The position numbers and the translations under genes were made by a program. The notes below the pieces were generated by a model. The model had not been told where the DNA came from and searched no databases. It was given only the letters and a program-made list of their open reading frames with translations. Below are positions 1 to 64,000 of a stretch of 64,000 bases of DNA, one piece after another. Position 1 is the stretch's first letter, and every line of letters starts with the position of its first letter. Source of the stretch: Paenibacillus sp. MBLB1832 (GTDB lineage: Bacteria > Bacillota > Bacilli > Paenibacillales > NBRC-103111); the NCBI RefSeq assembly GCF_032271945.1, contig NZ_CP130319.1:3491001-3555000 (forward strand), written 5' to 3'.

Positions 1-137
1 TCGGGCTGCATGCGAACAGCGGCAACCGCCGCTGCAATCGATAAAATAACCGTGATGATGACTATAAAAATAAGCGTTATGATAATTTTCCCTATTAGTT
101 TTAATATAGCTTTCCATTTCCTGTGTTTCTTCTCGAT
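1..137 (-). CDS. 5' end of a membrane protein, partial, apparent AUC start
   Basis: The minus strand reads about 45 codons before leaving the window. A basic head (EKKHRKWK) is followed by a single hydrophobic helix at residues 15-41. This is the usual N-terminus of a bitopic or secreted-anchored protein, such as a penicillin-binding protein or a cell-wall enzyme, but too little is present to name it. An in-frame TGA lies 5 codons upstream. A good ribosome site (AAGGAG, 147-152) is present, yet no ATG, GTG or TTG follows in this frame before the helix. The only codon at the right distance (9 bases) is ATC at 135-137. The gene is divergent from the histidine kinase gene. A sequencing error is the main alternative. 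Confidence 0.4.
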   Translation of the reverse strand, partial: MEKKHRKWKAILKLIGKIIITLIFIVIITVILSIAAAVAAVRMQP

Positions 138-276
138 AACGTATCACTCCTTTCTTCCTACATGTTTTCGAGGCATCCCTCCTAATTCCTCCCAGTTGTT
201 CGCAATAACCCTCTTGTGCAATCGATTACACCATGCCAAAATAAAACTATTCTTACTTACATGGTTGGAGGATAGC

Positions 277-1629
277 ATGCTCTTTGTTCTTATTGCTCTT
301 TGGAGCATCTCCATTGGTCTTCTGATCGTAGATCCTCGTTCTCGTACGATGCGCTGGATGAGTGCCGTCGCATTTACAGGTGGATCAGGCGCGCTTGCGG
401 CCGTCATTTCAGCCTACCTATTACCTTACTTCCAACAGACTGCCCCCCATTCCTCGGTCGTCACACTGACGTATCGATGGATGAGCGTTAGTTCATTGCT
501 TTCCTATTACGGATTGCCTTACTCGTTCGGCATGCTGGCCTTAGCGTATCAAACCCATTGGCAAAAGCCTTTTGTCCGCACCTGGCTGCCCTTATTTATG
601 CTTGTTCCACCAATCCTTTGCTTACTCTTCACGCATGGGTATACAGAGGAAATGCCAATCGACTTCCCCGTTGTCACGGCTTGGGCTTTTCCTTATATTG
701 CAGTCGGTGCGCTTCTGATTATGCTAAAAAGAGAGCAATTACCTGCCATGAAACGAACGCATTTGTTTACTTGTCTAGCGCTGCTTCCACCCATTCTCTC
801 TGTGGGGGTCCTTAATTACGTCATGCCCAGCTTTGGCTTCTATCGCTTATGGGTTTATCATGTATGGATTTTAGCGTTTGTTGTACCTTTTTTTATTTTT
901 ACGTTTTTCAAATATGGGTTCCTCGGAATTCGCTTGCTCATTGAACGACGAAAACTAGATTCCACGCTGCGCGCCATCACATCAGGCACCGCCATCCTTA
1001 ATCATGCGATTAAGAATGATGTAGGTAAAATGCGCTTGTTCTTGGAGAAAATGCACCAACACGCCATAGAAACTGGACAAAACGAACTTGTTCAGGACAT
1101 TCAAGTTGTCATGAAAGCATCCAGTCATATCCGTGAAATGATTAGCCGCGTCCATGAACAGACTCAGGAACTGCCGCTGCGCTTCACTCAGATCGACATG
1201 ATTCAGCTCATCCATGATGTGCTTGACTCACTCAGATCACATTTAGGTGCTATTCGCGTTCAATTGCAGCTTCCGGACCAACTTAATCTCCGCATAGATC
1301 ACATTCAAGTCACGGAAACATTGACAAACATTTTAATGAATGCGATTGAAGCGATGGGGAGTCAAGGCGAGTTGACGATCTCCGCAATTCCTAATAAAAA
1401 GAATGTCGTTATTCTGATTACAGATACGGGGGCAGGTATGGACAAATCCGTACTGAAACAAGCGGTTGAGCCATTCTTTACCACCAAAGGCGGACAGCGG
1501 AACAACTTTGGACTTGGCCTTGCGTATTGTTATAGCGTGATGAAAAAGCACAAAGGCAGCCTGGAAATAAGCAGTGAATGGGGCGTTGGTACACGCGTTT
1601 ATCTAACTTTTCCAAGTCAGCTTAAGTAA
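277..1629 (+). CDS. membrane sensor histidine kinase, seven-helix input
   Basis: Sensor kinase of a two-component system; it autophosphorylates a histidine and passes the phosphate to the regulator encoded next to it. The 450-residue product starts with about seven hydrophobic helices (residues 1-220) and lacks a large extracellular domain. The dimerisation region carries H243 in the context LNHAIKNDVGK. The ATPase domain has an N box (NILMNAIEAM), a G1 box (DTGAGM) and a G2 box (GLGLAYCYSVMKKH). The reading frame stays open back to position 10, but ATG 277 has the ribosome site TTGGAGGA just upstream and the residues before it overlap the divergent gene's promoter. The regulator gene begins 30 bases downstream, so the two are one operon. 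The signal sensed is unknown. Confidence 0.88.
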   Translation: MLFVLIALWSISIGLLIVDPRSRTMRWMSAVAFTGGSGALAAVISAYLLPYFQQTAPHSSVVTLTYRWMSVSSLLSYYGLPYSFGMLALAYQTHWQKPFVRTWLPLFMLVPPILCLLFTHGYTEEMPIDFPVVTAWAFPYIAVGALLIMLKREQLPAMKRTHLFTCLALLPPILSVGVLNYVMPSFGFYRLWVYHVWILAFVVPFFIFTFFKYGFLGIRLLIERRKLDSTLRAITSGTAILNHAIKNDVGKMRLFLEKMHQHAIETGQNELVQDIQVVMKASSHIREMISRVHEQTQELPLRFTQIDMIQLIHDVLDSLRSHLGAIRVQLQLPDQLNLRIDHIQVTETLTNILMNAIEAMGSQGELTISAIPNKKNVVILITDTGAGMDKSVLKQAVEPFFTTKGGQRNNFGLGLAYCYSVMKKHKGSLEISSEWGVGTRVYLTFPSQLK

Positions 1630-1659
1630 TTGTCATATCGATTGAGAGGAGATTACAGG

Positions 1660-2373
1660 ATGGAACCGATTCGCGTCCTTATTGTTGAAGATGATCCTGA
1701 CTGGCTGCGAGGTCTTACGGATTATTTGCATCGCCAAGGTGATATGAACGTTGTCGCATGCCGCTCAACCGCCGAAACGGCGAGAGCCCTATTGACCACC
1801 GACGAAGCGCTGGCAGATGTCGTTCTCATGGATATTATGCTGCAAAATGAACCGATGGGCATTGAACTCGCGGAGCTTGCTTTTACGATGTGGGGAGCGA
1901 AAGTCATCATGTTAACGTCCATGGAGACGAAGGATTTCATCTTCCGTTCTTTCCAGGCTGGCGCCATCGATTACCAGATCAAATCACAATTCGAAGAGAT
2001 TCCTGGCATTATTCGGGCTGCTCATGCGCGGCAATCTGCCATCAATGCAGCTGTCGCCGAACAGATGCGAGAGGAGTTTCGAAGACTCAAAAAATTGGAG
2101 CTTCAATTCAAAATTAAAGAAGTTCGTGACCTCATCACGCCTACCGAGCTGCAGGTGTTGGATTTGATTGATCAAGGTCACACACAAACGGAAATCGCGA
2201 ACTCTTTCTATATTTCGTTGCGGACGGTTAAAATTCATGTGGGGCATATTCTAAAGAAGTTAGGCAGCCCAAGCAGCAAAGACGCTGCTCAGCTACTGCG
2301 CAGTTTGGGTTTGTTTGATCGAGGAAATGCACAACATGTGGAGACTATCGAGAAAGAAAAATCCAACGATTAG
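1660..2373 (+). CDS. NarL/LuxR-type response regulator
   Basis: DNA-binding response regulator of 237 residues, partner of the kinase gene just upstream. The receiver domain shows the acidic pair D11-D12 and the phosphoacceptor D58 in VVLMDIML. The C-terminal LuxR helix-turn-helix begins LTPTELQVLDLI and includes SLRTVKIHVGHILKKL. A linker rich in charged helix (residues about 125-165) separates the two domains. ATG 1660 was chosen because it follows GAGAGGAG; a TTG 10 codons earlier directly abuts the kinase stop and has no ribosome site. The gene ends tail to tail with the yitT-type gene, overlapping by four bases, and no terminator is visible between them. Confidence 0.87.
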   Translation: MEPIRVLIVEDDPDWLRGLTDYLHRQGDMNVVACRSTAETARALLTTDEALADVVLMDIMLQNEPMGIELAELAFTMWGAKVIMLTSMETKDFIFRSFQAGAIDYQIKSQFEEIPGIIRAAHARQSAINAAVAEQMREEFRRLKKLELQFKIKEVRDLITPTELQVLDLIDQGHTQTEIANSFYISLRTVKIHVGHILKKLGSPSSKDAAQLLRSLGLFDRGNAQHVETIEKEKSND

Positions 2374-3275
2374 TGGATGTCGCGTTTCTTGAATCTTCCG
2401 CCTTTCACATCGTGGATATTGCCAACCGCAAGAAATGCTTTCGGATCCAGCTCATCCACGATGGACTTCAGCTTCGCTTCTTCCAGCCGCGTAATCACAC
2501 AGAAGATGACTTTCTTGTTATCCCCCGAAAATCCGCCTTCGCCTTCCAAATACGTCACACCGCGTCCTAAACGGTCCAAGATCGCTTCCCCAATTTGTCG
2601 AAAGCTGTCGCTGATAATCCAAACCGATTTCGACTCATCAAAACCTTCGATGGTGACATCAATCATTTTATAAGCGATGAAATACGCAATTAATGAGTAC
2701 ATCGCACGATCCCACGAGTAGACGAATCCAGCACTGCCTAGAATGAATAAGTTGAAAAACATCACAATCTCACCTACAGAGAACGGGATCTTCTTCGAGA
2801 CAAGAATCGCAATAATTTCGGTGCCGTCCAGCGACCCTCCGAAACGGATGACCATCCCTACGCCAATGCCAAGAATAATCCCGCCGAATACGGCAGCCAA
2901 TAACGGATCATTCGTCAGCTCTTTCACCGGATGCAGTAAGTACGTACCCACTGACATCACCAGAATGGCGAAAAGCGTTGATAATGCGAACGTTTTTCCG
3001 ATTAGTTTATATCCAATAAATAAGAACGGGATGTTAAGTAAGGTTAAGAACACACCAATTTGAACATGTGACAAATACGATAAAATAATAGAAATCCCCG
3101 TTATGCCTCCATCAATAATCTTGTTAGGCACTAGAAAAATTTCTAGCCCAACTGACATCAACACGGCACCGAGAAATAGAAACAAACCACGCCGAACAAA
3201 CATGCTCTTGGTCATTTTCCGATGCTGCATCTGGATGACTGCTTGTCGTCTTACTTGCACTTGCTCCTTCGCCAT
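2370..3275 (-). CDS. YitT family membrane protein (DUF161 + DUF2179)
   Basis: Integral membrane protein of 301 residues. An N-terminal basic tail is followed by five or six hydrophobic segments (about residues 25-195) of the YitT/DUF161 type, including the glycine-rich stretch GGIILGIGVGMVIRFGGSLDG. A soluble C-terminal DUF2179 domain (about 200-290) contains GRGVTYLEGEGGFSGD. Family members are widespread in Bacillota; transport has been suggested, but no substrate is established. The ATG is preceded by AGGAGGGG. The gene is monocistronic here and convergent with the two-component regulator. Confidence 0.85.
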   Translation of the reverse strand: MAKEQVQVRRQAVIQMQHRKMTKSMFVRRGLFLFLGAVLMSVGLEIFLVPNKIIDGGITGISIILSYLSHVQIGVFLTLLNIPFLFIGYKLIGKTFALSTLFAILVMSVGTYLLHPVKELTNDPLLAAVFGGIILGIGVGMVIRFGGSLDGTEIIAILVSKKIPFSVGEIVMFFNLFILGSAGFVYSWDRAMYSLIAYFIAYKMIDVTIEGFDESKSVWIISDSFRQIGEAILDRLGRGVTYLEGEGGFSGDNKKVIFCVITRLEEAKLKSIVDELDPKAFLAVGNIHDVKGGRFKKRDIH

Positions 3276-3371
3276 TTGTGAGTCCCCTCCTACTCTATTT
3301 ATCTATCTTAAAATATTCTGGAGATAACCACCTTTTTCCTGCCTTCACCGCTCAATTTCATAGAGATACCA

Positions 3372-3400
3372 TCGAATAATGTCGAAATGCATGGTATAAT
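3372..3400 (+). promoter_or_regulatory. extended -10 promoter for the LTA-synthase-like gene
   Basis: A consensus TATAAT at 3395-3400 is preceded by TGG, giving an extended -10 element. No good -35 hexamer lies 17 bases upstream, which is typical of extended -10 promoters. It lies 45 bases before the downstream ATG in an otherwise empty intergenic stretch. Confidence 0.5.
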
Positions 3401-3444
3401 AATGGCTGTTCCACTGCATTCATCTTATTCGTACAGGAGAAACT

Positions 3445-5556
3445 ATGAAACCACATCTTGCACAAGTGTTATTTGAAGTTCGGCGCAGACTGCCCCTCCT
3501 ACTTCTCGCCCTTATTCCCGTTCTGATCATGGAAATCTTGAGCCGCGGGAACTATATTGAAATGATAAGCTGGAGCTACAAACATATTCTGGCGTTGCTT
3601 TTCAATGAATGGATTGTTGTAAGCTTGCTCCTGTTTATGAGCGCAGTCATTGGTAGAACTCGCATCGCTTATTGGGTGATCGCCGTATTGTTAATCATTG
3701 TGGCGCTCATTAGCGGTGTAAAACTCAAAATTTTAGGAGTCCCTTTAACTCCATGGGATCTTGCCGTCGCTGGCGAAGGTTCGGATATGGTGAAGTATAT
3801 TTCTAACATTTTGACAATAAACGTCCTGTCCGTCATCGTAATCTTTATCGTCGGCAGTTATCTATTGCTCTACCGTACATCCATGTTTATTAAAAAAGTA
3901 GCTTTAAAAGAACGAGGAATTCTAGCTGGCATTGCTTTGCTTATGTTCTTGGCAGTTTACACGGATCTGCCGCTGCCCCTTCAGAAATGGTTCGGCATTG
4001 AAGCCGCGGTATGGAATCAAGCTCAGAATACCAAAACAAATGGATATGCATTAGCAACCGTTTTGAACACGAGATCGATGTTCTCTGACAAGCGTGAAGG
4101 CTATGACGATAAAGCCATTGAAGCGATTGTGAATGCTTCGCCACCGCCTGTCAAAGCTGGTGACTCTAGCACGCCGATTAAACCAAATGTCATTGTCATT
4201 TTAAGTGAAGCGTTCTGGGACCCTACCGTTATCCCTGGCGCCAAATTCAGCCAAGACCCGATTCCCTTCTTCCACAAGTTGCAGAAGGAAGGCACAAGCG
4301 GAACGATGCTCTCTCCACAATATGGCGGAGGTACAGCCAACGTGGAATTCGAAGTTCTAACAGGGAACTCGATGCGATTCTTGCCTCAAGGTTCCATTGC
4401 TTACAATCAATACATTTCTAATGAAGTAGATTCGTTAGCGAGTATTTATGCACGTCAAGGCTACACGTCAACGGCGATAAGCCCTTTCTACAATTGGTAT
4501 TTTAACAGTAATAAAATTTATCAAGATTTCGGTTTCTCTAAATATATTCCGATCGAGTATTTCAAGCCTAACTATTCTGGGCCTTATATTGCGGACAGCG
4601 AAGTAGCGGCGAACATAATTCATGCCACCGAGCAAAGCGCTGGATCTGACTTCGTATTTGCCAATACGATGGAAAACCATTTCCATTTCTACCCAGGGAA
4701 ATTCCCGAAAAATACGTTCGACGTCACAGGTAACTTCTCGCCTTCATCTATCGGGATGTTGGAGACGCTAGCGCAAGGTATTAACGGTTCTGACCGTATG
4801 TTGAAAGAATTAGTTGAGTACTATGAGAAAAAAGGCGAGCCAACGATTATCGCGTTCTGGGGCGATCATTTACCAGCGCTGGGCGATGATTATGCAACTT
4901 ACATCGACACAAAGTATATTAGCGGCAAAGATGATCCTGATTTCTTGAAAAAAATGTACAGCGTGCCATTAGTCGTTTGGAACAATATTGACAAGACGCG
5001 CAAAGATCAATTGAACATTAGCCCTTCGTTCCTTGGACCTTACTTGATTGAATTGTCTGGTCAACAAGGCAATTATTACACGAATTTCTTGAGTGCATTG
5101 GCTAAGAAGTATCCCGTCATTCCACCAAAAGATCACTACCAGGAAATGAATATCAAAGGGGAAGATCTGAAAGATTACGAGACGCTTCAATATGATATTT
5201 TGTTCGGAGATCGCCATGCATATAAGGATTACAAAACACCGATTATCGATCCAAAATATATGCTTGGCTTTGGCCCGATTACGTTGGATAAAGTTGAGGC
5301 TGACTCTCTCGATCTATCTGGTCGCAGTAGTATCACGTTGACCGTGCAAGGCAGCAACATCCCTCCATTAGGGTATGTCACCTTGAATGGCAAGCCTTTG
5401 ACAACGACTTGGAAAGACGAGCATACCGCAACAGCTGTCGTTGATGGCGCACTGCTTAAAGCCGGACTTTGGGACATTCAAGTGAATGTGAAAGACTCTA
5501 AAGAAACGATCATTGGAAAATCGAACTCGGTGTCGATTGATATCGGCGGCCGCTAA
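3445..5556 (+). CDS. lipoteichoic-acid-synthase-like sulfatase-fold enzyme with C-terminal TIG-like domain
   Basis: Membrane-anchored phosphoglycerol transferase of the LtaS/alkaline-phosphatase superfamily, 703 residues. Five N-terminal membrane helices (about 15-175) precede the extracellular catalytic domain. Visible catalytic elements are the metal ligand E255 in ILSEAFWDP, the nucleophile T297 in YGGGTANVEFE, H412 in MENHFHF and the metal-binding D474-H475 in FWGDHLP. After the catalytic domain, residues about 605-703 form a beta-rich segment resembling an IPT/TIG or Ig-like domain, which standard LtaS lacks. A ribosome site AGGAGA precedes the ATG. The sequence does not show whether it polymerises glycerol phosphate or decorates another polymer. 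It is a single-gene unit closed by a strong terminator. Confidence 0.85.
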   Translation: MKPHLAQVLFEVRRRLPLLLLALIPVLIMEILSRGNYIEMISWSYKHILALLFNEWIVVSLLLFMSAVIGRTRIAYWVIAVLLIIVALISGVKLKILGVPLTPWDLAVAGEGSDMVKYISNILTINVLSVIVIFIVGSYLLLYRTSMFIKKVALKERGILAGIALLMFLAVYTDLPLPLQKWFGIEAAVWNQAQNTKTNGYALATVLNTRSMFSDKREGYDDKAIEAIVNASPPPVKAGDSSTPIKPNVIVILSEAFWDPTVIPGAKFSQDPIPFFHKLQKEGTSGTMLSPQYGGGTANVEFEVLTGNSMRFLPQGSIAYNQYISNEVDSLASIYARQGYTSTAISPFYNWYFNSNKIYQDFGFSKYIPIEYFKPNYSGPYIADSEVAANIIHATEQSAGSDFVFANTMENHFHFYPGKFPKNTFDVTGNFSPSSIGMLETLAQGINGSDRMLKELVEYYEKKGEPTIIAFWGDHLPALGDDYATYIDTKYISGKDDPDFLKKMYSVPLVVWNNIDKTRKDQLNISPSFLGPYLIELSGQQGNYYTNFLSALAKKYPVIPPKDHYQEMNIKGEDLKDYETLQYDILFGDRHAYKDYKTPIIDPKYMLGFGPITLDKVEADSLDLSGRSSITLTVQGSNIPPLGYVTLNGKPLTTTWKDEHTATAVVDGALLKAGLWDIQVNVKDSKETIIGKSNSVSIDIGGR

Positions 5557-5567
5557 AATGATACACA

Positions 5568-5607
5568 AAAGAGCCCTTTATTCTCTAGTTGAGAATGAGG
5601 GCTCTTT
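5568..5607. terminator. bidirectional terminator between convergent genes
   Basis: A 17-base stem (AAAGAGCCCTTTATTCTC pairing with the mirrored sequence) with a five-base loop, flanked by A and T runs on either side. It serves the LTA-synthase-like gene on the plus strand and probably the Gfo/Idh gene on the minus strand. Confidence 0.9.
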
Positions 5608-5632
5608 GCTGATCGCTTATTTTATTCGAAGC

Positions 5633-6652
5633 TTACAGATTAATAATTTTACCCGTCGCTTCGGATTCGAATGCAGCCAAAATGACTTTCAGCGCGCGGT
5701 AGCCTTCTTCACCAGAAATGCGCGGTTCTTGGCCGTTCACAATGCATGCGACGAACTCGTCGATAACACCGCTAGTTGTTTGTTTCTCATTCGTTGCTAC
5801 TTGACCCACTTTGTAACGCTCTACGGTGCCATCACGAAGCTCAACGATTACTTGATCGTTCGGATCTGTATCAATTTTGATAACGCCATTCTCACACCAG
5901 AGAACCGTTGAGTTGTCTTGACCTTTGTAGTACGTCCAGCTCGCAACCAAAGAACCTGTTGCACCGCTTTTCATGCGAAGCAAGCATGTTGCGTTATCGT
6001 CAATGTCTGTACCTTCTTTATGCAGGGTACCTACGAACGCGGCAACTTGTGCCACTTCATCATCCAACAGCCAACGGATCAAGTCGGATTTGTGAACGCC
6101 AAGATCGCCCATTGCGCCCATCAGCGCTTCTTCTTTACGGAAGAACCAGCTCTCACGTCCGTCAACGCTCCAGCCTTCAGGACCTGGGTGACCGAACGAT
6201 GTGCGGAACGTAAGTACTTTGCCAAGCTTGCCCGACGTCAAGATTTCTTTTGCTTTCACAGACGGAGGCATCAAGCGTTGGTTGTGGCCAACCATCAGGA
6301 AAACACCATTTTTCTTCGCAGCTTCGATCATAGCCTCCGATTCAGCAGCGGAAGTTGCCATCGGTTTCTCAACAAGCACGTGAGCGCCCGCATTTGCCGC
6401 GGCAATCGAGATTTCAGCATGCAAATAGTTAGGTGTACATACGCTTACCGCGTCAACTTTTTCGGCTTTTAGCATATCCACATAATTGCTGTACGCTTTA
6501 CCGCCATGAAGTTCTGCATAATGCTGTGCTCTTTCGATCACAGGATCAACAAAAGCAACCAGCTCAACATTGGCATTCAATGCGTATTCTGGGATATGAC
6601 GATGTTTGGAAATGGAACCACAGCCGATAACGGCAACTTTAATTTTGCTCAT
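5633..6652 (-). CDS. Gfo/Idh/MocA family NAD-dependent sugar oxidoreductase
   Basis: Dehydrogenase of 339 residues with an N-terminal Rossmann fold (VIGCGSISKHRHIPE) and the family's EKP signature (VLVEKPMA, about residues 92-99) holding the catalytic lysine. The second half is the usual beta-sheet dimerisation and substrate domain. The ATG is preceded by GAGGAG. It is the second gene of a two-gene unit behind a TIM-barrel isomerase-like gene, with a divergent AraC regulator, an arrangement typical of inositol or keto-sugar catabolism. The substrate cannot be told from sequence alone. Confidence 0.87.
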   Translation of the reverse strand: MSKIKVAVIGCGSISKHRHIPEYALNANVELVAFVDPVIERAQHYAELHGGKAYSNYVDMLKAEKVDAVSVCTPNYLHAEISIAAANAGAHVLVEKPMATSAAESEAMIEAAKKNGVFLMVGHNQRLMPPSVKAKEILTSGKLGKVLTFRTSFGHPGPEGWSVDGRESWFFRKEEALMGAMGDLGVHKSDLIRWLLDDEVAQVAAFVGTLHKEGTDIDDNATCLLRMKSGATGSLVASWTYYKGQDNSTVLWCENGVIKIDTDPNDQVIVELRDGTVERYKVGQVATNEKQTTSGVIDEFVACIVNGQEPRISGEEGYRALKVILAAFESEATGKIINL

Positions 6653-6689
6653 GCGTGAAATGCTCCTCTATTATGAATTAATGAATGAA

Positions 6690-7460
6690 TTAGTTATGAA
6701 CGTTCAGGTAGTTCTCTTTTACCCAGTTGAAGCTGTTTTCAATGCTAGTTAGAGGTGCTTTCTGACAGTGATCTTGTTCCACTACTAGCCATTCTACGCC
6801 AGCTTTTTCAGCAGCTTGAATCACTTCTGGAAGCGGAACTTCACCAAGCCCTAGCTCCAATGTAACCAATTTCCCTTCTTCATCTCTGGAGAAATCCTTG
6901 AAGTGAACTAGCGGCAGACGGCCAGCATATTTCGCAATATAGGCAAGAGGATCTTGACCCGCGAATTTCACCCAGCACACGTCCATTTCCACTTTGATGG
7001 CATCGTTACCCGCATACATCGCATCAAAAACGAACTCATCTTCCACTTTATAATGGAATTCGAAATCGTGGTTATGGTAAAGGAATTGAAGGCCTTGCTT
7101 TTGGGTTTCAACCGCTAATGCTTGGCATTCTGCGATCAGTGCTTTCCATTGATCAACGGATTCACGCTCTTCTGCACCAACGTATGGACAAATCGCATAT
7201 TTCGCACCGATCGTTTTCAAGTAATCAATCTCACCTTGGAAGTCATTACGGAATCTTTCCAAGCTAATGTGGCTTCCGAAAGCTTTCAAACCAAGCTCAT
7301 CAAGAAGCCCTTTCAATTGCTCAGCTGGCATCCCGTAGTACCCTGCGAACTCAACACCTTCATATCCTAACTTAGCAACATGACGAAGTGTTCCTTCCAT
7401 GTCACGTGCCATATCATCTCTAAGTGTGTACAATTGAAGACCTATTCCTAAACGTCCCAT
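6690..7460 (-). CDS. sugar phosphate isomerase/epimerase (xylose-isomerase-like TIM barrel)
   Basis: A 256-residue AP-endonuclease-2/xylose-isomerase-like TIM barrel, as in IolE/IolH-type sugar enzymes. It begins GIGLQLYTLRDDM and contains the metal-ligand stretches YHNHDFEF, VEMDVCWVKFAG and LVHFKDF, plus a late E in VVEQDHC. The frame is open 28 codons further upstream (GTG 7544), but ATG 7460 has the ribosome site AAGAGGCG and gives the standard family start. It precedes the Gfo/Idh gene by about 37 bases; the two probably act in sequence on one sugar or cyclitol. The true reaction is unassigned. Confidence 0.83.
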   Translation of the reverse strand: MGRLGIGLQLYTLRDDMARDMEGTLRHVAKLGYEGVEFAGYYGMPAEQLKGLLDELGLKAFGSHISLERFRNDFQGEIDYLKTIGAKYAICPYVGAEERESVDQWKALIAECQALAVETQKQGLQFLYHNHDFEFHYKVEDEFVFDAMYAGNDAIKVEMDVCWVKFAGQDPLAYIAKYAGRLPLVHFKDFSRDEEGKLVTLELGLGEVPLPEVIQAAEKAGVEWLVVEQDHCQKAPLTSIENSFNWVKENYLNVHN

Positions 7461-7589
7461 TTGTTCGCCTCTTTTCATAGAATGAATTCGTTTAATTGAA
7501 CCTAACACTAGTATAAACGAGATTGGCCTATTTTGACCATTCACGATATAATTAAAACATCTCTTATTTGGCTACGAAAGGCGAACCTT
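7461..7589. promoter_or_regulatory. divergent promoter region, AraC gene versus sugar operon
   Basis: The 129-base divergent gap contains a TATAAT (7547-7552) with TTGGCC 18 bases upstream, facing the AraC gene. On the minus strand TATACT (7512-7517) faces the isomerase gene with a poor -35, as expected of an activator-dependent promoter. No clear direct-repeat operator was identified by eye. Confidence 0.4.
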
Positions 7590-8390
7590 ATGCATGCAGA
7601 ACTATTAACTTGCGGCTATTCTTTTCACATGGAGCCGTTCTATAACAGTGCAAAATCTGGACTTCAAACTTATCTTTTTCGATTACAAACCGAAGGCAGC
7701 TGTGAAGCACTTGTTGACGGCCGCATGGTCCCGATTGAAGCTGGTACATTGCTATTATTCCCGCCAGGGGCGCCATACGAATTACGCATTGAACAGGAAT
7801 CCGCGCAACCCGATCTCAAAATCGCCAGCGGCGATTATTACTTATTTTGCAAAGGGGACTGGATTGATGCCTGGTGGAGCCGCAGCGCCAAGCCGACCTG
7901 CAGCCGCATTGATTTAGATCCTCGATTAATCTCTCTGTGGCGGCAAATGATTCTTGAGAAACGGAGAATGGAAGAGGAAAACGTGGAGCTTAGCGGATAC
8001 TTGCTGCAAGCGCTATGCGTTTCGCTGGAGCGTGCGGCGACAGAAACCTTCACCTTGCAGGGACGCCCGTTTACTGGCACACGAATGAAGCGGTTTATTG
8101 AAGCGCATGCGACCGCGGCGTTTAAAGTTGAGGATGTAGCGGAGCACGTTGGGCTCAGCATTTCTCGGGCCGTTCATTTATTCAAAGAGTACTTCGGGAA
8201 AACAATGATCCAATACGCGACCGAAGTTCGCTTAACCAGCGCGGTTGAACGCATGCGCGACGGCTCGATGTCCCTCGAACAAATTGCTTTAAGCTGCGGC
8301 TTCGGCTCTTATCCTTATTTTCACCGTGCGTTTAAAAATCGATTCGGCATCTCGCCAAAGACGTACCGTCAACAGATGCATCACACGTAA
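7590..8390 (+). CDS. AraC-family transcriptional regulator with N-terminal cupin
   Basis: A 266-residue regulator. The first 150 residues form a cupin-like sugar-binding domain (EGSCEALVDGRMVPI, LLFPPGAPYEL). The C-terminal double helix-turn-helix starts near residue 170 (VEDVAEHVGLSISRAVHLFKEYF) and ends with the AraC signature region (IALSCGFGSYPYFHRAFKNRF). ATG 7590 is preceded by AAAGGCGAAC; an in-frame upstream start at 7533 has no ribosome site. Its divergent position implies that it activates the isomerase and Gfo/Idh operon in response to the relevant sugar. Confidence 0.87.
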   Translation: MHAELLTCGYSFHMEPFYNSAKSGLQTYLFRLQTEGSCEALVDGRMVPIEAGTLLLFPPGAPYELRIEQESAQPDLKIASGDYYLFCKGDWIDAWWSRSAKPTCSRIDLDPRLISLWRQMILEKRRMEEENVELSGYLLQALCVSLERAATETFTLQGRPFTGTRMKRFIEAHATAAFKVEDVAEHVGLSISRAVHLFKEYFGKTMIQYATEVRLTSAVERMRDGSMSLEQIALSCGFGSYPYFHRAFKNRFGISPKTYRQQMHHT

Positions 8391-8593
8391 TTGCACCAAT
8401 AAATTTCACAAAATATTCAATTTTTCATTGAAAAACATGAAACAAATCCGCAATCTCATCCGTATTGTCTATATAGAAGAATTTACATAGCAAACTCGCT
8501 TTTTTGTCTTAAAATTGTAAAACTATTTTAAGGTTCTATTAATAATATTCCGATATGCTAGAGGCATATCCAATTCTTAGGATGGTGGAACTC

Positions 8594-8821
8594 ATGAAAA
8601 TGTTTATTACGATTCACAACAAACCTGTGCCCGTATACTCCGATGAGAAAAATAGAAAGAAATTCAATCTGCTGAAATCCGCACTTGAGGCGAAAGTAAC
8701 GAAGGGCAGAGCTACCCTGAAGAAATGCTTGGATTCGATCATCTCGATCGAGATTGTTGGCTGTGAAGCGATCCTTCACTCCTTGAATGAACGCGACTCA
8801 CTCGCGTTATCTCTCTATTAA
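8594..8821 (+). CDS. small hypothetical protein, 75 residues
   Basis: Short basic, helix-rich protein (MKMFITIHNKPVPVYS...) with no recognised domain. ATG 8594 follows GGTGGAAC. The gene has its own AT-rich upstream region with a possible promoter (TTGTAA-17-ATTAAT near 8514-8542) and a 7-base-pair hairpin at 8552-8570. It is closed by a strong terminator, which supports it being a real single gene. Function unknown. Confidence 0.55.
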   Translation: MKMFITIHNKPVPVYSDEKNRKKFNLLKSALEAKVTKGRATLKKCLDSIISIEIVGCEAILHSLNERDSLALSLY

Positions 8822-8860
8822 AAAAAGCCTGAAATCCAATGGATTTCAGGCTTTTTTACT
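8822..8860. terminator. bidirectional terminator
   Basis: GCCTGAAATCC, loop AAT, GGATTTCAGGC (8827-8851), with an A run before and a T run after. It lies between the small plus-strand gene and the convergent DinB gene. Confidence 0.9.
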
Positions 8861-8872
8861 TATTAACACTTT

Positions 8873-9385
8873 TTATAAATATTTCTGCTCCGCCACGTTC
8901 AAATGGTGCTGAGCATGACCAGCGATTACGAATGCAATCGCACGGGCTGAAATTCGAAATGTATTCGCTGTGCCAAAACGCGTCCATGCTTCGTCTGCAA
9001 TCGTCGGCAGCAATGCGCGCGTCGCTTGTCGTACAGCTTGGAAATCTTGAATAAGATCCTTCAACGCCACCCCATCGAAGTTCGAATGGGCAATGAAAAC
9101 ATCTTGATCGAAGCCTGGCAGATCTGTCTGATCGCCGCGGGCAATTCGCAGCAGTCTATAGCTCATTATTCGTTCTGTGTCCGTGATATGACCAAGAACC
9201 TCTTTCAAACTCCACTTGCCTGGCGCATAACCTGAAAGCGCCTGCTCTTCCTGTAAGGAGGAGAACATCGCAACAAGAGCCTTCTCCTGCTCGTCCAAAA
9301 TGGACACATAATCCCCTTCTGGAACTACTTGGATGTACCCCGTATAAAAGGATGCATATTCGTCTTGACCTGGTCGTTGCAGCAT
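8873..9385 (-). CDS. DinB-family four-helix metalloprotein
   Basis: A 170-residue DinB/YfiT-like protein. The metal triad of the fold is visible: H66 in EVLGHITDTE and H157/H161 in IAGHAQHHLNVAE. The family includes bacillithiol- and mycothiol-dependent transferases as well as members with no known reaction. The ATG follows GAGAGGAG. It lies 69 bases downstream of the alpha-galactosidase gene on the same strand with no clear terminator between, so it may be co-transcribed. The substrate is unknown. Confidence 0.82.
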   Translation of the reverse strand: MLQRPGQDEYASFYTGYIQVVPEGDYVSILDEQEKALVAMFSSLQEEQALSGYAPGKWSLKEVLGHITDTERIMSYRLLRIARGDQTDLPGFDQDVFIAHSNFDGVALKDLIQDFQAVRQATRALLPTIADEAWTRFGTANTFRISARAIAFVIAGHAQHHLNVAEQKYL

Positions 9386-9454
9386 AGTGATTCGTCTCCT
9401 CTCACCTTATGGAAATCGTTAACTATCACCTATCATAGCTTAAAATGGTTCTAA

Positions 9455-11644
9455 TTAGAATCGCTCCAGCAGCCAGATTTTGCTCTGGAAGTCGCCGTGG
9501 AGACCAGCGACTGATAAACCTGCATATAGCAAATGGTCACCAGGGTATACGCCATCTGTTCCTTCGATTCGATAGTCGAAGTCAGGGTTCAGCCCTTTGA
9601 GGCGCAGTGTCGCAAGCGGCGCATTCGGTTCAGCAAGAACGCGAACGAATACGACCATCGCTTGTGTCTTGTCCTCGGAGACTATCATCCACGCGGTTTC
9701 ATTCCCCTCGAACGGACTCAGTAAACGATACATATCGCCAAATTGGACCAACGGGCGAATTTGTTTGTACTCGGCAATTTGCTTCGAGACAATTGCTTTC
9801 TCTTCCTCTGTGAATTTCGTGAGGTCGAGCTCATAGCCGAAGTTCCCCGACATTGCGACATTGCCGCGCGTCTCTAAGGACGTTATGCGATGAACTTGGT
9901 GATTGGGCACAGCGGATACGTGAGCGCCCATAGAGCTAACGGGGTAGACCATGCTAGTCCCATATTGGATTTTCAGACGACACACGGCATCCGTATTATC
10001 GCTTGTCCAGGTTTGCGGCATGTAATACAGAATGCCTGGATCAAACCTGCCTCCGCCGCCTGAACAGCTCTCAAACAAGATGTGCGGATACTCTGACGTG
10101 ATGGCTTCGAGCACTTCATACAAGCCTAGCATATACCGATGAGCGGTCTCTCGTTGACGTTCCGGCGGAAGTGCAGCCGACCCTATCTCGCTCATATTCC
10201 GATTCATATCCCACTTCACATAGGTGATTGGTGCACTGCTCAAAATGTTGCGCAACATCGCCATAATCCCCTCACGCACATCGGCGCGCGAGAAATCCAA
10301 GATCAGTTGCCCGCGGCCTTCTGTGCGGCGGCGATCAGGGACATGCAAGCACCAATCTGGGTGCTTCCTGTAGAGATCGCTTTCCGGCGACACCATTTCT
10401 GGCTCAAACCAAAGGCCAAACGAGAGCCCCAGCTTATTCACACGCTGAGCGAGATCTTCCAAACCGCCTGGAAGCTTCGCCTTATCGACAACCCAATCTC
10501 CCAGGGAGGTCGTGTCATCGTCTCGTTTGCCGAACCATCCATCGTCAAGCACGAACAGTTCGATACCCAGCTCTTGGCCGGCACGAGCGATGCTCTCAAT
10601 TTTATCCGCGTCAAAATTGAAATAAGTAGCTTCCCAGTTGTTCACCAATACAGGGCGCACTTGATCTCGAAACTCACCGCGGCACAGGCGCGTCCGATAC
10701 AACCGATGGTACGTTCTCGACATGTCGCCGAGTCCGCCACTCGAGTACACCATCACAGCTTCGGGTGTTTGGAATTGCTCACCTGGCTCTAGCAGCCAGC
10801 TGAAGTCAAAAGGATTAATCCCGATGGAAACACGGGCTGTCGCAAAAGGATCCACTTCTGCATGCGCAGCGAAGTTCCCACTGTACACGAGGTTAAAGCC
10901 GTACACTTCACCGTAGTCCTCATTCGCATCCTTAGCGAGCAACGCGACGAACGGGTTATGTTGATGCGAGCTTGCGCCGCGGCGGCTTTCTACGGTCAAC
11001 TTGCCAGGAGCAAGCGGTCTGCGCTCAATATGACGCTCCCGTGCCCAGCTGCCAGAGAGCTGCAGCAAATCCCAATTTGCATGCGAATAGTCGACGCTCA
11101 TACTTAATGCACGAAGCAGCTTCAGATCAGCCCTCCCTTCATTCACAAAACGTATAGAGCGAGTAATCGCCGCATGATCGGCAAAAATCGTGTAGGACAA
11201 AATGGCACGCAAACCTGCTACGCGATCAACAAGTTCGATTTCTAATGTCTCTGCTTCTTGATCTCCCTCGACATAGGTGGAAGGCAGACCAACAAGCGCT
11301 GGTTTACCTGGCAGAATGCGATGCTTGTCATACACTAGCTCTGTAATCGTTGAACCGTTCGGCAGCGCAACCTGATAAGCAGGCTCACGATAATCACTTG
11401 TCCCATACGCTGGATACTCCTGTGGAAGCGTGTCAAACGATATCAGCCTGGTTCCTTTCACTGGATTCGGGCAAAAGGAAGCGCGTTCTGTGTATTGAAT
11501 AATCGTACCCAATTGACCTGATCGAATCGGACGGCCCCAGTACACATGGGCTGGGTACGCATGATTAATAAGTTGAATGACATAGCTCATTTGGCTATTT
11601 TGCAAATGGAAAATACCTTGATCTTCTTCAAAAAAAATAGACAT
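9455..11644 (-). CDS. alpha-galactosidase, glycoside hydrolase family 36
   Basis: Cytoplasmic retaining alpha-galactosidase (raffinose-type oligosaccharides, melibiose), 729 residues, full family length. It has an N-terminal beta-supersandwich (about 1-325), a TIM barrel (326-650) and a C-terminal beta domain. Catalytic residues are visible: nucleophile D479 in YVKWDMNRN, acid/base D549 in TWTSDNTD, the substrate-binding LFVLDDGWFG, and the SCSGGGGRFD loop typical of bacterial GH36. No signal peptide. The ATG follows TTAGGAGGG. It lies 87 bases downstream of fixX on the same strand; the functional link is weak and it may have its own promoter. Confidence 0.93.
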   Translation of the reverse strand: MSIFFEEDQGIFHLQNSQMSYVIQLINHAYPAHVYWGRPIRSGQLGTIIQYTERASFCPNPVKGTRLISFDTLPQEYPAYGTSDYREPAYQVALPNGSTITELVYDKHRILPGKPALVGLPSTYVEGDQEAETLEIELVDRVAGLRAILSYTIFADHAAITRSIRFVNEGRADLKLLRALSMSVDYSHANWDLLQLSGSWARERHIERRPLAPGKLTVESRRGASSHQHNPFVALLAKDANEDYGEVYGFNLVYSGNFAAHAEVDPFATARVSIGINPFDFSWLLEPGEQFQTPEAVMVYSSGGLGDMSRTYHRLYRTRLCRGEFRDQVRPVLVNNWEATYFNFDADKIESIARAGQELGIELFVLDDGWFGKRDDDTTSLGDWVVDKAKLPGGLEDLAQRVNKLGLSFGLWFEPEMVSPESDLYRKHPDWCLHVPDRRRTEGRGQLILDFSRADVREGIMAMLRNILSSAPITYVKWDMNRNMSEIGSAALPPERQRETAHRYMLGLYEVLEAITSEYPHILFESCSGGGGRFDPGILYYMPQTWTSDNTDAVCRLKIQYGTSMVYPVSSMGAHVSAVPNHQVHRITSLETRGNVAMSGNFGYELDLTKFTEEEKAIVSKQIAEYKQIRPLVQFGDMYRLLSPFEGNETAWMIVSEDKTQAMVVFVRVLAEPNAPLATLRLKGLNPDFDYRIEGTDGVYPGDHLLYAGLSVAGLHGDFQSKIWLLERF

Positions 11645-11731
11645 TAGAATCCCTCCTAATGTCTATTATCGTATGGTTTCTGGAACAAAACTATGGAGAG
11701 AATGCACCTACATATGGAGAAATGTATTTTT

Positions 11732-12019
11732 TTAACCGAACTTGTACGTCATGCCATGACCGCCCTTCGGATACACCCAATCAATATTGTACGAAGGGCA
11801 CGCAATCCGACAAGTCCCGCATTCAATACAATTTTCATAGGCGACCGTCGTAATTTTCAATTTTTTCTCCCACTCATACACATCCGAGGGACAGAAATAG
11901 TTACAGTCTTTGGTAACACAATTTAAGCAAGTTTGTGTATCTTTGATCACGAGGTGGGATTTATCATCGCATTTGTAACGAATGGTGAACAATCTATCTG
12001 AAATTCCGTTTTGGCTCAT
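11732..12019 (-). CDS. fixX: FixX ferredoxin-like protein
   Basis: A 95-residue ferredoxin-like partner of the Fix/Etf-quinone oxidoreductase complex. A 4Fe-4S motif CIECGTCRIACP is clear near the C-terminus, with a second partial cysteine cluster CLNCVTKDCNYFCP before it. The start codon overlaps the fixC stop (ATGA at 12016-12019), so translation is coupled. The frame is open six codons upstream, but those lie inside fixC. Established role: relays electrons between FixC and quinone or low-potential carriers. Confidence 0.92.
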   Translation of the reverse strand: MSQNGISDRLFTIRYKCDDKSHLVIKDTQTCLNCVTKDCNYFCPSDVYEWEKKLKITTVAYENCIECGTCRIACPSYNIDWVYPKGGHGMTYKFG

Positions 12020-13326
12020 CCGTTCATCGCCCTCCATCCCTTATAGCCCAGCTTCATCAGGTTCATGGTGCCGCCTGCTGCGTTCTTGATGAGCTTCATG
12101 GCCATTTTCTGCTTCTCGGCTTTCGTAATTCCGTCCACTAGGAACATGTTGTAGGCTGCTTCATTCACGGCCCGCGGCAAACGATCAAACAGTAGTTCAG
12201 GATCCTGCTCTTTCAGGAATTGATGCATGCCTTTGTACTTCTGCAAATCCTTGTGTACGAATGATGCCCGAATCTTGTTATCGTAAATGTGCATCGTAGG
12301 CGCAGAGAAATCTCCGCGCGCTTTTGCTTCAATAATCGCTTCCCCTGCCAAGCGGCCAGAGGTCATCGCGAGATTCGTCCCCTCCCGGTGGACAAAGTTC
12401 ACTAGCTGCGCAGCATCCCCGCAAACACACCACCCATCGCCAGATAATGTGGGCATCGAGTGGAAGCCGCCTTCAGGAATTAAGTGTCCTGAATACTCCT
12501 TCGTCTCTCCGCCTTGAATCAACTTGCGAATCATCGGATGCTGCTTAACTGCGTCGAGCACGGCATAAGGCTTGATCCTTTTATCCCGCAAATGATTGAC
12601 CATCACGCCGACGCCTAAGGAGATAGTTTCTTTATTCGTATAGAGGAAGCCCATGCCCGCCATGCCGAGCGAGGTTTCGCCCATGAATTCAATGGTGACC
12701 CCTTCGTCGCCTTCGAGACCGAAGCGATCCTCAATTTTCTCCCGAGGAAGCGCAATGACTTCTTTTACAGCCAAAGATACCTCATCCGGCATCCATTCTT
12801 TATGAATCCCCATCGCCTTGCCCAGCAAGGAATTCACGCCATCCGCGATGACAACAACGTCCGCATACAAATCGCCGTCATCCCGATCCGTCCGAACGCC
12901 GACGACTTTATTGCCTTCGCGAATCACGTCAAGCGCGACGGTTTCATAGATGGGAATCGCGCCAGCGGCAACGGCTTTTTCGGCAAACCATTGATCAAAT
13001 TTGACACGCAGGCCAGTGAAGCAATTGTAGGGCTCTTTGTACGCCTCGTTGCGATGGCCGAAGGTAACCATCGATTCCTTGCCCATCATCCAGATTCGCT
13101 GCTCAACAATGTAGCGCTCCATGGGAAAGTTTTTTTCTGTCCAAAACTCAGGGACAAGCTCCTCAATCTGTTTGCGATAGAGGACGCCGCCGAATATATT
13201 TTTGGCGCCAGGAAACTCGCCTCTTTCCAGCAAAACAACGGATAGGCCCGCTCTTGCCATGGTCAGCGCCGCCGCCGCTCCGGCGGGGCCGCCGCCAACG
13301 ACGATGGCATCCCATTTCTCATTCAT
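12016..13326 (-). CDS. fixC: FixC flavoprotein (Etf-quinone oxidoreductase-like)
   Basis: A 436-residue FAD protein of the ETF-QO/FixC family. The N-terminal dinucleotide fold is VVGGGPAGAAAALTMARAG followed by E35 (LLERG), and a second FAD contact is CGDAAQLVNFVHREGTNLAM. It receives electrons from FixAB and reduces quinone together with FixX. It starts with an ATGA overlap on fixB (13323-13326) and ends with an ATGA overlap on fixX, the usual tight fix operon order. Confidence 0.92.
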   Translation of the reverse strand: MNEKWDAIVVGGGPAGAAAALTMARAGLSVVLLERGEFPGAKNIFGGVLYRKQIEELVPEFWTEKNFPMERYIVEQRIWMMGKESMVTFGHRNEAYKEPYNCFTGLRVKFDQWFAEKAVAAGAIPIYETVALDVIREGNKVVGVRTDRDDGDLYADVVVIADGVNSLLGKAMGIHKEWMPDEVSLAVKEVIALPREKIEDRFGLEGDEGVTIEFMGETSLGMAGMGFLYTNKETISLGVGVMVNHLRDKRIKPYAVLDAVKQHPMIRKLIQGGETKEYSGHLIPEGGFHSMPTLSGDGWCVCGDAAQLVNFVHREGTNLAMTSGRLAGEAIIEAKARGDFSAPTMHIYDNKIRASFVHKDLQKYKGMHQFLKEQDPELLFDRLPRAVNEAAYNMFLVDGITKAEKQKMAMKLIKNAAGGTMNLMKLGYKGWRAMNG

Positions 13327-14465
13327 TTCGCTTCACTCCTCTCGCGTGTGGCGGTCGATTCGGATTCCGTAGGTGCAGCGGATAATGAGTCCTTATCCGA
13401 AGGAGGTTGGATGCCGAAAAGCGTCCGACGTTTTTTGAATTCTGCTGTGATCGCTGGCACAATTTTGAAGAGATCACCAACCAAGCCATAGTGAGCGAAT
13501 TGAAAAATAGGTGCATTCTCGTCGCGGTTGATCGCAACAACGACATCCGCGTTGCTCATGCCGACCGTATGCTGCACGGCGCCAGAGATGCCGATGGCAA
13601 AGTACAGCTTCGGCCGCACCGTCGCGCCCGTTTGCCCCACTTGATGCTCATGGGAGATCCACCCCGCATCCACGGCAGCGCGCGACGCGCCAACGACACC
13701 GCCGAGCGCGTCCGCCAGCTCGGCGAGCAGCCCAAAGGCGTCGGGCCCGCCCAGCCCGCGGCCGCCAGCGACGATAATCTCGCATTCTTCGAGATTGAGC
13801 TTGCCTGTTTCGCGCAGGAATTCGAGCACCTGCGCGTCAATCTCTTCCTCGCGCATCGTCGCCTCGATGCGCACGATCTCGCCTTGGCGCGCTGCGTCCT
13901 TCGGCAGCGCCTGAAATACGCCGGCGCGCGCTGTCGCCATCTGCGGCCGGTACTGTTTACAGAGGATGGTGGCCATCATCTTCTCAGAGAAAGCCGGCCG
14001 GCTGGCCAGCAGCAGCCGCGATGGATGCGGTTCGACATCGAGCTGCGTCGTGTCGGCCGTCAGCCCTGTCGGCAGGTGCGTTGCGATCGCACCTGCTAGA
14101 TCACGGCCCGTCGCGGTCGCGCCGAACAGCACGATCTCGGGCTTCGCATCCTCGATCAGCTTCAAGCAGACCCGGCTGTAAGGCCGGGTCCTATAATCGC
14201 GAAGCTCGGGAGCTTCGCAGAGATACACCCGGTCGGCGCCGTAGTGCACGGCTTCCTCGGCGAGATGTGCGACATTCTCGCCGAGGACGAGCGCCATGAG
14301 CGGCGCCTCCAGCTTCGCGGCCAGCTTCTTGCCCTCACCTAGCAGCTGCCAGGACACCTTTTTCGCTATGCCTTCGCGCTGCTCTACTACTATCAACACC
14401 CCTCGATATGCCGACCAATCCGGCATCGATGGATCTATTTGCTCAGTTGACTGTTCCTTTGCCAT
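13323..14465 (-). CDS. fixB: FixB/EtfA electron transfer flavoprotein alpha subunit
   Basis: A 380-residue EtfA-type subunit. The C-terminal FAD domain is well conserved: AGGRGLGG, GASRAAVDAGWI, GQTGATVRPKLYFAIGISGAVQH and VAINRDENAPIFQFAHYGLVGD. In the heterodimer with FixA it takes electrons from NADH and, in Fix-type complexes, bifurcates them to quinone and to ferredoxin or flavodoxin. The central part of the gene (about 13560-14300) is far richer in GC than its neighbours. It starts 24 bases after fixA and overlaps fixC by four bases. Confidence 0.92.
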   Translation of the reverse strand: MAKEQSTEQIDPSMPDWSAYRGVLIVVEQREGIAKKVSWQLLGEGKKLAAKLEAPLMALVLGENVAHLAEEAVHYGADRVYLCEAPELRDYRTRPYSRVCLKLIEDAKPEIVLFGATATGRDLAGAIATHLPTGLTADTTQLDVEPHPSRLLLASRPAFSEKMMATILCKQYRPQMATARAGVFQALPKDAARQGEIVRIEATMREEEIDAQVLEFLRETGKLNLEECEIIVAGGRGLGGPDAFGLLAELADALGGVVGASRAAVDAGWISHEHQVGQTGATVRPKLYFAIGISGAVQHTVGMSNADVVVAINRDENAPIFQFAHYGLVGDLFKIVPAITAEFKKRRTLFGIQPPSDKDSLSAAPTESESTATRERSEAK

Positions 14466-14489
14466 CGTGTCACCCTCCGTTCCTCTCGA

Positions 14490-15323
14490 TCAAGCCCAAT
14501 CCAACAGGGTCTGCATGTCCTTCGTTAATAGCTGATCAGCGAGCTGAGCTGCCGCTGCTTCTGGACTATCGTATGTGATCATTTTCGTCTTCACTGCTTT
14601 GACTTCGGGCACCCACGTTTTCGCGACAATCGTTGGCGAGCCTTTGAGCCCAATCTTGGCACGTTCAAGATCTGGGAAATCCGCTGTCGTCCAAACCGTT
14701 GGCTTATAGCGAGCCGCTCGAATCATGCCTGGCAACGAAGCACGTCTGACCTTGTTTAATTCCTTCAACGCTGTAATTAGCACGGGCATGCTTGTCTCAA
14801 CGACTTCAATGCCATCCTCCAACAATCGGTGAACACGTACTTTCCGATTCTCTTCATCGACTTTCTCCACTTTATTGACATACGTCAGCTGTTCCAAATC
14901 TAATCGGCAAGCAACACCAGGACCTACTTGTCCCGTATCGCCGTCTAGCGTCTGTTTCCCGCAAAACACGATATCCACGTGTCCCCATGTTTCCGCGATT
15001 TTACGAATCGTTCGGGCCACAACATACGACGTTGCCAGCGTATCAGCGCCTGCGAAGCCACGGTCTGTGACGAGGACAGCATCATCTGCGCCAAGCGAAA
15101 TGCATTCCTTTAGTCCCTTTTCCGCTGGCGGTGGACCCATTGTAACGACTGTGATGCGCGCTCCTTGCTCATCTTTGATGCGAAGCGCCTCTTCTAAGCC
15201 ATGCATATCATAGAAATTCACAATGCTGGGGACACCTTGGCGAATGAGCGTATTATTCTTGGGATCGATGCGAATTTCTCGGGAATCTGGAACTTGTTTA
15301 ATACACACAACAATATGCAGCAT
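14490..15323 (-). CDS. fixA: FixA/EtfB electron transfer flavoprotein beta subunit
   Basis: A 277-residue EtfB-type subunit, first gene of fixABCX. It begins LHIVVCIKQVPDSREIRID and contains the nucleotide-site stretch FCGKQTLDGDTGQVGPG, both characteristic of the family. The ATG follows AGGAGGG. About 310 bases of non-coding DNA upstream hold a Crp/Fnr-type palindrome. In nitrogen fixers the complex supplies low-potential electrons to nitrogenase; no nif gene lies in this window. Confidence 0.93.
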   Translation of the reverse strand: MLHIVVCIKQVPDSREIRIDPKNNTLIRQGVPSIVNFYDMHGLEEALRIKDEQGARITVVTMGPPPAEKGLKECISLGADDAVLVTDRGFAGADTLATSYVVARTIRKIAETWGHVDIVFCGKQTLDGDTGQVGPGVACRLDLEQLTYVNKVEKVDEENRKVRVHRLLEDGIEVVETSMPVLITALKELNKVRRASLPGMIRAARYKPTVWTTADFPDLERAKIGLKGSPTIVAKTWVPEVKAVKTKMITYDSPEAAAAQLADQLLTKDMQTLLDWA

Positions 15324-15395
15324 CTCTGCACCCTCCTAATTCTGTGGAGAACTGGCTTGCACGTTTTCACAACAAGTGTAAAAGCTTGTCATCAT

Positions 15396-15411
15396 TGTGA
15401 AATTTGTCACG
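15396..15411. promoter_or_regulatory. candidate Crp/Fnr-family binding site upstream of fixABCX
   Basis: TGTGA, six bases, TCACG: one mismatch from the perfect TGTGA-N6-TCACA palindrome used by Crp/Fnr regulators. It lies 73-88 bases before the fixA ATG, a position suited to activation. The rest of the 15324-15635 gap (311 bases) holds no gene that I can support. Confidence 0.5.
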
Positions 15412-15572
15412 TAAATGTCGACGGGAATCGCTTACAGAATCTATCACAGTATATGCGGGAACGTTAGGATCTCAGAACATCGCTGTTCTTCAAGTTAGGC
15501 TGATATCTCGCGAGAAATCATTTTCTGTGATATCTGGGAGGGGAGGGACTAGGTTTCCTATAGAAATGAACA

Positions 15573-15597
15573 AGAAAAAGACTGCCCATTGGACAGC
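15573..15597 (-). terminator. terminator after cmoJ
   Basis: Read on the minus strand: CTGTCC, loop AAT, GGGCAG (one G-T pair), then TCTTTTTCTTG. It lies about 40 bases past the cmoJ stop and closes the sulfur operon. Confidence 0.65.
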
Positions 15598-15635
15598 CAT
15601 AAACTAATTGTCATATCACGAAAAAAATGAACTGA

Positions 15636-16970
15636 TCACTCAGCAGCTACGGCTGCTTTCTTCGTATACCGATTCACCGGAACTGGAACCCCCAGATTCC
15701 CGCGCAGCGTATCCGCTTCGTATTCCGTCCTGTACAACCCACGCTCTTGCAGAATCGGCACGACGAGATCAACGAAGTCGTCAAGCCCTTTCGGCAAGGC
15801 AGCCGCGATGATAAATCCATCTGCCGCATTTTCTTCGAACCACGCTTGTACGCGATCTGCGACATACTCAGGTGTTCCCGTAAACTCATTACGAGGCGTT
15901 GCCACACTCAATGCCACTTGGCGCAGCGTAAGGTTTTTCTCTTTGGCTGTTTGCTTGATTTTATCCGTACCACTGCGGAAGCTATTGCTGCCGAACTCTC
16001 CTAATTCTGGGAATGGCTCATCCAACGGATATTGGGAGAAATCGTGATGTTCGAAGAATCGACCTAAGTAATCCAGCGCCTTATCAATGGTCACTAAACT
16101 TGCGACTTCTTGATATTTGCGCTCTGCTTCTTCTTCTGTACGGCCAATAATCGGGGCAATGCCCGGTAAAATAACGACTTCATCCGGATTGCGTCCTTCG
16201 GAGGCTACTCGCTTTTTAATATCCGCATAGTACGCTTTCGCCTCTTCAATTGTCTCATGTCCTGCAAAAATTGCATCCGCCACTTTCGCTGCAAACGCCC
16301 GACCATCCTCAGACGCACCCGCTTGGAAGATTACTGGCTGACCTTGTCTGGAACGAGCGATATTCAGGGGACCCTGCACGGAGAAATATTCGCCTTTATG
16401 GTTCAAGGTATGCAGCTTGCTTGGGTCGAAAAACACGCCGCTCTCCTTATCACGAACGAACGCATCATCTTCCCAGGAATCCCATAGTCCGCGGGTCACT
16501 TCCAAATATTCGTTCGCAATGCGATATCGTTCTGGGTGCGAAGGATGTTCGGCTTTGCTGTAGTTTTTCGCTGAACCTTCCAGCGGAGAGGTCACTACGT
16601 TCCAACCAGAACGTCCATCACTGATCAAATCAATGGAGGCAAATTGCCTAGCCACGGTGAACGGCTCACTGTACGAAGTGGATAACGTGCCTACCAATCC
16701 AATATGCGAGGTGACCGAAGCCAAGGCGGAAAGAATAGTAATCGGCTCAAACCGATTGAGAAAATGAGGTATTGATTTTTCCGTTATATACAGGCCGTCC
16801 GCAATGAAAACAAGATCGAATTTGCCTGATTCGGCTTTCTGCGCCTGCTGTTTATAAAAGCCAAAATTCACACTCGCATCCGTAATCGCCTCAGGATGTC
16901 TCCATCCCGACACATTTCCGCCTACGCCATGAATGATGGCGCCTAATTTCAGTTGTTTTTGTTTAGCCAT
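15636..16970 (-). CDS. cmoJ: luciferase-like monooxygenase, CmoJ/YtnJ type
   Basis: Flavin-dependent monooxygenase of the NtaA/SnaA/DszA group, 444 residues. It shows the family N-terminus [18 protein letters not shown] and the conserved stretch [21 protein letters not shown]. In B. subtilis the homologue CmoJ (YtnJ) oxidatively cleaves the C-S bond of N-acetyl-S-alkylcysteines; it is assigned here by family and by the operon context. ATG 16970 is preferred over the ATG four codons earlier because GGAG lies 6-7 bases before it. Last gene of the block, 16 bases after snaA. Confidence 0.83.
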
Positions 16971-16986
16971 TGTCTTCTCCATCCTT

Positions 16987-17517
16987 TCACAATATCGCTG
17001 CAGTCTGAATGTGTAACCGATAGCTTTTCACGAGAATCTCGCCTTTTTGAATATCTTTGTCATATGCGCGCTCGAAACCCAACCGTTCATAAAGCTTCAC
17101 AGCCGATTCCATCATGTCCGAGGTGTGTAAATGCAGGGTATCTGCCCCTAACTCGACGGCGCGTTTTATATTTTCTTTAATCAGCGCTGTTGCGATGCCT
17201 CTTCCTCTTGCACTTGGCGAAACTGCTAATAATCGAAGAATGGGAGACTCGATCTCTAGCTCTGGCGCGCCATATGCGGCCTCGGACGATTGGAACAATT
17301 GCGAGCTCCCGACAACTTCATCATCAATCAGCGCTATAATCCGCGCGATGGGCTTTGCGCTATCCACAGATGCGATAATATTTTCTTTATATTGATCCCA
17401 GCCTTCTGGAGGCAGGACAGCGCGATATTGGTCATAGGCATCTTCCAGCACTCTTCGAATCGCTTCACGGTCACTATCCTTCGCTTCCCGAATGTGTACT
17501 TCTCTTGCATCCGCCAT
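16987..17517 (-). CDS. snaA: GNAT N-acetyltransferase, SnaA/YtmI type
   Basis: A 176-residue GNAT with the acetyl-CoA loop [19 protein letters not shown] (motif A, R-G-R-G-I-A) and a C-terminal [11 protein letters not shown]. Its position between the M20 deacetylase, DinB and monooxygenase genes matches YtmI (SnaA), which N-acetylates S-alkylcysteines before C-S cleavage. The name rests on context, since GNATs are hard to assign by motif alone. It lies 13 bases after the DinB gene. Confidence 0.78.
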
Positions 17518-17530
17518 GCGCTAATCCTCC

Positions 17531-18007
17531 TTATTCACGCGATTCTAACGCGCTTTTGATTCGTGCGATTTGTGCCAAATGAACCTGCACATGAGAGACA
17601 AAGGACTGAACAACATCCGTTAATGTGAGCGTTTGTCCTTTGACATTTACGCCCGTTTTGTTCCAATCGTCAGGTGATAACCGTTCGAACAAAGCATGGT
17701 TATACACTAATAACGACTGAAATAGGACTAAAATATCGGAAGCTAAGCCTTCATTGGCTTTGGCGCTGCTTACCCATGGATCTTGGTCAAAGGCTGGCAA
17801 TTGGGCTGATGCCCCTGAAATAATGGCGCGTATTCGAAAGGAAACGACGATATTATGATCGGCCAAATGAGACAGTACCTCGGTTACGCTCCATTTATCT
17901 GGTGCTGGCTTCCAAGTCAATTGACCTTTGTTCAATCCTTGAATTGCTTCCTGCAGTTGTTGATGCGTGTATAAATAGGCTGACAAATCGGGGATCGTTA
18001 AACTCAT
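17531..18007 (-). CDS. DinB-family protein inside the S-alkylcysteine operon
   Basis: A 158-residue four-helix DinB/YfiT-fold protein with the complete metal triad: H47 in EVLSHLADHN and H139/H143 in SHVQVHLAQI. Its ATG overlaps the upstream M20 stop (18004-18007), so it is an integral member of the operon. DinB-fold enzymes include thiol-S-transferases (BstA with bacillithiol), which would fit cysteine-thioether chemistry, but no reaction is shown. The B. subtilis ytmI operon has no such gene. Confidence 0.82.
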   Translation of the reverse strand: MSLTIPDLSAYLYTHQQLQEAIQGLNKGQLTWKPAPDKWSVTEVLSHLADHNIVVSFRIRAIISGASAQLPAFDQDPWVSSAKANEGLASDILVLFQSLLVYNHALFERLSPDDWNKTGVNVKGQTLTLTDVVQSFVSHVQVHLAQIARIKSALESRE

Positions 18008-19191
18008 GTTGATACCTCCAATGGGGTGTCGGATGATAAATTAAGTAGTGCTTTCTCTGCTAAAATGGCAAAATATCGCGCGCTAATCGGCAACGCCCGC
18101 TCATCGATATCGAACCCAGGATGATGCCACTCTTGCGGACCCGAAGTGCCCATAAAGACGAAGACACCGGGAATTTGCTTCTGGTAAAAAGCGAAATCTT
18201 CCCCTGCAGGTGATGGCACAGGTGTAATCACTTGAAGACCCGTTTGTTCGGCTGCCTCTGAGGCTAACTGCGCGAAAGCCTGATCATTGAACACCGATGG
18301 CGGTCCCTTGATCCATCGAACCGTAGCTTTTGTTCCATAAGCTGCAGCTACGCCTTGTACAACCTGTTCCATCCGCTTGATAACAAGGTTTCGGACACTC
18401 TCTTCAAACGTGCGGAGCGTGCCATCCAGGATGGCCTTCTCGGGGATCACATTCCAAGCTGTCCCGCTATGGATACGTGTCACACTAATTACCGCACTTT
18501 CAAGAGAGGAGATGTTGCGGCTAACGATCGATTGAAGCGCGGTCACAATGTGTGCGCCTGTCACAATCGGATCTATTCCTGCTTCTGGAACTGCCGCATG
18601 CGTGCCAGTCCCTTCAACCTCGATCACAAATCCGTCCGCAGCCGCCATTAAAGGACCCGCTTTGATGCCGATTGTTCCAACGGGGAGATCTGGCTTATTA
18701 TGCATGCCATAAATCACGCTCACCCCTTCAAGTGCACCGCTGCGTATGACTTGCTCTGCGCCTTGTGCTTTCTCCTCAGCGGGTTGAAAAATAAATCGAA
18801 CCGTTCCCTTGAGATCTTGTTCCTGCCCCTTTAGCAAGAGGGCTGCACCCAATACGGCTGCTGTATGAAAATCATGTCCGCACGCATGCATCTTGCCTGG
18901 AACTTGCGACGCGAAAGGAAGGCCTGTTTCTTCATGTATAGGCAGGGCATCAATGTCGGCTCGAATAGCTACAATCGGTCCTGCATGCAAGCCGCCTACC
19001 TCGGCGATGAGCCCTGTTTGGAGTTGATAATCAGTAATACGAATTTCTGCTTCCGTGAGCCAGTCACGAATCGCAGCGGTCGTTTGTACCTCCTCATGCG
19101 ATAATTCAGGAAAACGATGCAAATGACGTCGGAACTCTACCAGCTTCTGAGCAAAATCCTCGGACATCTGTATGGAAGCGTGTAGACTCAT
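18004..19191 (-). CDS. sndA: M20-family amidohydrolase, SndA/HipO type N-deacetylase
   Basis: A 395-residue metal-dependent amidohydrolase. The M20D signature is clear: RADIDALPI, HACGHDFHT (metal ligands C104 and H106) and FQPAEEKAQGA (catalytic and metal glutamates E139/E140). It ends with the metal-ligand histidine region WHHPGFDIDE. SndA removes the N-acetyl group from cysteine derivatives after monooxygenase action. ATG 19191 follows AGGAGGAAG; the frame is open nine codons upstream without a better site. It overlaps the DinB gene by four bases. Confidence 0.83.
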   Translation of the reverse strand: MSLHASIQMSEDFAQKLVEFRRHLHRFPELSHEEVQTTAAIRDWLTEAEIRITDYQLQTGLIAEVGGLHAGPIVAIRADIDALPIHEETGLPFASQVPGKMHACGHDFHTAAVLGAALLLKGQEQDLKGTVRFIFQPAEEKAQGAEQVIRSGALEGVSVIYGMHNKPDLPVGTIGIKAGPLMAAADGFVIEVEGTGTHAAVPEAGIDPIVTGAHIVTALQSIVSRNISSLESAVISVTRIHSGTAWNVIPEKAILDGTLRTFEESVRNLVIKRMEQVVQGVAAAYGTKATVRWIKGPPSVFNDQAFAQLASEAAEQTGLQVITPVPSPAGEDFAFYQKQIPGVFVFMGTSGPQEWHHPGFDIDERALPISARYFAILAEKALLNLSSDTPLEVST

Positions 19192-19218
19192 CCCTCTTCC
19201 TCCTTCAAATCTGTCCAC

Positions 19219-20229
19219 TTATACATGCAATTCCGTGAAGGCTTCACTCAACAGTTCAAACGAACGCAATCGTTTGCTAAAATCCTTGACTGATGTTGTG
19301 ACGATAAATTCGTCAATCCGATATTTCTTCTGAAGCTCCAGAAGCTTCTGACGTACGGTTTCCTTCGTACCGCGCGTTATTTCTGCTTGCTTCTCTTCAA
19401 CCGTGAATTTGGCTTGTGTTTGGCGGCCGTATTCCTCCGCCTGTTCCAGTGTGCCAACGGTTAAGGTTTTACCATTTTCCAAATGAATCTTGACGTTCTT
19501 ATATTCACCTGCGAGTTCGTTAGCCTCTTCATCTGTGTCCGCGACAATTAGTGAAAGAGCCAAGATTAGATTAGGTTGAGTGCCTTTGTCTGGATTGAAA
19601 TGGTGATAATAGGATTCAAACGCCGCTTCCGCAATCGCCTGATCGCCATTAATGAATTGCGCGAAAACGTACGGCAATCCCGCTTCAGCCGCCGATTGCG
19701 CACTTGCCGCGCTCGCACCGAGGACATAAATATCCACAGGAACAGTAGGAATTGGCGAGACGCGCAACCCTTTTAAAGGATGCTTGTCGTGGATTTGATT
19801 TTTCACAAATTGCTGAAGATCCTCTAATTTATCTGCTAAGGATGCTGCTTCGGTAATGCCCTGCTGCAGCGCTTTGGTTGAACGAGGCAATCCGCCAGGT
19901 GCACGGCCAATCCCCAAATCTACCCTGCCTGGAGCAAGGGAAGCCAGCACATTGAAATTCTCAGCCACCTTATAGGGGCTGTAATGCTGCAGCATAATGC
20001 CGCCGGAGCCAATGCGAATTCGGTTTGTTTTAGCTAGTAAATGTGAAATTAGAACCTCAGGTGAAGAGCCCGCTACCTGCTCGGAATCATGATGCTCAGA
20101 AACCCAGAATCGGTGATACGATAACGACTCTGCCCTCTGAACAAGCTCGATTGTATGCTGAAAAGCGTCATAAGCGGTTTCGCCAGGAAACACGACACTT
20201 TGATCCAAAATGCTCAATTTAATCCCCAT
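19219..20229 (-). CDS. cmoO: luciferase-like oxidoreductase, CmoO/YtmO type
   Basis: A 336-residue LLM-class flavin oxidoreductase of the MsnO8/YtmO subgroup. It begins IKLSILDQSVVFPGETA and contains HHDSEQVAGSSPEVLI and GRVDLGIGRAPGG, typical of the group. In the B. subtilis operon YtmO (CmoO) works beside CmoJ on S-alkylcysteine breakdown. ATG 20229 follows GGAG at a nine-base spacing. It lies between the ABC ATPase gene and sndA; the order tcyN-cmoO is the same as in B. subtilis. Confidence 0.8.
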   Translation of the reverse strand: MGIKLSILDQSVVFPGETAYDAFQHTIELVQRAESLSYHRFWVSEHHDSEQVAGSSPEVLISHLLAKTNRIRIGSGGIMLQHYSPYKVAENFNVLASLAPGRVDLGIGRAPGGLPRSTKALQQGITEAASLADKLEDLQQFVKNQIHDKHPLKGLRVSPIPTVPVDIYVLGASAASAQSAAEAGLPYVFAQFINGDQAIAEAAFESYYHHFNPDKGTQPNLILALSLIVADTDEEANELAGEYKNVKIHLENGKTLTVGTLEQAEEYGRQTQAKFTVEEKQAEITRGTKETVRQKLLELQKKYRIDEFIVTTSVKDFSKRLRSFELLSEAFTELHV

Positions 20230-20263
20230 GTTCGAACACTCCATTTCCTGATCTGACTTACAG

Positions 20264-21016
20264 CTAGATGTTGTAACTCCATTCGGGCGTAATGCGCTTC
20301 AAGAATTGTCTTGTCCGTTCTTCCTTGGCCGCGCTGAAAATCTCCCTCGGCTTGCCTTCCTCAACGATGACGCCTTGATCCATAAAGACCACATGATTAG
20401 CTACTTCACGGGCAAAGCCCATCTCATGGGTGACGATAATCATCGTGATGCCTTCTTTGGCAATCTTCTGAATGACATCGAGCACCTCGCCAACAAGTTC
20501 CGGATCCAGTGCAGATGTCGGTTCATCGAACAGGATGACCTCAGGATTTAATGCCAGCGCACGCGCAATGCCTACACGCTGCTGCTGTCCGCCAGACAGT
20601 TGGCTTGGATAAGCATCCAATTTGCCTCCCAATCCGACTTTCTCCAGCACCTTCACGCTGACTTCTCTTGCCTGTTCCTTCGGCTGTTTCTGGACGATGA
20701 CGAGCCCTTCCATGACGTTTTCGAGCACCGTTTTATGTTTGAACAAATTGTAATGTTGGAACACCATCGCTGATTTTTGACGAAGCGCGTGAATCTCCAC
20801 TTTGCTGGGCCGCTTGCAATTCACTGTGAAATCCCCAATCTTCACTTCGCCGAGATTCGGCTTTTCCAAATAGTTCAAGCAACGAAGCAACGTCGTTTTT
20901 CCTGAACCGCTGGGGCCAAGAATACAGACGACTTCTCCTTTTTGCACTGTCAGATTAATCCCTTTCAGCACTTCGTTCTTCCCGAACGACTTGGTGATAT
21001 TCGTCAGTTGAATCAT
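20264..21016 (-). CDS. tcyN: amino-acid ABC transporter ATPase, TcyN type
   Basis: A 250-residue polar-amino-acid ABC ATPase. Walker A is GPSGSGKTT, the Q loop [10 protein letters not shown], the signature LSGGQQQR, Walker [12 protein letters not shown], and the H loop VTHEMGF. It powers the importer whose two permeases overlap upstream. It is assigned to cystine/S-alkylcysteine uptake from operon context. Its start overlaps tcyM by four bases. Confidence 0.88.
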
Positions 21017-21723
21017 GATACGCCACCTCGGTTAAACAGATTGATTCGTTTCTCTAGTAAGCCAGTGGCTCTTTCAATAAGGAAAGTGATTCCCCAGAAC
21101 AGCAGTGCAGCTGCAATATAAGCTTCGAAAAACTTCCAGTTCGTCGTCGCCACAATTTGTGCCTTTGCGTTAATTTCTACGACAGATACTGTGAATGCCA
21201 ATGTAGAGCCGTGCAGCATGCCAATGAGTGTATTGGACAAATTCGGTAAGCTAACAGCCAACGCTTGTGGCAAAATAATGCGGCGAAGCGCCTGCGGTGT
21301 CGTCATGCCGATCGAATAGGCAGCTTCAATTTGCCCCCGATTAATTGCGACAATGCCTGATCTCACAACCTCGGAGAGGTAAGCTCCAGCTGTAATGGAG
21401 AAGGAGAGAAAAGCAAACCCAATCATCGGTATGGAAACGGAACGGAAGCTCCAACCGAAGGCGGCAGCGATCCCGTCAATCACCATAGGCAATCCGAAAT
21501 AAATGAGCAGTAAATGCATTAACATCGGCGTACCGCGAACAAATGTTACATATGCCGTTGCGAGATAATGAATATAAGGCACGCGGTATAGTCGGATTAA
21601 AGCGACGGATGCGCCGATAATACATCCAAAAAAGACAGAAACCACAGTAATCAACAGTGTCGTCGGCAGAGCGGACAGTAATTGAACAAAGGCCGTCCAG
21701 ATGAATTCAAGATCGATACTCAT
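21013..21723 (-). CDS. tcyM: amino-acid ABC transporter permease, TcyM type
   Basis: A 236-residue inner-membrane permease of the HisM/GlnP family with five or six helices and the EAA-loop region [23 protein letters not shown]. It overlaps tcyN and tcyL by four bases on either side, which couples translation. It forms the heterodimeric channel of the cystine-type importer with TcyL. Confidence 0.87.
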
Positions 21724-22496
21724 GCTTGGAAGCCCCCTTTATCTGGCTGCGTTGATGGGATGCCTTTGAACCAGCGGCGTGATAGCGGTTGACGCGCTTC
21801 GGTGACAAGCGGTTGCTCGTGTTGCAGCAAGCGTTTCTCCACGTACATGAACAGCTTTTCTAGACCGAAGCAAATGATGAAATAAATGATCGATAAGGAA
21901 ATGTACGTTTCCATAAAATGCTGGGTAGCCGAACCGAGCGTCTGCGCTTTGCCCATCAATTCCATCGCACCTAGGGAGAAAGCGAGCGACGTATCCTTCA
22001 AGTTCGCAATGAGCAGATTCGTAAAATTAGGCAGCGAGATGGCCAATGCTTGCGGCATTATAATTCGCGTAAAGGCTTGATAACCTGTCATGCCTACGGA
22101 ATAGGCCGCCTCTACTTGCCCTCTGTCCACAGCCTTGACCGCTGCGCGAATGACTTCCGAAATATAGGCGCCCGAATGCAGCGCGAATGTCAGAATGACA
22201 AAGGTCAACACAGGAGCTTTCGACACATCCACATGAATCGACTTCAACATTTCGGGAAGTCCGTAGTAAATCAGAAACAGTTGAATAAGAATCGGGGTCC
22301 CGCGAAAAAAGGATACATAAATCTGTGATAACCGCTGCAGCACAGGTATTTGATAAAGCCGGGGGAGCGCAATGAGAAATCCAATGACGATCCCCAGCCC
22401 CATCGAACAGGCAACAATGAATAATGAAATGGGAATGTAGTTCAGTAGTTTTGGTAAAAAATCGAATACATAGGTGATATCGAATTGGGTTGCCAT
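21720..22496 (-). CDS. tcyL: amino-acid ABC transporter permease, TcyL type
   Basis: A 258-residue permease with the EAA loop VEAAYSVGMTGYQAFTRIIMPQA, paralogous to the adjacent permease. The family N-terminal helix is followed by RLSQIYVSFFRGTPILIQLFLIYYG. It lies 39 bases downstream of the binding-protein gene and overlaps the next gene. It forms the transmembrane channel with TcyM. Confidence 0.87.
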   Translation of the reverse strand: MATQFDITYVFDFLPKLLNYIPISLFIVACSMGLGIVIGFLIALPRLYQIPVLQRLSQIYVSFFRGTPILIQLFLIYYGLPEMLKSIHVDVSKAPVLTFVILTFALHSGAYISEVIRAAVKAVDRGQVEAAYSVGMTGYQAFTRIIMPQALAISLPNFTNLLIANLKDTSLAFSLGAMELMGKAQTLGSATQHFMETYISLSIIYFIICFGLEKLFMYVEKRLLQHEQPLVTEARQPLSRRWFKGIPSTQPDKGGFQA

Positions 22497-22535
22497 AATG
22501 GCGATCTCACCTTTCTTAGCATCATGTAGGTTGAT

Positions 22536-23420
22536 CTAGTCTTTTTTCGTAAAGTCTCCGCCCAGCCACTGTGTGCTTAACTTCGAGAGTGTGCCATCCG
22601 CTTTGACAGCTTTCAAGGCTACGTCAATTTTGTCTGCAAGTTCTTGCCCGTCTTTATCATTTTTGCGGAATAGGAAACGAACCTCAGCTTCTTCAATGAT
22701 CGGTCCAACCGCTTTAAGTTTGCTTTGCGGGTCTACCAGCGGAAGCAAGAAATCCGCCCCAAGCGAACCATCCACACGTCCTGTTGTAAGCTGTGTAACC
22801 AAATCATTGGCTGCGCCGCTTTGATACACGATTTTGATCGCATTATCATGTGCCTTGTTATAGTTCTCCAGCAAAGTAGCTTCAGCGCTTGTGGCCGTCG
22901 TTAGTGCTTTCTTCCCTTTCAAATCATCGATCGATTGAATGGTTGTATTATCCTTGGCAACAATAACTTTGGTTTTCCAATATGCATACGGTTCATTGTT
23001 GAACAAATATTTTTGTTCTCTTTCTTTGTTTTTCTCAATTTCATGTGCGACGAAATCAATTTTGTTCGTCTCCAAGCTAAGCAGCAGGTTGGCGAAATCC
23101 ATCGTTTTAAACTCGAATTCATAATCTGGTAACCGTTTATCCAGCTCTTTCACTAGTTCAATATCATACCCCGTCAACTTGCCGTCTTTATCTAAAAAGG
23201 CTACATTCGGAAATTGCGTCCCCGTGCCCACGATAATTTTCTTCACTTTGACAGGTGCCGCTGTTGCAGCTGCTGTTGTTGCCGTACTTGCCGCTGGTGC
23301 TTTCGTCACCTCTGCAGCTGCCTTCGGGGATGCGTCCGTCGTTGCACTTTTGGAGCCGCAGCCTGCTACCACTAAAGCTAAAGTTACTGTTGTTACCGCT
23401 AGTGTTGTGAATTGTTTCAT
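22536..23420 (-). CDS. amino-acid ABC transporter substrate-binding lipoprotein, TcyJ/TcyK type
   Basis: A 294-residue lipoprotein: signal peptide with lipobox LVVAGC (C21), an alanine/threonine-rich linker (about 22-55), then a family-3 solute-binding domain (VGTGTQFPNVAFLDKDGKLTGYDIELVKEL). ATG 23420 follows TTTGGAGGGG; the frame open upstream has no such site. B. subtilis has two paralogous binding proteins here (TcyJ, TcyK); this operon has one. Substrate is likely cystine or S-alkylcysteine, inferred from context. Confidence 0.87.
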   Translation of the reverse strand: MKQFTTLAVTTVTLALVVAGCGSKSATTDASPKAAAEVTKAPAASTATTAAATAAPVKVKKIIVGTGTQFPNVAFLDKDGKLTGYDIELVKELDKRLPDYEFEFKTMDFANLLLSLETNKIDFVAHEIEKNKEREQKYLFNNEPYAYWKTKVIVAKDNTTIQSIDDLKGKKALTTATSAEATLLENYNKAHDNAIKIVYQSGAANDLVTQLTTGRVDGSLGADFLLPLVDPQSKLKAVGPIIEEAEVRFLFRKNDKDGQELADKIDVALKAVKADGTLSKLSTQWLGGDFTKKD

Positions 23421-23482
23421 TGTGAACCCCTCCAAATTTCCCGTTTTTATAATTCTTATAATTCCTACTTGTTTTGTATGAA

Positions 23483-23542
23483 TCATAGCTATGACAATAA
23501 TTTATCATGGAGTTCACGAACTGGATAATAGAGTTTTTCTAT
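23483..23542. promoter_or_regulatory. candidate LysR operator region for the sulfur operon
   Basis: In the 137-base gap between the regulator gene and the binding-protein gene, 23528-23542 is an inverted repeat ATAGA-N5-TCTAT that fits the LysR T-N11-A rule. A separate perfect palindrome TCATAGCTATGA lies at 23483-23494. Both are candidate sites for the LysR regulator encoded immediately upstream. Confidence 0.45.
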
Positions 23543-23557
23543 ATCCATATCGAGAAG

Positions 23558-24454
23558 TCAAATCGGTTCCCGAATCGATTGGGCAATCCCTTTGCACAAA
23601 TCTAAAGCAGCGTTGAAAAATAAGCCATTCTCGCCGTTTAATGCGATCATGTTCGTTTGCAGCGAAATACCAGCGATTTCGGGGAATTGAATCGGAAACA
23701 GCTTCCCTTCCTTCACTTCCTGTTCCACACATAGGCTAGGCAGAAAGGCGATGCCAACGCGCCCCAGCACTAATTTTTTCGCTGTTTCCAGCGTATCCGT
23801 CTGAAATTCGATATTCGGCGGCTGGCTCATGCTCGCAAATAAGCGATGAATTCGCATCCAATCGAGCGACCCGCACTCGAAGAAAACAAGCGGATACTCC
23901 CCAATATCATTCATCGAAATCATATGGTTCCCAATAAACGGATGCCCTTCATACACATAAAGACGAATTGGATCCTCATACGCTTTGGCGGAGAGCAGAT
24001 TCGGGTGACTAATATTTCGCACAAATCCGATATCTAACTCCCGATTTAAAACTTTGTTAATGATCTCCTCGGACGCGGCCGTTGTCAGCTTATAGTTGAC
24101 ATCGGGGTATTTGTTCTTCAGTTTCGGAAGAATTGTTGGGATGATATAGTTAGACACCGATACCGTACAGCCTACTCGCAGTTCGTTGGGCAGTGTCCGC
24201 TTTTGCTTTAATTGAATTTTACTCTTCTGAAAAGTTTGCAGTAACTGCTGCGCATACGGCAGAAACTTCTTCCCATCGTCGGTCAAGGAGATCTGTTTCC
24301 CGATTCGTTCGAAAAGCCGACAATCCAGCTCACGTTCGAGGGATTGGATGCGGGCAGTCACAGATGGCTGGGATAAAAAAAGCACTTCTGCCGCTTTGTT
24401 GAAACTGCCATAATGAATGACATAAACAAAGGCTTCGATATTCTCGATGTTCAA
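23558..24454 (-). CDS. LysR-family regulator, YtlI/AscR-like position
   Basis: A 298-residue LysR-type regulator: N-terminal winged helix-turn-helix (FVYVIHYGSFNKAAEVLFLSQPSVTARIQSLE) and a C-terminal periplasmic-binding-like effector domain. It lies directly upstream of the cystine/S-alkylcysteine operon in the same orientation; in B. subtilis YtlI holds the equivalent role of activating ytmI in response to sulfur source. The ATG is poorly supported by the GGGGG-type site (GGGGGAAT). The orthology itself cannot be settled without a tree. Confidence 0.83.
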   Translation of the reverse strand: MNIENIEAFVYVIHYGSFNKAAEVLFLSQPSVTARIQSLERELDCRLFERIGKQISLTDDGKKFLPYAQQLLQTFQKSKIQLKQKRTLPNELRVGCTVSVSNYIIPTILPKLKNKYPDVNYKLTTAASEEIINKVLNRELDIGFVRNISHPNLLSAKAYEDPIRLYVYEGHPFIGNHMISMNDIGEYPLVFFECGSLDWMRIHRLFASMSQPPNIEFQTDTLETAKKLVLGRVGIAFLPSLCVEQEVKEGKLFPIQFPEIAGISLQTNMIALNGENGLFFNAALDLCKGIAQSIREPI

Positions 24455-24564
24455 TGGGATTCCCCCAATCCGTTAATCCGAGGACTAAACTTATTATTCC
24501 GATTAAAAAACTTGGTTTAATGTTGGTATAACTATAGATCAACACGAATCATGTGTCAATACAC

Positions 24565-24602
24565 AAAAAAACTGCCCTCCAATCTTCATTGGAGGCAGTT
24601 TT
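24565..24602 (-). terminator. terminator after a Gfo/Idh gene
   Basis: Stem ACTGCC/GGCAGT plus CTCCAAT/ATTGGAG with one bulge, loop CTTC, and on the minus strand a run of seven T. It follows the stop of the 24627 gene by about 25 bases and insulates the LysR gene. Confidence 0.85.
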
Positions 24603-24626
24603 CGCATCATACTCATCGTATGAAGT

Positions 24627-25757
24627 TTACCAGCTTAAGTTTTGGAAAGTCCCTGTCCGCGCCGACTCCTGTGCTTTCATACACATCAGTGCACTCATCA
24701 AACCATCATCAAGTGTAGAGATGGAGCTCGCTGTTCCCCTCATGATCGCAGCGAAGTTGCTTGCCAGCTTCTCGTCACCGCCGAAATGATTATCACCTGC
24801 TTCAAGCTCGTAGGTTTCAACGCGGCCCGTATGATGCATATGCACCTTGACTTGACCGCTGTAGAAATCGAAATCTACGGTGCCCTTATATCCCATGAAG
24901 CGCGCTCCACGAGCAGCGGCTCCTCTGCGAATGAAGAAGTTTTGCGTGTAGGACATGTGCATGCCGCTTTCATAGCGGAACAATGCGCTTCCTGAATCTT
25001 CATTCCCCGTATCTTCGGCATAACAGCAATATTGCCAAGTAGGATCTAGCGGTTCTTTAGCGGAAACAGTGCTCTCCAAGCATGTGCGGTTATCTTCGCA
25101 ATCCACACATTTAAGTCCAGCCGATTTCGTGCCTTTGAAAATTTGCTTGGAGGTCATGGCACACACGCTGACTGGACGCTGACCGAGAATCGCTTGGATA
25201 TAGTCAAGATCGTGCGTCGCTTTTTGCAGGAAAAGACCGCCGGTCTCTTCTTCATTACGGTACCAACTCTGGAAATACACACGACCATACGGCACATTAT
25301 TAATTGCCTGCACATGCTCGACTGTGCCTATTTTGCCAGATTGAACGATCTCCTTGACCAACTCCACGATGGAGGTGACTCTTAATGGGAAGGAAACCAC
25401 CGCAGGTGAGGTGGATGCCTCGTAGCTTGATTTTAAAAGGAGTAAATCTTCAAAATTGGTAGCAACAGGCTTCTCGATATAGAGGGGCAGATTATGTTGC
25501 AGCACTTTCGCCCCCATCGTTGCATGAAGATTGCAGCGCGTACCAATCATGGCCCCATCTAATTGCTCGGTTTCCAGCATCTGTTCAGGCGTATCATAAT
25601 AATGGACGTGATCCCAACCTTTCGCTTCAAGCTGATCTTTAATCGCATCTTTACGTATATCTACAATTGCCGCAACTTGGCAGCCCGTATCTGCCTTCAT
25701 CACTTCATGAATGACTGTCTCAATCCTTTTCCCATACCCAATGACACCGATCTTCAT
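24627..25757 (-). CDS. Gfo/Idh/MocA oxidoreductase with a cysteine cluster
   Basis: A 376-residue dehydrogenase with the Rossmann start VIGYGKRIETVIHEV and the EKP motif (YIEKPVA). Unlike the other two family members here, it carries five cysteines in the second domain: C217-x2-C220-x5-C226 and the pair C244-C245, spaced as a possible structural zinc site. The ATG follows GGGGGAG. Monocistronic. Sugar or cyclitol substrate unknown. Confidence 0.83.
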   Translation of the reverse strand: MKIGVIGYGKRIETVIHEVMKADTGCQVAAIVDIRKDAIKDQLEAKGWDHVHYYDTPEQMLETEQLDGAMIGTRCNLHATMGAKVLQHNLPLYIEKPVATNFEDLLLLKSSYEASTSPAVVSFPLRVTSIVELVKEIVQSGKIGTVEHVQAINNVPYGRVYFQSWYRNEEETGGLFLQKATHDLDYIQAILGQRPVSVCAMTSKQIFKGTKSAGLKCVDCEDNRTCLESTVSAKEPLDPTWQYCCYAEDTGNEDSGSALFRYESGMHMSYTQNFFIRRGAAARGARFMGYKGTVDFDFYSGQVKVHMHHTGRVETYELEAGDNHFGGDEKLASNFAAIMRGTASSISTLDDGLMSALMCMKAQESARTGTFQNLSW

Positions 25758-25872
25758 ACTAGCTCCCCCTCAAACTTGATGATACCTTGATTATAAAAGA
25801 TGACCTTTGCCATTTCTTTGTCCTAAAAGCCGATTTTTTTGTTATTTCCGTGCGAACCCACATTTTCATATT

Positions 25873-25915
25873 AAAAATCCCGAATGCTGCATGCATGCAG
25901 ACACTCGGGATTTTT
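25873..25915 (-). terminator. terminator after a GNAT gene
   Basis: AAAAATCCCGA paired with TCGGGATTTTT, with an inner self-complementary CTGCATGCATGCAG. A T tract follows on either strand. It lies three bases past the GNAT stop. Confidence 0.85.
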
Positions 25916-25918
25916 ACA

Positions 25919-26359
25919 TTATTCTTCGTCTTCCTCAACCTCATACGTACACAGGAACCGCTCAACACCGGGGTATTTCTCCCCTAAACTTCGGACCACA
26001 AACCCGACATTACGGTAAAATTGAACCGCCTCTTCGTCCGTTTCCGCTGTAATGCGAGTAGGCTGCATCTCTTCAATGATTTCAAGCAGCAGACCCCTAC
26101 CGAATCCTACGCCTCTGCTCTCCGGCTCAACCGCCAGATGATGCAGCGTCATTTCCTGCATTGCATTCAATTCGAAACCGATAATACCGACAAGAATGCC
26201 TTCGGATTCATAGGCGAATAGCCATGCATCTTCATTTTGCTCATATTGGCGAATAACAGCCTCAAGTCGATCCCAATCAGGAAATACGCTATAGCTCAGC
26301 AATTGCTGAATGTCACCTTCGTGCAGGCGGGATTTCACATTTAGTAACAAGTCGATCAC
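25919..26359 (-). CDS. GNAT-family N-acetyltransferase
   Basis: A 146-residue GNAT with the motif A stretch LAVEPESRGVGFGRGLLLEII and a VQFYRNVGF element. The first 30 residues are the usual helix pair. The start is a GTG with the weak site AGAAAGAAG. Small, single gene with a terminator after it. Substrate unknown. Confidence 0.78.
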   Translation of the reverse strand: MIDLLLNVKSRLHEGDIQQLLSYSVFPDWDRLEAVIRQYEQNEDAWLFAYESEGILVGIIGFELNAMQEMTLHHLAVEPESRGVGFGRGLLLEIIEEMQPTRITAETDEEAVQFYRNVGFVVRSLGEKYPGVERFLCTYEVEEDEE

Positions 26360-26396
26360 TTCTTTCTGAATTCGTTTCTCTTCCCATCATCTACAA

Positions 26397-26424
26397 AAAG
26401 ACGCAAGCTGTCAACTTGCGACTC
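26397..26424 (-). terminator. terminator after the MFS gene
   Basis: Minus strand CGCAAG, loop TTGACAG, CTTGCG, then TCTTTTTG. It begins immediately after the MFS stop. Confidence 0.8.
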
Positions 26425-26425
26425 C

Positions 26426-27751
26426 TTATGTCGATGCCTGTTCATTCCCCATTTTGCGCAGCATCAGCGGTACAGCGAAAGCTGCGATTGTAGCTAGTAA
26501 GCCATATACAAACATCCCGTGAATCCCAGCAACAAAATCAGTATTTTTGGTTAAAATCGAACCCATGACCGTCACGCTAACCGCCGTTCCGATATTCCGC
26601 GCGAATAGCTGCAACGAGGTGGATATCCCCTTCTGACTTCCCTCAACAAGCTGCTGAGCACCGATCGTGGATACGGTAAACAGGAGCCCGAATGAAAGAC
26701 CGAGCATCGTCAACGTGCTGCAAATGTACCAGAAGGACGTATCTTCACCGAGAAAAAATAACATGACGGCTGTTACGAGAAGTAAGGCGTTACCACTGAT
26801 CAGCAGCGGTTTATAGCCGAACCGCACCACCCACTTCCCACTCGGGACCGCAACCGCCATCCAACCGATCGAAGTACCCAAAAGTGCAATGCCGCTTACG
26901 AAGAGCGAATGGCCCTGATGCTGCAAAAAGAGTGGGATAAAGCTGGACGTCCCAAAAAGGGCCGCACAGCTAACGAAAGACCCCGCGATCATCAATGCCA
27001 CAGGGCGATTTCGCATTAACGTCAGAGGTACAATCGGCGCTGCATGCCTTTTTTCATAAAGGAAAAATACGACTAACAGGATCGCGCCGACTGCGCCGTA
27101 TAGATAGGTGAAAGAATGAACCACGGTCGTAAGCAATAACAAGGATATTCCGCTGGCAAACAGGAGCGCTCCCCAGTAATCGATGACCGCTTTCTTCGGT
27201 TGGTAAACCTCTTTATACGGCAATAACGTGAGTAATGCGATTAAGCAAATAGGTACATTGACGAAAAAAATCCAGCGCCAGCTCATATAGGTGACAAAAA
27301 AAGTACCTAATGAAGGAGCAAGTATGGCCGACAATCCCCACATACCTGTAAAAAAAGCCTGCACTTTCCCACGCTGCTCCACGGGATAGATATCACCCGC
27401 GATAATGGAAGGGAATGGCATCATGACCCCAGCGCCTATGCCTTGAATGGCTCTGAAAATAATAAGCTGTACCATGTTATCCGCTAATCCGCAAAGGACA
27501 GAACCGGCTAAGAAAAGCACGATGCCTGCCGCATAAATTCTTTTCCGACCGAATAAATCGGATAGTCGTCCTGCTAGCGGTGCAAGCACGGTTGAAAGCA
27601 CCATATAAGAGGTGAACGCCCAAGCAAATAGGCTGTTTCCGCCAATGTCATTCACAATGATGGGCATGGTGGTGTTGGCAATTGTCGTATCCATGGACGC
27701 GACTAACATGGCCAGTACGATACTGACCATGACGGTAGTTCGATTACGCAT
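26426..27751 (-). CDS. MFS drug exporter, DHA2 (EmrB/QacA) type
   Basis: A 441-residue proton-coupled exporter. It starts RTTVMVSIVLAMLVASMDTTIANTTMP, the DHA2 helix 1 with the D-T-T-I signature (motif D1 region), and has LAGRLSDLFGRKRIY as the loop 2-3 motif A. About 12-13 hydrophobic segments. ATG 27751 is preceded by AGGAGG; the frame is open 45 codons upstream but without a site. Single gene. Substrate unknown. Confidence 0.85.
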   Translation of the reverse strand: MRNRTTVMVSIVLAMLVASMDTTIANTTMPIIVNDIGGNSLFAWAFTSYMVLSTVLAPLAGRLSDLFGRKRIYAAGIVLFLAGSVLCGLADNMVQLIIFRAIQGIGAGVMMPFPSIIAGDIYPVEQRGKVQAFFTGMWGLSAILAPSLGTFFVTYMSWRWIFFVNVPICLIALLTLLPYKEVYQPKKAVIDYWGALLFASGISLLLLTTVVHSFTYLYGAVGAILLVVFFLYEKRHAAPIVPLTLMRNRPVALMIAGSFVSCAALFGTSSFIPLFLQHQGHSLFVSGIALLGTSIGWMAVAVPSGKWVVRFGYKPLLISGNALLLVTAVMLFFLGEDTSFWYICSTLTMLGLSFGLLFTVSTIGAQQLVEGSQKGISTSLQLFARNIGTAVSVTVMGSILTKNTDFVAGIHGMFVYGLLATIAAFAVPLMLRKMGNEQAST

Positions 27752-27908
27752 AGTTGATCCTCCTAAGCTGTCTATTACACATATATTTATTGTACCTGAT
27801 TCCGGAAAATTTTTCTTTACAATCCTCGGCTCTGGCTCCTTGTACGCGATTTGCCATGATCTACTTCTTCCGAATGATCCCCGCACAGCTTTTTGGAACT
27901 GATATCTT

Positions 27909-27937
27909 GAAACAGAGCCGATGGCTCTGTTTTTTTC
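27909..27937 (+). terminator. strong plus-strand hairpin with T run, no gene in front
   Basis: ACAGAGCC, loop GAT, GGCTCTGT followed by seven T. It lies in the 351-base gap between the divergent MFS and panD genes, 165 bases before panD. No plus-strand gene precedes it, so it is either the end of a short RNA or an attenuator ahead of panD. Confidence 0.6.
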
Positions 27938-27970
27938 ATGCCCGATCTTGTCGATTTCTGCGGTTGCCTG

Positions 27971-27993
27971 GGAAATAACCTAGGGTTATTTCC
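27971..27993. promoter_or_regulatory. perfect inverted repeat upstream of panD
   Basis: GGAAATAACC, three bases, GGTTATTTCC: a perfect 10-base-pair inverted repeat in the gap upstream of panD. A second shorter one, TAGGCA-CA-TGCCTA, lies at 28019-28032. They may be operators for panD or the MFS gene. Confidence 0.45.
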
Positions 27994-28102
27994 GATGTAA
28001 TGCCTTTTTTCAAGCAAATAGGCACATGCCTACACCTTCATGATTGTCCCCCTCATACGCTGTGAAGAACAAACATGTGATCATAAAGGAGCGCTACTGC
28101 AC

Positions 28103-28504
28103 ATGCAGCGACTAATGTGTAAGGGTAAAATTCACCGAGCAACCGTGACGGAAGCTGATTTGGACTATGTAGGCAGTATTACTATAGATGGGTTGCTGAT
28201 GCGCAAAGCGAATATTCACCCCTATGAAATGGTGCAAGTAACTAGCCTGCGAAATGCGACACGTTGGAAAACCTATGCGATTCCTGCGCCAGAAGGCTGC
28301 GGGAAAATTGGATTGAATGGACCACCAGCCCACCTATTCTCACCTGGCGACCTCGTTATTATTTTGAGCATGGGACTCATGGACGAAGAAGAAATCAGCC
28401 GACTTAAGCCGCAGGTCGTGTTCGTTGATGCCCACAATCAACTGCTTCAGGTGGAAGAGCACGATCTTGTTATCCAGAGGCAAGAAGAGAAAGCCAATGA
28501 GTAG
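28103..28504 (+). CDS. panD: aspartate 1-decarboxylase
   Basis: Pyruvoyl enzyme that makes beta-alanine from aspartate, 133 residues as against about 127 for the family. The start MQRLMCKGKIHRATVTEADL is the family start and fixes ATG 28103; AAAGGAG lies 12 bases upstream. The self-cleavage site G24-S25 sits in DYVGSITID. R54-W-K-T-Y58 and the late NGPPAH (usually NGAAAR) show it is a diverged member. It is not next to panB or panC; it overlaps an ATP-grasp gene. Confidence 0.9.
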   Translation: MQRLMCKGKIHRATVTEADLDYVGSITIDGLLMRKANIHPYEMVQVTSLRNATRWKTYAIPAPEGCGKIGLNGPPAHLFSPGDLVIILSMGLMDEEEISRLKPQVVFVDAHNQLLQVEEHDLVIQRQEEKANE

Positions 28505-29243
28505 TCTTTCAACGAGTAAATGGACCAAGTACAAAGTTCTTCATCGATCAGAGAATATCCGTGTGCATCTGCCAGAGACGAGATGGTTAACCGTCGATGC
28601 CTTTTGGCAAATGCTCGCGAAATACAGCCAAGTGATAGTGAAGCCAACAGGCAGCTATGGTGGAAATGGGGTCATTCGCATCAAACAAATTGATGCCTCC
28701 ACTTATGCCATTCAAGATGGTGCCAAGATCCAGACCCTATCGAAAGCAGAAGATGTCACGGCTACGATTAAAAAGAAAGCCGCTCGAAATTACATCGTCC
28801 AGCAATGTGTTTCTTTAGCTAAAATGAATGGGCGTCCATTTGATCTTCGTGTCATGGTACAGCGCACCCCTCGGACCAAGTGGCAAGTGACTGGAAAGCT
28901 TGCCAAGGTGGCTGGCAAAGGCTTTATCGTGACGAATATTCGCCGCAGCAACGGGAAAGTCGTTACCGTCGGGAACGCGCTTCGCCACTCTGAACTTGCT
29001 GATAAAAACACTGCCGATCTTCTGGCTCTTCTTCATACTGTAGCGCTGCGTACAGCCAAACTTCTTGGCCCCAGCTATCGTTGGGTGAAAACGATGGGCA
29101 TTGATATGGCTTTTGACAATCAGGGACGCATCTGGATTATTGAAGTTAATTTCGCGCCTATGCTGGAGTTATTCTTACGATTGCCCAACAAATCTGTCTA
29201 TCACACCATTAAATCATTTCATGCGCGCAGGAAATCTCGCTAG
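28497..29243 (+). CDS. ATP-grasp ligase of the YheC/YheD type
   Basis: A 248-residue ATP-grasp protein. Visible: nucleotide-binding IVKPTGSYGGNGVIRIK, the hinge YIVQQCVSLAK, the substrate/nucleotide RPFDLRVMVQRTP and the metal site DMAFDNQGRIWIIEVNFAPML. It resembles the YheC/YheD endospore-coat-associated group but lacks their longer N-terminal domain. ATG 28497 overlaps the panD stop by eight bases, so translation is coupled. It would join a carboxylate to an amine or thiol; substrates unknown. Confidence 0.82.
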   Translation: MSSLSTSKWTKYKVLHRSENIRVHLPETRWLTVDAFWQMLAKYSQVIVKPTGSYGGNGVIRIKQIDASTYAIQDGAKIQTLSKAEDVTATIKKKAARNYIVQQCVSLAKMNGRPFDLRVMVQRTPRTKWQVTGKLAKVAGKGFIVTNIRRSNGKVVTVGNALRHSELADKNTADLLALLHTVALRTAKLLGPSYRWVKTMGIDMAFDNQGRIWIIEVNFAPMLELFLRLPNKSVYHTIKSFHARRKSR

Positions 29244-29277
29244 GGACACTTGACCGAAACGCTGAGGAGGCCGAAAT

Positions 29278-30519
29278 ATGAATCAGTGGGGATTAACTTG
29301 CTCACGATGTTCTGCAAGGCTACCCTTCCGCTATCAGAACATGAAATGCGATTGCGGTGGCACGTTGTTGGTTGATTATGATCTCGAGCTGGTAGCCAAA
29401 ACATTAACGAAAGCATCTTTGCATGAACGCTATCCTTCGATGTGGCGATATCAAGAGTTGCTTCCCGTTCATGATCCCGCCAATATCATCTCGTTAGGCG
29501 AAGGTTGGACTCCGCTGCTGCGAATGCCCAAATGGGAGAGCAAACTTTCATTAAGGCGCTTATGGGTAAAAAGAGAAGAGCAGAATCCGACGGGGAGCTT
29601 CAAATCGAGAGGGTTCTCTGTCGCGGTTTCGCTATTACGAGAAGCTGGCGCCACGAAAGCCGCCGTTCCGTCCAATGGCAATGCGGCAGGTGCCCTTGCC
29701 GCTTATGCGGGAAGAGCAGGCATCGAAGCCTTTGTCTTCATCCCGATGGACTGCCCCTCCCTCATCGTAGATGAGTGCCCGTTATACGGAGCGAAGACGA
29801 TCCTCGTCGACGGCTTCATCCATGACGCCGCCGCGATTATCGAGTCTGGCCGAGGTGAACAAGGCTGGGTGAACGTCGGGACCTTGAAAGAACCCGGCCG
29901 CGTGGAGGGTAAGAAGACGATGGGCTTCGAGCTTGCTGAGCAGCTAGGTTGGACATTCCCCGACGTCATTATTTATCCGACAGGCGGCGGTTCTGGCATT
30001 ATCGGCATGTGGAAAGCGTATTTAGAGCTAAAAGAGCTCGGCCTCATTGACTGTGAGATGCCGAAGTTCGTTTGCGTCCAAGAGGAGGGCTGTCAGCCGA
30101 TTGTCGATGGTGTGCACCAAAGCAGCCAGCCGACGCGTGCTGGCGAGGATGATTCGCTTCTGCTCGCAGCCAGCAGCACGATTCCAAACCCGACAGGGAT
30201 GCGTGTGCCTAACCCGCCTGATTTGCCGCTGCTGCTCGCGATTGTTGAGCAAAGTGGAGGAACCGCGCTCGCGGTATCCAAAGTACAAATCGCGGAAGCC
30301 ATGCGCTGTCTCGGGACGGAGGGCATCTCCTCCTCACCGGAAGGCGCGGCAACATGGGCCGCTATGCTCCAACTTTGTACCGACGGCTGGCTAAAGCCTA
30401 GCGACTCCGTTGTCCTTTTCAACACGTCGCATGCGATGAAATATGCGAAGCTCGGTACGAGCGCAGCCATCCCGATCATTCGTACCTACGATGACTTTGT
30501 GATGTATCGCAGTCTTTAG
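29278..30519 (+). CDS. threonine-synthase-like PLP enzyme with N-terminal zinc ribbon
   Basis: A 413-residue fold-type II PLP enzyme. Four cysteines (C8, C11, C24, C26; CSRC and CDCGG) form a zinc ribbon. The PLP lysine is K109 in NPTGSFKSRGF, and the phosphate loop is IYPTGGGSGIIGMW. It is threonine-synthase-like (O-phosphohomoserine to threonine), but it is isolated from hom and thrB and sits in an operon with panD and an ATP-grasp gene, so another beta-replacement substrate is possible. Preceded by GGAGG. A terminator follows. Confidence 0.85.
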   Translation: MNQWGLTCSRCSARLPFRYQNMKCDCGGTLLVDYDLELVAKTLTKASLHERYPSMWRYQELLPVHDPANIISLGEGWTPLLRMPKWESKLSLRRLWVKREEQNPTGSFKSRGFSVAVSLLREAGATKAAVPSNGNAAGALAAYAGRAGIEAFVFIPMDCPSLIVDECPLYGAKTILVDGFIHDAAAIIESGRGEQGWVNVGTLKEPGRVEGKKTMGFELAEQLGWTFPDVIIYPTGGGSGIIGMWKAYLELKELGLIDCEMPKFVCVQEEGCQPIVDGVHQSSQPTRAGEDDSLLLAASSTIPNPTGMRVPNPPDLPLLLAIVEQSGGTALAVSKVQIAEAMRCLGTEGISSSPEGAATWAAMLQLCTDGWLKPSDSVVLFNTSHAMKYAKLGTSAAIPIIRTYDDFVMYRSL

Positions 30520-30525
30520 ACGAAG

Positions 30526-30563
30526 AAAAGCCAGTAAGTTATAATCTAACCTACTGGCTTTTT
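30526..30563. terminator. bidirectional terminator
   Basis: AAAAGCCAGTA paired with TACTGGCTTTTT around an AT-rich loop, between the PLP enzyme gene and the convergent hypothetical gene. Confidence 0.85.
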
Positions 30564-30576
30564 ACTGTAAAAAATT

Positions 30577-31203
30577 TTATTGACCTAAATTATTCTCTTC
30601 ATACAAGCGATACATCGCTTGTATCATCGGCTCGGCTGGGTCACGATTTAATAAGAATAACGTCATTAAATATTGCAGCGGCAGCGCGCATGTGTTATTC
30701 CCCTCTTCGACCGCTACGAAGCCAGCTTCCAGAACAGGGCCGTGCTCCTCATGAAGCTCAAGATCGACATAGATCTTCTGATCCGGGAACTCTTCGCGTA
30801 CAGCTGATGCACAATAAGGAACGATATGTTTGTCTAACAGTTCCTTCGCTTCATCCTCGGATTGCGGCGGGTTCGGAAGCAGGTGACTCTCGTCACTTCT
30901 TAGCAAATCAACGAAGAACGAGGATAACCATAGTCCTGCATTCGGGTTCGTTTGGAAATTACGCATAATTTCGTTTAAGAAAAATCCGCAAGCTGTGGAC
31001 TTTTCATCTTTCTTAAGCGTAAAGGCAAACATCGGACCATATGTCGGATTATTCCCAATTTGACCATCGACTTCATATTCGGGAAATTGCTCTTTCACAA
31101 CTTCTTGAATATGTTGAAACCATGTAATAATGATCTGGGCCTGTTCACGTTCTAGATCTTCCTGGCTAACGGGTTCTTGTGTTTCGATATCTTTGTCTGT
31201 CAT
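30577..31203 (-). CDS. hypothetical acidic protein
   Basis: A 208-residue acidic, helix-rich soluble protein (TDKDIETQEPVSQEDLER...), with no recognised domain and no signal peptide. ATG 31203 has AGGAGG 11 bases upstream; the in-frame ATG at 31227 has none. Convergent with the PLP enzyme gene and closed by the shared terminator. Function unknown. Confidence 0.65.
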   Translation of the reverse strand: MTDKDIETQEPVSQEDLEREQAQIIITWFQHIQEVVKEQFPEYEVDGQIGNNPTYGPMFAFTLKKDEKSTACGFFLNEIMRNFQTNPNAGLWLSSFFVDLLRSDESHLLPNPPQSEDEAKELLDKHIVPYCASAVREEFPDQKIYVDLELHEEHGPVLEAGFVAVEEGNNTCALPLQYLMTLFLLNRDPAEPMIQAMYRLYEENNLGQ

Positions 31204-31312
31204 TGTCGTTAAAGCCTCCTGAATCATTTCATAATGGCACGAATATTCTTATTGTACCGCATTTACGCCAGATCAGAAAGTATCACTTCTAATTTCACAC
31301 TAGAATGCCTTT

Positions 31313-32179
31313 TTAAGAGCCGACCAGCTTCAACATCAGGATACCCACCATCGCGATTGCAAGCCCAGATTGTTCTATTCTGGTAAATTTGTCCTTGAGC
31401 ACAAATCGGGTATACAGAAGCACAATTAACACATTAAGCGCGACAACTGCGGAGACAAGGCCTGCTTTGCCATGTGCAAAGCCATGAATAATAAGAATCA
31501 TGCCAAGCACATTTGTAATGCCAATCAGCATACCGAACTGGAATGTACGGCGCTCGGACCATGTGCTTACCGACTCGGTAGGCGCAGCGCCCCGTTTCTT
31601 ATCTCTCCACCACCAGATCGCGAAGCAGCACGTACCCGTTGTAAACATATAGAACAAAGTCGGGAACAGGGAGGCATGCACGAGCGTTGTCCATTTACTG
31701 GACAAGTCATTCGCCGCGAAGAGCAGCAGTGCGATCGCTCCCCAGCCTGCTCCTTGCAAGTTTTTCAACGTAATATCGTTAGAATATCGCACGAATAAAA
31801 TGCCGATGACAATGACAACAAAGGCAAACAGCTGAAGCACGTTCAGCCGTTCACCCCAGAACAGATAAGCGAAGAGCACTACGACAACCGACGGTAATCC
31901 GGTTAAAATCGCAACTAACGACGCTTTGCCTACGGCAAAGCCTTTGAACATAGCCGCATTGGCTCCAAAGGAAAACAGCCCCATCTGAATGCCAATCAGC
32001 GCTGACACTTGCCATTCTGGCTGCCAAATCAACGCACAGATCATGCTGACGATTGCCCCCATCGCGAATGTACCGCAGAGCAGCACATTGCGATTCAGCG
32101 ATTGCTGACTCGTCCAATGATATAAGATGCCGCGCAGCCCGAAGGATAGCGCGGCCAATACAGAATACAGAAGCCACAT
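31313..32179 (-). CDS. EamA/DMT-superfamily transporter
   Basis: A 288-residue membrane protein of ten predicted helices in two EamA repeats (starts near residues 1 and 148), with the repeat's typical end-of-helix phrases (FWGERLNVLQLFAFVVIVIGI, KFTRIEQSGLAIAMVGILML). It moves small metabolites in most family members. Ribosome site AGAGGTATTA before the ATG. Single gene. Confidence 0.83.
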   Translation of the reverse strand: MWLLYSVLAALSFGLRGILYHWTSQQSLNRNVLLCGTFAMGAIVSMICALIWQPEWQVSALIGIQMGLFSFGANAAMFKGFAVGKASLVAILTGLPSVVVVLFAYLFWGERLNVLQLFAFVVIVIGILFVRYSNDITLKNLQGAGWGAIALLLFAANDLSSKWTTLVHASLFPTLFYMFTTGTCCFAIWWWRDKKRGAAPTESVSTWSERRTFQFGMLIGITNVLGMILIIHGFAHGKAGLVSAVVALNVLIVLLYTRFVLKDKFTRIEQSGLAIAMVGILMLKLVGS

Positions 32180-32215
32180 GGTGTCTAATACCTCTTTCTT
32201 TCTAACATGGAAGGC

Positions 32216-34435
32216 TTAATGAGCGGTCAGGCGAACCAAGATCGCATCCCCACTCGCTGACACTTTTACTTCCGCAAATTTACTATTTACTTCATAGTCT
32301 CTCCCCGTGCCTTCAGGGATGAAATAGGTTTCGATGCCATATTCGACACCTTCGTACCCCACTTGCTTCCCATTGATTCGCACTTCATCAGGGGCGAGCC
32401 CCTCACCATTCGTATAGACACGTCTATATTCATACACGCCTGTATCCTTGTTGAGGCCTAGCACCATGACAATTTTGCCTTTCGATGTTCGCTCCTCCAA
32501 GCTCCGGTTCTGCCAGAAAGGCGGCTCTGAGATGGTATAGCGCAAGCGCACGTAGTCGCCTTGCATCAGAGAGCGCGGATCTAATGGCTTAAGCTGAAGT
32601 TTTACTAACGTGCCGTGGCTGAGCAAGTATTCACTTTTGCCAATTTGCAGCGACAGCGCGGCGACTTGCAAGACAACTAACAATGCGATGAGCCAGCGAT
32701 TCGCTTCATAACTAACCGGCGCAATTTCAACAACACCGTCGTTACGTCTTTGCCTTTTTTCCAACCACACCGTAATCCCTAGTATGAGCCCGCCAATTAT
32801 CGCGAAGCTAATGGACTTATGCAGTAATTTCCAGGCTAAATCATAGTACTTGTAAACGAGGAAGGCGATCCAGAAGCTCATCGACCACATGTAAACCCAA
32901 CGAACATGCAGCTGCCGCGAGATCACAATGGCTGCAAGAACTAACAGGAAGAACAATACATTGGTGACATAATACCAAACTGACTCGGTCATGAACGTTA
33001 AGCTAAAAAACGCGAGCAGAAACGTTGGCAAGCTGCTGTAAAGAATGGGCTCTCTGAAGGACGACGCTCGGATAATTTGACCTGCTGCGAATAAGATGAA
33101 GAGCAAGCCTGCCAGCAAACTGCATGCCACAACATCGCTATTCGTCCAATCGAACAGAATGAACGCCAAGATGATGACGGAAGCCAAGAAAAATAAAATG
33201 CGAGTTAGTAACCCCGTTAAATATCCAAATGCGACTAAGGTGAGAACCAAATAAATGAGGAGCATCCCCGATCTCTCGGTCAAAACAGCGGAAACGGTTC
33301 CCATCATCAGTCCGCTGAGAAGGATTGTATAACGTGCCAGTATATTGAACTTTTTGGCAAGCAGCATCGCGATGAGGGCAACGAATCCGTAGCCGATAAG
33401 AAAATTTACGGGGTCATCCAATCCGAATACAACGGTCACAAGCCCCAGCAACGTTAAGCTGCCTAGCAGAGAACCGATAATGATCACGGAGATACTGAGC
33501 ACGCGGACGATCCATTTCGTGAAGTCACCCTCCACTTTCACAGGTGCCTCATGCTCCTTCTCGACTTCTGCTTCCAGCTTCTCGGAGCCAGGGCGCCATG
33601 TTCGCACATAGTTCATGAACATCACATTCGCGCCGATAAACACGATGACGAACAATAAGCTCACGATAAAGAATAGCTCATTATGGTACTCGATGATGAG
33701 CTCAATATATTTCATGGTTATGGCTGCCGATACCCACAAGCCTGCAAACAGAAGGTACATTTTGTTCTGTGTCTTGTGCGCATAGCGAATCGCTGCTATT
33801 AGAATGGCTATGAGCGGCAGGTTCATCCAGATGCCATAGGTCTCAAACGCTTGAGCGTTCGAAACAATTAGGAAAACACAGAGAGTTGCTTGGAACGTCA
33901 GCCATTTCAGAAATGGTGAATGCAGACGCCCTTTCTCGAACAAGATGAACAATACGCCGTTCACCACTGCTAAGCCTAACCAAATCGCGATGGCAGTCCC
34001 TTCGACCTCGGCATAATTGCCCCACCTTGGGAAGAAGAAAAATCCATAGGTCAGGTGAAACAGGATATAGCTCAACACATAATAAGGCTGCCACCTCGTC
34101 AATATCGCATACAGGAAGGCAGGTACGAACCATACGAGAAACAAGCTGTAGCTATCCGCATGCGAATTGTAAGTTTGGCCAATTAATCCAACACCAATTC
34201 CGAACGAGATACAGCTGGCAAACCCACTTAATTTACTCAAGAAAGCTCTCCCTGGTTGGCGTGAAAGCCACACAGATAGTCCATATAGCCCCAAAATGAG
34301 CACAAATATAGGAATAAATTTCTCAACTCGGTTTAACTTCTCCCAGTTCGAAGCGAAGAAGTAACCGATCGCAGTTAAAAGAGCACTAGCCCCCAATACA
34401 TAACCTAATTGAATCATGACTTGGTTGGATTTCAT
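32216..34435 (-). CDS. large membrane protein with DUF2157, DUF4401-like and GDYXXLXY domains
   Basis: A 739-residue protein. The first 550 residues form about 18 hydrophobic helices in two blocks (DUF2157-like, then DUF4401-like), separated by a charged loop (about 275-290, EKLEAEVEKEHEAPVKVEG). The C-terminal soluble domain contains the signature MQGDYVRLRYTI of the GDYXXLXY family. ATG 34435 follows AGGAG. Function unknown; such proteins occur across Bacillota. Not to be taken for a transporter without support. Confidence 0.75.
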   Translation of the reverse strand: MKSNQVMIQLGYVLGASALLTAIGYFFASNWEKLNRVEKFIPIFVLILGLYGLSVWLSRQPGRAFLSKLSGFASCISFGIGVGLIGQTYNSHADSYSLFLVWFVPAFLYAILTRWQPYYVLSYILFHLTYGFFFFPRWGNYAEVEGTAIAIWLGLAVVNGVLFILFEKGRLHSPFLKWLTFQATLCVFLIVSNAQAFETYGIWMNLPLIAILIAAIRYAHKTQNKMYLLFAGLWVSAAITMKYIELIIEYHNELFFIVSLLFVIVFIGANVMFMNYVRTWRPGSEKLEAEVEKEHEAPVKVEGDFTKWIVRVLSISVIIIGSLLGSLTLLGLVTVVFGLDDPVNFLIGYGFVALIAMLLAKKFNILARYTILLSGLMMGTVSAVLTERSGMLLIYLVLTLVAFGYLTGLLTRILFFLASVIILAFILFDWTNSDVVACSLLAGLLFILFAAGQIIRASSFREPILYSSLPTFLLAFFSLTFMTESVWYYVTNVLFFLLVLAAIVISRQLHVRWVYMWSMSFWIAFLVYKYYDLAWKLLHKSISFAIIGGLILGITVWLEKRQRRNDGVVEIAPVSYEANRWLIALLVVLQVAALSLQIGKSEYLLSHGTLVKLQLKPLDPRSLMQGDYVRLRYTISEPPFWQNRSLEERTSKGKIVMVLGLNKDTGVYEYRRVYTNGEGLAPDEVRINGKQVGYEGVEYGIETYFIPEGTGRDYEVNSKFAEVKVSASGDAILVRLTAH

Positions 34436-34521
34436 GCAATTCATCTCCTCTCTTACCATGCTTCTAATTGTACAGGAGATCCCACGTTTGAGAAGTACTA
34501 TCTATTCCTAGTACCTGCTCA

Positions 34522-36342
34522 TTAGCCTATGGAGGATAAACGGTCTCGATCTGCGCTGCTGACCGACTGCGTTCCTTGCGAATGCTGGTACAGCTGCTCA
34601 TAGAAGCCCTGCAGAGCCAGCAGTTCCGCATGAGTTCCCTCTTCTACAATTTCCCCATGACTCATCACAATAATGCGATTGGCATGCATAATCGTTGAAA
34701 TTCGATGCGCAATGACGATCGTGGTTCTACCCTCTGCGACAATGTGGAGCGCCGATTGAATCATTTGCTCTGTCTGTGAATCTAGATTGGCGGTGGCTTC
34801 ATCAAGAATTAACACTTTCGGTTCAAACACGATGATGCGGGCAAAAGAAATCAACTGCCTTTCTCCAGCGGATAGTCCGCTTCCGCGTTCTGAGATGCGT
34901 GTGTCATAACCATCCTTCATGCGTGAAATCATGTCATCAGCGCCGACAAGCTGACACGCCGCGATCACTGCCTCACGAGAAATCGAGGGATCGAACATCC
35001 TCACATTTTCAATAATGCTGCCCCCATATAAGAAGGGTTCTTGCTGCACCAACCCAATCGTTCGATGCAAGTCACGATGTGACACATCACGAATATCGAT
35101 ACCGTCGATCCGAATGCTGCCTCCCTGTACATCGTAGAAGCGGCATAACAGTGAGATGAGTGAGCTTTTGCCTGCACCTGTCGTACCGACGATTCCGATC
35201 ATCTCGCCTGGCGCGATATGCAAGTTCAGATCCTCAATAACGGCCATGTCCTTCTGGTAGCCAAAGTGAACATGTTGGAATTGAATGTCGCCTTTGACAT
35301 CCGCCAGCGGAATTAAGGCTGCCGTTTCTTTCTCTTTTACCTCTGGCTGTGCGGCGAAAATGTTCCAAATCCGGCTCATCGACACATTCGTCGATTGCAG
35401 CGTGTTCCACTGCTGTGTAATATTATTGATCGGCTGGAAAAACTGGCGAATATACGTAATGAACGCGTACAGCACGCCAAACTCAATCGCTTTATCAAAC
35501 ACAGCAATACCGCCAATCCATGTGATGAACGCGACTGATAAGTTGCCCAGAATATCAAAAGAGCGGTTAAAGAGCACATTCGTCCGGATTTCACGTAAAT
35601 TGGCTCCGAAATAACTCGTGTTGCGCTCTGTGAAACGTTTCATTTGCTCTTTCTCTTGATGAAACGCCTGAATCAAATGCATGCCGGATAAATTCTCAGC
35701 GGTAAAAGCCACCATTTGCGAAAGCTGTGTACGCGATAATTGATACGTTTTGCGCATATAACGGCGAAAACTCACGGCAATAAGAATAATGATCGGAATG
35801 ACAATCATACTGTACAAGGTCAATTGTGGATCCAAGTGATACATCATCACGATAATGAAAATTAAGGTCATGCTGTCTCGCACTAAACTCAGCAATACTT
35901 GCGTGAAAAATTGATTCAGAGTTTCCGTATCGCTGGAGACATGCGTAATAAGGCTGCCGCTAGGCGTTTTATCATAGTAAGACATGGATTGTTTGAAAAT
36001 ATGACCAAATAAATCTTTACGAATTTTGGCGACGATACTCTGGCCTGCGAATTGCAGTAAGTTGTTCTGCACATAGCTGAAGAGCATGGAACCGATCGAA
36101 AGCCCACCATACAGCAGGCAGATCATAATAAGTGAATGGTAATCATTTTTCCCAATCATCAAGTTGTCATCGATGACTTCTTTGACCAGATAGGGCTGAA
36201 ACAAATCGGCTGCAATGCCGAGTAAAGCGCATAACACGACTGCGATAAATGTGAACGTGTGCGGTTTCGCATAGACTGCGAGTGCGCGATACGGCGCTTT
36301 GGTTTTCGTTCGATCGTGGGTCGGATTAATTGGCTTGGACAT
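34522..36342 (-). CDS. ABC exporter half, canonical ATPase subunit
   Basis: A 606-residue type IV ABC exporter half: six membrane helices (about 45-320) and an ATPase domain with Walker A GTTGAGKSS, signature LSAGERQLISFARI and Walker B VLILDEATANLD, in which the catalytic glutamate is intact. ATG 36342 follows AGGAGG; the frame is open 39 codons upstream inside the next gene. The last 17 bases of the partner gene overlap it. It pairs with the product of the upstream gene (YheH/YheI, BmrD/BmrC type). Confidence 0.88.
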   Translation of the reverse strand: MSKPINPTHDRTKTKAPYRALAVYAKPHTFTFIAVVLCALLGIAADLFQPYLVKEVIDDNLMIGKNDYHSLIMICLLYGGLSIGSMLFSYVQNNLLQFAGQSIVAKIRKDLFGHIFKQSMSYYDKTPSGSLITHVSSDTETLNQFFTQVLLSLVRDSMTLIFIIVMMYHLDPQLTLYSMIVIPIIILIAVSFRRYMRKTYQLSRTQLSQMVAFTAENLSGMHLIQAFHQEKEQMKRFTERNTSYFGANLREIRTNVLFNRSFDILGNLSVAFITWIGGIAVFDKAIEFGVLYAFITYIRQFFQPINNITQQWNTLQSTNVSMSRIWNIFAAQPEVKEKETAALIPLADVKGDIQFQHVHFGYQKDMAVIEDLNLHIAPGEMIGIVGTTGAGKSSLISLLCRFYDVQGGSIRIDGIDIRDVSHRDLHRTIGLVQQEPFLYGGSIIENVRMFDPSISREAVIAACQLVGADDMISRMKDGYDTRISERGSGLSAGERQLISFARIIVFEPKVLILDEATANLDSQTEQMIQSALHIVAEGRTTIVIAHRISTIMHANRIIVMSHGEIVEEGTHAELLALQGFYEQLYQHSQGTQSVSSADRDRLSSIG

Positions 36343-38083
36343 CCTCGCCACCTCCTTCCTGTATCGCATACAACTCGGCATACAAGCCGTCTTCTGCAAG
36401 CAATTGTTCATGCGTGCCTCGCTGCACGATTCTGCCTTCATGCAAGACGATAATTTCATCGGTATGCTTCAGCGCCGAAATACGATGAGCAATCCAAATC
36501 GTCGTCTTATTCAATCGTTCCTGCCGAATCGCGTCGATGATATGCTTCTCCGTCACAGCATCTACGGCGCTAACACTGTCATCTAAGATCATGACTGGCG
36601 AATCTTTGATGATCCCTCTCGCTAAGCTGGTGCGTTGGCGCTGACCGCCAGATAAGGTAATGCCCCTCTCGCCCAGCTTCGTCTCAAACTTTTCAGGAAA
36701 CGAGATGATGCTGGATAAAATCTGCGCCTTCTTCGCCGCATGCTCCACCTGTTCGATCGGTGATTCTCTTCGGAAAAACGCGATATTATCGCGGATCGAG
36801 GTGCTGAACAGGAAGCCTTCCTGCGGCACATATGCAATCTGGTTGCGCAAGCTCTCCAGCGTGACATCCCGGATGTCGCTGTCTCCGATGTAGACGGTGC
36901 CCTCAGGCGGATCGTAGATGCGCAGCATAATTTTCATCAACGTCGATTTCCCGCTGCCCGTTTTACCAATGATCCCAATGGACTTGCCTGGTTCAATCGT
37001 CAATGAAATATCATGAAGCACTTCATCTTCATCGTCTGGATAGGCAAATGACAAATGTTCAATTCGAATTTCTTGTTGATCGAGGTGAGTTGGCTGAGCC
37101 AGTTCCCTCTGCTTAATTTCGGACTCCAAGCTTAGCAGCTCGTTCACCCGTTCCAAGGAAGCTTTCGAACGCTGCATCGCATTAATGACGCGTCCAATTT
37201 GCTGCAGCGGATTCACCATCATCCGAATATACAGGGTTAATTCAACGAAATGACCGATCGTGATCCGTCCCTGAATCGTCAAATAACCCCCGAAAGCGAT
37301 CGCAATCATGAGCGAAACGGCACCAAGAAATGGGATTAGAGCCTCAAATAACGAGGACAGCCGCACGAGTCGAAGCTGATGGACACGAATTCTATCCACC
37401 GTCTCACCGAATCTGGCCATCATAATTGGTTCTACCGCGAACTTCTTCGTTACACGAATGCCTCCGAATTGTTCTTCGGCAGACTCGGTCATGGTGCCTA
37501 GCGCCTCTTGGACTTGCAGCGATCTCGTTTTGATAACCGGTTGAAACTTCACCGACAGAATAGGGATCAGCACCATTGGCAGTATACATATCACGATAAC
37601 GTATAACGGGATGGAGCTGAAAACCATGGTAACCAGCACCGCTGCAATGAGAATGACCGAGTTGACGATCTGGTTAATGCCCATGGAGATCGACTCCCGA
37701 ATCACAGTAACATCATTAATCACATAACTGAGTAATTTTCCAACACCATTCTTGGAATAAAATGTCGCTCCTAATTTGCTAAAATGATCAAATAACCGAT
37801 TTCTCGTTTCAAACTCGAACCGTCTCCCGTTTCGCATGATCATGTACTGACCAATCGCGACGAGAACACCGAAAACTACCCCAATCGCGAGCAACTGGAG
37901 GCTGTACGTCACGATCAAATCGGGATGAAGCCCGCCTTTCTGCAACTGGTCGGTAAACTTGCCAAGCAGCTTCGGATAGTACGAGTGAACAATATTCCCT
38001 ATTGAAATCGAGAGTGCCGCAATGACATACAACGGCCATTTCTTCAGCAGAAAATCAACCAATAACCGTGTAGGCTTCAACAC
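36326..38083 (-). CDS. ABC exporter half, degenerate ATPase subunit
   Basis: A 585-residue ABC exporter half, partner of the gene below. Walker A is GKTGSGKST and the signature LSGGQRQRTSLARG, but the Walker B is VMILDDSVSAVD with aspartate in place of the catalytic glutamate, the mark of the degenerate site in heterodimeric exporters (TM287, BmrC). Start is uncertain: GTG 38083 (or TTG 38080) follows AGGAAG; an upstream ATG (38155) has no site. Substrate unknown, probably drugs or lipids. Confidence 0.87.
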   Translation of the reverse strand: MLKPTRLLVDFLLKKWPLYVIAALSISIGNIVHSYYPKLLGKFTDQLQKGGLHPDLIVTYSLQLLAIGVVFGVLVAIGQYMIMRNGRRFEFETRNRLFDHFSKLGATFYSKNGVGKLLSYVINDVTVIRESISMGINQIVNSVILIAAVLVTMVFSSIPLYVIVICILPMVLIPILSVKFQPVIKTRSLQVQEALGTMTESAEEQFGGIRVTKKFAVEPIMMARFGETVDRIRVHQLRLVRLSSLFEALIPFLGAVSLMIAIAFGGYLTIQGRITIGHFVELTLYIRMMVNPLQQIGRVINAMQRSKASLERVNELLSLESEIKQRELAQPTHLDQQEIRIEHLSFAYPDDEDEVLHDISLTIEPGKSIGIIGKTGSGKSTLMKIMLRIYDPPEGTVYIGDSDIRDVTLESLRNQIAYVPQEGFLFSTSIRDNIAFFRRESPIEQVEHAAKKAQILSSIISFPEKFETKLGERGITLSGGQRQRTSLARGIIKDSPVMILDDSVSAVDAVTEKHIIDAIRQERLNKTTIWIAHRISALKHTDEIIVLHEGRIVQRGTHEQLLAEDGLYAELYAIQEGGGEDVQAN

Positions 38084-38237
38084 AACATCACTTCCTAATC
38101 TTTTTTGACTGACTTGATCTCTTCTCTTCACATTTCTCAGTATACGCCTATTCATATGTACTTCCTATATCAGATATTGACGTTATAATAAGAGAAACAG
38201 GCATCATTTTACTTCTCACTTATGGAGGCTGCACAAC

Positions 38238-38444
38238 ATGGATTTTATCTTGGATCGCTTGGAAACGAAGATCGAGTTTTTCCAATCCTACGATTTGAAA
38301 AAGCTTGAATCCCTCATCAACGAGCAAATCGACAATAACAAAGCGTTGTTACTCGATGTGTTCGCCATTTCACATGACGTCGTTTTCGACCCGAACGCGG
38401 GTAAAATGCTCTACAGCGCTGTTGTTCATTTCAAAGTGAAATAA
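38238..38444 (+). CDS. DUF2536 small protein (YrzA-like)
   Basis: A 68-residue protein with the DUF2536 pattern (DRLETKIEFFQSYDLKKLE..., ISHDV..., MLYSAVVHFKVK). B. subtilis YrzA belongs to the same family; function unknown. The ATG follows TGGAGGC. Only one base separates its stop from the next ATG, which suggests translational coupling. Confidence 0.8.
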   Translation: MDFILDRLETKIEFFQSYDLKKLESLINEQIDNNKALLLDVFAISHDVVFDPNAGKMLYSAVVHFKVK

Positions 38445-38445
38445 C

Positions 38446-39372
38446 ATGACAATTAAACGCAGCATTGTGGAATCATCAGGACAATTGTTTTTTGCTCAAG
38501 ATTTGCCGATGTTCGTCAATCGTGTTCAGGAATCGTTCGAGATGCAGCAGCACTCCCACGATTTCATTGAAATCAGCTACGTGGCTGAAGGAAATGGCTC
38601 CCATTACATGAACAACGAGCGGATGTCCGTAACCAAAGGCGATCTGTTCTACTTACCCGTTGGGGTATCGCATGTGTTTCGTCCATCGTCAACGAATCAG
38701 AAGAAACCGCTGATCGTCTATAATTGCATCTTCACCCAATCTTGGATGGATGAATTACTGCAACAAACATGGCGAGTGGGCGAGCACGAGATCTCCACCT
38801 TTTTTTCACAGCTGTCGAAACCCGATGATCATGCGGAGCAACCGCCATGGCTGACGTTTCGTGAGCAATTCGGCGAATTCCAGCCGCTATTTGAACGCTT
38901 GCATCTCGAGTTTAACTCGCGCCGTTCAGGCTACATCACGGTTATGCAAGCTTGCATTGCGCAATTACTCGTGTCCATGCATCGTTCCGCTCAGGCGCCC
39001 CTCCCTGTTGCAGGCGTCACCCCATTGTCGAATTTGGAAAGTCTTCTCGCCCATCTTAGAGTGAGTTACAACAACCCGATGACGCTCAGCGAAGCAGCCG
39101 ACCAATTAGCGGTGAGCGATCGTCAGCTTCAGCGACAACTGATGAAATTGACAGGCATGAGCTTTACTGCGAATGTGCAGCATGCACGATTGGAGGCGTG
39201 CTGTAAGTATCTGAGAGAGTCGAACCACACAATCAGCGAAATTGCCGCTTTGATCGGGTATCAAGACATGAAATATTTCAATCAGTTGTTCAAAAAAAGG
39301 ATCGGTGTGACGCCAAGTCAATATCGCCAGCAGCACGATGAGCGCAAAAGACCACTCCCATCACGAAGGTGA
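38446..39372 (+). CDS. AraC-family regulator with N-terminal cupin
   Basis: A 308-residue regulator. Residues 15-90 form a cupin (QHSHDFIEISYVAEGNGSHYMNNERMSVTKGDLFYLPVGVSHVF); residues about 205-300 form the double HTH (LSEAADQLAVSDRQLQRQLMKLTG, AALIGYQDMKYFNQLFKKRIG). No ribosome site of its own is evident; ATG 38446 lies one base after the DUF2536 stop, so it is probably translated by coupling. The last part of the gene lies inside the terminator. Its target may be the neighbouring esterase operon. Confidence 0.83.
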   Translation: MTIKRSIVESSGQLFFAQDLPMFVNRVQESFEMQQHSHDFIEISYVAEGNGSHYMNNERMSVTKGDLFYLPVGVSHVFRPSSTNQKKPLIVYNCIFTQSWMDELLQQTWRVGEHEISTFFSQLSKPDDHAEQPPWLTFREQFGEFQPLFERLHLEFNSRRSGYITVMQACIAQLLVSMHRSAQAPLPVAGVTPLSNLESLLAHLRVSYNNPMTLSEAADQLAVSDRQLQRQLMKLTGMSFTANVQHARLEACCKYLRESNHTISEIAALIGYQDMKYFNQLFKKRIGVTPSQYRQQHDERKRPLPSRR

Positions 39373-39383
39373 GAGTGGTCTTT
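39347..39383. terminator. bidirectional terminator overlapping the AraC stop
   Basis: AAAGACCACTC paired with GAGTGGTCTTT; the AraC stop codon (39370-39372) lies inside the structure. It also serves the esterase gene on the minus strand. Confidence 0.85.
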
Positions 39384-39386
39384 CTG

Positions 39387-40346
39387 TTAAAGTCCCATCA
39401 TGAATTGAAGCGTTAAATCGCTGAATCCTGGCAAATGTTCATGCGCAAAATCAGGATAAATTTCAAGCTTCTTCTCTGATTTAATTTTATTATAAGCCGC
39501 AAATTGCGTAGACGGCGGGCATACGGTATCCATGAGACCTACAGCCATCATCACTTCGCCTTGGATGCGATCTGCCAAATTTTGAATATCAATATAGCCT
39601 AGTTTTGTAAAATATTCCTCTTCGCGTTTGTGCTGTGGATCATGACGGCGGAAGAAATCCTTCAGCTCTTGGTAGGCATCTTTCGCTAGGTCCATTTCCC
39701 ACACCCGTCTGTAATCACTTAGAAAAGGAAAGACGGGGGCCAGCTTCTTCACGCGCGGTTCAAGCGCAGCACAGGCAATCGTTAATGCGCCGCCTTGTGA
39801 GCCACCGATCACACCAACACGTGCTGCATCTACTTCTGGCATGTTCATGGCAATCCCTGCTAGCTGCGCCGTGTCCAAGAAAATGTCACGGAATAAGAGT
39901 TGATCCGGATGATCATCCAATCCGCGAACAATATGACCGCGTAACGTCGTTCCTTTCACGCCGCCTACATCTTCAGACAATCCGCCTTGACCGCGGCAAT
40001 CCATGGAGAAGAAGGAGTAACCCAGCGCTGCATAGGCCAGTTTGTCCGACCATTCCCCTGAATTTCCCGTATACCCGTGGAATTGGACAATAGCGGGATG
40101 CGGCTCTGTTGCGTGTTTCGGACGAACGTATTTGGCATAAATACGCGCACCTTTTACCCCTGTGAAATAAAGATCGAAGCACTCTGCATAAGGGACTTGA
40201 AATTCGCTGGGGCGAAGCTCAATTTGAGGATCCACCGCTTTCATTTCAGCTAAAGCTCTCTCCCAATACGCATCAAAATCGTCTGGGCGAGGATTAATTC
40301 CTTGGTACGTGTGTAGCTTTTCTAACGGCATATCAATAGCTGGCAT
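39387..40346 (-). CDS. acetyl xylan esterase / cephalosporin-C deacetylase, CE7
   Basis: A 319-residue intracellular esterase that removes acetyl groups from xylo-oligosaccharides. Full family length with the CE7 features RGQGG at 118-122, nucleophile S183 in GGSQGGAL, D273 in MDTVCPPST and H302 in FAHEHLPG. The ATG follows AAAAGAGGT. Second gene of an operon behind a 547-residue probable glycan enzyme. Confidence 0.9.
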   Translation of the reverse strand: MPAIDMPLEKLHTYQGINPRPDDFDAYWERALAEMKAVDPQIELRPSEFQVPYAECFDLYFTGVKGARIYAKYVRPKHATEPHPAIVQFHGYTGNSGEWSDKLAYAALGYSFFSMDCRGQGGLSEDVGGVKGTTLRGHIVRGLDDHPDQLLFRDIFLDTAQLAGIAMNMPEVDAARVGVIGGSQGGALTIACAALEPRVKKLAPVFPFLSDYRRVWEMDLAKDAYQELKDFFRRHDPQHKREEEYFTKLGYIDIQNLADRIQGEVMMAVGLMDTVCPPSTQFAAYNKIKSEKKLEIYPDFAHEHLPGFSDLTLQFMMGL

Positions 40347-40370
40347 GTAGAAGACCTCTTTTCTATGAGT

Positions 40371-42014
40371 TTAAGCGACCGTATAGGAAGAAAAATCAAT
40401 CATTTCATCATCAATGACTGCACTGATTTCTTGATTCGGGTCGCTGCTTAACAACAATCGGTGGTGGTACAGAGATTCATACGCAATTTCGTTCCCAAAG
40501 CTTGGCTGCTTCGTACGCATCAAGTTAACGAATTGACTGAATGACTGTATGCCTAATCGGTCGGCATCGGCTTTGTCTATACATTCCACGACCACGCCAT
40601 TTCGGTAACCTTGGCTCGTGACAAAACAGCGATCCGCAAGCACTTCACGCTTGAACGCTTGTTGGATAAATACCGCCATATATACGGTTCCACATAGACC
40701 GAATAGCGCGTTCGGCTCCTCAACCCATTCACCTAATGGCAGACAACCTTTGATATAGGACGGGGCATGCTCGGGAATGTCATAGGAAGCCATCACAACA
40801 TTGCGATGAAAGAGTACTTCCGTGTATTCGCTTTGATGACGCAAATCTCCTTCTGGCTGAGCCTGATCAGGATGGAAAAAATAAGCATGATTCACACCAT
40901 CGCCAAAAGTCCCGATCGGAAAGGCAACGTCCCAGCGATGCTGTTCGTTGTCGAACTCACGAATGCGCTCCCACATCCCGCCCATCGCGAAGCTCTCGGT
41001 CATATAAACATAGCTGTGCACCACATCGTCCCGATGCGTCTCCGTGCCAATTTGCCTCGGAATTTGACGGCGTATTTCAATGGGTGTTATGCGGTGTAAT
41101 GCTGTGCGTAGGCTCGCTTCAGGCGCATCATAGGCCAAGAAACCTGCATATTCCGTTCTTGGCATCTCCGTCGGCAGCTTGAAATCACCGAACTGCACAT
41201 AATCATGCAGCACATTGGTATCCTTCGGCATATCGTGCGGCCAGATTCGGGAATGCGGGCCCACCCATGCGCCGCCAAGGTAGTACGTTGCTCGCACGTT
41301 CCATAAGTAATCCAGCATCTGTGATAGCTCACGCTTGATGGCTGCCTCTTCAATAAGCTCCCACGCACAGGTAAAAGCTTGCACCCAATGCCAAAACCAC
41401 GGAAGTCCGCCGTATTCCGACATTCCGTGCTTTGTTACACGCCCATACGTTGCACGCAAACTGTCTATACCGTCTTGAAGTAGCTCTTCATCTGCGAAAC
41501 GTTGGCCGAGGATGAGCTTGGCTGCCGTATATTTGGCTTCGTGATGACCGTAATTCGACAGTGGCTTCCGGTAAAAATTGGAATGATAAATATGCGTAAT
41601 CGCCTGCTCCAGCGCCGCTTTCAGGGGACTGCTTAAGTGCTCCTCATATCGCTGGGCAAAATACACCATTAAGCTCCCCATCAGCTCGACAGGCAGCGTA
41701 TTCTTAGCTGCTTCTTGAGGCGTTGGACGCAAATTAAGCGGCCAATGGCCGTAGGTGCTGCTCTCTGGATGCTGATCTTGAATCTCCAGAAGCTGAAACA
41801 TAATTTGCTCTGCTTTCGCCTTGGCTTCCTGCCGATCGCCGTCAAAGGCAATCTGTGAATCTACGGCTGCTGCGAACAGATATGAGGCATAGTAGAAATT
41901 ATCGCGAACGTCTTGTTCAAAAAGAAATCCATTGCTCAATACCGGCTTGCTATACGCTGCTGCAGCTATGTTCGCAATAATTTCGGCTTGTCGTTGTTGC
42001 CTTGTACTCAACAT
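40371..42014 (-). CDS. unrecognised 547-residue protein, likely carbohydrate-active
   Basis: A large soluble protein with no signal peptide and no motif that I recognise. It is rich in aromatic helices (NFYYASYLFAAAVDSQ, YGGLPWFWHWVQAFTCAWELIEE) in the first 300 residues, as in (alpha/alpha) toroid glycan lyases and hydrolases, and then appears beta-rich (HRWDVAFPIGTFGDGVNHAYFF, LFGLCGTVYMAVFIQ). ATG 42014 follows GGGAG. It is co-transcribed with the CE7 esterase gene and preceded by an AAACGTTT-type operator like those of the GH88 operon. These point to plant cell-wall oligosaccharides, but the assignment is inference. Confidence 0.6.
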   Translation of the reverse strand: MLSTRQQRQAEIIANIAAAAYSKPVLSNGFLFEQDVRDNFYYASYLFAAAVDSQIAFDGDRQEAKAKAEQIMFQLLEIQDQHPESSTYGHWPLNLRPTPQEAAKNTLPVELMGSLMVYFAQRYEEHLSSPLKAALEQAITHIYHSNFYRKPLSNYGHHEAKYTAAKLILGQRFADEELLQDGIDSLRATYGRVTKHGMSEYGGLPWFWHWVQAFTCAWELIEEAAIKRELSQMLDYLWNVRATYYLGGAWVGPHSRIWPHDMPKDTNVLHDYVQFGDFKLPTEMPRTEYAGFLAYDAPEASLRTALHRITPIEIRRQIPRQIGTETHRDDVVHSYVYMTESFAMGGMWERIREFDNEQHRWDVAFPIGTFGDGVNHAYFFHPDQAQPEGDLRHQSEYTEVLFHRNVVMASYDIPEHAPSYIKGCLPLGEWVEEPNALFGLCGTVYMAVFIQQAFKREVLADRCFVTSQGYRNGVVVECIDKADADRLGIQSFSQFVNLMRTKQPSFGNEIAYESLYHHRLLLSSDPNQEISAVIDDEMIDFSSYTVA

Positions 42015-42080
42015 TGTCATCTCCCATTGTAAAAGCTATGGAACGAAACACACTCTTTCGCTGTTTATCTGCATGTCGAG

Positions 42081-42094
42081 TTGAAACGTTTCAC
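42081..42094. promoter_or_regulatory. LacI-type palindrome upstream of the 547-residue gene
   Basis: TTGAAACGTTTCAC contains the perfect palindrome TGAAACGTTTCA, about 68 bases before the ATG. It is not a CcpA cre site, whose half-sites have different spacing. Its AAACGTTT core matches the two sites upstream of lacI. Confidence 0.5.
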
Positions 42095-42156
42095 TTTCAG
42101 TTTATCCCCTATCAAAACTATCGTCAATGCGAAGTTGCTTATTAGTCGCCACAACA

Positions 42157-42182
42157 CAAAAGGGGACCCGAAGGTCCCCAAA
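42157..42182 (-). terminator. terminator after ald
   Basis: GGGGACC, loop TTCG, GGTCCCC (minus strand), then TTTTG. It lies 25 bases past the ald stop. Confidence 0.85.
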
Positions 42183-42206
42183 ACTACTCCCGCTATCCCT
42201 ACTCTT

Positions 42207-43322
42207 TTACTGAATAATCGCGTAGATATCTGTATATTCATACCCGTGTGCTTCGGCAACGGCCTGATACGTAACGTACCCCTCGGCGACATTGATGCCC
42301 TTGGCAATCGCCTTATTCTCAATAGCCGCGCGTGCGTAACCTTTGTTCGCAATTTGCAAGCCGTATGCTGTCGTCACATTCGTCAACGCAAGTGTGGACG
42401 TACGTGCTACCGCACCAGGCATATTCGCTACGGCATAATGAATGACACCATGTTTCACATAGGTAGGTTGATCATGCGTCGTAATGCGATCAATGGTTTC
42501 GATTGAACCGCCTTGATCAATGGCAACGTCAACAATGACACTGCCAGGACTCATGGCTTTGACCATTTCCTCGGAAACGAGGCGCGGTGCGCGTGCACCA
42601 GGAATGAGGACAGCGCCGATAACCAAATCTGCGCGGCGAACGACTTCCGCGATATTATATGGATTGGACATGATCGTTTTGACACGTCCTTGGAAGAGAT
42701 CATCCAATTGACGCAGTCGATCTGCGTTCAAATCGACGATTGTAACATCTGCACCAAGGCCAATGGCCATTTTCGCTGCGTTCGCACCAACAATACCTCC
42801 GCCGATTACCGCAACTCGGCCTGGCTCGACGCCTGGCACACCGCCTAACAGGATGCCTTTGCCGCCATGCGCTTTCTCGAGAAAGTGCGCACCGATCTGC
42901 ACAGACATACGTCCAGCGACTTCACTCATCGGCGTTAACAACGGGAGACTGCCATTGTCAAGTTGAATCGTCTCATAAGCGATCGCGGTTACTTGGTTAG
43001 TGACCAGGGCATGCGTCAACTCAGCTTCTGGCGCAAGGTGAAGGTACGTGTACAAAATCAGCCCTTCATGAAAATACCCATATTCAGATGGAAGAGGCTC
43101 TTTTACTTTTACGACCATTTCACAAGCCCACACCTCAGCTGCGGTAGCAACGATCGTTGCGCCCGCTGCCGCATACTCTTCATCCGTGAAGCCGATGCTG
43201 TGTCCTGCTAACGTTTCTACATAAATATCGTGACCTGCTTTTGTGTATGAAAGAACGGAGCTCGGTGTCATGCCGACGCGAAACTCATTGTTTTTAATTT
43301 CCTTAGGTACGCCAATTTTCAT
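42207..43322 (-). CDS. ald: alanine dehydrogenase
   Basis: NAD-dependent alanine dehydrogenase converting L-alanine to pyruvate and ammonia; 371 residues, full length. It begins [20 protein letters not shown], the family signature; the NAD fold is [20 protein letters not shown], and the catalytic region near the C-terminus is [12 protein letters not shown]. The gene lies downstream of a PucR-family regulator (122-base gap), the same arrangement as adeR-ald in B. subtilis, where alanine induces it. Confidence 0.95.
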
Positions 43323-43412
43323 GCTGTATCAACCTCTCATGAGGACCCTATCACTTCAAGATCGCTCGCTTCTTGTCTCCAAGTATAAGAGAGATTGACA
43401 CCCGTTCCATTA

Positions 43413-43423
43413 GACATTTTGTC
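43413..43423. promoter_or_regulatory. inverted repeat in the ald promoter region
   Basis: GACA-TTT-TGTC, in the 122-base gap between adeR and ald. Minus-strand -10 TATACT lies at about 43383-43388, with no good -35, as for an activator-dependent promoter. AdeR is the natural candidate to bind. Confidence 0.35.
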
Positions 43424-43444
43424 AAAAAACATCGCCAAATCTTT

Positions 43445-45109
43445 TCACAATTTCTTCTCCGGATACAACAATTGGTAAGCTCGAATCGCAACTTGCAGCG
43501 CCAACCGCTTCTCAGGCAGCATATAATCAGCCCCAAGCAGCTCTTCGATTTTGTCCAAGCGATAATAGAGTGATTGCCTTACAATGAACAGCTGCCCAGC
43601 AGCCATCTGCTTCGAGCCATCGTGGTCTAAATATACTTTCAAGGTCCGCAGCAGCTCACTGCCCTTCTGTAGATCATGATCGATGAGTGGCCCCACGTAA
43701 GTGCGTACGAAGGAAGCTAACATCTCTTTGTCCGATATCTGTGTAAGCAGTACGAAGACGCCTAGTTCATCGTAAAACATCACTTTCTTCCCCCCCGTCG
43801 TCTCGGCCAGAGACATCGCTTGAAGCGCCTCCTGATAGCTGCGGTGCGCTTGCAGGAAGGTCGTCTTCGACTGACCGACACCAATTTTCAAGTCAATGTG
43901 CTCGTCTGCATGCAGGGAATGAAGTGTATGGAATACATGCTGCAGCCGCTCTTTGCTTGGTTTTTTGGGGGCTTTATCGAACGCTACTACAACGAGCCGG
44001 TTGTGTTTCAATGTAATTAAGGGATGGAACAACTGTCCTTCAAACAGCGATCGAACCGCAAGCGAAAGATGCAAACCAGCGGATTCAATGCCCTCATTTT
44101 CGCCTAGTTGACTATCTTCCATGCCCTCTTTAAATTCGATTAATATCACATGATAAGGCAACGCATTCAATCGCTTAAACTCTGCTCCTAGAAGCACTTT
44201 AATCTGCTCTTCATCATGAATTCGCATGTGGAGCAGGTCATCGACCCACAGCGTCTGTGCATACAACTTACGTTCTTCCATATATCGCCTGCGAAGTAAA
44301 TCCTGCGCAATCGAAAGCGAAGCTGAGTCCAGGATTAAATACTCGTATTCCTGCGGCTTGCGATCGAGCACGAGCAGGAGATGCGCCCACGTTTTGCCCA
44401 TCGCACCGACGGGTTGAACGATCACTGTTCCCTTGCCATTCTCGACAACCAGGGGGGATGTCCCGCGGCCATCTTGCCGCTCTTCTCTTTCGATGCTTTC
44501 GAGAAAAGTGAGCCATTGAGCCGCCTCACGCTTGCCCATCGGTGGAACGAATTTAGGTTGTGAATCTGAGGGCACATAGATGACGTCAGCCTGCGTACTG
44601 CTATGTAAAAGCGATAGAACATGCGATACGCCTTGCGAAGTCAACGTCATCCGATGAAACTCGCGAGAAATTTTCTCCAAATCCTGAAGTGCTTGATGAT
44701 GCTGATTGATGATAGTTGCGTGTATATCCTGCGTGATATCAATGAATCGTACGGCTTCTGGAAAAATGACAAGGGGAAGCTGCTGCGCCTCCGCCGCATC
44801 CTTCCAAGCTTGTGGAACGGCATTCACATAATGCCCCATCTCTACGCACAAACAGGATACCTTCCGCTGCACCAGCTGGTTGAAATAGGTCATGAATGAA
44901 TCGATATCGTCCTTGAATGCCGCACCTGTCGTCAAAATCATTTCGCCGCCTTGCAGCAGCTGCTCGAATTGAATGACTTCGATAATATGCACCCAGCGGA
45001 CATGATTTCCTAGATGGGCATGCCCCGCCGCAATATAAGCATGCTGAAAGGATGGGCGCTTCAACACATCCGCTACCGTTAATTGAAACTGTTGACTCAC
45101 ACGGGTCAC
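43445..45109 (-). CDS. adeR: PucR-family regulator, AdeR-like activator of ald
   Basis: A 554-residue PucR-type regulator: N-terminal PucR purine-catabolism-like domain (TVADVLKRPSFQHAYIAAG...HLGNHVRWVHIIE), a middle GGDEF-like CdaR domain, and a C-terminal HTH_30 (LKVYLDHDGSKQMAAGQLFIVRQSLYYRLDKIEELLG). The start is a GTG (45109) with AGAGAGAAG. Its position upstream of ald matches AdeR, the known activator of ald in B. subtilis. The gap before it contains the paired DnaA boxes. Confidence 0.85.
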   Translation of the reverse strand: MTRVSQQFQLTVADVLKRPSFQHAYIAAGHAHLGNHVRWVHIIEVIQFEQLLQGGEMILTTGAAFKDDIDSFMTYFNQLVQRKVSCLCVEMGHYVNAVPQAWKDAAEAQQLPLVIFPEAVRFIDITQDIHATIINQHHQALQDLEKISREFHRMTLTSQGVSHVLSLLHSSTQADVIYVPSDSQPKFVPPMGKREAAQWLTFLESIEREERQDGRGTSPLVVENGKGTVIVQPVGAMGKTWAHLLLVLDRKPQEYEYLILDSASLSIAQDLLRRRYMEERKLYAQTLWVDDLLHMRIHDEEQIKVLLGAEFKRLNALPYHVILIEFKEGMEDSQLGENEGIESAGLHLSLAVRSLFEGQLFHPLITLKHNRLVVVAFDKAPKKPSKERLQHVFHTLHSLHADEHIDLKIGVGQSKTTFLQAHRSYQEALQAMSLAETTGGKKVMFYDELGVFVLLTQISDKEMLASFVRTYVGPLIDHDLQKGSELLRTLKVYLDHDGSKQMAAGQLFIVRQSLYYRLDKIEELLGADYMLPEKRLALQVAIRAYQLLYPEKKL

Positions 45110-45144
45110 TTCTCTCTTCTTGTTCTAAAAGGTATGGTCGAAAG

Positions 45145-45181
45145 TTATCCACAATCTATGACTTGGAATACTTGTGGATAA
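45145..45181. promoter_or_regulatory. inverted pair of perfect DnaA boxes
   Basis: TTATCCACAA at 45145-45154 and TTGTGGATAA at 45172-45181, each a perfect match to the DnaA-box consensus TTATCCACA. They face each other with 17 bases between, forming also a 10-base-pair inverted repeat. The pair lies 36 bases upstream of the adeR start. Confidence 0.6.
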
Positions 45182-45245
45182 TAGCAGCAGTCACACAACT
45201 TGCCGCGCCGCTGCCTCTCAACTTCTAGTTTACACGAAAATAGGG

Positions 45246-45278
45246 TGAAAAAAAGCCATCCGCATCCGCGGACAGCTT
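45246..45278 (-). terminator. terminator after the DUF2264 gene
   Basis: Minus strand GCTGTCCGC, loop GGAT, GCGGATGGC (with G-T pairs), then TTTTTTTC. It follows the stop by about eight bases. Confidence 0.8.
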
Positions 45279-45285
45279 CATCGAA

Positions 45286-46443
45286 CTAATATAACGCTTT
45301 ATCAATCGCAACCGTTTGATGGGACCACACCTGTTGTGAAGTCCATGGCGCTGCTGGTGCTTGCCAGAATTCGTCGTCTGCTCTTAAGCCAAGCGGCAGG
45401 AAGACGGCGGAACATAAATACAGGCTTCCTGTTGAGATATAATGCTCACCCACCTCTGGTTGGTGGCCACATAGTCCGATGCGGAGCCAGCCGTTGTCAT
45501 CGAAAGTACCAGGCGCTTCGATCAACCTGCGGATGACCGCGGTTAAAGCGCCTCGTACTTGCGCAGGCGCAACCACTGTCGGCAGCTCACGGCGCAATGC
45601 TGTTTGGGCTAGCGACTGGAAGGCACCGAAGCGGTACGCTAATGATCGTCCGATGGCAGGGAATGTGCCTTCTGGCGAGATCGAGCGCTCCTGAACCTCT
45701 GCGTAGCGCTGTGCACGTTGGACAATTTGGGCGCGCATGCGCCCCCAATCCTCATAGTGCACTTGAACATGCTCGATGATATCAACGAGCATCGGCTGAA
45801 TGACGAAGCTGTTATAGTAGTCGGCATGATACTCTACGCCATCGCCGTACATGCCGTCGCCGAGATACCATTGCTCATGCTGCTTCAAGGCGAAATCAAC
45901 ACGCATATGATCCCAATCCTCGCCCATGTAGCCGAGCGCAGTTTCTGTCATCGCTGCGAATAGCAGCCAGTTGTTGAACCCAGGCTTGCGTGTACGAGAA
46001 GTTTTCATCGCGGCCGCAAGATTAGCTTGGACTCTAGCATCCAGGGAGTGCCACAACGTATTGGGAGCTCGCAGGATCGCGTGTGCCAAGAAAGCCGTAT
46101 CCACGATCGGCTGGAAGCCTGTGGCGAAGTTCAAGAAATCTGGAGATTCGGGATCCGTTCCCGCGTCCATCGCTTCACGAACCAATTCCCCGAAGGAGAG
46201 CCGCAGCTTCTCCTCCTCGGAATCAAGCGCAGGCTGCTCCAGCCAAGGAGCAATTCCAACAAGCGTGCGCGCGAATGCTTCCAAATGCGTGTACTGACGC
46301 TGCTCTTCTTTTTTACATTCAACAGGCATCGTGGCTCTTAGTTTTCTAGCCGCAAGCGATTGAATTACGGGCTCAGCTATGCGCAGCATAGTATCCACCC
46401 AATATTTGCGATCGGAGTTCATCGTCATTGATGAATTACTCAT
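45286..46443 (-). CDS. DUF2264 protein, probable glycan-active (alpha/alpha) enzyme
   Basis: A 385-residue DUF2264 protein. The family N-terminus is visible (WVDTMLRIAEPVIQSLAARKLRATMPVE, LEAFARTLVGIAPWLE), followed by NWLLFAAMTETALGYMGEDWD and HYYNSFVIQPM-like aromatic stretches. No signal peptide. It is last in a lacI-GH88-DUF2264 operon, overlapping GH88 by eight bases, so it acts in the same uronate or pectin pathway. No catalytic activity is established for most of the family. Confidence 0.83.
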   Translation of the reverse strand: MSNSSMTMNSDRKYWVDTMLRIAEPVIQSLAARKLRATMPVECKKEEQRQYTHLEAFARTLVGIAPWLEQPALDSEEEKLRLSFGELVREAMDAGTDPESPDFLNFATGFQPIVDTAFLAHAILRAPNTLWHSLDARVQANLAAAMKTSRTRKPGFNNWLLFAAMTETALGYMGEDWDHMRVDFALKQHEQWYLGDGMYGDGVEYHADYYNSFVIQPMLVDIIEHVQVHYEDWGRMRAQIVQRAQRYAEVQERSISPEGTFPAIGRSLAYRFGAFQSLAQTALRRELPTVVAPAQVRGALTAVIRRLIEAPGTFDDNGWLRIGLCGHQPEVGEHYISTGSLYLCSAVFLPLGLRADDEFWQAPAAPWTSQQVWSHQTVAIDKALY

Positions 46444-47557
46444 ACCAGTACCCTTTAAATCCTTTTTCCAAGCGAAGAAGCGCTTCTAAGTAGTAGTAGT
46501 CGCCCCAAATCATGTAATCATCTGGTGCTGCTCCGCCGCGAACGCTATAGGAACCGCGCTCAATAAAGCCTTGCGCATCTGGTTTGCCGATCGTTGCATA
46601 GGATTTCACAAGACCTGTCATCGAGCGTTGAACTCCGTTTTCTAAATAAGCACGATTGGCATCGTCTGCCGCCAAATGCTCCAAAATTTCCAAGGTTCCA
46701 GCCGATGCAATCGCTGAAGCGGAACTGTCGCGTTTCGTCTCTGCATTGACTGGCGCATTGAAATCCCAATATACGACATCATCTTGTGGTAAACGCTCAA
46801 AGAAATAACGAGCCATGCGTACCGCTGTTTCCAAATATAATGGATTTTTCGTATAGCGATACGACAGGGCAAATCCATAAATGCCCCATGCTTGACCGCG
46901 TGTCCATGTAGAACCATCTTGGTACCCTTGGTGTGTGCCGCCGCGAAGCGGTTCGCCTGTTTCTTGATCGAAGTAGAACGTGTGATAGGAAGAATCGTCG
47001 CCACGTACTAAGTAACGACGGGACAGATCCGCGTGAATGATCGCCACTTCTTTATATTTTTCATTGCCAGTCTGCTCATAAGCCCAGTACAACAGCGGTA
47101 AATTCAACATGCAGTCAATGATGATACGTCCGCCATTTGCAGCATCCCCTTCAGGACCCCATGCTTGAATATATTGCCCTTTCGGTCTCCATCGTTTCAT
47201 AAGAACATCAGCCGCTTGCAAGGTAAGTTGTCTGGCGTTCTCATCCCTTTCAAGAATCCATTGTGCTTTCGAGGATAAGGAATATAGGAATCCAATATCA
47301 TGATGCTCAAGTGCAACGTTGTTCTCGAGTCTTTCTTTGAAGCTCGCTACTGTTCGCTGAGCGGCTTCTTGGAACACTTTTTCCCCCGTATATTGATAGC
47401 TGAGCCACAAAATGCCTGACCAGAACCCATCGGTCCATTCATTATTCGGATTCAAATGATAAATATCATTCTCGCTGACATGCGGGAACAAATCCCCAAA
47501 ACGCTCAATATTCGCTCTCGTCTTCTGTAACGTATCTTCAATCGCTTGTTTCCACAT
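46436..47557 (-). CDS. unsaturated glucuronyl hydrolase, GH88
   Basis: A 373-residue cytoplasmic GH88 enzyme that removes unsaturated uronic acid from the products of polysaccharide lyases. The two catalytic aspartates of Bacillus UGL (D88, D149) correspond to D87 in EHHDIGFLYS and D148 in RIIIDCMLN. The aromatic toroid motifs WTDGFWSGILWLSY and the late RGQAWGIYGFALSY are present. It lies between lacI (19-base gap) and DUF2264 (eight-base overlap). Confidence 0.92.
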   Translation of the reverse strand: MWKQAIEDTLQKTRANIERFGDLFPHVSENDIYHLNPNNEWTDGFWSGILWLSYQYTGEKVFQEAAQRTVASFKERLENNVALEHHDIGFLYSLSSKAQWILERDENARQLTLQAADVLMKRWRPKGQYIQAWGPEGDAANGGRIIIDCMLNLPLLYWAYEQTGNEKYKEVAIIHADLSRRYLVRGDDSSYHTFYFDQETGEPLRGGTHQGYQDGSTWTRGQAWGIYGFALSYRYTKNPLYLETAVRMARYFFERLPQDDVVYWDFNAPVNAETKRDSSASAIASAGTLEILEHLAADDANRAYLENGVQRSMTGLVKSYATIGKPDAQGFIERGSYSVRGGAAPDDYMIWGDYYYLEALLRLEKGFKGYWYE

Positions 47558-47576
47558 AATCAGATCACTCCATCAT

Positions 47577-48593
47577 CTATATTTTGGTTGTTTCACGTTC
47601 GATAAAAGTTAGCGGAACTTCGAATTCTCGTTCTTCGCATGTTGCAACGTTATGTCCAAACTTATGAAGTAATTTACTAATAGCTGTATTCGCTTGCAGA
47701 TAGTAGGGGATGTCCCAGGTTGAGATGCTGGGGTAGGCATGTGAAGAAACAGAGTCATTATTAATCCCAATCAGCTGAAGTCGATCTGGCATGTCGATCT
47801 TTAGCTTGTTTGCCATGGATAATAGCCGTAAAGCAACATAATCGTCAAAAGCCATGATCCCGACTCGTTTCGCAGGCCCCATCATCAACTCTTGAAGGAA
47901 GCGCTCCATATCCAGGTCTTTGGTATCCACGAACTGATGTGGAATTGGGCTGCTCAACTGCGCAATCCCCGTCTCAAAGCCTTGGCGGCGCTGACCATCG
48001 ATGACCTTCGAGTGCTTGTTTCCTACATAAACAAGTAAATCACAACCGCGATCCGCAAGCAGCTTCGTGGATTGCCGGCAAGCCTCGCTAAAACCCAAGT
48101 TAACTGCACCTAAAGCAATGTCCTCTGGCCAACCCCACCCATTAATAAGCACGAGCGGTGTACCACTATTCACAATGGAACGTGTGGATTCAAAACCCAT
48201 GGCTAAACCGTGGCAAATGAGACCATCAACTCTGCGTTGCAGCAGTACCTCGAGATTCCTTCGCTCAATCGCAGGATCGAACCCCCCCGAAGAGAAGACA
48301 GACAAATGATACCCTGCTCGATGCGCTTCCAACTGCAATTGCTCGGCTAATTGTCCATAATATCCGCCCAAAACAGGCACGATGAGACCGATTTCAAATG
48401 TTTTATTCCGACTTAAACCAGCTGCATTCGTATTCCGTCGATAACCCAATTGCTCAGCGGCTAATTCGACTTTACGGATTGTCTCTTTGGATGAACGAAT
48501 TCCACCTCGATTCAGCACATTGGAGACCGTAGCGATAGAGACGCCTGCTGCTGCTGCCACTTCTACAATTGTGACTTGTTTTGGATTGCTCAT
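47577..48593 (-). CDS. LacI-family regulator of the GH88 operon
   Basis: A 338-residue LacI repressor: HTH and hinge VTIVEVAAAAGVSIATVSNVLNRGG, followed by a periplasmic-binding-like effector domain (GLIVPVLGGYYGQLAEQL). It is first in the lacI-GH88-DUF2264 operon. Two AAACGTTT palindromes lie 23-68 bases upstream, indicating that it controls itself. The effector is probably an unsaturated or saturated uronate. Confidence 0.88.
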   Translation of the reverse strand: MSNPKQVTIVEVAAAAGVSIATVSNVLNRGGIRSSKETIRKVELAAEQLGYRRNTNAAGLSRNKTFEIGLIVPVLGGYYGQLAEQLQLEAHRAGYHLSVFSSGGFDPAIERRNLEVLLQRRVDGLICHGLAMGFESTRSIVNSGTPLVLINGWGWPEDIALGAVNLGFSEACRQSTKLLADRGCDLLVYVGNKHSKVIDGQRRQGFETGIAQLSSPIPHQFVDTKDLDMERFLQELMMGPAKRVGIMAFDDYVALRLLSMANKLKIDMPDRLQLIGINNDSVSSHAYPSISTWDIPYYLQANTAISKLLHKFGHNVATCEEREFEVPLTFIERETTKI

Positions 48594-48615
48594 TCGTGGT
48601 TCACTCCATCATTTG

Positions 48616-48661
48616 TTAAACGTTTAACTCACACTTTTAGATTAAATTGAAACGTTTAACC
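48616..48661. promoter_or_regulatory. two LacI operators upstream of lacI
   Basis: GTTAAACGTTTAAC (48616-48629, perfect palindrome) and GAAACGTTTAAC (48650-48661). Centres are 32 bases apart, about three helical turns, which suits a repressor bound to two sites on one face. Same core as the site at 42081-42094. Confidence 0.6.
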
Positions 48662-48777
48662 TGTCAAGCAAAAATTAGCTTTACATTTCTACAAAAAAAA
48701 ATAAAACCTTGGACGACTTTCTTACGTAGTACTATTCATGCATGACATTCTTTCAGGGTTAGGGAGGTTTCTTGCTT

Positions 48778-48870
48778 ATGACAATAACATGGACTTATCA
48801 CAACAACACTTCAATTCGGGACACAATCTCTATGATCATTTGGTACCTGAGAAAGAAGCGGAGATCGTAA
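48778..48870 (+). CDS. possible 30-residue basic peptide gene
   Basis: ATG 48778 follows AGGGAGG at a workable spacing and reads 30 codons to TAA: MTITWTYHNN..., ending in a basic LRKKRRS. A strong terminator begins about 32 bases after the stop. It lies in a 377-base gap between divergent lacI and the convergent SDR gene, and is too short for standard gene callers. It could be real or chance; the ribosome site and terminator favour a real transcript. Confidence 0.4.
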   Translation: MTITWTYHNNTSIRDTISMIIWYLRKKRRS

Positions 48871-48901
48871 ACAAGTCATTTCCCTCGAAACATAGAAGAA
48901 C

Positions 48902-48939
48902 AAAGCCCAAGGCTTTCCAATCGGAGAGCCTTGGGCTTT
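48902..48939. terminator. bidirectional terminator
   Basis: AAAGCCCAAGGCT paired with AGCCTTGGGCTTT, loop about 12 bases, T-rich tail. It lies between the small peptide gene and the convergent SDR gene. Confidence 0.88.
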
Positions 48940-48970
48940 GTTTTGTTATTCCAATAGCAACATGCTGTGA

Positions 48971-49753
48971 TTATAACGAAGCCCCTTTACCGCCATCAAT
49001 ATTGACCGATGTTCCCGTAACATAGGACGCGGCATCCGAGGCAAGAAACGTAATCACATTTGCCGCTTCATCCGCATTGCCGATCCGTCCCAACGGAATA
49101 CCATGCTGCGGATGGCTAGCAAATTGTTCCCAAGTCAACTCGGGAGCGACCTTCTTCCAGACTTTCTCAATCTGTTCTGAGCGGATCAATCCAATGCAAA
49201 CTGTATTCACGCGAATCTGGGACGCTGCCACATCTTTACTCAACGCATTCGTAAGAGCTAAGCCAGCCGCACGACTAACGGAGGTTGGCAGCGATGACGC
49301 TGGAGGCGTTTTGGCAGCAGATGTTGTTATGTTTATAATCGAACCGCCACCCGCTTCACGCATATGGGGAATGGCAAATCTAGAGCAATGAATCGCCCCG
49401 AACAATTTCAGCTCCAAGTCCTGACGCCATAGCTCGGTGCCCACCTCTTCAAAAGGAGCAGCTGCTGCTGTACCTGCGTTATTTACCAGAATATGCAGTC
49501 CGCCGAATCGCTGAACCGTTTGTGCAATCGCACGCTGACAGTCTGTTTCTGACATCACATCCCCTTGAATGGGAAGTACTTCTCCCTCTGTCAAATTAGC
49601 GATGTGAACCGCTGCTTCCTGTAACTGGGCTTCGTTTCGAGCCATAATCGCGACTTTAGCGCCTTCGCGGGAAAGTGAAATGGCCGTCGCTAGCCCAATC
49701 CCCTTACTGCCTCCTGTAATGAAAGCCACTTTATTATGTAAGCCTAACTGCAT
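48971..49753 (-). CDS. short-chain dehydrogenase/reductase with altered active site
   Basis: A 260-residue SDR: cofactor motif TGGSKGIGLA (about 13-22), NNAG, and serine S145 in INITTSAA. The expected Y-x3-K is replaced by T157-S-V-S-R161 (PTSVSRAAG), as in some FabG-like proteins of uncertain activity. The ATG follows AGGAAAGAG. Single gene; substrate unknown. Confidence 0.83.
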   Translation of the reverse strand: MQLGLHNKVAFITGGSKGIGLATAISLSREGAKVAIMARNEAQLQEAAVHIANLTEGEVLPIQGDVMSETDCQRAIAQTVQRFGGLHILVNNAGTAAAAPFEEVGTELWRQDLELKLFGAIHCSRFAIPHMREAGGGSIINITTSAAKTPPASSLPTSVSRAAGLALTNALSKDVAASQIRVNTVCIGLIRSEQIEKVWKKVAPELTWEQFASHPQHGIPLGRIGNADEAANVITFLASDAASYVTGTSVNIDGGKGASL

Positions 49754-49863
49754 GACGCTCTCTTCCTTTCCTAGTGGGGAATCAATAAGTCCTATTCATG
49801 TTGTAAGCATACGCCAACTCACCACATTTATTCAAATACTACTACCTAGAGACGCAGACGAAA

Positions 49864-49902
49864 GAAGGTGCCCATCAGCCACCTTATGGCTTGGACACCT
49901 TC
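49864..49902 (-). terminator. terminator after a Gfo/Idh gene
   Basis: GAAGGTG paired with CACCTTC around an inner AGCC-N5-GGCT stem, imperfect, with a modest T tract on the minus strand. It lies just after the Gfo/Idh stop. Confidence 0.6.
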
Positions 49903-49909
49903 TTCACAA

Positions 49910-50995
49910 TTATTGGTTCAAATAAACCGCTTTGCCCGTGCGCGCTGACTCATAAATCGCTTCAAGAATAAGTGAAACGACGTAAGCTTGCTCTGGTGTG
50001 ACGACGGGTTCTTTGTCTTGATCGATGGCCTCGATCCAAGAACGCATTTCCACATCTGCAGCGCTCTCGCTTGCCCCATCATAGAAGGCAACGCCGCCCG
50101 ACTTTAATTCAACGTCCGTTGTGAATAAGCGGCTGTGCTTCTCGCCATTAATACGAAGTCCGCCTTTCATATCCGCGCCGCCTTCTGTTCCGCTTAACGA
50201 ACATTTCGCCTCGTCCACTTCAAGCGTATTTAAGGCCCAGCTGGATTCCAACATGATCGTAGCGCCATTTTCCATAACGATCATCCCGAATGCAGAGTCT
50301 TCTACGGTAAACTTGCTTGGATCCCAAGGACCCCAAGCGTTGGCTGCGTTCTCTTTTTTGGAGAGCTCATGATAAGATGTACCTAATACAACCTTCGGTT
50401 TATAGTTGTCCATCATCCACAAAGTCAAATCTAGCGCATGTGTCCCGATATCGATTAGCGGACCTCCGCCTTGTTTCTCCTCATCCAGGAAAACACCCCA
50501 AGTTGGAACCGCACGGCGACGGATCGCATGGGCTTTCGCGAAATAAATGTGACCCAATTCACCTTCTGCACAAACGGTTTTCAAGTGTTGGCTGTCTGGA
50601 CGAAAACGGTTATTGTAGCCGACCGTCAGCTTTTTACCTGTACGCTTCGCCGTTTCCAGCATGCGCTTCGCGTCTGCCGCCGTCTTCGCCATCGGCTTCT
50701 CGCACATAACATGCTTACCAGCTTCCAGCGCAGCAATTGTAATTTCCGCATGAGAAATATTCGGAGTTAACACATGAACAATATCGATGGTCTTGTCTTG
50801 AAGAACCTCTTGATAATCCTCACAAATGAGCGCACCCTCTACGCCATATTTGGCAGCAGCAGTTTCAGCGCGGTCCAGCTCAATATCACAAAACGCGACT
50901 AGCTCGACATTTTTGAGCTTGCTCAAGCTTGGCAAATGTTTGCCATTAGCGATACCACCGCAACCTATAATTCCAATTCGATACGTACGTGACAT
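49910..50995 (-). CDS. Gfo/Idh/MocA family oxidoreductase
   Basis: A 361-residue NAD-dependent sugar dehydrogenase with IGIIGCGGIANGKHLPSL at the N-terminus and the EKP motif (VMCEKPMAK). It has the family's beta-sheet second domain, without extra cysteines. The ATG follows AATGGAGG. Single gene with its own terminator. Substrate unknown. Confidence 0.86.
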   Translation of the reverse strand: MSRTYRIGIIGCGGIANGKHLPSLSKLKNVELVAFCDIELDRAETAAAKYGVEGALICEDYQEVLQDKTIDIVHVLTPNISHAEITIAALEAGKHVMCEKPMAKTAADAKRMLETAKRTGKKLTVGYNNRFRPDSQHLKTVCAEGELGHIYFAKAHAIRRRAVPTWGVFLDEEKQGGGPLIDIGTHALDLTLWMMDNYKPKVVLGTSYHELSKKENAANAWGPWDPSKFTVEDSAFGMIVMENGATIMLESSWALNTLEVDEAKCSLSGTEGGADMKGGLRINGEKHSRLFTTDVELKSGGVAFYDGASESAADVEMRSWIEAIDQDKEPVVTPEQAYVVSLILEAIYESARTGKAVYLNQ

Positions 50996-51123
50996 AATAT
51001 TACCTCCATTAAGATCTAGTAGACATGCAAGATAGGATATAAAGACATTAAACTTAATTTATCACATGAAAACGCTTATTAAAATTGTAAGTTTCGGACA
51101 AAGTTACTCAGAAATTACGACAT

Positions 51124-51153
51124 AAAAAAACCAGGAGTCCATAACCCCTGGTT
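51124..51153 (-). terminator. terminator after a hypothetical gene
   Basis: AACCAGG paired with CCTGGTT, then a run of T on the minus strand, following the stop by about 15 bases. Confidence 0.8.
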
Positions 51154-51168
51154 CTACATGTCATAAAT

Positions 51169-51834
51169 TCATTTGTTTCCTGCCTTCTTCTGCGCTTCTT
51201 CCAAGTAGGTCCGGTAGAGCTGCTCATTCGGTTGCTCCCGCGTTAAGTCTTCATAGTAGCGGGCAACTTTTTGAAAATAGTAACCATGAACATCCGTTGT
51301 CGGCACGAGCTTATGGGGTTCCCAACGATACGTGTCAATGCGATAAGCCTGCCCTTTCTCCTGAATCCACAAGGCGATTTCGCAACGCCCATCTTGCCCG
51401 CTTCGCGTCGGCATATCCTCGATTTCCACATGATTGTACGTTGTTCCATACGGAATCACACGTTGATATCCAGACTGTGTCCACTGAATAATATCGAGCT
51501 CGGCCCCCGTTTCATCGGGCTTCTCCCAGCCAATCACGACGTCCCAACCTTCGGTGCGCGAGATCGGTGCAGCGGCGAAATCTCTTACTGCCAAGTGTCT
51601 CCCTGTTGAAGCTGACGCAATTGGAAACCAGTTGCCCGAATATTCCTTCAAGGAAAACAGGTATTGATTGCCCAAATATCTATACAAGGCTGTAATTTCA
51701 GGAAATCCATCGCCATCCACATCGGCATACAGAATTGCCGCAGGTTCTCCTTCTTGCTGCAATTGTACGACCTCAGCTTCCTCGGGTATACAGCTGCGGA
51801 CGACGGAAAGGAAATCAATTGAAGCTAAGCTCAT
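51169..51834 (-). CDS. hypothetical protein with an FG-GAP-like repeat
   Basis: A 221-residue soluble protein. The segment YADVDGDGFPEITALYRYLG resembles a VCBS/FG-GAP calcium-binding repeat (D-x-D-G-D-G). No signal peptide or membrane helix. ATG 51834 follows GAGGG; a second ATG six bases earlier has none. Function unknown. Confidence 0.6.
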   Translation of the reverse strand: MSLASIDFLSVVRSCIPEEAEVVQLQQEGEPAAILYADVDGDGFPEITALYRYLGNQYLFSLKEYSGNWFPIASASTGRHLAVRDFAAAPISRTEGWDVVIGWEKPDETGAELDIIQWTQSGYQRVIPYGTTYNHVEIEDMPTRSGQDGRCEIALWIQEKGQAYRIDTYRWEPHKLVPTTDVHGYYFQKVARYYEDLTREQPNEQLYRTYLEEAQKKAGNK

Positions 51835-51923
51835 GGTCATCCCTCTTTTCGCATTTTCTCAACTCAAGTATATGCGTTTGGGATCTTGACCCATGTCAAG
51901 CTTGACAATTCTCTTTACTCCCC

Positions 51924-52889
51924 TCAAGCGCTCCCTCGCTGTTCAACTCCGATATGATGCACACACTGAATGAATCGTACGGTTTGGGTGCGGGCGTTCA
52001 TCACGACTGAGTGCGTTTGAGCCCGGCCGCTCCAGTCATATTTGACGCCGTTCAAGAAATCACCAGGGGTAACGCCTGTCGCTGCGAATATAATGTCCGA
52101 ATCGCCAACAAGATCGCGCATATGAAGCACTTTGGAAGGATCGGCGACACCCATTTGCTGGCAGCGGAGCACTTCTTGGTCATTTTCAGGCAGGAGTCGG
52201 CCTTGCAATTCGCCACCCATGCATTTCAGTGCTGCAGCAGCCAGTACACCTTCAGGCGCTCCGCCTGATCCCACATGCAGATCCACACCAGTCTCAGGGA
52301 AGGCAACCGCCATTGCACCTGCGACATCGCCGTCGCTGAGCAAATAAATTTTCACCCCAAGTGAGCGAAGTGTCTGGATGTGCGCTGCATGCCGGTTACG
52401 GTCGAGGATTGAGACGGTGAGGTCTGTTACTTTTTTCTGCAAAAGCTGGGCAGCTTTTTGTATCGTTACCTCTAGCGGATCCTCCAAGCTAAGTTTTCCT
52501 GCCAAAAGGGGACCGACCGCCAGCTTCGCCATATACATATCTGGTGCGTGCAGCAAATTCCCTTTCTCTGCGATAGCGACAACCGAAAGCGCATTGTTGC
52601 GGCCGCTCGCCACGATTTCCGTTCCCTCCAGCGGATCAACAGCAACATCAAACTCAGCGCCAGTCCCGCTGCCCACTTCTTCCCCAATATAAAGCATGGG
52701 AGCTTCATCCATTTCTCCTTCGCCAATGACGACAGTCCCGCGAAAAGGAACCGTTCGAAACACCTCACGCATGGCAGCAGTCGCAGCTCCGTCAGCGTCA
52801 TTCTTGTTTCCTTTGCCCGTCCAGCTCGCTGAGGCGATTGCTGCCGCTTCTGTCACTCTCACAATTTCCAATGACAAATCTCGATGCAT
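51924..52889 (-). CDS. glpX: class II fructose-1,6-bisphosphatase
   Basis: Gluconeogenic FBPase of 321 residues. The metal and catalytic motifs of GlpX are clear: GKGNKNDADGAA, GEGEMDEAPMLY and the class II signature DPLEGTEIVASGRNNALSV. ATG 52889 follows AGGAGG; the frame is open 14 codons upstream without a site. Last gene of ccpN-ppsR-glpX. Confidence 0.93.
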   Translation of the reverse strand: MHRDLSLEIVRVTEAAAIASASWTGKGNKNDADGAATAAMREVFRTVPFRGTVVIGEGEMDEAPMLYIGEEVGSGTGAEFDVAVDPLEGTEIVASGRNNALSVVAIAEKGNLLHAPDMYMAKLAVGPLLAGKLSLEDPLEVTIQKAAQLLQKKVTDLTVSILDRNRHAAHIQTLRSLGVKIYLLSDGDVAGAMAVAFPETGVDLHVGSGGAPEGVLAAAALKCMGGELQGRLLPENDQEVLRCQQMGVADPSKVLHMRDLVGDSDIIFAATGVTPGDFLNGVKYDWSGRAQTHSVVMNARTQTVRFIQCVHHIGVEQRGSA

Positions 52890-52935
52890 ACACATTCCTC
52901 CTTTTTGATTTAAGGTATCGTTTCCAGTCATTGCG

Positions 52936-53739
52936 TTAAGCTCGTTCTGCTAAAATGAGGCCCGCTGTTTCCTCGATGGCTTTCTCGGTCACATCAATGA
53001 TTCTACAGCCCAGTTCACGGTACAGTCTGAGGGCAAAAGCGATTTCTTCCTCCACACGCTCATGTGTCGCGTATTTGGCGCCGAATGGAAGTCCGACTGC
53101 TTTCAGTCGTTCTGTTCGAATGCGGATTAATTGATCGGGGCTCATAACGAGACCGACCAGTTTCTTAGGATCCAATTCGTAGAGAATAGCCGGCGGTTTC
53201 ACCTCTGGCACCAGTGGATAATTGGAAACCTTGTAGCCTTTATGCGCCAAATAGATGCTCAGCGGTGTTTTCGATGTTCTTGATGGTCCTAGCAGCACAA
53301 TATGGGCTTGTTTCATCGTGCTCGGATCCTTCCCGTCATCACTATTGACGGTAAATTCCACGGCTTCGACCCGTTGAAAATACTGTTCATCCAATTGATA
53401 TAAAAGTCCAACTTTACGACTTGGTGAATCCTTGAACGTATCGATAAAAGCCTGCATCATCGGTCCCATAATATCTATGGCATTCACCTGCAAGCGATTC
53501 GCTTCCTGGCGCATCATCTCCCGCAATTCAGGGAGAACCAGTGTGTAGGCAATGAATCCTTTTACCCGAAAAGCCTCTTCAACAATCGCTCGCACTTCTT
53601 CTTCCGTTCGAATGGACCCGTAACGCTTCACCTGTACCTGACTTGCGCTAAATTGCCGAATCGTTGCTTGTACAACCGTATTGGCCGTTTCACCCACCGC
53701 ATCTGAACAAACGAAAATGGTATGCAGCTTCTCTCCCAT
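52936..53739 (-). CDS. ppsR: PpsR/YqfL regulatory kinase-phosphorylase (DUF299)
   Basis: A 267-residue DUF299 protein with the P-loop LGPSRTSKTPLS (about 151-162). DUF299 proteins phosphorylate or dephosphorylate PPDK or PEP synthase; in B. subtilis the homologue YqfL modulates CcpN. It begins HTIFVCSDAVGETA. Its start is 16 bases after ccpN, and glpX follows, so a gluconeogenic unit. Confidence 0.9.
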   Translation of the reverse strand: MGEKLHTIFVCSDAVGETANTVVQATIRQFSASQVQVKRYGSIRTEEEVRAIVEEAFRVKGFIAYTLVLPELREMMRQEANRLQVNAIDIMGPMMQAFIDTFKDSPSRKVGLLYQLDEQYFQRVEAVEFTVNSDDGKDPSTMKQAHIVLLGPSRTSKTPLSIYLAHKGYKVSNYPLVPEVKPPAILYELDPKKLVGLVMSPDQLIRIRTERLKAVGLPFGAKYATHERVEEEIAFALRLYRELGCRIIDVTEKAIEETAGLILAERA

Positions 53740-53755
53740 GTTTACTCCCCCTGAT

Positions 53756-54388
53756 CTACGTCCCTAGCGCTACATCCAGCAGCAATTTGGTCAAAGTTGT
53801 TTTCGTAATTCGGCCAATGACTTCCAACTGTTCAGAGCCCTCCATTGGCTTCACGACAGGTAAGCTGTCCACTTCATGATGTATGATTTTTCTAGCTGCT
53901 TCCAGCACACTGTCTTCTTGTCTTACAGTAATAATATTCGGTTGCCTCGTCATAACGAGCGATACTGGCATCGTTGATGCGGGTGAATGCCCTAGCGTCA
54001 CCTTCAGTAAATCTTTCCGTGAAACGACGCCTACTAAGGCGCCTTCCATATTCACGATCGTTAGGCTCCCTACATTTTCGAGAAAAAGGGTAACAACCGC
54101 ATCACTGACGGTCACTGTTTCTCTCAGGACGACGGGAATACCCATGACGTCTTTCACCTTCATGTTCTCAATAGCCTTGACTGGCGAGCGAGCGTCGAAG
54201 GCTTCTGTCCCCAAGAAATAACCGACCTTCGGCTTCGCATCAATATGTCGCAGCATGACCAGAACAGCCAAGTCCGATCGAATCGTTGGTCGGCTTACGC
54301 CAAGCAATTCTGCGATTCGATCGCCTGTTATCGGAGCATGCCGACCGACAAGCTCGATGATTTCTAGCTGGCGTGTTGTAAGTTCGAT
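53756..54388 (-). CDS. ccpN: CcpN-like CBS repressor, AUC start
   Basis: A 210-residue repressor of gluconeogenic genes: N-terminal HTH (ELTTRQLEIIELVGRHAP...LLGVSRPTIRSDLAVL) followed by two CBS domains. The HTH is in-frame only if translation begins at 54388, where the codon is ATC, preceded by AGGAGGG at seven bases. An in-frame TAG overlaps the ribosome site, so no ATG, GTG or TTG is possible before the HTH. The next TTG would remove half the HTH. The B. subtilis ccpN-yqfL pair is conserved. Confidence 0.85.
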   Translation of the reverse strand: MELTTRQLEIIELVGRHAPITGDRIAELLGVSRPTIRSDLAVLVMLRHIDAKPKVGYFLGTEAFDARSPVKAIENMKVKDVMGIPVVLRETVTVSDAVVTLFLENVGSLTIVNMEGALVGVVSRKDLLKVTLGHSPASTMPVSLVMTRQPNIITVRQEDSVLEAARKIIHHEVDSLPVVKPMEGSEQLEVIGRITKTTLTKLLLDVALGT

Positions 54389-54433
54389 GATGTTTCCCTC
54401 CTAATGCATGGACCACTGCCATATAGTGTGTTC

Positions 54434-54490
54434 TATTTATTATATATTGTACATTATATAATAAATAAACAACATATTAAATTGTTTATT
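54434..54490. promoter_or_regulatory. large palindromes upstream of ccpN
   Basis: 54434-54467 is a 34-base near-perfect palindrome: arms TATTTATTATATA and its complement around TTGTACAT, one mismatch pair. A second, overlapping inverted repeat AATAAACAA-N9-TTGTTTATT spans 54464-54490. They lie 46-102 bases before the ccpN start and are candidates for autoregulation or another AT-rich-binding regulator. Confidence 0.5.
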
Positions 54491-54589
54491 GCCTATAAAA
54501 CAAATATTTATCACTTATAAAAGAAAATACCCCTTCCACTCGCCTGTTAGGCGTGAAAGCGGTATGGTGGGTGAAGCATCCAAGGGTGC

Positions 54590-54655
54590 TGAGACTCCCA
54601 GATTGGGAGGCTCAGGTGAACTGCGTCCGAGCCTCCCGTTTCGGGAGGCTCGGAT
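54590..54655. repeat. GC-rich block of two hairpins sharing GGGAGGCTC
   Basis: GAGACTCCCA-GATT-GGGAGGCTC (54591-54613) and CGAGCCTCCCG-TTT-CGGGAGGCTCG (54628-54652). The shared nine-mer appears at 54605-54613 and 54643-54651. No T tract follows on the minus strand, so it is not a clear terminator for the EamA gene. It lies in the 296-base gap between ccpN and that gene; nothing else in that gap supports a gene. Confidence 0.5.
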
Positions 54656-54687
54656 ACAGAATGTGCTACTTTCGAGGGACTCGGGTG

Positions 54688-55632
54688 CTACTTCGACGAA
54701 ACGCCGCCCGGTTCAGAAGGTTGAGCGTTGATCTGACGCGTCCGCTTTTTCATAGCAGCGTTCGTCATGTACACACCGAGCACGATGCCGAATGCGCCGA
54801 GCAAATGGTACAGCCGCAAGGATTCGCCCGTAAACGCTGTGGCGAAAATTGCGCTAAACAGCGGAATGAAATTCAGAAAGCCTGCGCAGCGCTGCGGGCC
54901 TGCTAGCTCGATCGCCTTATTCCAGCTGAGAAAGGCGACGATCGAGGCAAATATGCCGACATAGAGCAATCCGCTCATCAGCGACGGGCTCCAACGAACA
55001 TCAGGCGATTTCATCGCCCATTCAATGGCCGAGATTGGCAATAGGAGGAGGAGAGCCACGGCAACTTGTACAAGGAGAAAAGGGCTAGCTGGGAAGCGGC
55101 CCGCAACCCTTTTCATCCCAACCGAATACAACGCCCAGCACAAGATGGCTATAAGCATGTACAAGTCGCCTTTATTGACAGATAGGCGCAGTAACGCAGC
55201 CATATCCCCTCCGCTGATAATCCAGCCCACTCCGATCATGGAGACGAGAATCCCAGGAAGCGCCCGCCAAGCGAGTCCCTCACGCATCACGATCCACGTT
55301 ATGAGCACTACGAAAATCGGCGTAGCTGAGTTCATGAGTGAGGCATTGATCGAGCCGGTGTATTGGACAGCCACATATGTGAATGTATTGAATCCGGCAA
55401 CGCCAGTGATTGAGAGGAACAGCACCATTTTCCAATGTAAAAGGTAATCCTGTCGCAGGCGCCATGCCGTTTTGCCAAAAAAGGGCAGTAAGCATAGAAA
55501 GGCGATGCTCCATCGGCAGGCAGCCAGTGTGATTGGGGGGATGAGGTGAACGAGCGCCTTGCCAGCAACAAAATTGCCGCCCCATATACAAGTTGCCAGC
55601 AGTAATAAGACATAGGGAGATCGTTTTAGCAT
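54688..55632 (-). CDS. EamA/DMT-superfamily transporter
   Basis: A 314-residue transporter of ten helices in two EamA repeats (near 5-140 and 155-295), starting RSPYVLLLLATCIWGGNFVAGKAL. The ATG follows GGAGTACC. The C-terminal tail is short and basic. It lies near ccpN but on the same strand upstream; no functional link. Substrate unknown. Confidence 0.84.
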   Translation of the reverse strand: MLKRSPYVLLLLATCIWGGNFVAGKALVHLIPPITLAACRWSIAFLCLLPFFGKTAWRLRQDYLLHWKMVLFLSITGVAGFNTFTYVAVQYTGSINASLMNSATPIFVVLITWIVMREGLAWRALPGILVSMIGVGWIISGGDMAALLRLSVNKGDLYMLIAILCWALYSVGMKRVAGRFPASPFLLVQVAVALLLLLPISAIEWAMKSPDVRWSPSLMSGLLYVGIFASIVAFLSWNKAIELAGPQRCAGFLNFIPLFSAIFATAFTGESLRLYHLLGAFGIVLGVYMTNAAMKKRTRQINAQPSEPGGVSSK

Positions 55633-55727
55633 AAAATGAGGTACTCCTTCACAGAATCATATCAACCAACTTATCATTGATTCGCAGTCTCATCAAGGAC
55701 TCTCTCTCAAAAGTTATCTGAGATAAT

Positions 55728-56237
55728 TCATTGATCGCCTGCCGCTTCCAGCTCATGCACTTCGCAATAGCAGCCTAGGGGAATCAGTTCGCACAAATAG
55801 CGCAGCATGTTCCCCTTCTCCGTTTCACTTAAAGGCAGCGCAGCGTCATACGTAAAATGGATAATGCTCTGGATCGCATCATATTGTTGGAAGGATAAGC
55901 GTCCTCTAGGAAACTGCCGATGAATCGCTGCGAAAATGCCATATTGATTCAAATTCGGGCGAAGCGCGGCTTGTGTAATATCGACAGGCACTTCATCAAG
56001 CAATGGAACACGATCTGCACGCACGGCGTTATAGGCCTTGACAGTAAACACGACATGCGGGTACAAGTAAGCGTTTGCATATCGTTCCAGATTGAGCGCA
56101 TCATGTCTCGATAACTGCATATCCTCCGTCCAAGCATAGATCGTTGCACGATACTTCGCGCTGGTATAAATTCGGATGTACCTTAAATGGGGGAAGCGGA
56201 GTTTGACCTGTTGTTCTGACCGTAATCGAGTTCCCAC
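55728..56237 (-). CDS. hypothetical protein
   Basis: A 169-residue protein without a recognised domain. GTG 56237 follows AGAGAGGTGAT; the frame is open 22 codons upstream (a hydrophobic stretch) but has no site there. It is followed by no clear terminator. Function unknown. Confidence 0.55.
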   Translation of the reverse strand: MGTRLRSEQQVKLRFPHLRYIRIYTSAKYRATIYAWTEDMQLSRHDALNLERYANAYLYPHVVFTVKAYNAVRADRVPLLDEVPVDITQAALRPNLNQYGIFAAIHRQFPRGRLSFQQYDAIQSIIHFTYDAALPLSETEKGNMLRYLCELIPLGCYCEVHELEAAGDQ

Positions 56238-56292
56238 TAAGATCACCTCTCTCGCTGAAAGCCATTGTGCTATTAGTATATGCGAGCAAATG

Positions 56293-56331
56293 AAAACAGC
56301 CATCCTTTTATGACAAAAGGTTGGCTGTTTA
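56293..56331 (-). terminator. terminator after the catalase gene
   Basis: AAACAGCCA paired with TGGCTGTTT around an inner CCTTTT-TATGA-CAAAAGG stem. It follows the catalase stop on the minus strand. Confidence 0.85.
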
Positions 56332-56336
56332 TTACG

Positions 56337-57788
56337 CTATTCAGGAACGGGAAGACCTAGACCGATGGCAATCCGTCTGCCGTAATCAGGATCTGCTTTG
56401 TAGAAGTGACCAATCTGCCGGAGCTTAATCGCATCCTGCTCTACAGGCTTCATAGCGCCAACGATTGTTTGCACTAGACGCTCTCGTTCTTCTTCACTTA
56501 GCAGTCGATAGAGATCTCCAGGCTGTGTGTAATGATCATGATGATCATACGCAACGCTGTCCGCAGATCCCGTTACATCGAACGCTGCCGGCTTGTAGGC
56601 CGGAGTCTCCGAAGGACCGCCGCCGCTGTTAGGCTCGTAGTATAGTGAGCCGCCGCCATTCTCGTCAGCGCGCATGGCGCCATCGCGCTGGTAGGTGTTG
56701 ACCTCGCTGCGCGGCCGATTGATCGGAAGCGCTTGATGATTCGCCCCGACGCGATAGCGATGCGCGTCACCGTAGGCGAATAGGCGTCCTTGCAGCATTT
56801 TATCCGGCGATGCCTCAATGCCTGGCACGAAGGTGCCAGGCGAGAAGGTCGCCTGCTCGACCTCGGCAAAATAATTGTCCGGATTGCGGTTGAGCACCAT
56901 GCGCCCCACTTCAATCAACGGATAGTCCTTCTGCGACCAGACTTTCGTCACGTCGAATGGGTCGAAGCGATATGTATTCGCATCTTCAAGCGGCATGATC
57001 TGCACACATAGCTTCCAAGCGGGGAAATCCCCCTTCTTGATCGCCTCGAACAGATCCTCCGTATGATAATCCGGATTATCCGCAGCTAACTGCGCAGCGA
57101 CGGCAGGCGCGAGGTTCTGAACGCCTTGCTCGGTTTTGAAATGATACTTCACCCAACACGCTTGGCCTTCGGCATTGACCCACTTGAACGTGTGCGAGCC
57201 AAAGCCATGCATATGTCGAAGTGTTGCTGGAATCCCGCGATCCGACATGAGGATCGTCACTTGATGCAGGGATTCCGGTGATAAGGACCAGAAATCCCAT
57301 ACGGCATTCGGATTTTTCAAATGCGTTTGCGGGTGCCGCTTCTGAGTATGAATGAAATCAGGAAATTTGATCGCATCACGGATGAAAAAGACTGGCGTAT
57401 TGTTGCCAACAAGATCATAGTTGCCTTCATCGGTATAAAATTTCACCGCGAACCCGCGAGGATCCCGCACCGTATCCGCAGAGCCGTTCTCGCCGGCTAC
57501 GGTAGAGAAACGAACGAACAAAGGTGTTTGCTTGCCAATCTCCGCCAGAAAGCTCGCCTTCGTAAACGCTGTCAAGTCATTCGTTACCTCAAAATAACCA
57601 TGCGCGCCCGCACCCTTGGCATGCACAACCCGCTCTGGCACGCGTTCGCGATTGAAATGCGCCAATTTCTCCAAAAGATGTACATCCTGGATTAATGTCG
57701 GGCCGCGGGCACCTGCCGTTTGCGAATTCTGATTATCCCCAACGGGCGCTCCCCAGCTTGTGGTCAGCTTCTTTTTGTCCGTACTCAT
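56337..57788 (-). CDS. katA: monofunctional heme catalase
   Basis: A 483-residue clade-3 type catalase, cytoplasmic, degrading hydrogen peroxide. Catalytic H56 ([16 protein letters not shown]), N129 ([11 protein letters not shown]) and proximal heme ligand Y339 ([14 protein letters not shown]) are all in place. No PerR box was seen upstream by eye. The C-terminal third is visibly GC-rich. Single gene with terminator. Confidence 0.94.
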
Positions 57789-57928
57789 CTCGAGACATCC
57801 ACCTCATTTCGTCAATTCCCTCAACTCAACTATATTCGGGAACTTGGCCTGATATGATAGGGAGCAAGACAAGAAGGCCGCCCCTTAAGGTGATTAAACC
57901 TCTTGGAACGACCTCTTTCGCTGCCTGC

Positions 57929-59479
57929 CTATAGGCCTTTTGCTTTCAAGAAAGCTTGCCATTGCTTCGTCGTTTCGGCATCAATCTTGTCTTGACCTGC
58001 TGCTTTCAGCTTGTCAATGTATTTCTGCAGTTGGTCCGCAGGGTCTACAGCACCTGTTTCAAGTGCAACTTGAAACTCGTTATCTACAGCGGTCACGTTC
58101 GCAACCTCCGATTTGATCGAATCCCTGTTCACATCAAAGCCGTAGGAGACTGGCACCATTGCGCTTTCGTTCAATTGAATCGTTTTCGCCCAAACATCAG
58201 GTGTTTGTGCACCTTTCAAGTAAGCATTAAATTGATTGCCGAACACCCAATCCACATTAGGAGCATAGCCCGAATCCTTGATCGGCTCAATATATTTGTC
58301 ATCCTTCTTCGTGTAATGCTTGCCTTCCATACCATTGGAAATCAGGTTGTATAACACTTTATCCGTATTGAGCAAGTTAATAAACATCAATGCACGCTCT
58401 GGATTTTTGGAAGTTTTGGAGATAACCTGCATAGCGCTCGCGACGCCAGTGAAGTAGGAATCGGAAATAGGTACGTACACAACAGCGTTTCCGCCATTAT
58501 TGACCATTTCATCCACTTCGCCGCCTGGTTTGGTAGTAAACTCGAGACTTACTGCCACTTTTCCTTTTTTCTTGAGATCAACAATGTTTTTCAACAGCGG
58601 AGCATCCTCATTGATATAGCCCGCTTTTGACCAGTTATGCATCGTCGTAAAGAAGTCCTTCTTATTCTGAAGTTGTTGGATTTTCGTGATGGATGTGTAC
58701 GTTTTGTCATCTTTTTTGTACGCGACAGCGAGCCCATCAGCAGCTACCAAATTCGGGTCTGTATATAGGCCCCATGAGTTCTGAGCCATACCGAAAGGAA
58801 TGACATCCTTCTCATTGTCCTTAATCGTTTTCAAGAATGGCTCGATATCTTTGTAAGTTTTAATCGAATTAACATCCAATTTGTACTTATCGACGAATTG
58901 CTTCTGGATGACAAGACTCTTCGTTTTTGCAGCGATTTGATAGACGGGGAAGCCATACACTTTGCCATCGGTCGCTTTCATATCTGGCCAGAATTTATCA
59001 GGAATATTCTTACGAGCTTCAGGCGCATATTTGCTAATCATGGCATCCGTTAACTCCAAGAGTGCGCCCTTATCAATATTCGGTTGATAACTCAGCAGCC
59101 AATATTTAGAACCCCACGCCAAATCGAAAGCCTCACCAGAAGCCATAATGGTATTCATTTTCGGATCATATTCATCAAATGAAAGAGGTTTCAAATCAAT
59201 CGTAGCATTGATCTTGCTCTTTACATATTTGTTAATTTCCTCATTTACCAGAGCTTGATCTTTACCAGGCGGGTTACTAGGATAATAGAATGTCAACTTG
59301 ACTTCGGGCAGTGTACTTGGAGCAGGCGTTGCTGGAGTCGTGGATGCCGTCGTGGTTGGTGTTGTTGCCTTTGGTGAAGTCGTTTCACTTGCTGGATCAG
59401 ATTTGCATCCAGCTAGCACGGTCATACTCAGTAGCATGATAGCTACACTGCTTAGGTACGCTTTTTTTCCTTTTTTCAA
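57929..59479 (-). CDS. sugar ABC transporter substrate-binding lipoprotein
   Basis: A 516-residue family-1 binding protein (LplA-type, polysaccharide or oligosaccharide). Signal peptide KKGKKAYLSSVAIMLLSMTVLAGC ends at lipobox cysteine C25; a Thr/Ala/Pro linker follows. TTG 59479 follows GGAGG; an in-frame ATG 59494 upstream is also possible. It is encoded downstream of two permeases and an AraC sensor. Substrate unknown. Confidence 0.85.
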   Translation of the reverse strand: MKKGKKAYLSSVAIMLLSMTVLAGCKSDPASETTSPKATTPTTTASTTPATPAPSTLPEVKLTFYYPSNPPGKDQALVNEEINKYVKSKINATIDLKPLSFDEYDPKMNTIMASGEAFDLAWGSKYWLLSYQPNIDKGALLELTDAMISKYAPEARKNIPDKFWPDMKATDGKVYGFPVYQIAAKTKSLVIQKQFVDKYKLDVNSIKTYKDIEPFLKTIKDNEKDVIPFGMAQNSWGLYTDPNLVAADGLAVAYKKDDKTYTSITKIQQLQNKKDFFTTMHNWSKAGYINEDAPLLKNIVDLKKKGKVAVSLEFTTKPGGEVDEMVNNGGNAVVYVPISDSYFTGVASAMQVISKTSKNPERALMFINLLNTDKVLYNLISNGMEGKHYTKKDDKYIEPIKDSGYAPNVDWVFGNQFNAYLKGAQTPDVWAKTIQLNESAMVPVSYGFDVNRDSIKSEVANVTAVDNEFQVALETGAVDPADQLQKYIDKLKAAGQDKIDAETTKQWQAFLKAKGL

Positions 59480-59562
59480 CCTACACACCTCCATATTAAT
59501 TACCCCTTGTCTCAATCGAACAACCATCCAACGATCCTTCTAAACGCGCGCCCCACCTCCCC

Positions 59563-60462
59563 TCAGTTCTTTAATGAACCAACCGTAATTCCTTTAATGA
59601 AATATTTCTGGAAAAATGGAAACATCACCATCATCGGTCCACCTGCAACTAAGGCCATTGCCATGCGCACTGATAAGGTTGGGAAATTCGCAAATTGTAA
59701 TTTACTTGCCGTTTCTGCCAAAGGAGAATTAGCTAGAAATTCAATTTGTGACAGAATGCGAACAAGCAGCAGTTGAAGGGGGACATATTTGTTATCATCA
59801 ATAAACAATAGCGCATTAAACCAGTCATTCCAGTAGGCAAATGAGATAAATAAACTGAGTGTCGCCAGTGCGGGTGTCGAGAGCGGCAGGATGATCCGAT
59901 AGAAGATGCGAAACTCGCTAGAGCCATCGATCTTGGCGGACTCAATGATTTCCACCGACATTTTATCCAGGTAACTTTTCATAATGATAATGTTGAACGG
60001 ATTCATCAGAAGCGGAATAATGAGGGCAAGTATGGAATTTTTCAAATGAAGGTACTGGGTCATCAGGATGTAGAACGGAATTGTGCCCCCATTGAATAGC
60101 AAGGTGAAAAAGATATAAAACGTGAGCGGACGATGGTAGCGAAAATCACGTCGAGACATTGGATATGCCGTCAATGTCGTGAAGAGTAGAGATGTCGCTG
60201 TGCCCACCACCGTAATCGCGATGGTAACCCCATACGATTTCAGCCAGATTTCCGGTGATTTCAAAACAATTCGATAGGCTTCCAAGCTAAGCTCTTTGGG
60301 GATAAATCGATATCCGTCGTGAAGTAAACTGTTCTCTGAAGTAAGCGACACCGCAATAACGAGTACAAAAGGGATGATCATGAATAGGCATATGAGCGTA
60401 AAAAACAGATGGATATACCAATTTGACGCTGACTTCACTGGTTTAGCTAAGGCAAGCTCCAT
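59563..60462 (-). CDS. sugar ABC transporter permease, LplC type
   Basis: A 299-residue permease of the MalG/LplC family, six helices, with the EAA loop EIIESAKIDGSSEFRIFYRIILPLSTPAL. It partners the LplB-type permease encoded directly before it (12-base gap) and the lipoprotein after. No ATPase gene lies in the operon; such systems commonly share an MsmX-type ATPase. Confidence 0.88.
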   Translation of the reverse strand: MELALAKPVKSASNWYIHLFFTLICLFMIIPFVLVIAVSLTSENSLLHDGYRFIPKELSLEAYRIVLKSPEIWLKSYGVTIAITVVGTATSLLFTTLTAYPMSRRDFRYHRPLTFYIFFTLLFNGGTIPFYILMTQYLHLKNSILALIIPLLMNPFNIIIMKSYLDKMSVEIIESAKIDGSSEFRIFYRIILPLSTPALATLSLFISFAYWNDWFNALLFIDDNKYVPLQLLLVRILSQIEFLANSPLAETASKLQFANFPTLSVRMAMALVAGGPMMVMFPFFQKYFIKGITVGSLKN

Positions 60463-60473
60463 GGAACTCCTCC

Positions 60474-61418
60474 CTAAAATAGCGCGTTTTCTTCATCGAT
60501 ACGGCGAACTGCTGCATTCGCTGACACAATCGTGATGAGCCCTACCACAGATTGTAGAAAGCCTACCGCCGCCCCTGAGTTGATGTCTCCCAACTTGGAC
60601 AGAGCCCGATACACATACGTATCAATGACGTCTGTCGTTGCCAAATTGGCTCCTGCATTATTCGGTACAAAGTAATGAAGTCCGAAATCTCCTCGAAAAA
60701 TGTTGCCCAAGCCCAAAATAAACACAACGATGATTAAAGGCTTTAAGAGCGGAAGCGTAATGCGGAAAATCATCTGGAGACGTGATGCGCCATCCAGTTT
60801 AGCAGCTTCGTAATAATCTGTATTGATCCCAACAATCCCAGCGTAATAGATCAAAGTTGAGAAACCAACACTTTTCCATACGGCAACCAAAGGAAGAATT
60901 ACTAGCCATGGCGTTGTCTCAAAGTACCATTTATGCGGTGAAAGTCCAATATCTTGCAGCAGGCGATTCAGATAACCACTCTTATGTTCCAAGAAAGCGT
61001 AGGTAATGTAACCAACCAACACAAGGGAAATGAAATAGGGAAGAAATAACGTCGTTTGATACACTTTCACCATACGGCCGCTTACCTCGTATAACATAAT
61101 CGAGAGGACTAGTGCGGCAAGCGTGCCTAAAACGATATAAGTCATGTTGTATAAAAGGGTATTTCGGATGATTCGTATTGCGTCCTGCGATTTAAATAAG
61201 AACTCGAAGTTTTTAAGTCCGACCCATTTGCTTCCCAGAATACCCTGATCATACCGGAAATACTTAAAGGCTAAGATAAGTCCAATCATGGGCAAATACG
61301 CAATGACGAGTTCGAACAAAAAACCTGGCATCGCAAGCAACAGCAGCTCCCTATTTTTTCGCAGGTGTTTGAATTCCTGTAAAAGCCTTCGTTTTCTGAA
61401 AGGTTGTGATGTGGTCAT
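60474..61418 (-). CDS. sugar ABC transporter permease, LplB type
   Basis: A 314-residue permease of the MalF/LplB family, six helices, with the EAA loop YYEAAKLDGASRLQMIFRITLPLLKPL. ATG 61418 follows GGAGGAG; the frame is open 24 codons upstream without a site. First of three transporter genes. Confidence 0.88.
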   Translation of the reverse strand: MTTSQPFRKRRLLQEFKHLRKNRELLLLAMPGFLFELVIAYLPMIGLILAFKYFRYDQGILGSKWVGLKNFEFLFKSQDAIRIIRNTLLYNMTYIVLGTLAALVLSIMLYEVSGRMVKVYQTTLFLPYFISLVLVGYITYAFLEHKSGYLNRLLQDIGLSPHKWYFETTPWLVILPLVAVWKSVGFSTLIYYAGIVGINTDYYEAAKLDGASRLQMIFRITLPLLKPLIIVVFILGLGNIFRGDFGLHYFVPNNAGANLATTDVIDTYVYRALSKLGDINSGAAVGFLQSVVGLITIVSANAAVRRIDEENALF

Positions 61419-61544
61419 TGTGCTCCTCCTCCATATTCGTATCTTGCCACAGATTAAAGCGATTACAAAGCGTACGATATTCGAATTCATGTAAAAATCG
61501 TGTGTACAATAATCGAATTACTCTCTTTTTATGATATACATGCT

Positions 61545-61585
61545 AAAAACCGCCCTCCATTCACCTATTGGTGAAAGAATTGGCG
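61545..61585 (-). terminator. terminator after the AraC sensor gene
   Basis: Minus strand GCCGCCAATTC and TTCACC-AATA-GGTGAA stem, ending GGCGGTTTTTAG. It lies about 25 bases past the AraC stop and may partly insulate the transporter genes. Confidence 0.75.
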
Positions 61586-61608
61586 GCTGGCTAAACCATT
61601 TCTCCAAA

Positions 61609-63945
61609 TTATGAAATGGATTTCTTCATGCGGTATTCCTTCGGGGTACTCCCGAATTTGCCTTTAAAAAGGCGGAAGAAATAACTTGGATTCGTATAAC
61701 CACACTTTTCCATAATATCTAAGACGGCATGATCCCCATTCTCAAGTAAAAACTGGGCATGCTGTAAACGAACCTCATTCATATATTCGGTAATCGTGCA
61801 TTGGTAACTATCTTTGAACAATCTGCCCAAATACGCGGAAGAAAGCTTGACCGTCGAGGCGATGGATTGTTGGCTTAAATTGAAATCGGCAAATTTCTGA
61901 TGGATAAGTTCTTTGACTGTTTCCAGGATCATGTCATTCCGCTCCACGTTGGATGGCTTCTGTCCGTCACAAATTTGTGTACAAAGCGCCAGCAAGGATA
62001 CGTACATTTCCTCAAGTGTTTCTTTCTCTTGTGGAATATGATGAATGTAGTCCACGTTGAAACTCATTTTCGTGACACGATTCTCCATAATTTCAGCGAC
62101 CGTATACTGGATCACCCAGGCTAAATTCGTGACAGCGCGTTGAATATCATGATAATGGTACGTGGCGAACAAGGAGAATGCCTTCTCCAGCTCTACCCCC
62201 GCCTCCGTCATCATGCCCTTCTTCAAGCTCTCGGCCAATTTCCTCTCAATGGTTTCAGGAATGGAAACTCGTTTATTGGCATTATTCACTTGAACTTGTT
62301 CACTCGAAATGATGGACTTATAGCCGAAAATAACGGAGTACAAGCTATTCTGATACGCTTGCGTGTAGCCCGCTGACAACTGTGTCAGCTGTGAAATGCG
62401 GTCACTAATCCCACAGGATAGACTCAAACCATAAAAAGCCTCAATCGTATTCTGAATGTCCTGCAGAACTGGACGTATCTCTTGATAAGAGTCTGTTACA
62501 CCTGTTTCATTCAATGAGACAATGAGTACAACATGATCCCCCCATACTTCCACCGTTTCACAAGGATGCAGCTGGGACATCATTTCCTGTGCAATATTGG
62601 TGATGGCAAAGCTATGCATTTTCTTCAATGGAAGGGCAGTATGACTGGCGTAAGACTGAAAATGATCTAATCGGAGTACGCAAACAAGGATCTCAGCAGG
62701 ATAAGCGATGTTTAATCGATGCTTCTTGATCAAACTGATCATATCGTGATGAGAGAACATCTGCCCATCCGTCATAAATTTACGGATGTAATATTTATTC
62801 ACGATGTGCTCCGAACTAATTTCATGAAGGGTATGAGACAATTTCGAATACTCCTCACTCATCGCATGAAGCTCATCGTCCTCGGTTTGTCGCGTGTTTC
62901 CTTCTCTGGGATGCTGAAACCGAATCCGTTGCAGCATATCCTCAATTGGATGATACAACTTATAGGATAGCCACAGTGAAATCCCGATTGCAATGAGCAA
63001 CATAGCTCCAGAAACAATCAGCGACTTCGTTCGTGTCTGGGTAACGACGGCCATCAACTTGTCGTACGACTGTACATAGAGAATCGTCCAATTCGGTATA
63101 GGGTCAGCCATATACGTAATCATGCTTTTCTGATGCTCGAAATTGCCAATGACGAATCCAGAAGGTTCGCTGGTTGCAAGTTTATGAGCTTCGATATAGC
63201 TGTGTATCCTCTCCTGCGTCGACTTACTCGCGTATTCATCCAATTTCCGAGATGAGTATAATCGCCCTCCCTGATCGGACATTAGGATATCGCCTTGAGA
63301 GCGACTGCCCGTATCATTCATTTTCTTTAAACTATCGAACACCCAGTCTGACTTGATATACAAAATGATGGCTGATTCATTGCGAGTGAAAGGTTTTAAG
63401 GAATTGGTTACGACGAATGCAAAAGCATCAATTTCACCGTCTTCGCGATCAAGACTTACTGGGATGAGTCGGGAGGTTTCATGAGACACGGAGGGGTCGA
63501 GAAGCCAATCTGAGATTTTCTTTTTCGTTACGCCGCCATCCAATAAGAAGTTGCTCGTCGTACCGTAAATCTCATTTTGGGAATAGTTATAGACGACCAT
63601 GGAATGCAGAAATGATGAGCTTTCCAAGATGCTCGACATGCGTTGGTAACTACGAATTAAATCCATCTTAGGTAAGGATTCATCATACATAAGCGGGATG
63701 AGCAGGTTATCCTTAAAGACGAAATACGATAAGTGTGTGATGATTTCATTCATGTAGGAGAAGTTGTATTGCATTTGCGTAAGAATTTTGAGATTGGAGT
63801 CCTCTTGAATTCTTTTCACGGAATTCTCCAGGAGATATGTATTAGCAAATGATGAGGCTAAGAGGACGATAACCATCGATAACATGATCGAGCTCAGTAC
63901 GCGCTGCAAATATTTCTTAGATTTATAGAACCCAAATCCTTTCAT
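61609..63945 (-). CDS. membrane-bound AraC-type sensor regulator
   Basis: A 778-residue protein combining sensor and DNA-binding functions: two helices (about 22-42 and 305-325) bracket a dCache-like extracellular domain of about 260 residues; then come a HAMP-like stretch, a middle cytoplasmic domain and a C-terminal AraC double HTH (NLSQQSIASTVKLSSAYLGRLFKDSY, MEKCGYTNPSYFFRLFKGKFGSTPKEYR). ATG 63945 follows AGGAGG; a TTG three codons earlier has no proper spacing. It lies upstream of the sugar importer and probably activates it. Confidence 0.86.
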   Translation of the reverse strand: MKGFGFYKSKKYLQRVLSSIMLSMVIVLLASSFANTYLLENSVKRIQEDSNLKILTQMQYNFSYMNEIITHLSYFVFKDNLLIPLMYDESLPKMDLIRSYQRMSSILESSSFLHSMVVYNYSQNEIYGTTSNFLLDGGVTKKKISDWLLDPSVSHETSRLIPVSLDREDGEIDAFAFVVTNSLKPFTRNESAIILYIKSDWVFDSLKKMNDTGSRSQGDILMSDQGGRLYSSRKLDEYASKSTQERIHSYIEAHKLATSEPSGFVIGNFEHQKSMITYMADPIPNWTILYVQSYDKLMAVVTQTRTKSLIVSGAMLLIAIGISLWLSYKLYHPIEDMLQRIRFQHPREGNTRQTEDDELHAMSEEYSKLSHTLHEISSEHIVNKYYIRKFMTDGQMFSHHDMISLIKKHRLNIAYPAEILVCVLRLDHFQSYASHTALPLKKMHSFAITNIAQEMMSQLHPCETVEVWGDHVVLIVSLNETGVTDSYQEIRPVLQDIQNTIEAFYGLSLSCGISDRISQLTQLSAGYTQAYQNSLYSVIFGYKSIISSEQVQVNNANKRVSIPETIERKLAESLKKGMMTEAGVELEKAFSLFATYHYHDIQRAVTNLAWVIQYTVAEIMENRVTKMSFNVDYIHHIPQEKETLEEMYVSLLALCTQICDGQKPSNVERNDMILETVKELIHQKFADFNLSQQSIASTVKLSSAYLGRLFKDSYQCTITEYMNEVRLQHAQFLLENGDHAVLDIMEKCGYTNPSYFFRLFKGKFGSTPKEYRMKKSIS

Positions 63946-64000
63946 AAGTACCAAGCCTCCTCTTAGAACGATGATGTTACTGTGGTCCTATTCGGTTTTC

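Follow-up and report, generated by a model that had tools for sequence, protein, structure and literature searches.

An operon for S-alkylcysteine salvage with a DinB-fold gene

The locus raises the question of what a protein of the DinB fold contributes to the salvage of S-alkylcysteines. In the window, that is, the whole 64,000-nucleotide stretch of Paenibacillus sp. MBLB1832 DNA analysed here, the salvage genes form ten ORFs, all confirmed open on the minus strand between 15636 and 24454, in a single apparent transcription unit. The families named for them in the initial annotation were confirmed by Pfam and NCBIfam matches, several of the latter, TcyN included, scoring below the curated cut-off. 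The unit comprises a LysR-family regulator with a TTG start (23558..24454), an amino-acid (cystine-type) solute-binding protein whose closest solved relative is B. subtilis YtmK (2O1M; 22536..23486), TcyL-like (21720..22496) and TcyM-like (21013..21723) ABC permeases, a TcyN-like ABC ATPase (20264..21016; best model the L-cystine transporter TcyN, at 355.7 bits short of the cut-off of 406), a CmoO-like luciferase-type monooxygenase of the MsnO8 family (19219..20244; above cut-off; role as in PMC10863075), an M20 amidohydrolase resembling the N-acetylcysteine deacetylases SndA/ScmP (18004..19218; closest solved relative YxeP/ScmP, 1YSJ; role as in PMC12757645), a DinB_2 protein of the STL superfamily (17531..18007), a SnaA-like GNAT acetyltransferase (16987..17517; zero PDB matches at E <= 1e-6) and an NtaA/CmoJ/ScmK-type FMN monooxygenase (15636..16982). 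Judged by family and similarity, flavin monooxygenases of both the CmoO and the CmoJ type, a GNAT, an M20 deacetylase and a Tcy importer are thereby united in one operon. No glutaredoxin-like CmoI was found, the top match in the window reaching at most 23.5 bits and the genome containing none at E <= 1e-6.

The DinB gene (start 18007) overlaps the end of the M20 gene (18004) by four bases, as the initial annotation had noted, and overlaps of the same length join TcyL to TcyM and TcyM to TcyN. On the same strand, a sigma-70-like promoter, TTGACA-17-TATAGT (24531..24559; consensus match only, 11/12), lies 5' of LysR, and a terminator-like hairpin with a T-run (15580..15598; pattern match only) lies 3' of CmoJ; across the region, there were 19 promoter-like and 11 terminator-like matches, where shuffled sequence averaged 13.3 (sd 3.7) and 10.0, respectively. 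Control of the operon by an RNA element was rejected, an Rfam scan of the window having returned nothing over gathering score.

Linkage of the DinB group to the pathway

We refer to the relatives of the window protein that are linked to CmoO as group A. In the family, these are the 64 best matches, the window included (at least 147 bits, 45-100% identity); group B consists of the next 12 matches plus L117, added for context, and four of the 80 fetched family loci (L114, L115, L116 and L118) belong to neither. L115 has the same CoA-transferase genes, but its CmoJ match is only 27%. Because the DinB tree places two group-A rows, L101 and L218, off its main A branch and at poorly resolved positions, group A is better described as a working group than as a proven clade. 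The class sample contributes 22 group-A matches of at least 178 bits, the source genome's own group-B copy (181 bits) being excluded; because at most nine DinB and five CmoO candidates were scored per genome, second copies can be missing from the class counts. Altogether, group-A DinB was fetched at 115 distinct loci (163 with overlaps), and the organisms that carry it in a salvage operon are soil bacteria related to Paenibacillus.

The initial annotation had described DinB as inserted between SndA and SnaA. The position is correct, but a stray or chance insertion is ruled out by the neighbourhood: CmoJ, CmoO, M20 or TcyN lies near group-A DinB at 80/80 loci of named genomes (the best 80 of 169, a set that overlaps the family set), whereas these neighbours occur at 0/20 fetched control loci of more distant DinB genes (20 of 29 matches at 106-133 bits, the top 16 included). 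Membership of DinB in the S-alkylcysteine salvage pathway is well supported. The name DinB is historical and refers to SOS/DNA repair; we rejected such a role for this group, which keeps its place beside sulfur genes. Within the family, the link extends to CmoO in particular, with group-A DinB in 61/67 CmoJ clusters that contain CmoO versus 0/28 that do not, among the listed CmoJ matches of about 66% identity or more.

DinB and CmoI at CmoO loci

A survey of 398 genomes of the class yielded 67 CmoO loci: 20 had group-A DinB, 36 had a glutaredoxin-like CmoI, 11 had neither and none had both; seven genomes contained both operon types. A sign test for exclusion on independent pairs was not significant after correction for relatedness. 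We consider it likely that DinB occupies the place of CmoI, and this swap is what is new here.

In two of the 11 loci with neither gene (G361 and G125), a YfiT/BstA-family bacillithiol transferase gene follows the GNAT and stands in DinB's stead; the substitute in L260 scored 221.5 bits against the cut-off of 160 of NF009807, the model for that family. The remaining loci show a truncated-looking CmoI (G289), the remnant of an amine oxidase in the M20-CmoJ interval, group-A DinB lying elsewhere (G494), a contig end directly after CmoO (G230), nothing within 12 kb (G224), a CmoI on a different contig (G247) or, judged by identity alone, CmoO relatives of only 45-47% identity (G161, G308, G339 and G190). 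In the family, group-A DinB was missing within 20 kb of 8/72 CmoO loci. Three were inspected, two being otherwise intact clusters (G077 and G082) and one a partly decayed operon with an M20-GNAT gap devoid of DinB (G050, contig C38); the others are in G007, a 68% complete genome, and at second loci of G051, G037, G093 and G046. Since some intact operons have neither gene, the DinB/CmoI step may be dispensable.

Fold, metal site and bacillithiol

The window DinB has the four-helix fold of the STL/DinB bacillithiol S-transferases, and YfiT/BstA is its top structural match; against NF009807 it reached 56.4 bits, below the cut-off. In a sequence alignment, its H47, H139 and H143 coincide with H67, H160 and H164 of B. 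subtilis YfiT (numbering of PMC5815605), which bears out the initial annotation's three metal ligands. The histidine triad is kept in 64/64 group-A proteins of the family, and cysteine is missing from 63/64, as it is from the window protein.

The BshC gene, the only bacillithiol gene considered, was found in 104/104 family genomes, the source genome included, so that it is of no use as a discriminator inside the family; its presence predicts that the host of the operon makes bacillithiol. In the class sample, BshC was present in 31/36 strong CmoI-only genomes and in two of three weaker ones. The five strong genomes that lack it (G108, G132, G160, G194 and G373) say little, because none has a CmoO match at E <= 1e-85.

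Proposed function and alternatives

The operon, the group-wide linkage, the locus-level exclusion with CmoI, the link to CmoO, the YfiT/BstA-family substitute in two genomes, the metal triad, the fold and the BshC gene in carriers led us to propose that DinB is a metal- and bacillithiol-dependent S-transferase, a standing member of CmoO/CmoJ-type salvage operons that fills the place of CmoI, a reading to which we give an even chance. DinB probably resolves the sulfenic acid released by CmoJ. S-Alkylcysteine would be imported by the Tcy transporter and N-acetylated by the GNAT, CmoO would convert the N-acetyl-S-alkylcysteine to its sulfoxide, and CmoJ would cleave the C-S bond, yielding N-acetylcysteine sulfenic acid and an aldehyde derived from the alkyl part. 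Bacillithiol, activated by the DinB metal, may then attack the sulfenic acid to give an N-acetylcysteine-bacillithiol mixed disulfide, from which bacilliredoxin or further bacillithiol would free N-acetylcysteine for deacetylation to cysteine by the M20 enzyme. The CmoO/CmoJ chemistry and the deacetylation are already known (PMC10863075, PMC12757645); action on the sulfenic acid, bacillithiol as the thiol and CmoI as the agent of this step elsewhere are our inference. The initial annotation had suggested a thiol-transfer or detoxification step absent from B. subtilis: thiol transfer gains support, with inferred chemistry, while substitution for CmoI fits better than an added detoxification.

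DinB could instead join bacillithiol to alkylating agents ahead of salvage, an amidase then freeing S-alkylcysteine for the operon. BstA, the nearest characterised relative, couples bacillithiol to electrophiles (PMC10950700, PMC5815605), and S-alkylcysteine is said to arise primarily from the S-alkyl glutathione of electrophile detoxification (PMC10863075). This scheme nevertheless predicts neither the exclusion with a glutaredoxin-like gene nor the tie to CmoO, no bacillithiol-conjugate amidase is among the dozen recurrent neighbour families annotated, and, since the operon has its own importer, its substrate appears to come from outside the cell; we regard it as unlikely.

Alternatively, the two operon types might be tuned to different S-substituted cysteines, DinB and CmoI serving different substrate-specific steps, so that exclusion would reflect operon type instead of shared function. 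Both types do coexist in those seven genomes, and DinB-type operons often have added genes for an FAD amine oxidase-like protein, a second GNAT and an Opp-type transporter. However, the window operon is minimal and lacks all three, and the two types interleave on the trees of CmoO (84 labelled rows plus 2 unlabelled, restricted to loci with a 300-residue CmoO match; 7 switches, at least 4 forced by starred branches) and CmoJ (5 switches, at least 3 forced); we regard this reading, too, as unlikely.

That DinB clears the CmoJ-released aldehyde, such as formaldehyde or benzaldehyde, as a bacillithiol adduct seems very improbable: each turnover of CmoJ does free an aldehyde (PMC10863075) and the carriers tested have BshC, but the same role is not expected of a glutaredoxin-like protein, so the swap would be left unexplained. 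We give hardly any credence to DinB as a metal carrier or structural partner of M20 without thiol chemistry, which would suit its three-histidine site, the general lack of cysteine in group A and the metal dependence of such deacetylases (PMC12757645), because CmoI operons hold the same kind of M20 gene without DinB and the YfiT/BstA substitution suggests transferase chemistry.

If DinB acts as the S-transferase proposed above, the consequences extend to a large family of DinB-type thiol transferases, for which a natural job is suggested. For the DinB-fold bacillithiol transferases of B. subtilis, the natural substrates are reported to be unknown (PMC5815605), with those of BstA/YfiT still to be investigated (PMC10950700), and a B. 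subtilis strain from which all eight had been deleted showed no impairment of growth under any stressor tried (PMC5815605). A DinB group that is locked into one pathway and interchangeable with a glutaredoxin-like gene offers a concrete substrate for testing. It further bears on how the CmoJ-made sulfenic acid is reduced, the reductant not being named in the parts of PMC10863075 consulted, and the listed titles and abstract openings in open-licence PMC yielded no role of DinB or CmoI in S-alkylcysteine salvage. More tentatively, and at somewhat under even chances, a whole DinB-fold (STL) group may have CmoJ-made N-acetylcysteine sulfenic acid as its fixed natural substrate, carrying out small-molecule S-bacillithiolation as a cysteine-free replacement of a glutaredoxin that was reached at least twice, by group A and by the YfiT/BstA protein.

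Comparison with known systems

The parallel drawn in the initial annotation with the B. subtilis ytm region holds for gene content but not for exact order, which in B. subtilis we take to be snaA-tcyJKLMN-cmoO-cmoI-cmoJ-ribR-sndA. The window shares with the ytm/ytn system LysR control, the Tcy importer, GNAT, CmoO, a CmoJ-type monooxygenase and the M20 deacetylase; in contrast, it lacks CmoI, a flavokinase and a second binding protein, and places DinB between M20 and GNAT. Acetylation, an FMN monooxygenase and N-acetylcysteine deacetylation are common to the B. subtilis scm (yxe) operon for S-(2-succino)cysteine, and the window CmoJ is equally similar to YtnJ/CmoJ (1TVL, 614.2 bits) and YxeK/ScmK (6ASK, 614.4 bits); the window has CmoO as well, whereas the three-step scm pathway, as described in PMC12757645, uses none. 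With YfiT/BstA and the other B. subtilis STL transferases, the window DinB has in common the four-helix fold, the three metal histidines and BshC-carrying hosts, but it lies below the YfiT family cut-off, in a separate group with a fixed pathway context, while BstA-H lack any known natural substrate. Glutaredoxin-like proteins of the CmoI type (PF00462) adjoin CmoO/CmoJ as DinB does, in other operons without group-A DinB, although their fold is unrelated and they carry a CxxC motif of their own.

The DinB operon of the window

A run of ten genes on the minus strand (15636-24454) was delineated by ORF reading and family matches, in the order LysR, solute-binding protein, TcyL, TcyM, TcyN, a CmoO-like luciferase-type monooxygenase, an M20 amidohydrolase, DinB_2 (17531..18007), GNAT and a CmoJ-like NtaA-family monooxygenase. 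The initial annotation had read this same order, with a four-base overlap between M20 and DinB, and both were found again; TcyL/TcyM and TcyM/TcyN overlap by four bases as well. Since the gaps from TcyN through CmoJ measure only 0 to 19 bases, these and the overlaps leave no place for an extra gene such as the glutaredoxin-like CmoI. A promoter-like site upstream of LysR and a terminator-like hairpin downstream of CmoJ were found by pattern match only. Among solved structures, the closest by sequence were YxeP for M20, YtmK for the solute-binding protein and, at equal distance, YtnJ (1TVL) and YxeK (6ASK) for CmoJ, so that the S-alkylcysteine and succinocysteine kinds of CmoJ are not separable by sequence; the adjoining CmoO favors the S-alkylcysteine kind.

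The genome (5.85 Mb, one contig) is close to Paenibacillus pectinilyticus, whose DinB is 90% identical to that of the window, and holds 12 DinB_2 genes. One of these, which scores highest of all against PF12867, is found some 6 kb beyond the 3' end of the operon (8873-9385, minus strand), beside a 729-residue ORF read by eye as a candidate alpha-galactosidase; at four loci of named relatives (L119, L121, L122, and L125), a DinB match of 29 to 30% lies about 9.5 to 10 kb downstream of the operon DinB. Directly downstream of the operon, a candidate FixABC-like electron-transfer flavoprotein set was read by eye (12016-15323, minus strand), whose three ORFs recur at 4 of 80 family loci (clusters 44 to 46). 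Electrons might pass between this set and the operon's flavin monooxygenases.

Group A DinB proteins are linked to the pathway

We defined group A as the 64 best DinB matches in 104 family genomes (at least 147 bits, 45 to 100% identity, window included), which are spread over 61 genomes. CmoO (at least 48% identity) was present within 20 kb of 63 of the 64, and only three family genomes (G007, G077, and G082) harbored CmoO without a group A DinB. Once overlap was removed, 115 distinct group A loci were counted besides the window.

The initial annotation had suggested that DinB may act in this pathway, and its neighborhood in related genomes supports membership. The scan of named genomes, from Paenibacillus, Cohnella, Brevibacillus, and two records labelled Bacillus, kept the top 80 of 169 loci. 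In 80/80 cases, CmoJ, CmoO, M20, or TcyN was encoded nearby in the same orientation, inside the sequence retrieved (singly, CmoJ at 76, TcyN at 71, CmoO at 69, M20 at 67, and GNAT at 49), while close CmoJ, CmoO, M20, or Tcy genes were seen at 0/20 distant controls. These controls were fetched from the next 29 class DinB matches by score, including the top 16, and some showed nothing beyond generic matches (25 to 34%) to ABC, LysR, and M20 proteins. The association was kept despite a strongly varying gene order. In the class sample (398 genomes), all 20 fetched loci with a group A score lay in pathway context: CmoO or Tcy genes accompanied DinB at 18, and the other 2 (L210 and L211) had an Opp-type transporter and a luciferase-type monooxygenase of another sort.

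At these two loci and at L094, CmoO is absent and the group A DinB is accompanied by an Opp-type importer and a luciferase-like monooxygenase of the CE1758 type, an arrangement that may represent a third pathway served by group A. An FAD amine-oxidase-like gene is often found near DinB (L057, L201 to L209, and others; cluster 12, at 24/80 family loci); in L201 to L209 it is placed between M20 and DinB, and the L057 copy scores above the cutoff of the N-methyltryptophan oxidase model. An OsmC-like protein (L067:12519-13067) adjoins a second luciferase-type monooxygenase, and its cluster occurs at L067 and six others of 80 family loci.

Group B DinB proteins accompany CmoJ without CmoO

Group B comprises the 12 family matches ranking after group A, plus L117 (37 to 47% identity), and includes a copy in the own genome (G000:C1:4143567). 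Its cluster, carried by that locus (L103, G000:C1:4134567-4153016) and 12 further ones, consists of at least one CmoJ-like gene, an importer of the Opp type, genes for two CoA-transferase subunits, a protein (cluster 16) that is roughly 200 residues long and matches no Pfam family, a CaiB-type transferase and, last, DinB; it looks like a route for the breakdown of a sulfur-containing acid. CmoJ lay within 15 kb of 13/13 group B DinB genes and CmoO of 0/13. Among 95 family CmoJ clusters, group A occurred in 61 of the 67 with CmoO and 0 of the 28 without, and group B in 0 of the 67 and 13 of the 28. The DinB tree joined A and B (support 90, not starred) and recovered group B (support 98, starred), with the group A rows L101 and L218 placed at the base without resolution.

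DinB probably alternates with CmoI

At class level, 47 CmoO loci lacked a group A DinB, and 20 of them were fetched. Two small ORFs at these loci encode a glutaredoxin-like protein (PF00462), which we take to be CmoI, that is, YtnI of B. subtilis; searching with both ORFs located it at 18 of the 20. No CmoI was found at the fetched group A loci (sets of 63, 80, and 20), the top stray match scoring 26.6 bits. With a 15-kb limit, the 67 class CmoO loci comprised 20 with DinB only, 36 with CmoI only, none with both and 11 with neither (Fisher P = 1.5e-9, relatedness ignored). Seven class genomes harbored both genes, at separate loci, and the family genomes G070 and G093 a strong CmoI and a group A DinB on different contigs.

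A quick CmoO tree of 84 labelled rows showed 7 label changes, at least 4 of them on well-supported branches, and a quick CmoJ tree showed 5, at least 3 of them well supported. The independent-pairs test on the CmoO tree gave 3 supported pairs (P = 0.25), their rows being chosen by label; corrected for relatedness, the exclusion is therefore not significant and only suggestive.

Two of the 11 loci with neither gene (G361 and G125, genus g47) encode a YfiT-family protein directly after GNAT (221.5 bits against a cutoff of 160 in G361, with 93% identity between the two copies). BstA, a characterized bacillithiol transferase, is a member of this family (PMC5815605, PMC10950700). As the G361 protein lies far from group A on the DinB tree, on long branches, it appears that another transferase of the DinB fold reached the same operon position independently. 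CmoI of G289 looks truncated. At the CmoO loci of G077, G082, and G224, no substitute gene was seen in the fetched stretch, and neither a group A DinB nor CmoI was found elsewhere in these genomes, which argues against an indispensable step.

Proposed step and comparison with known pathways

According to the available part of PMC10863075, CmoO yields the N-acetyl-S-alkylcysteine sulfoxide, which CmoJ converts to an aldehyde and N-acetylcysteine sulfenic acid; the latter is next reduced, by an enzyme not named in that part, and deacetylated. Deacetylation of N-acetylcysteine by YtnL and two relatives has been demonstrated (PMC12757645). As alternative roles, DinB could remove the aldehyde released by CmoJ, conjugate an electrophile or act through its metal, or the DinB and CmoI operons could be types specific for different substrates. 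Reduction of the sulfenic acid would fit the alternation, beside CmoO and CmoJ, of a bacillithiol transferase with a glutaredoxin-like protein: the metal of DinB would activate bacillithiol, which would then attack the sulfenic acid.

The operon type and DinB-fold transferases are already known; in the open-licence PMC literature listed, no account was found of a DinB group that is fixed in a salvage operon and alternates with CmoI. The sister scm pathway likewise swaps one enzyme for an unrelated one, ScmK often being replaced by 2SL (PMC12757645).
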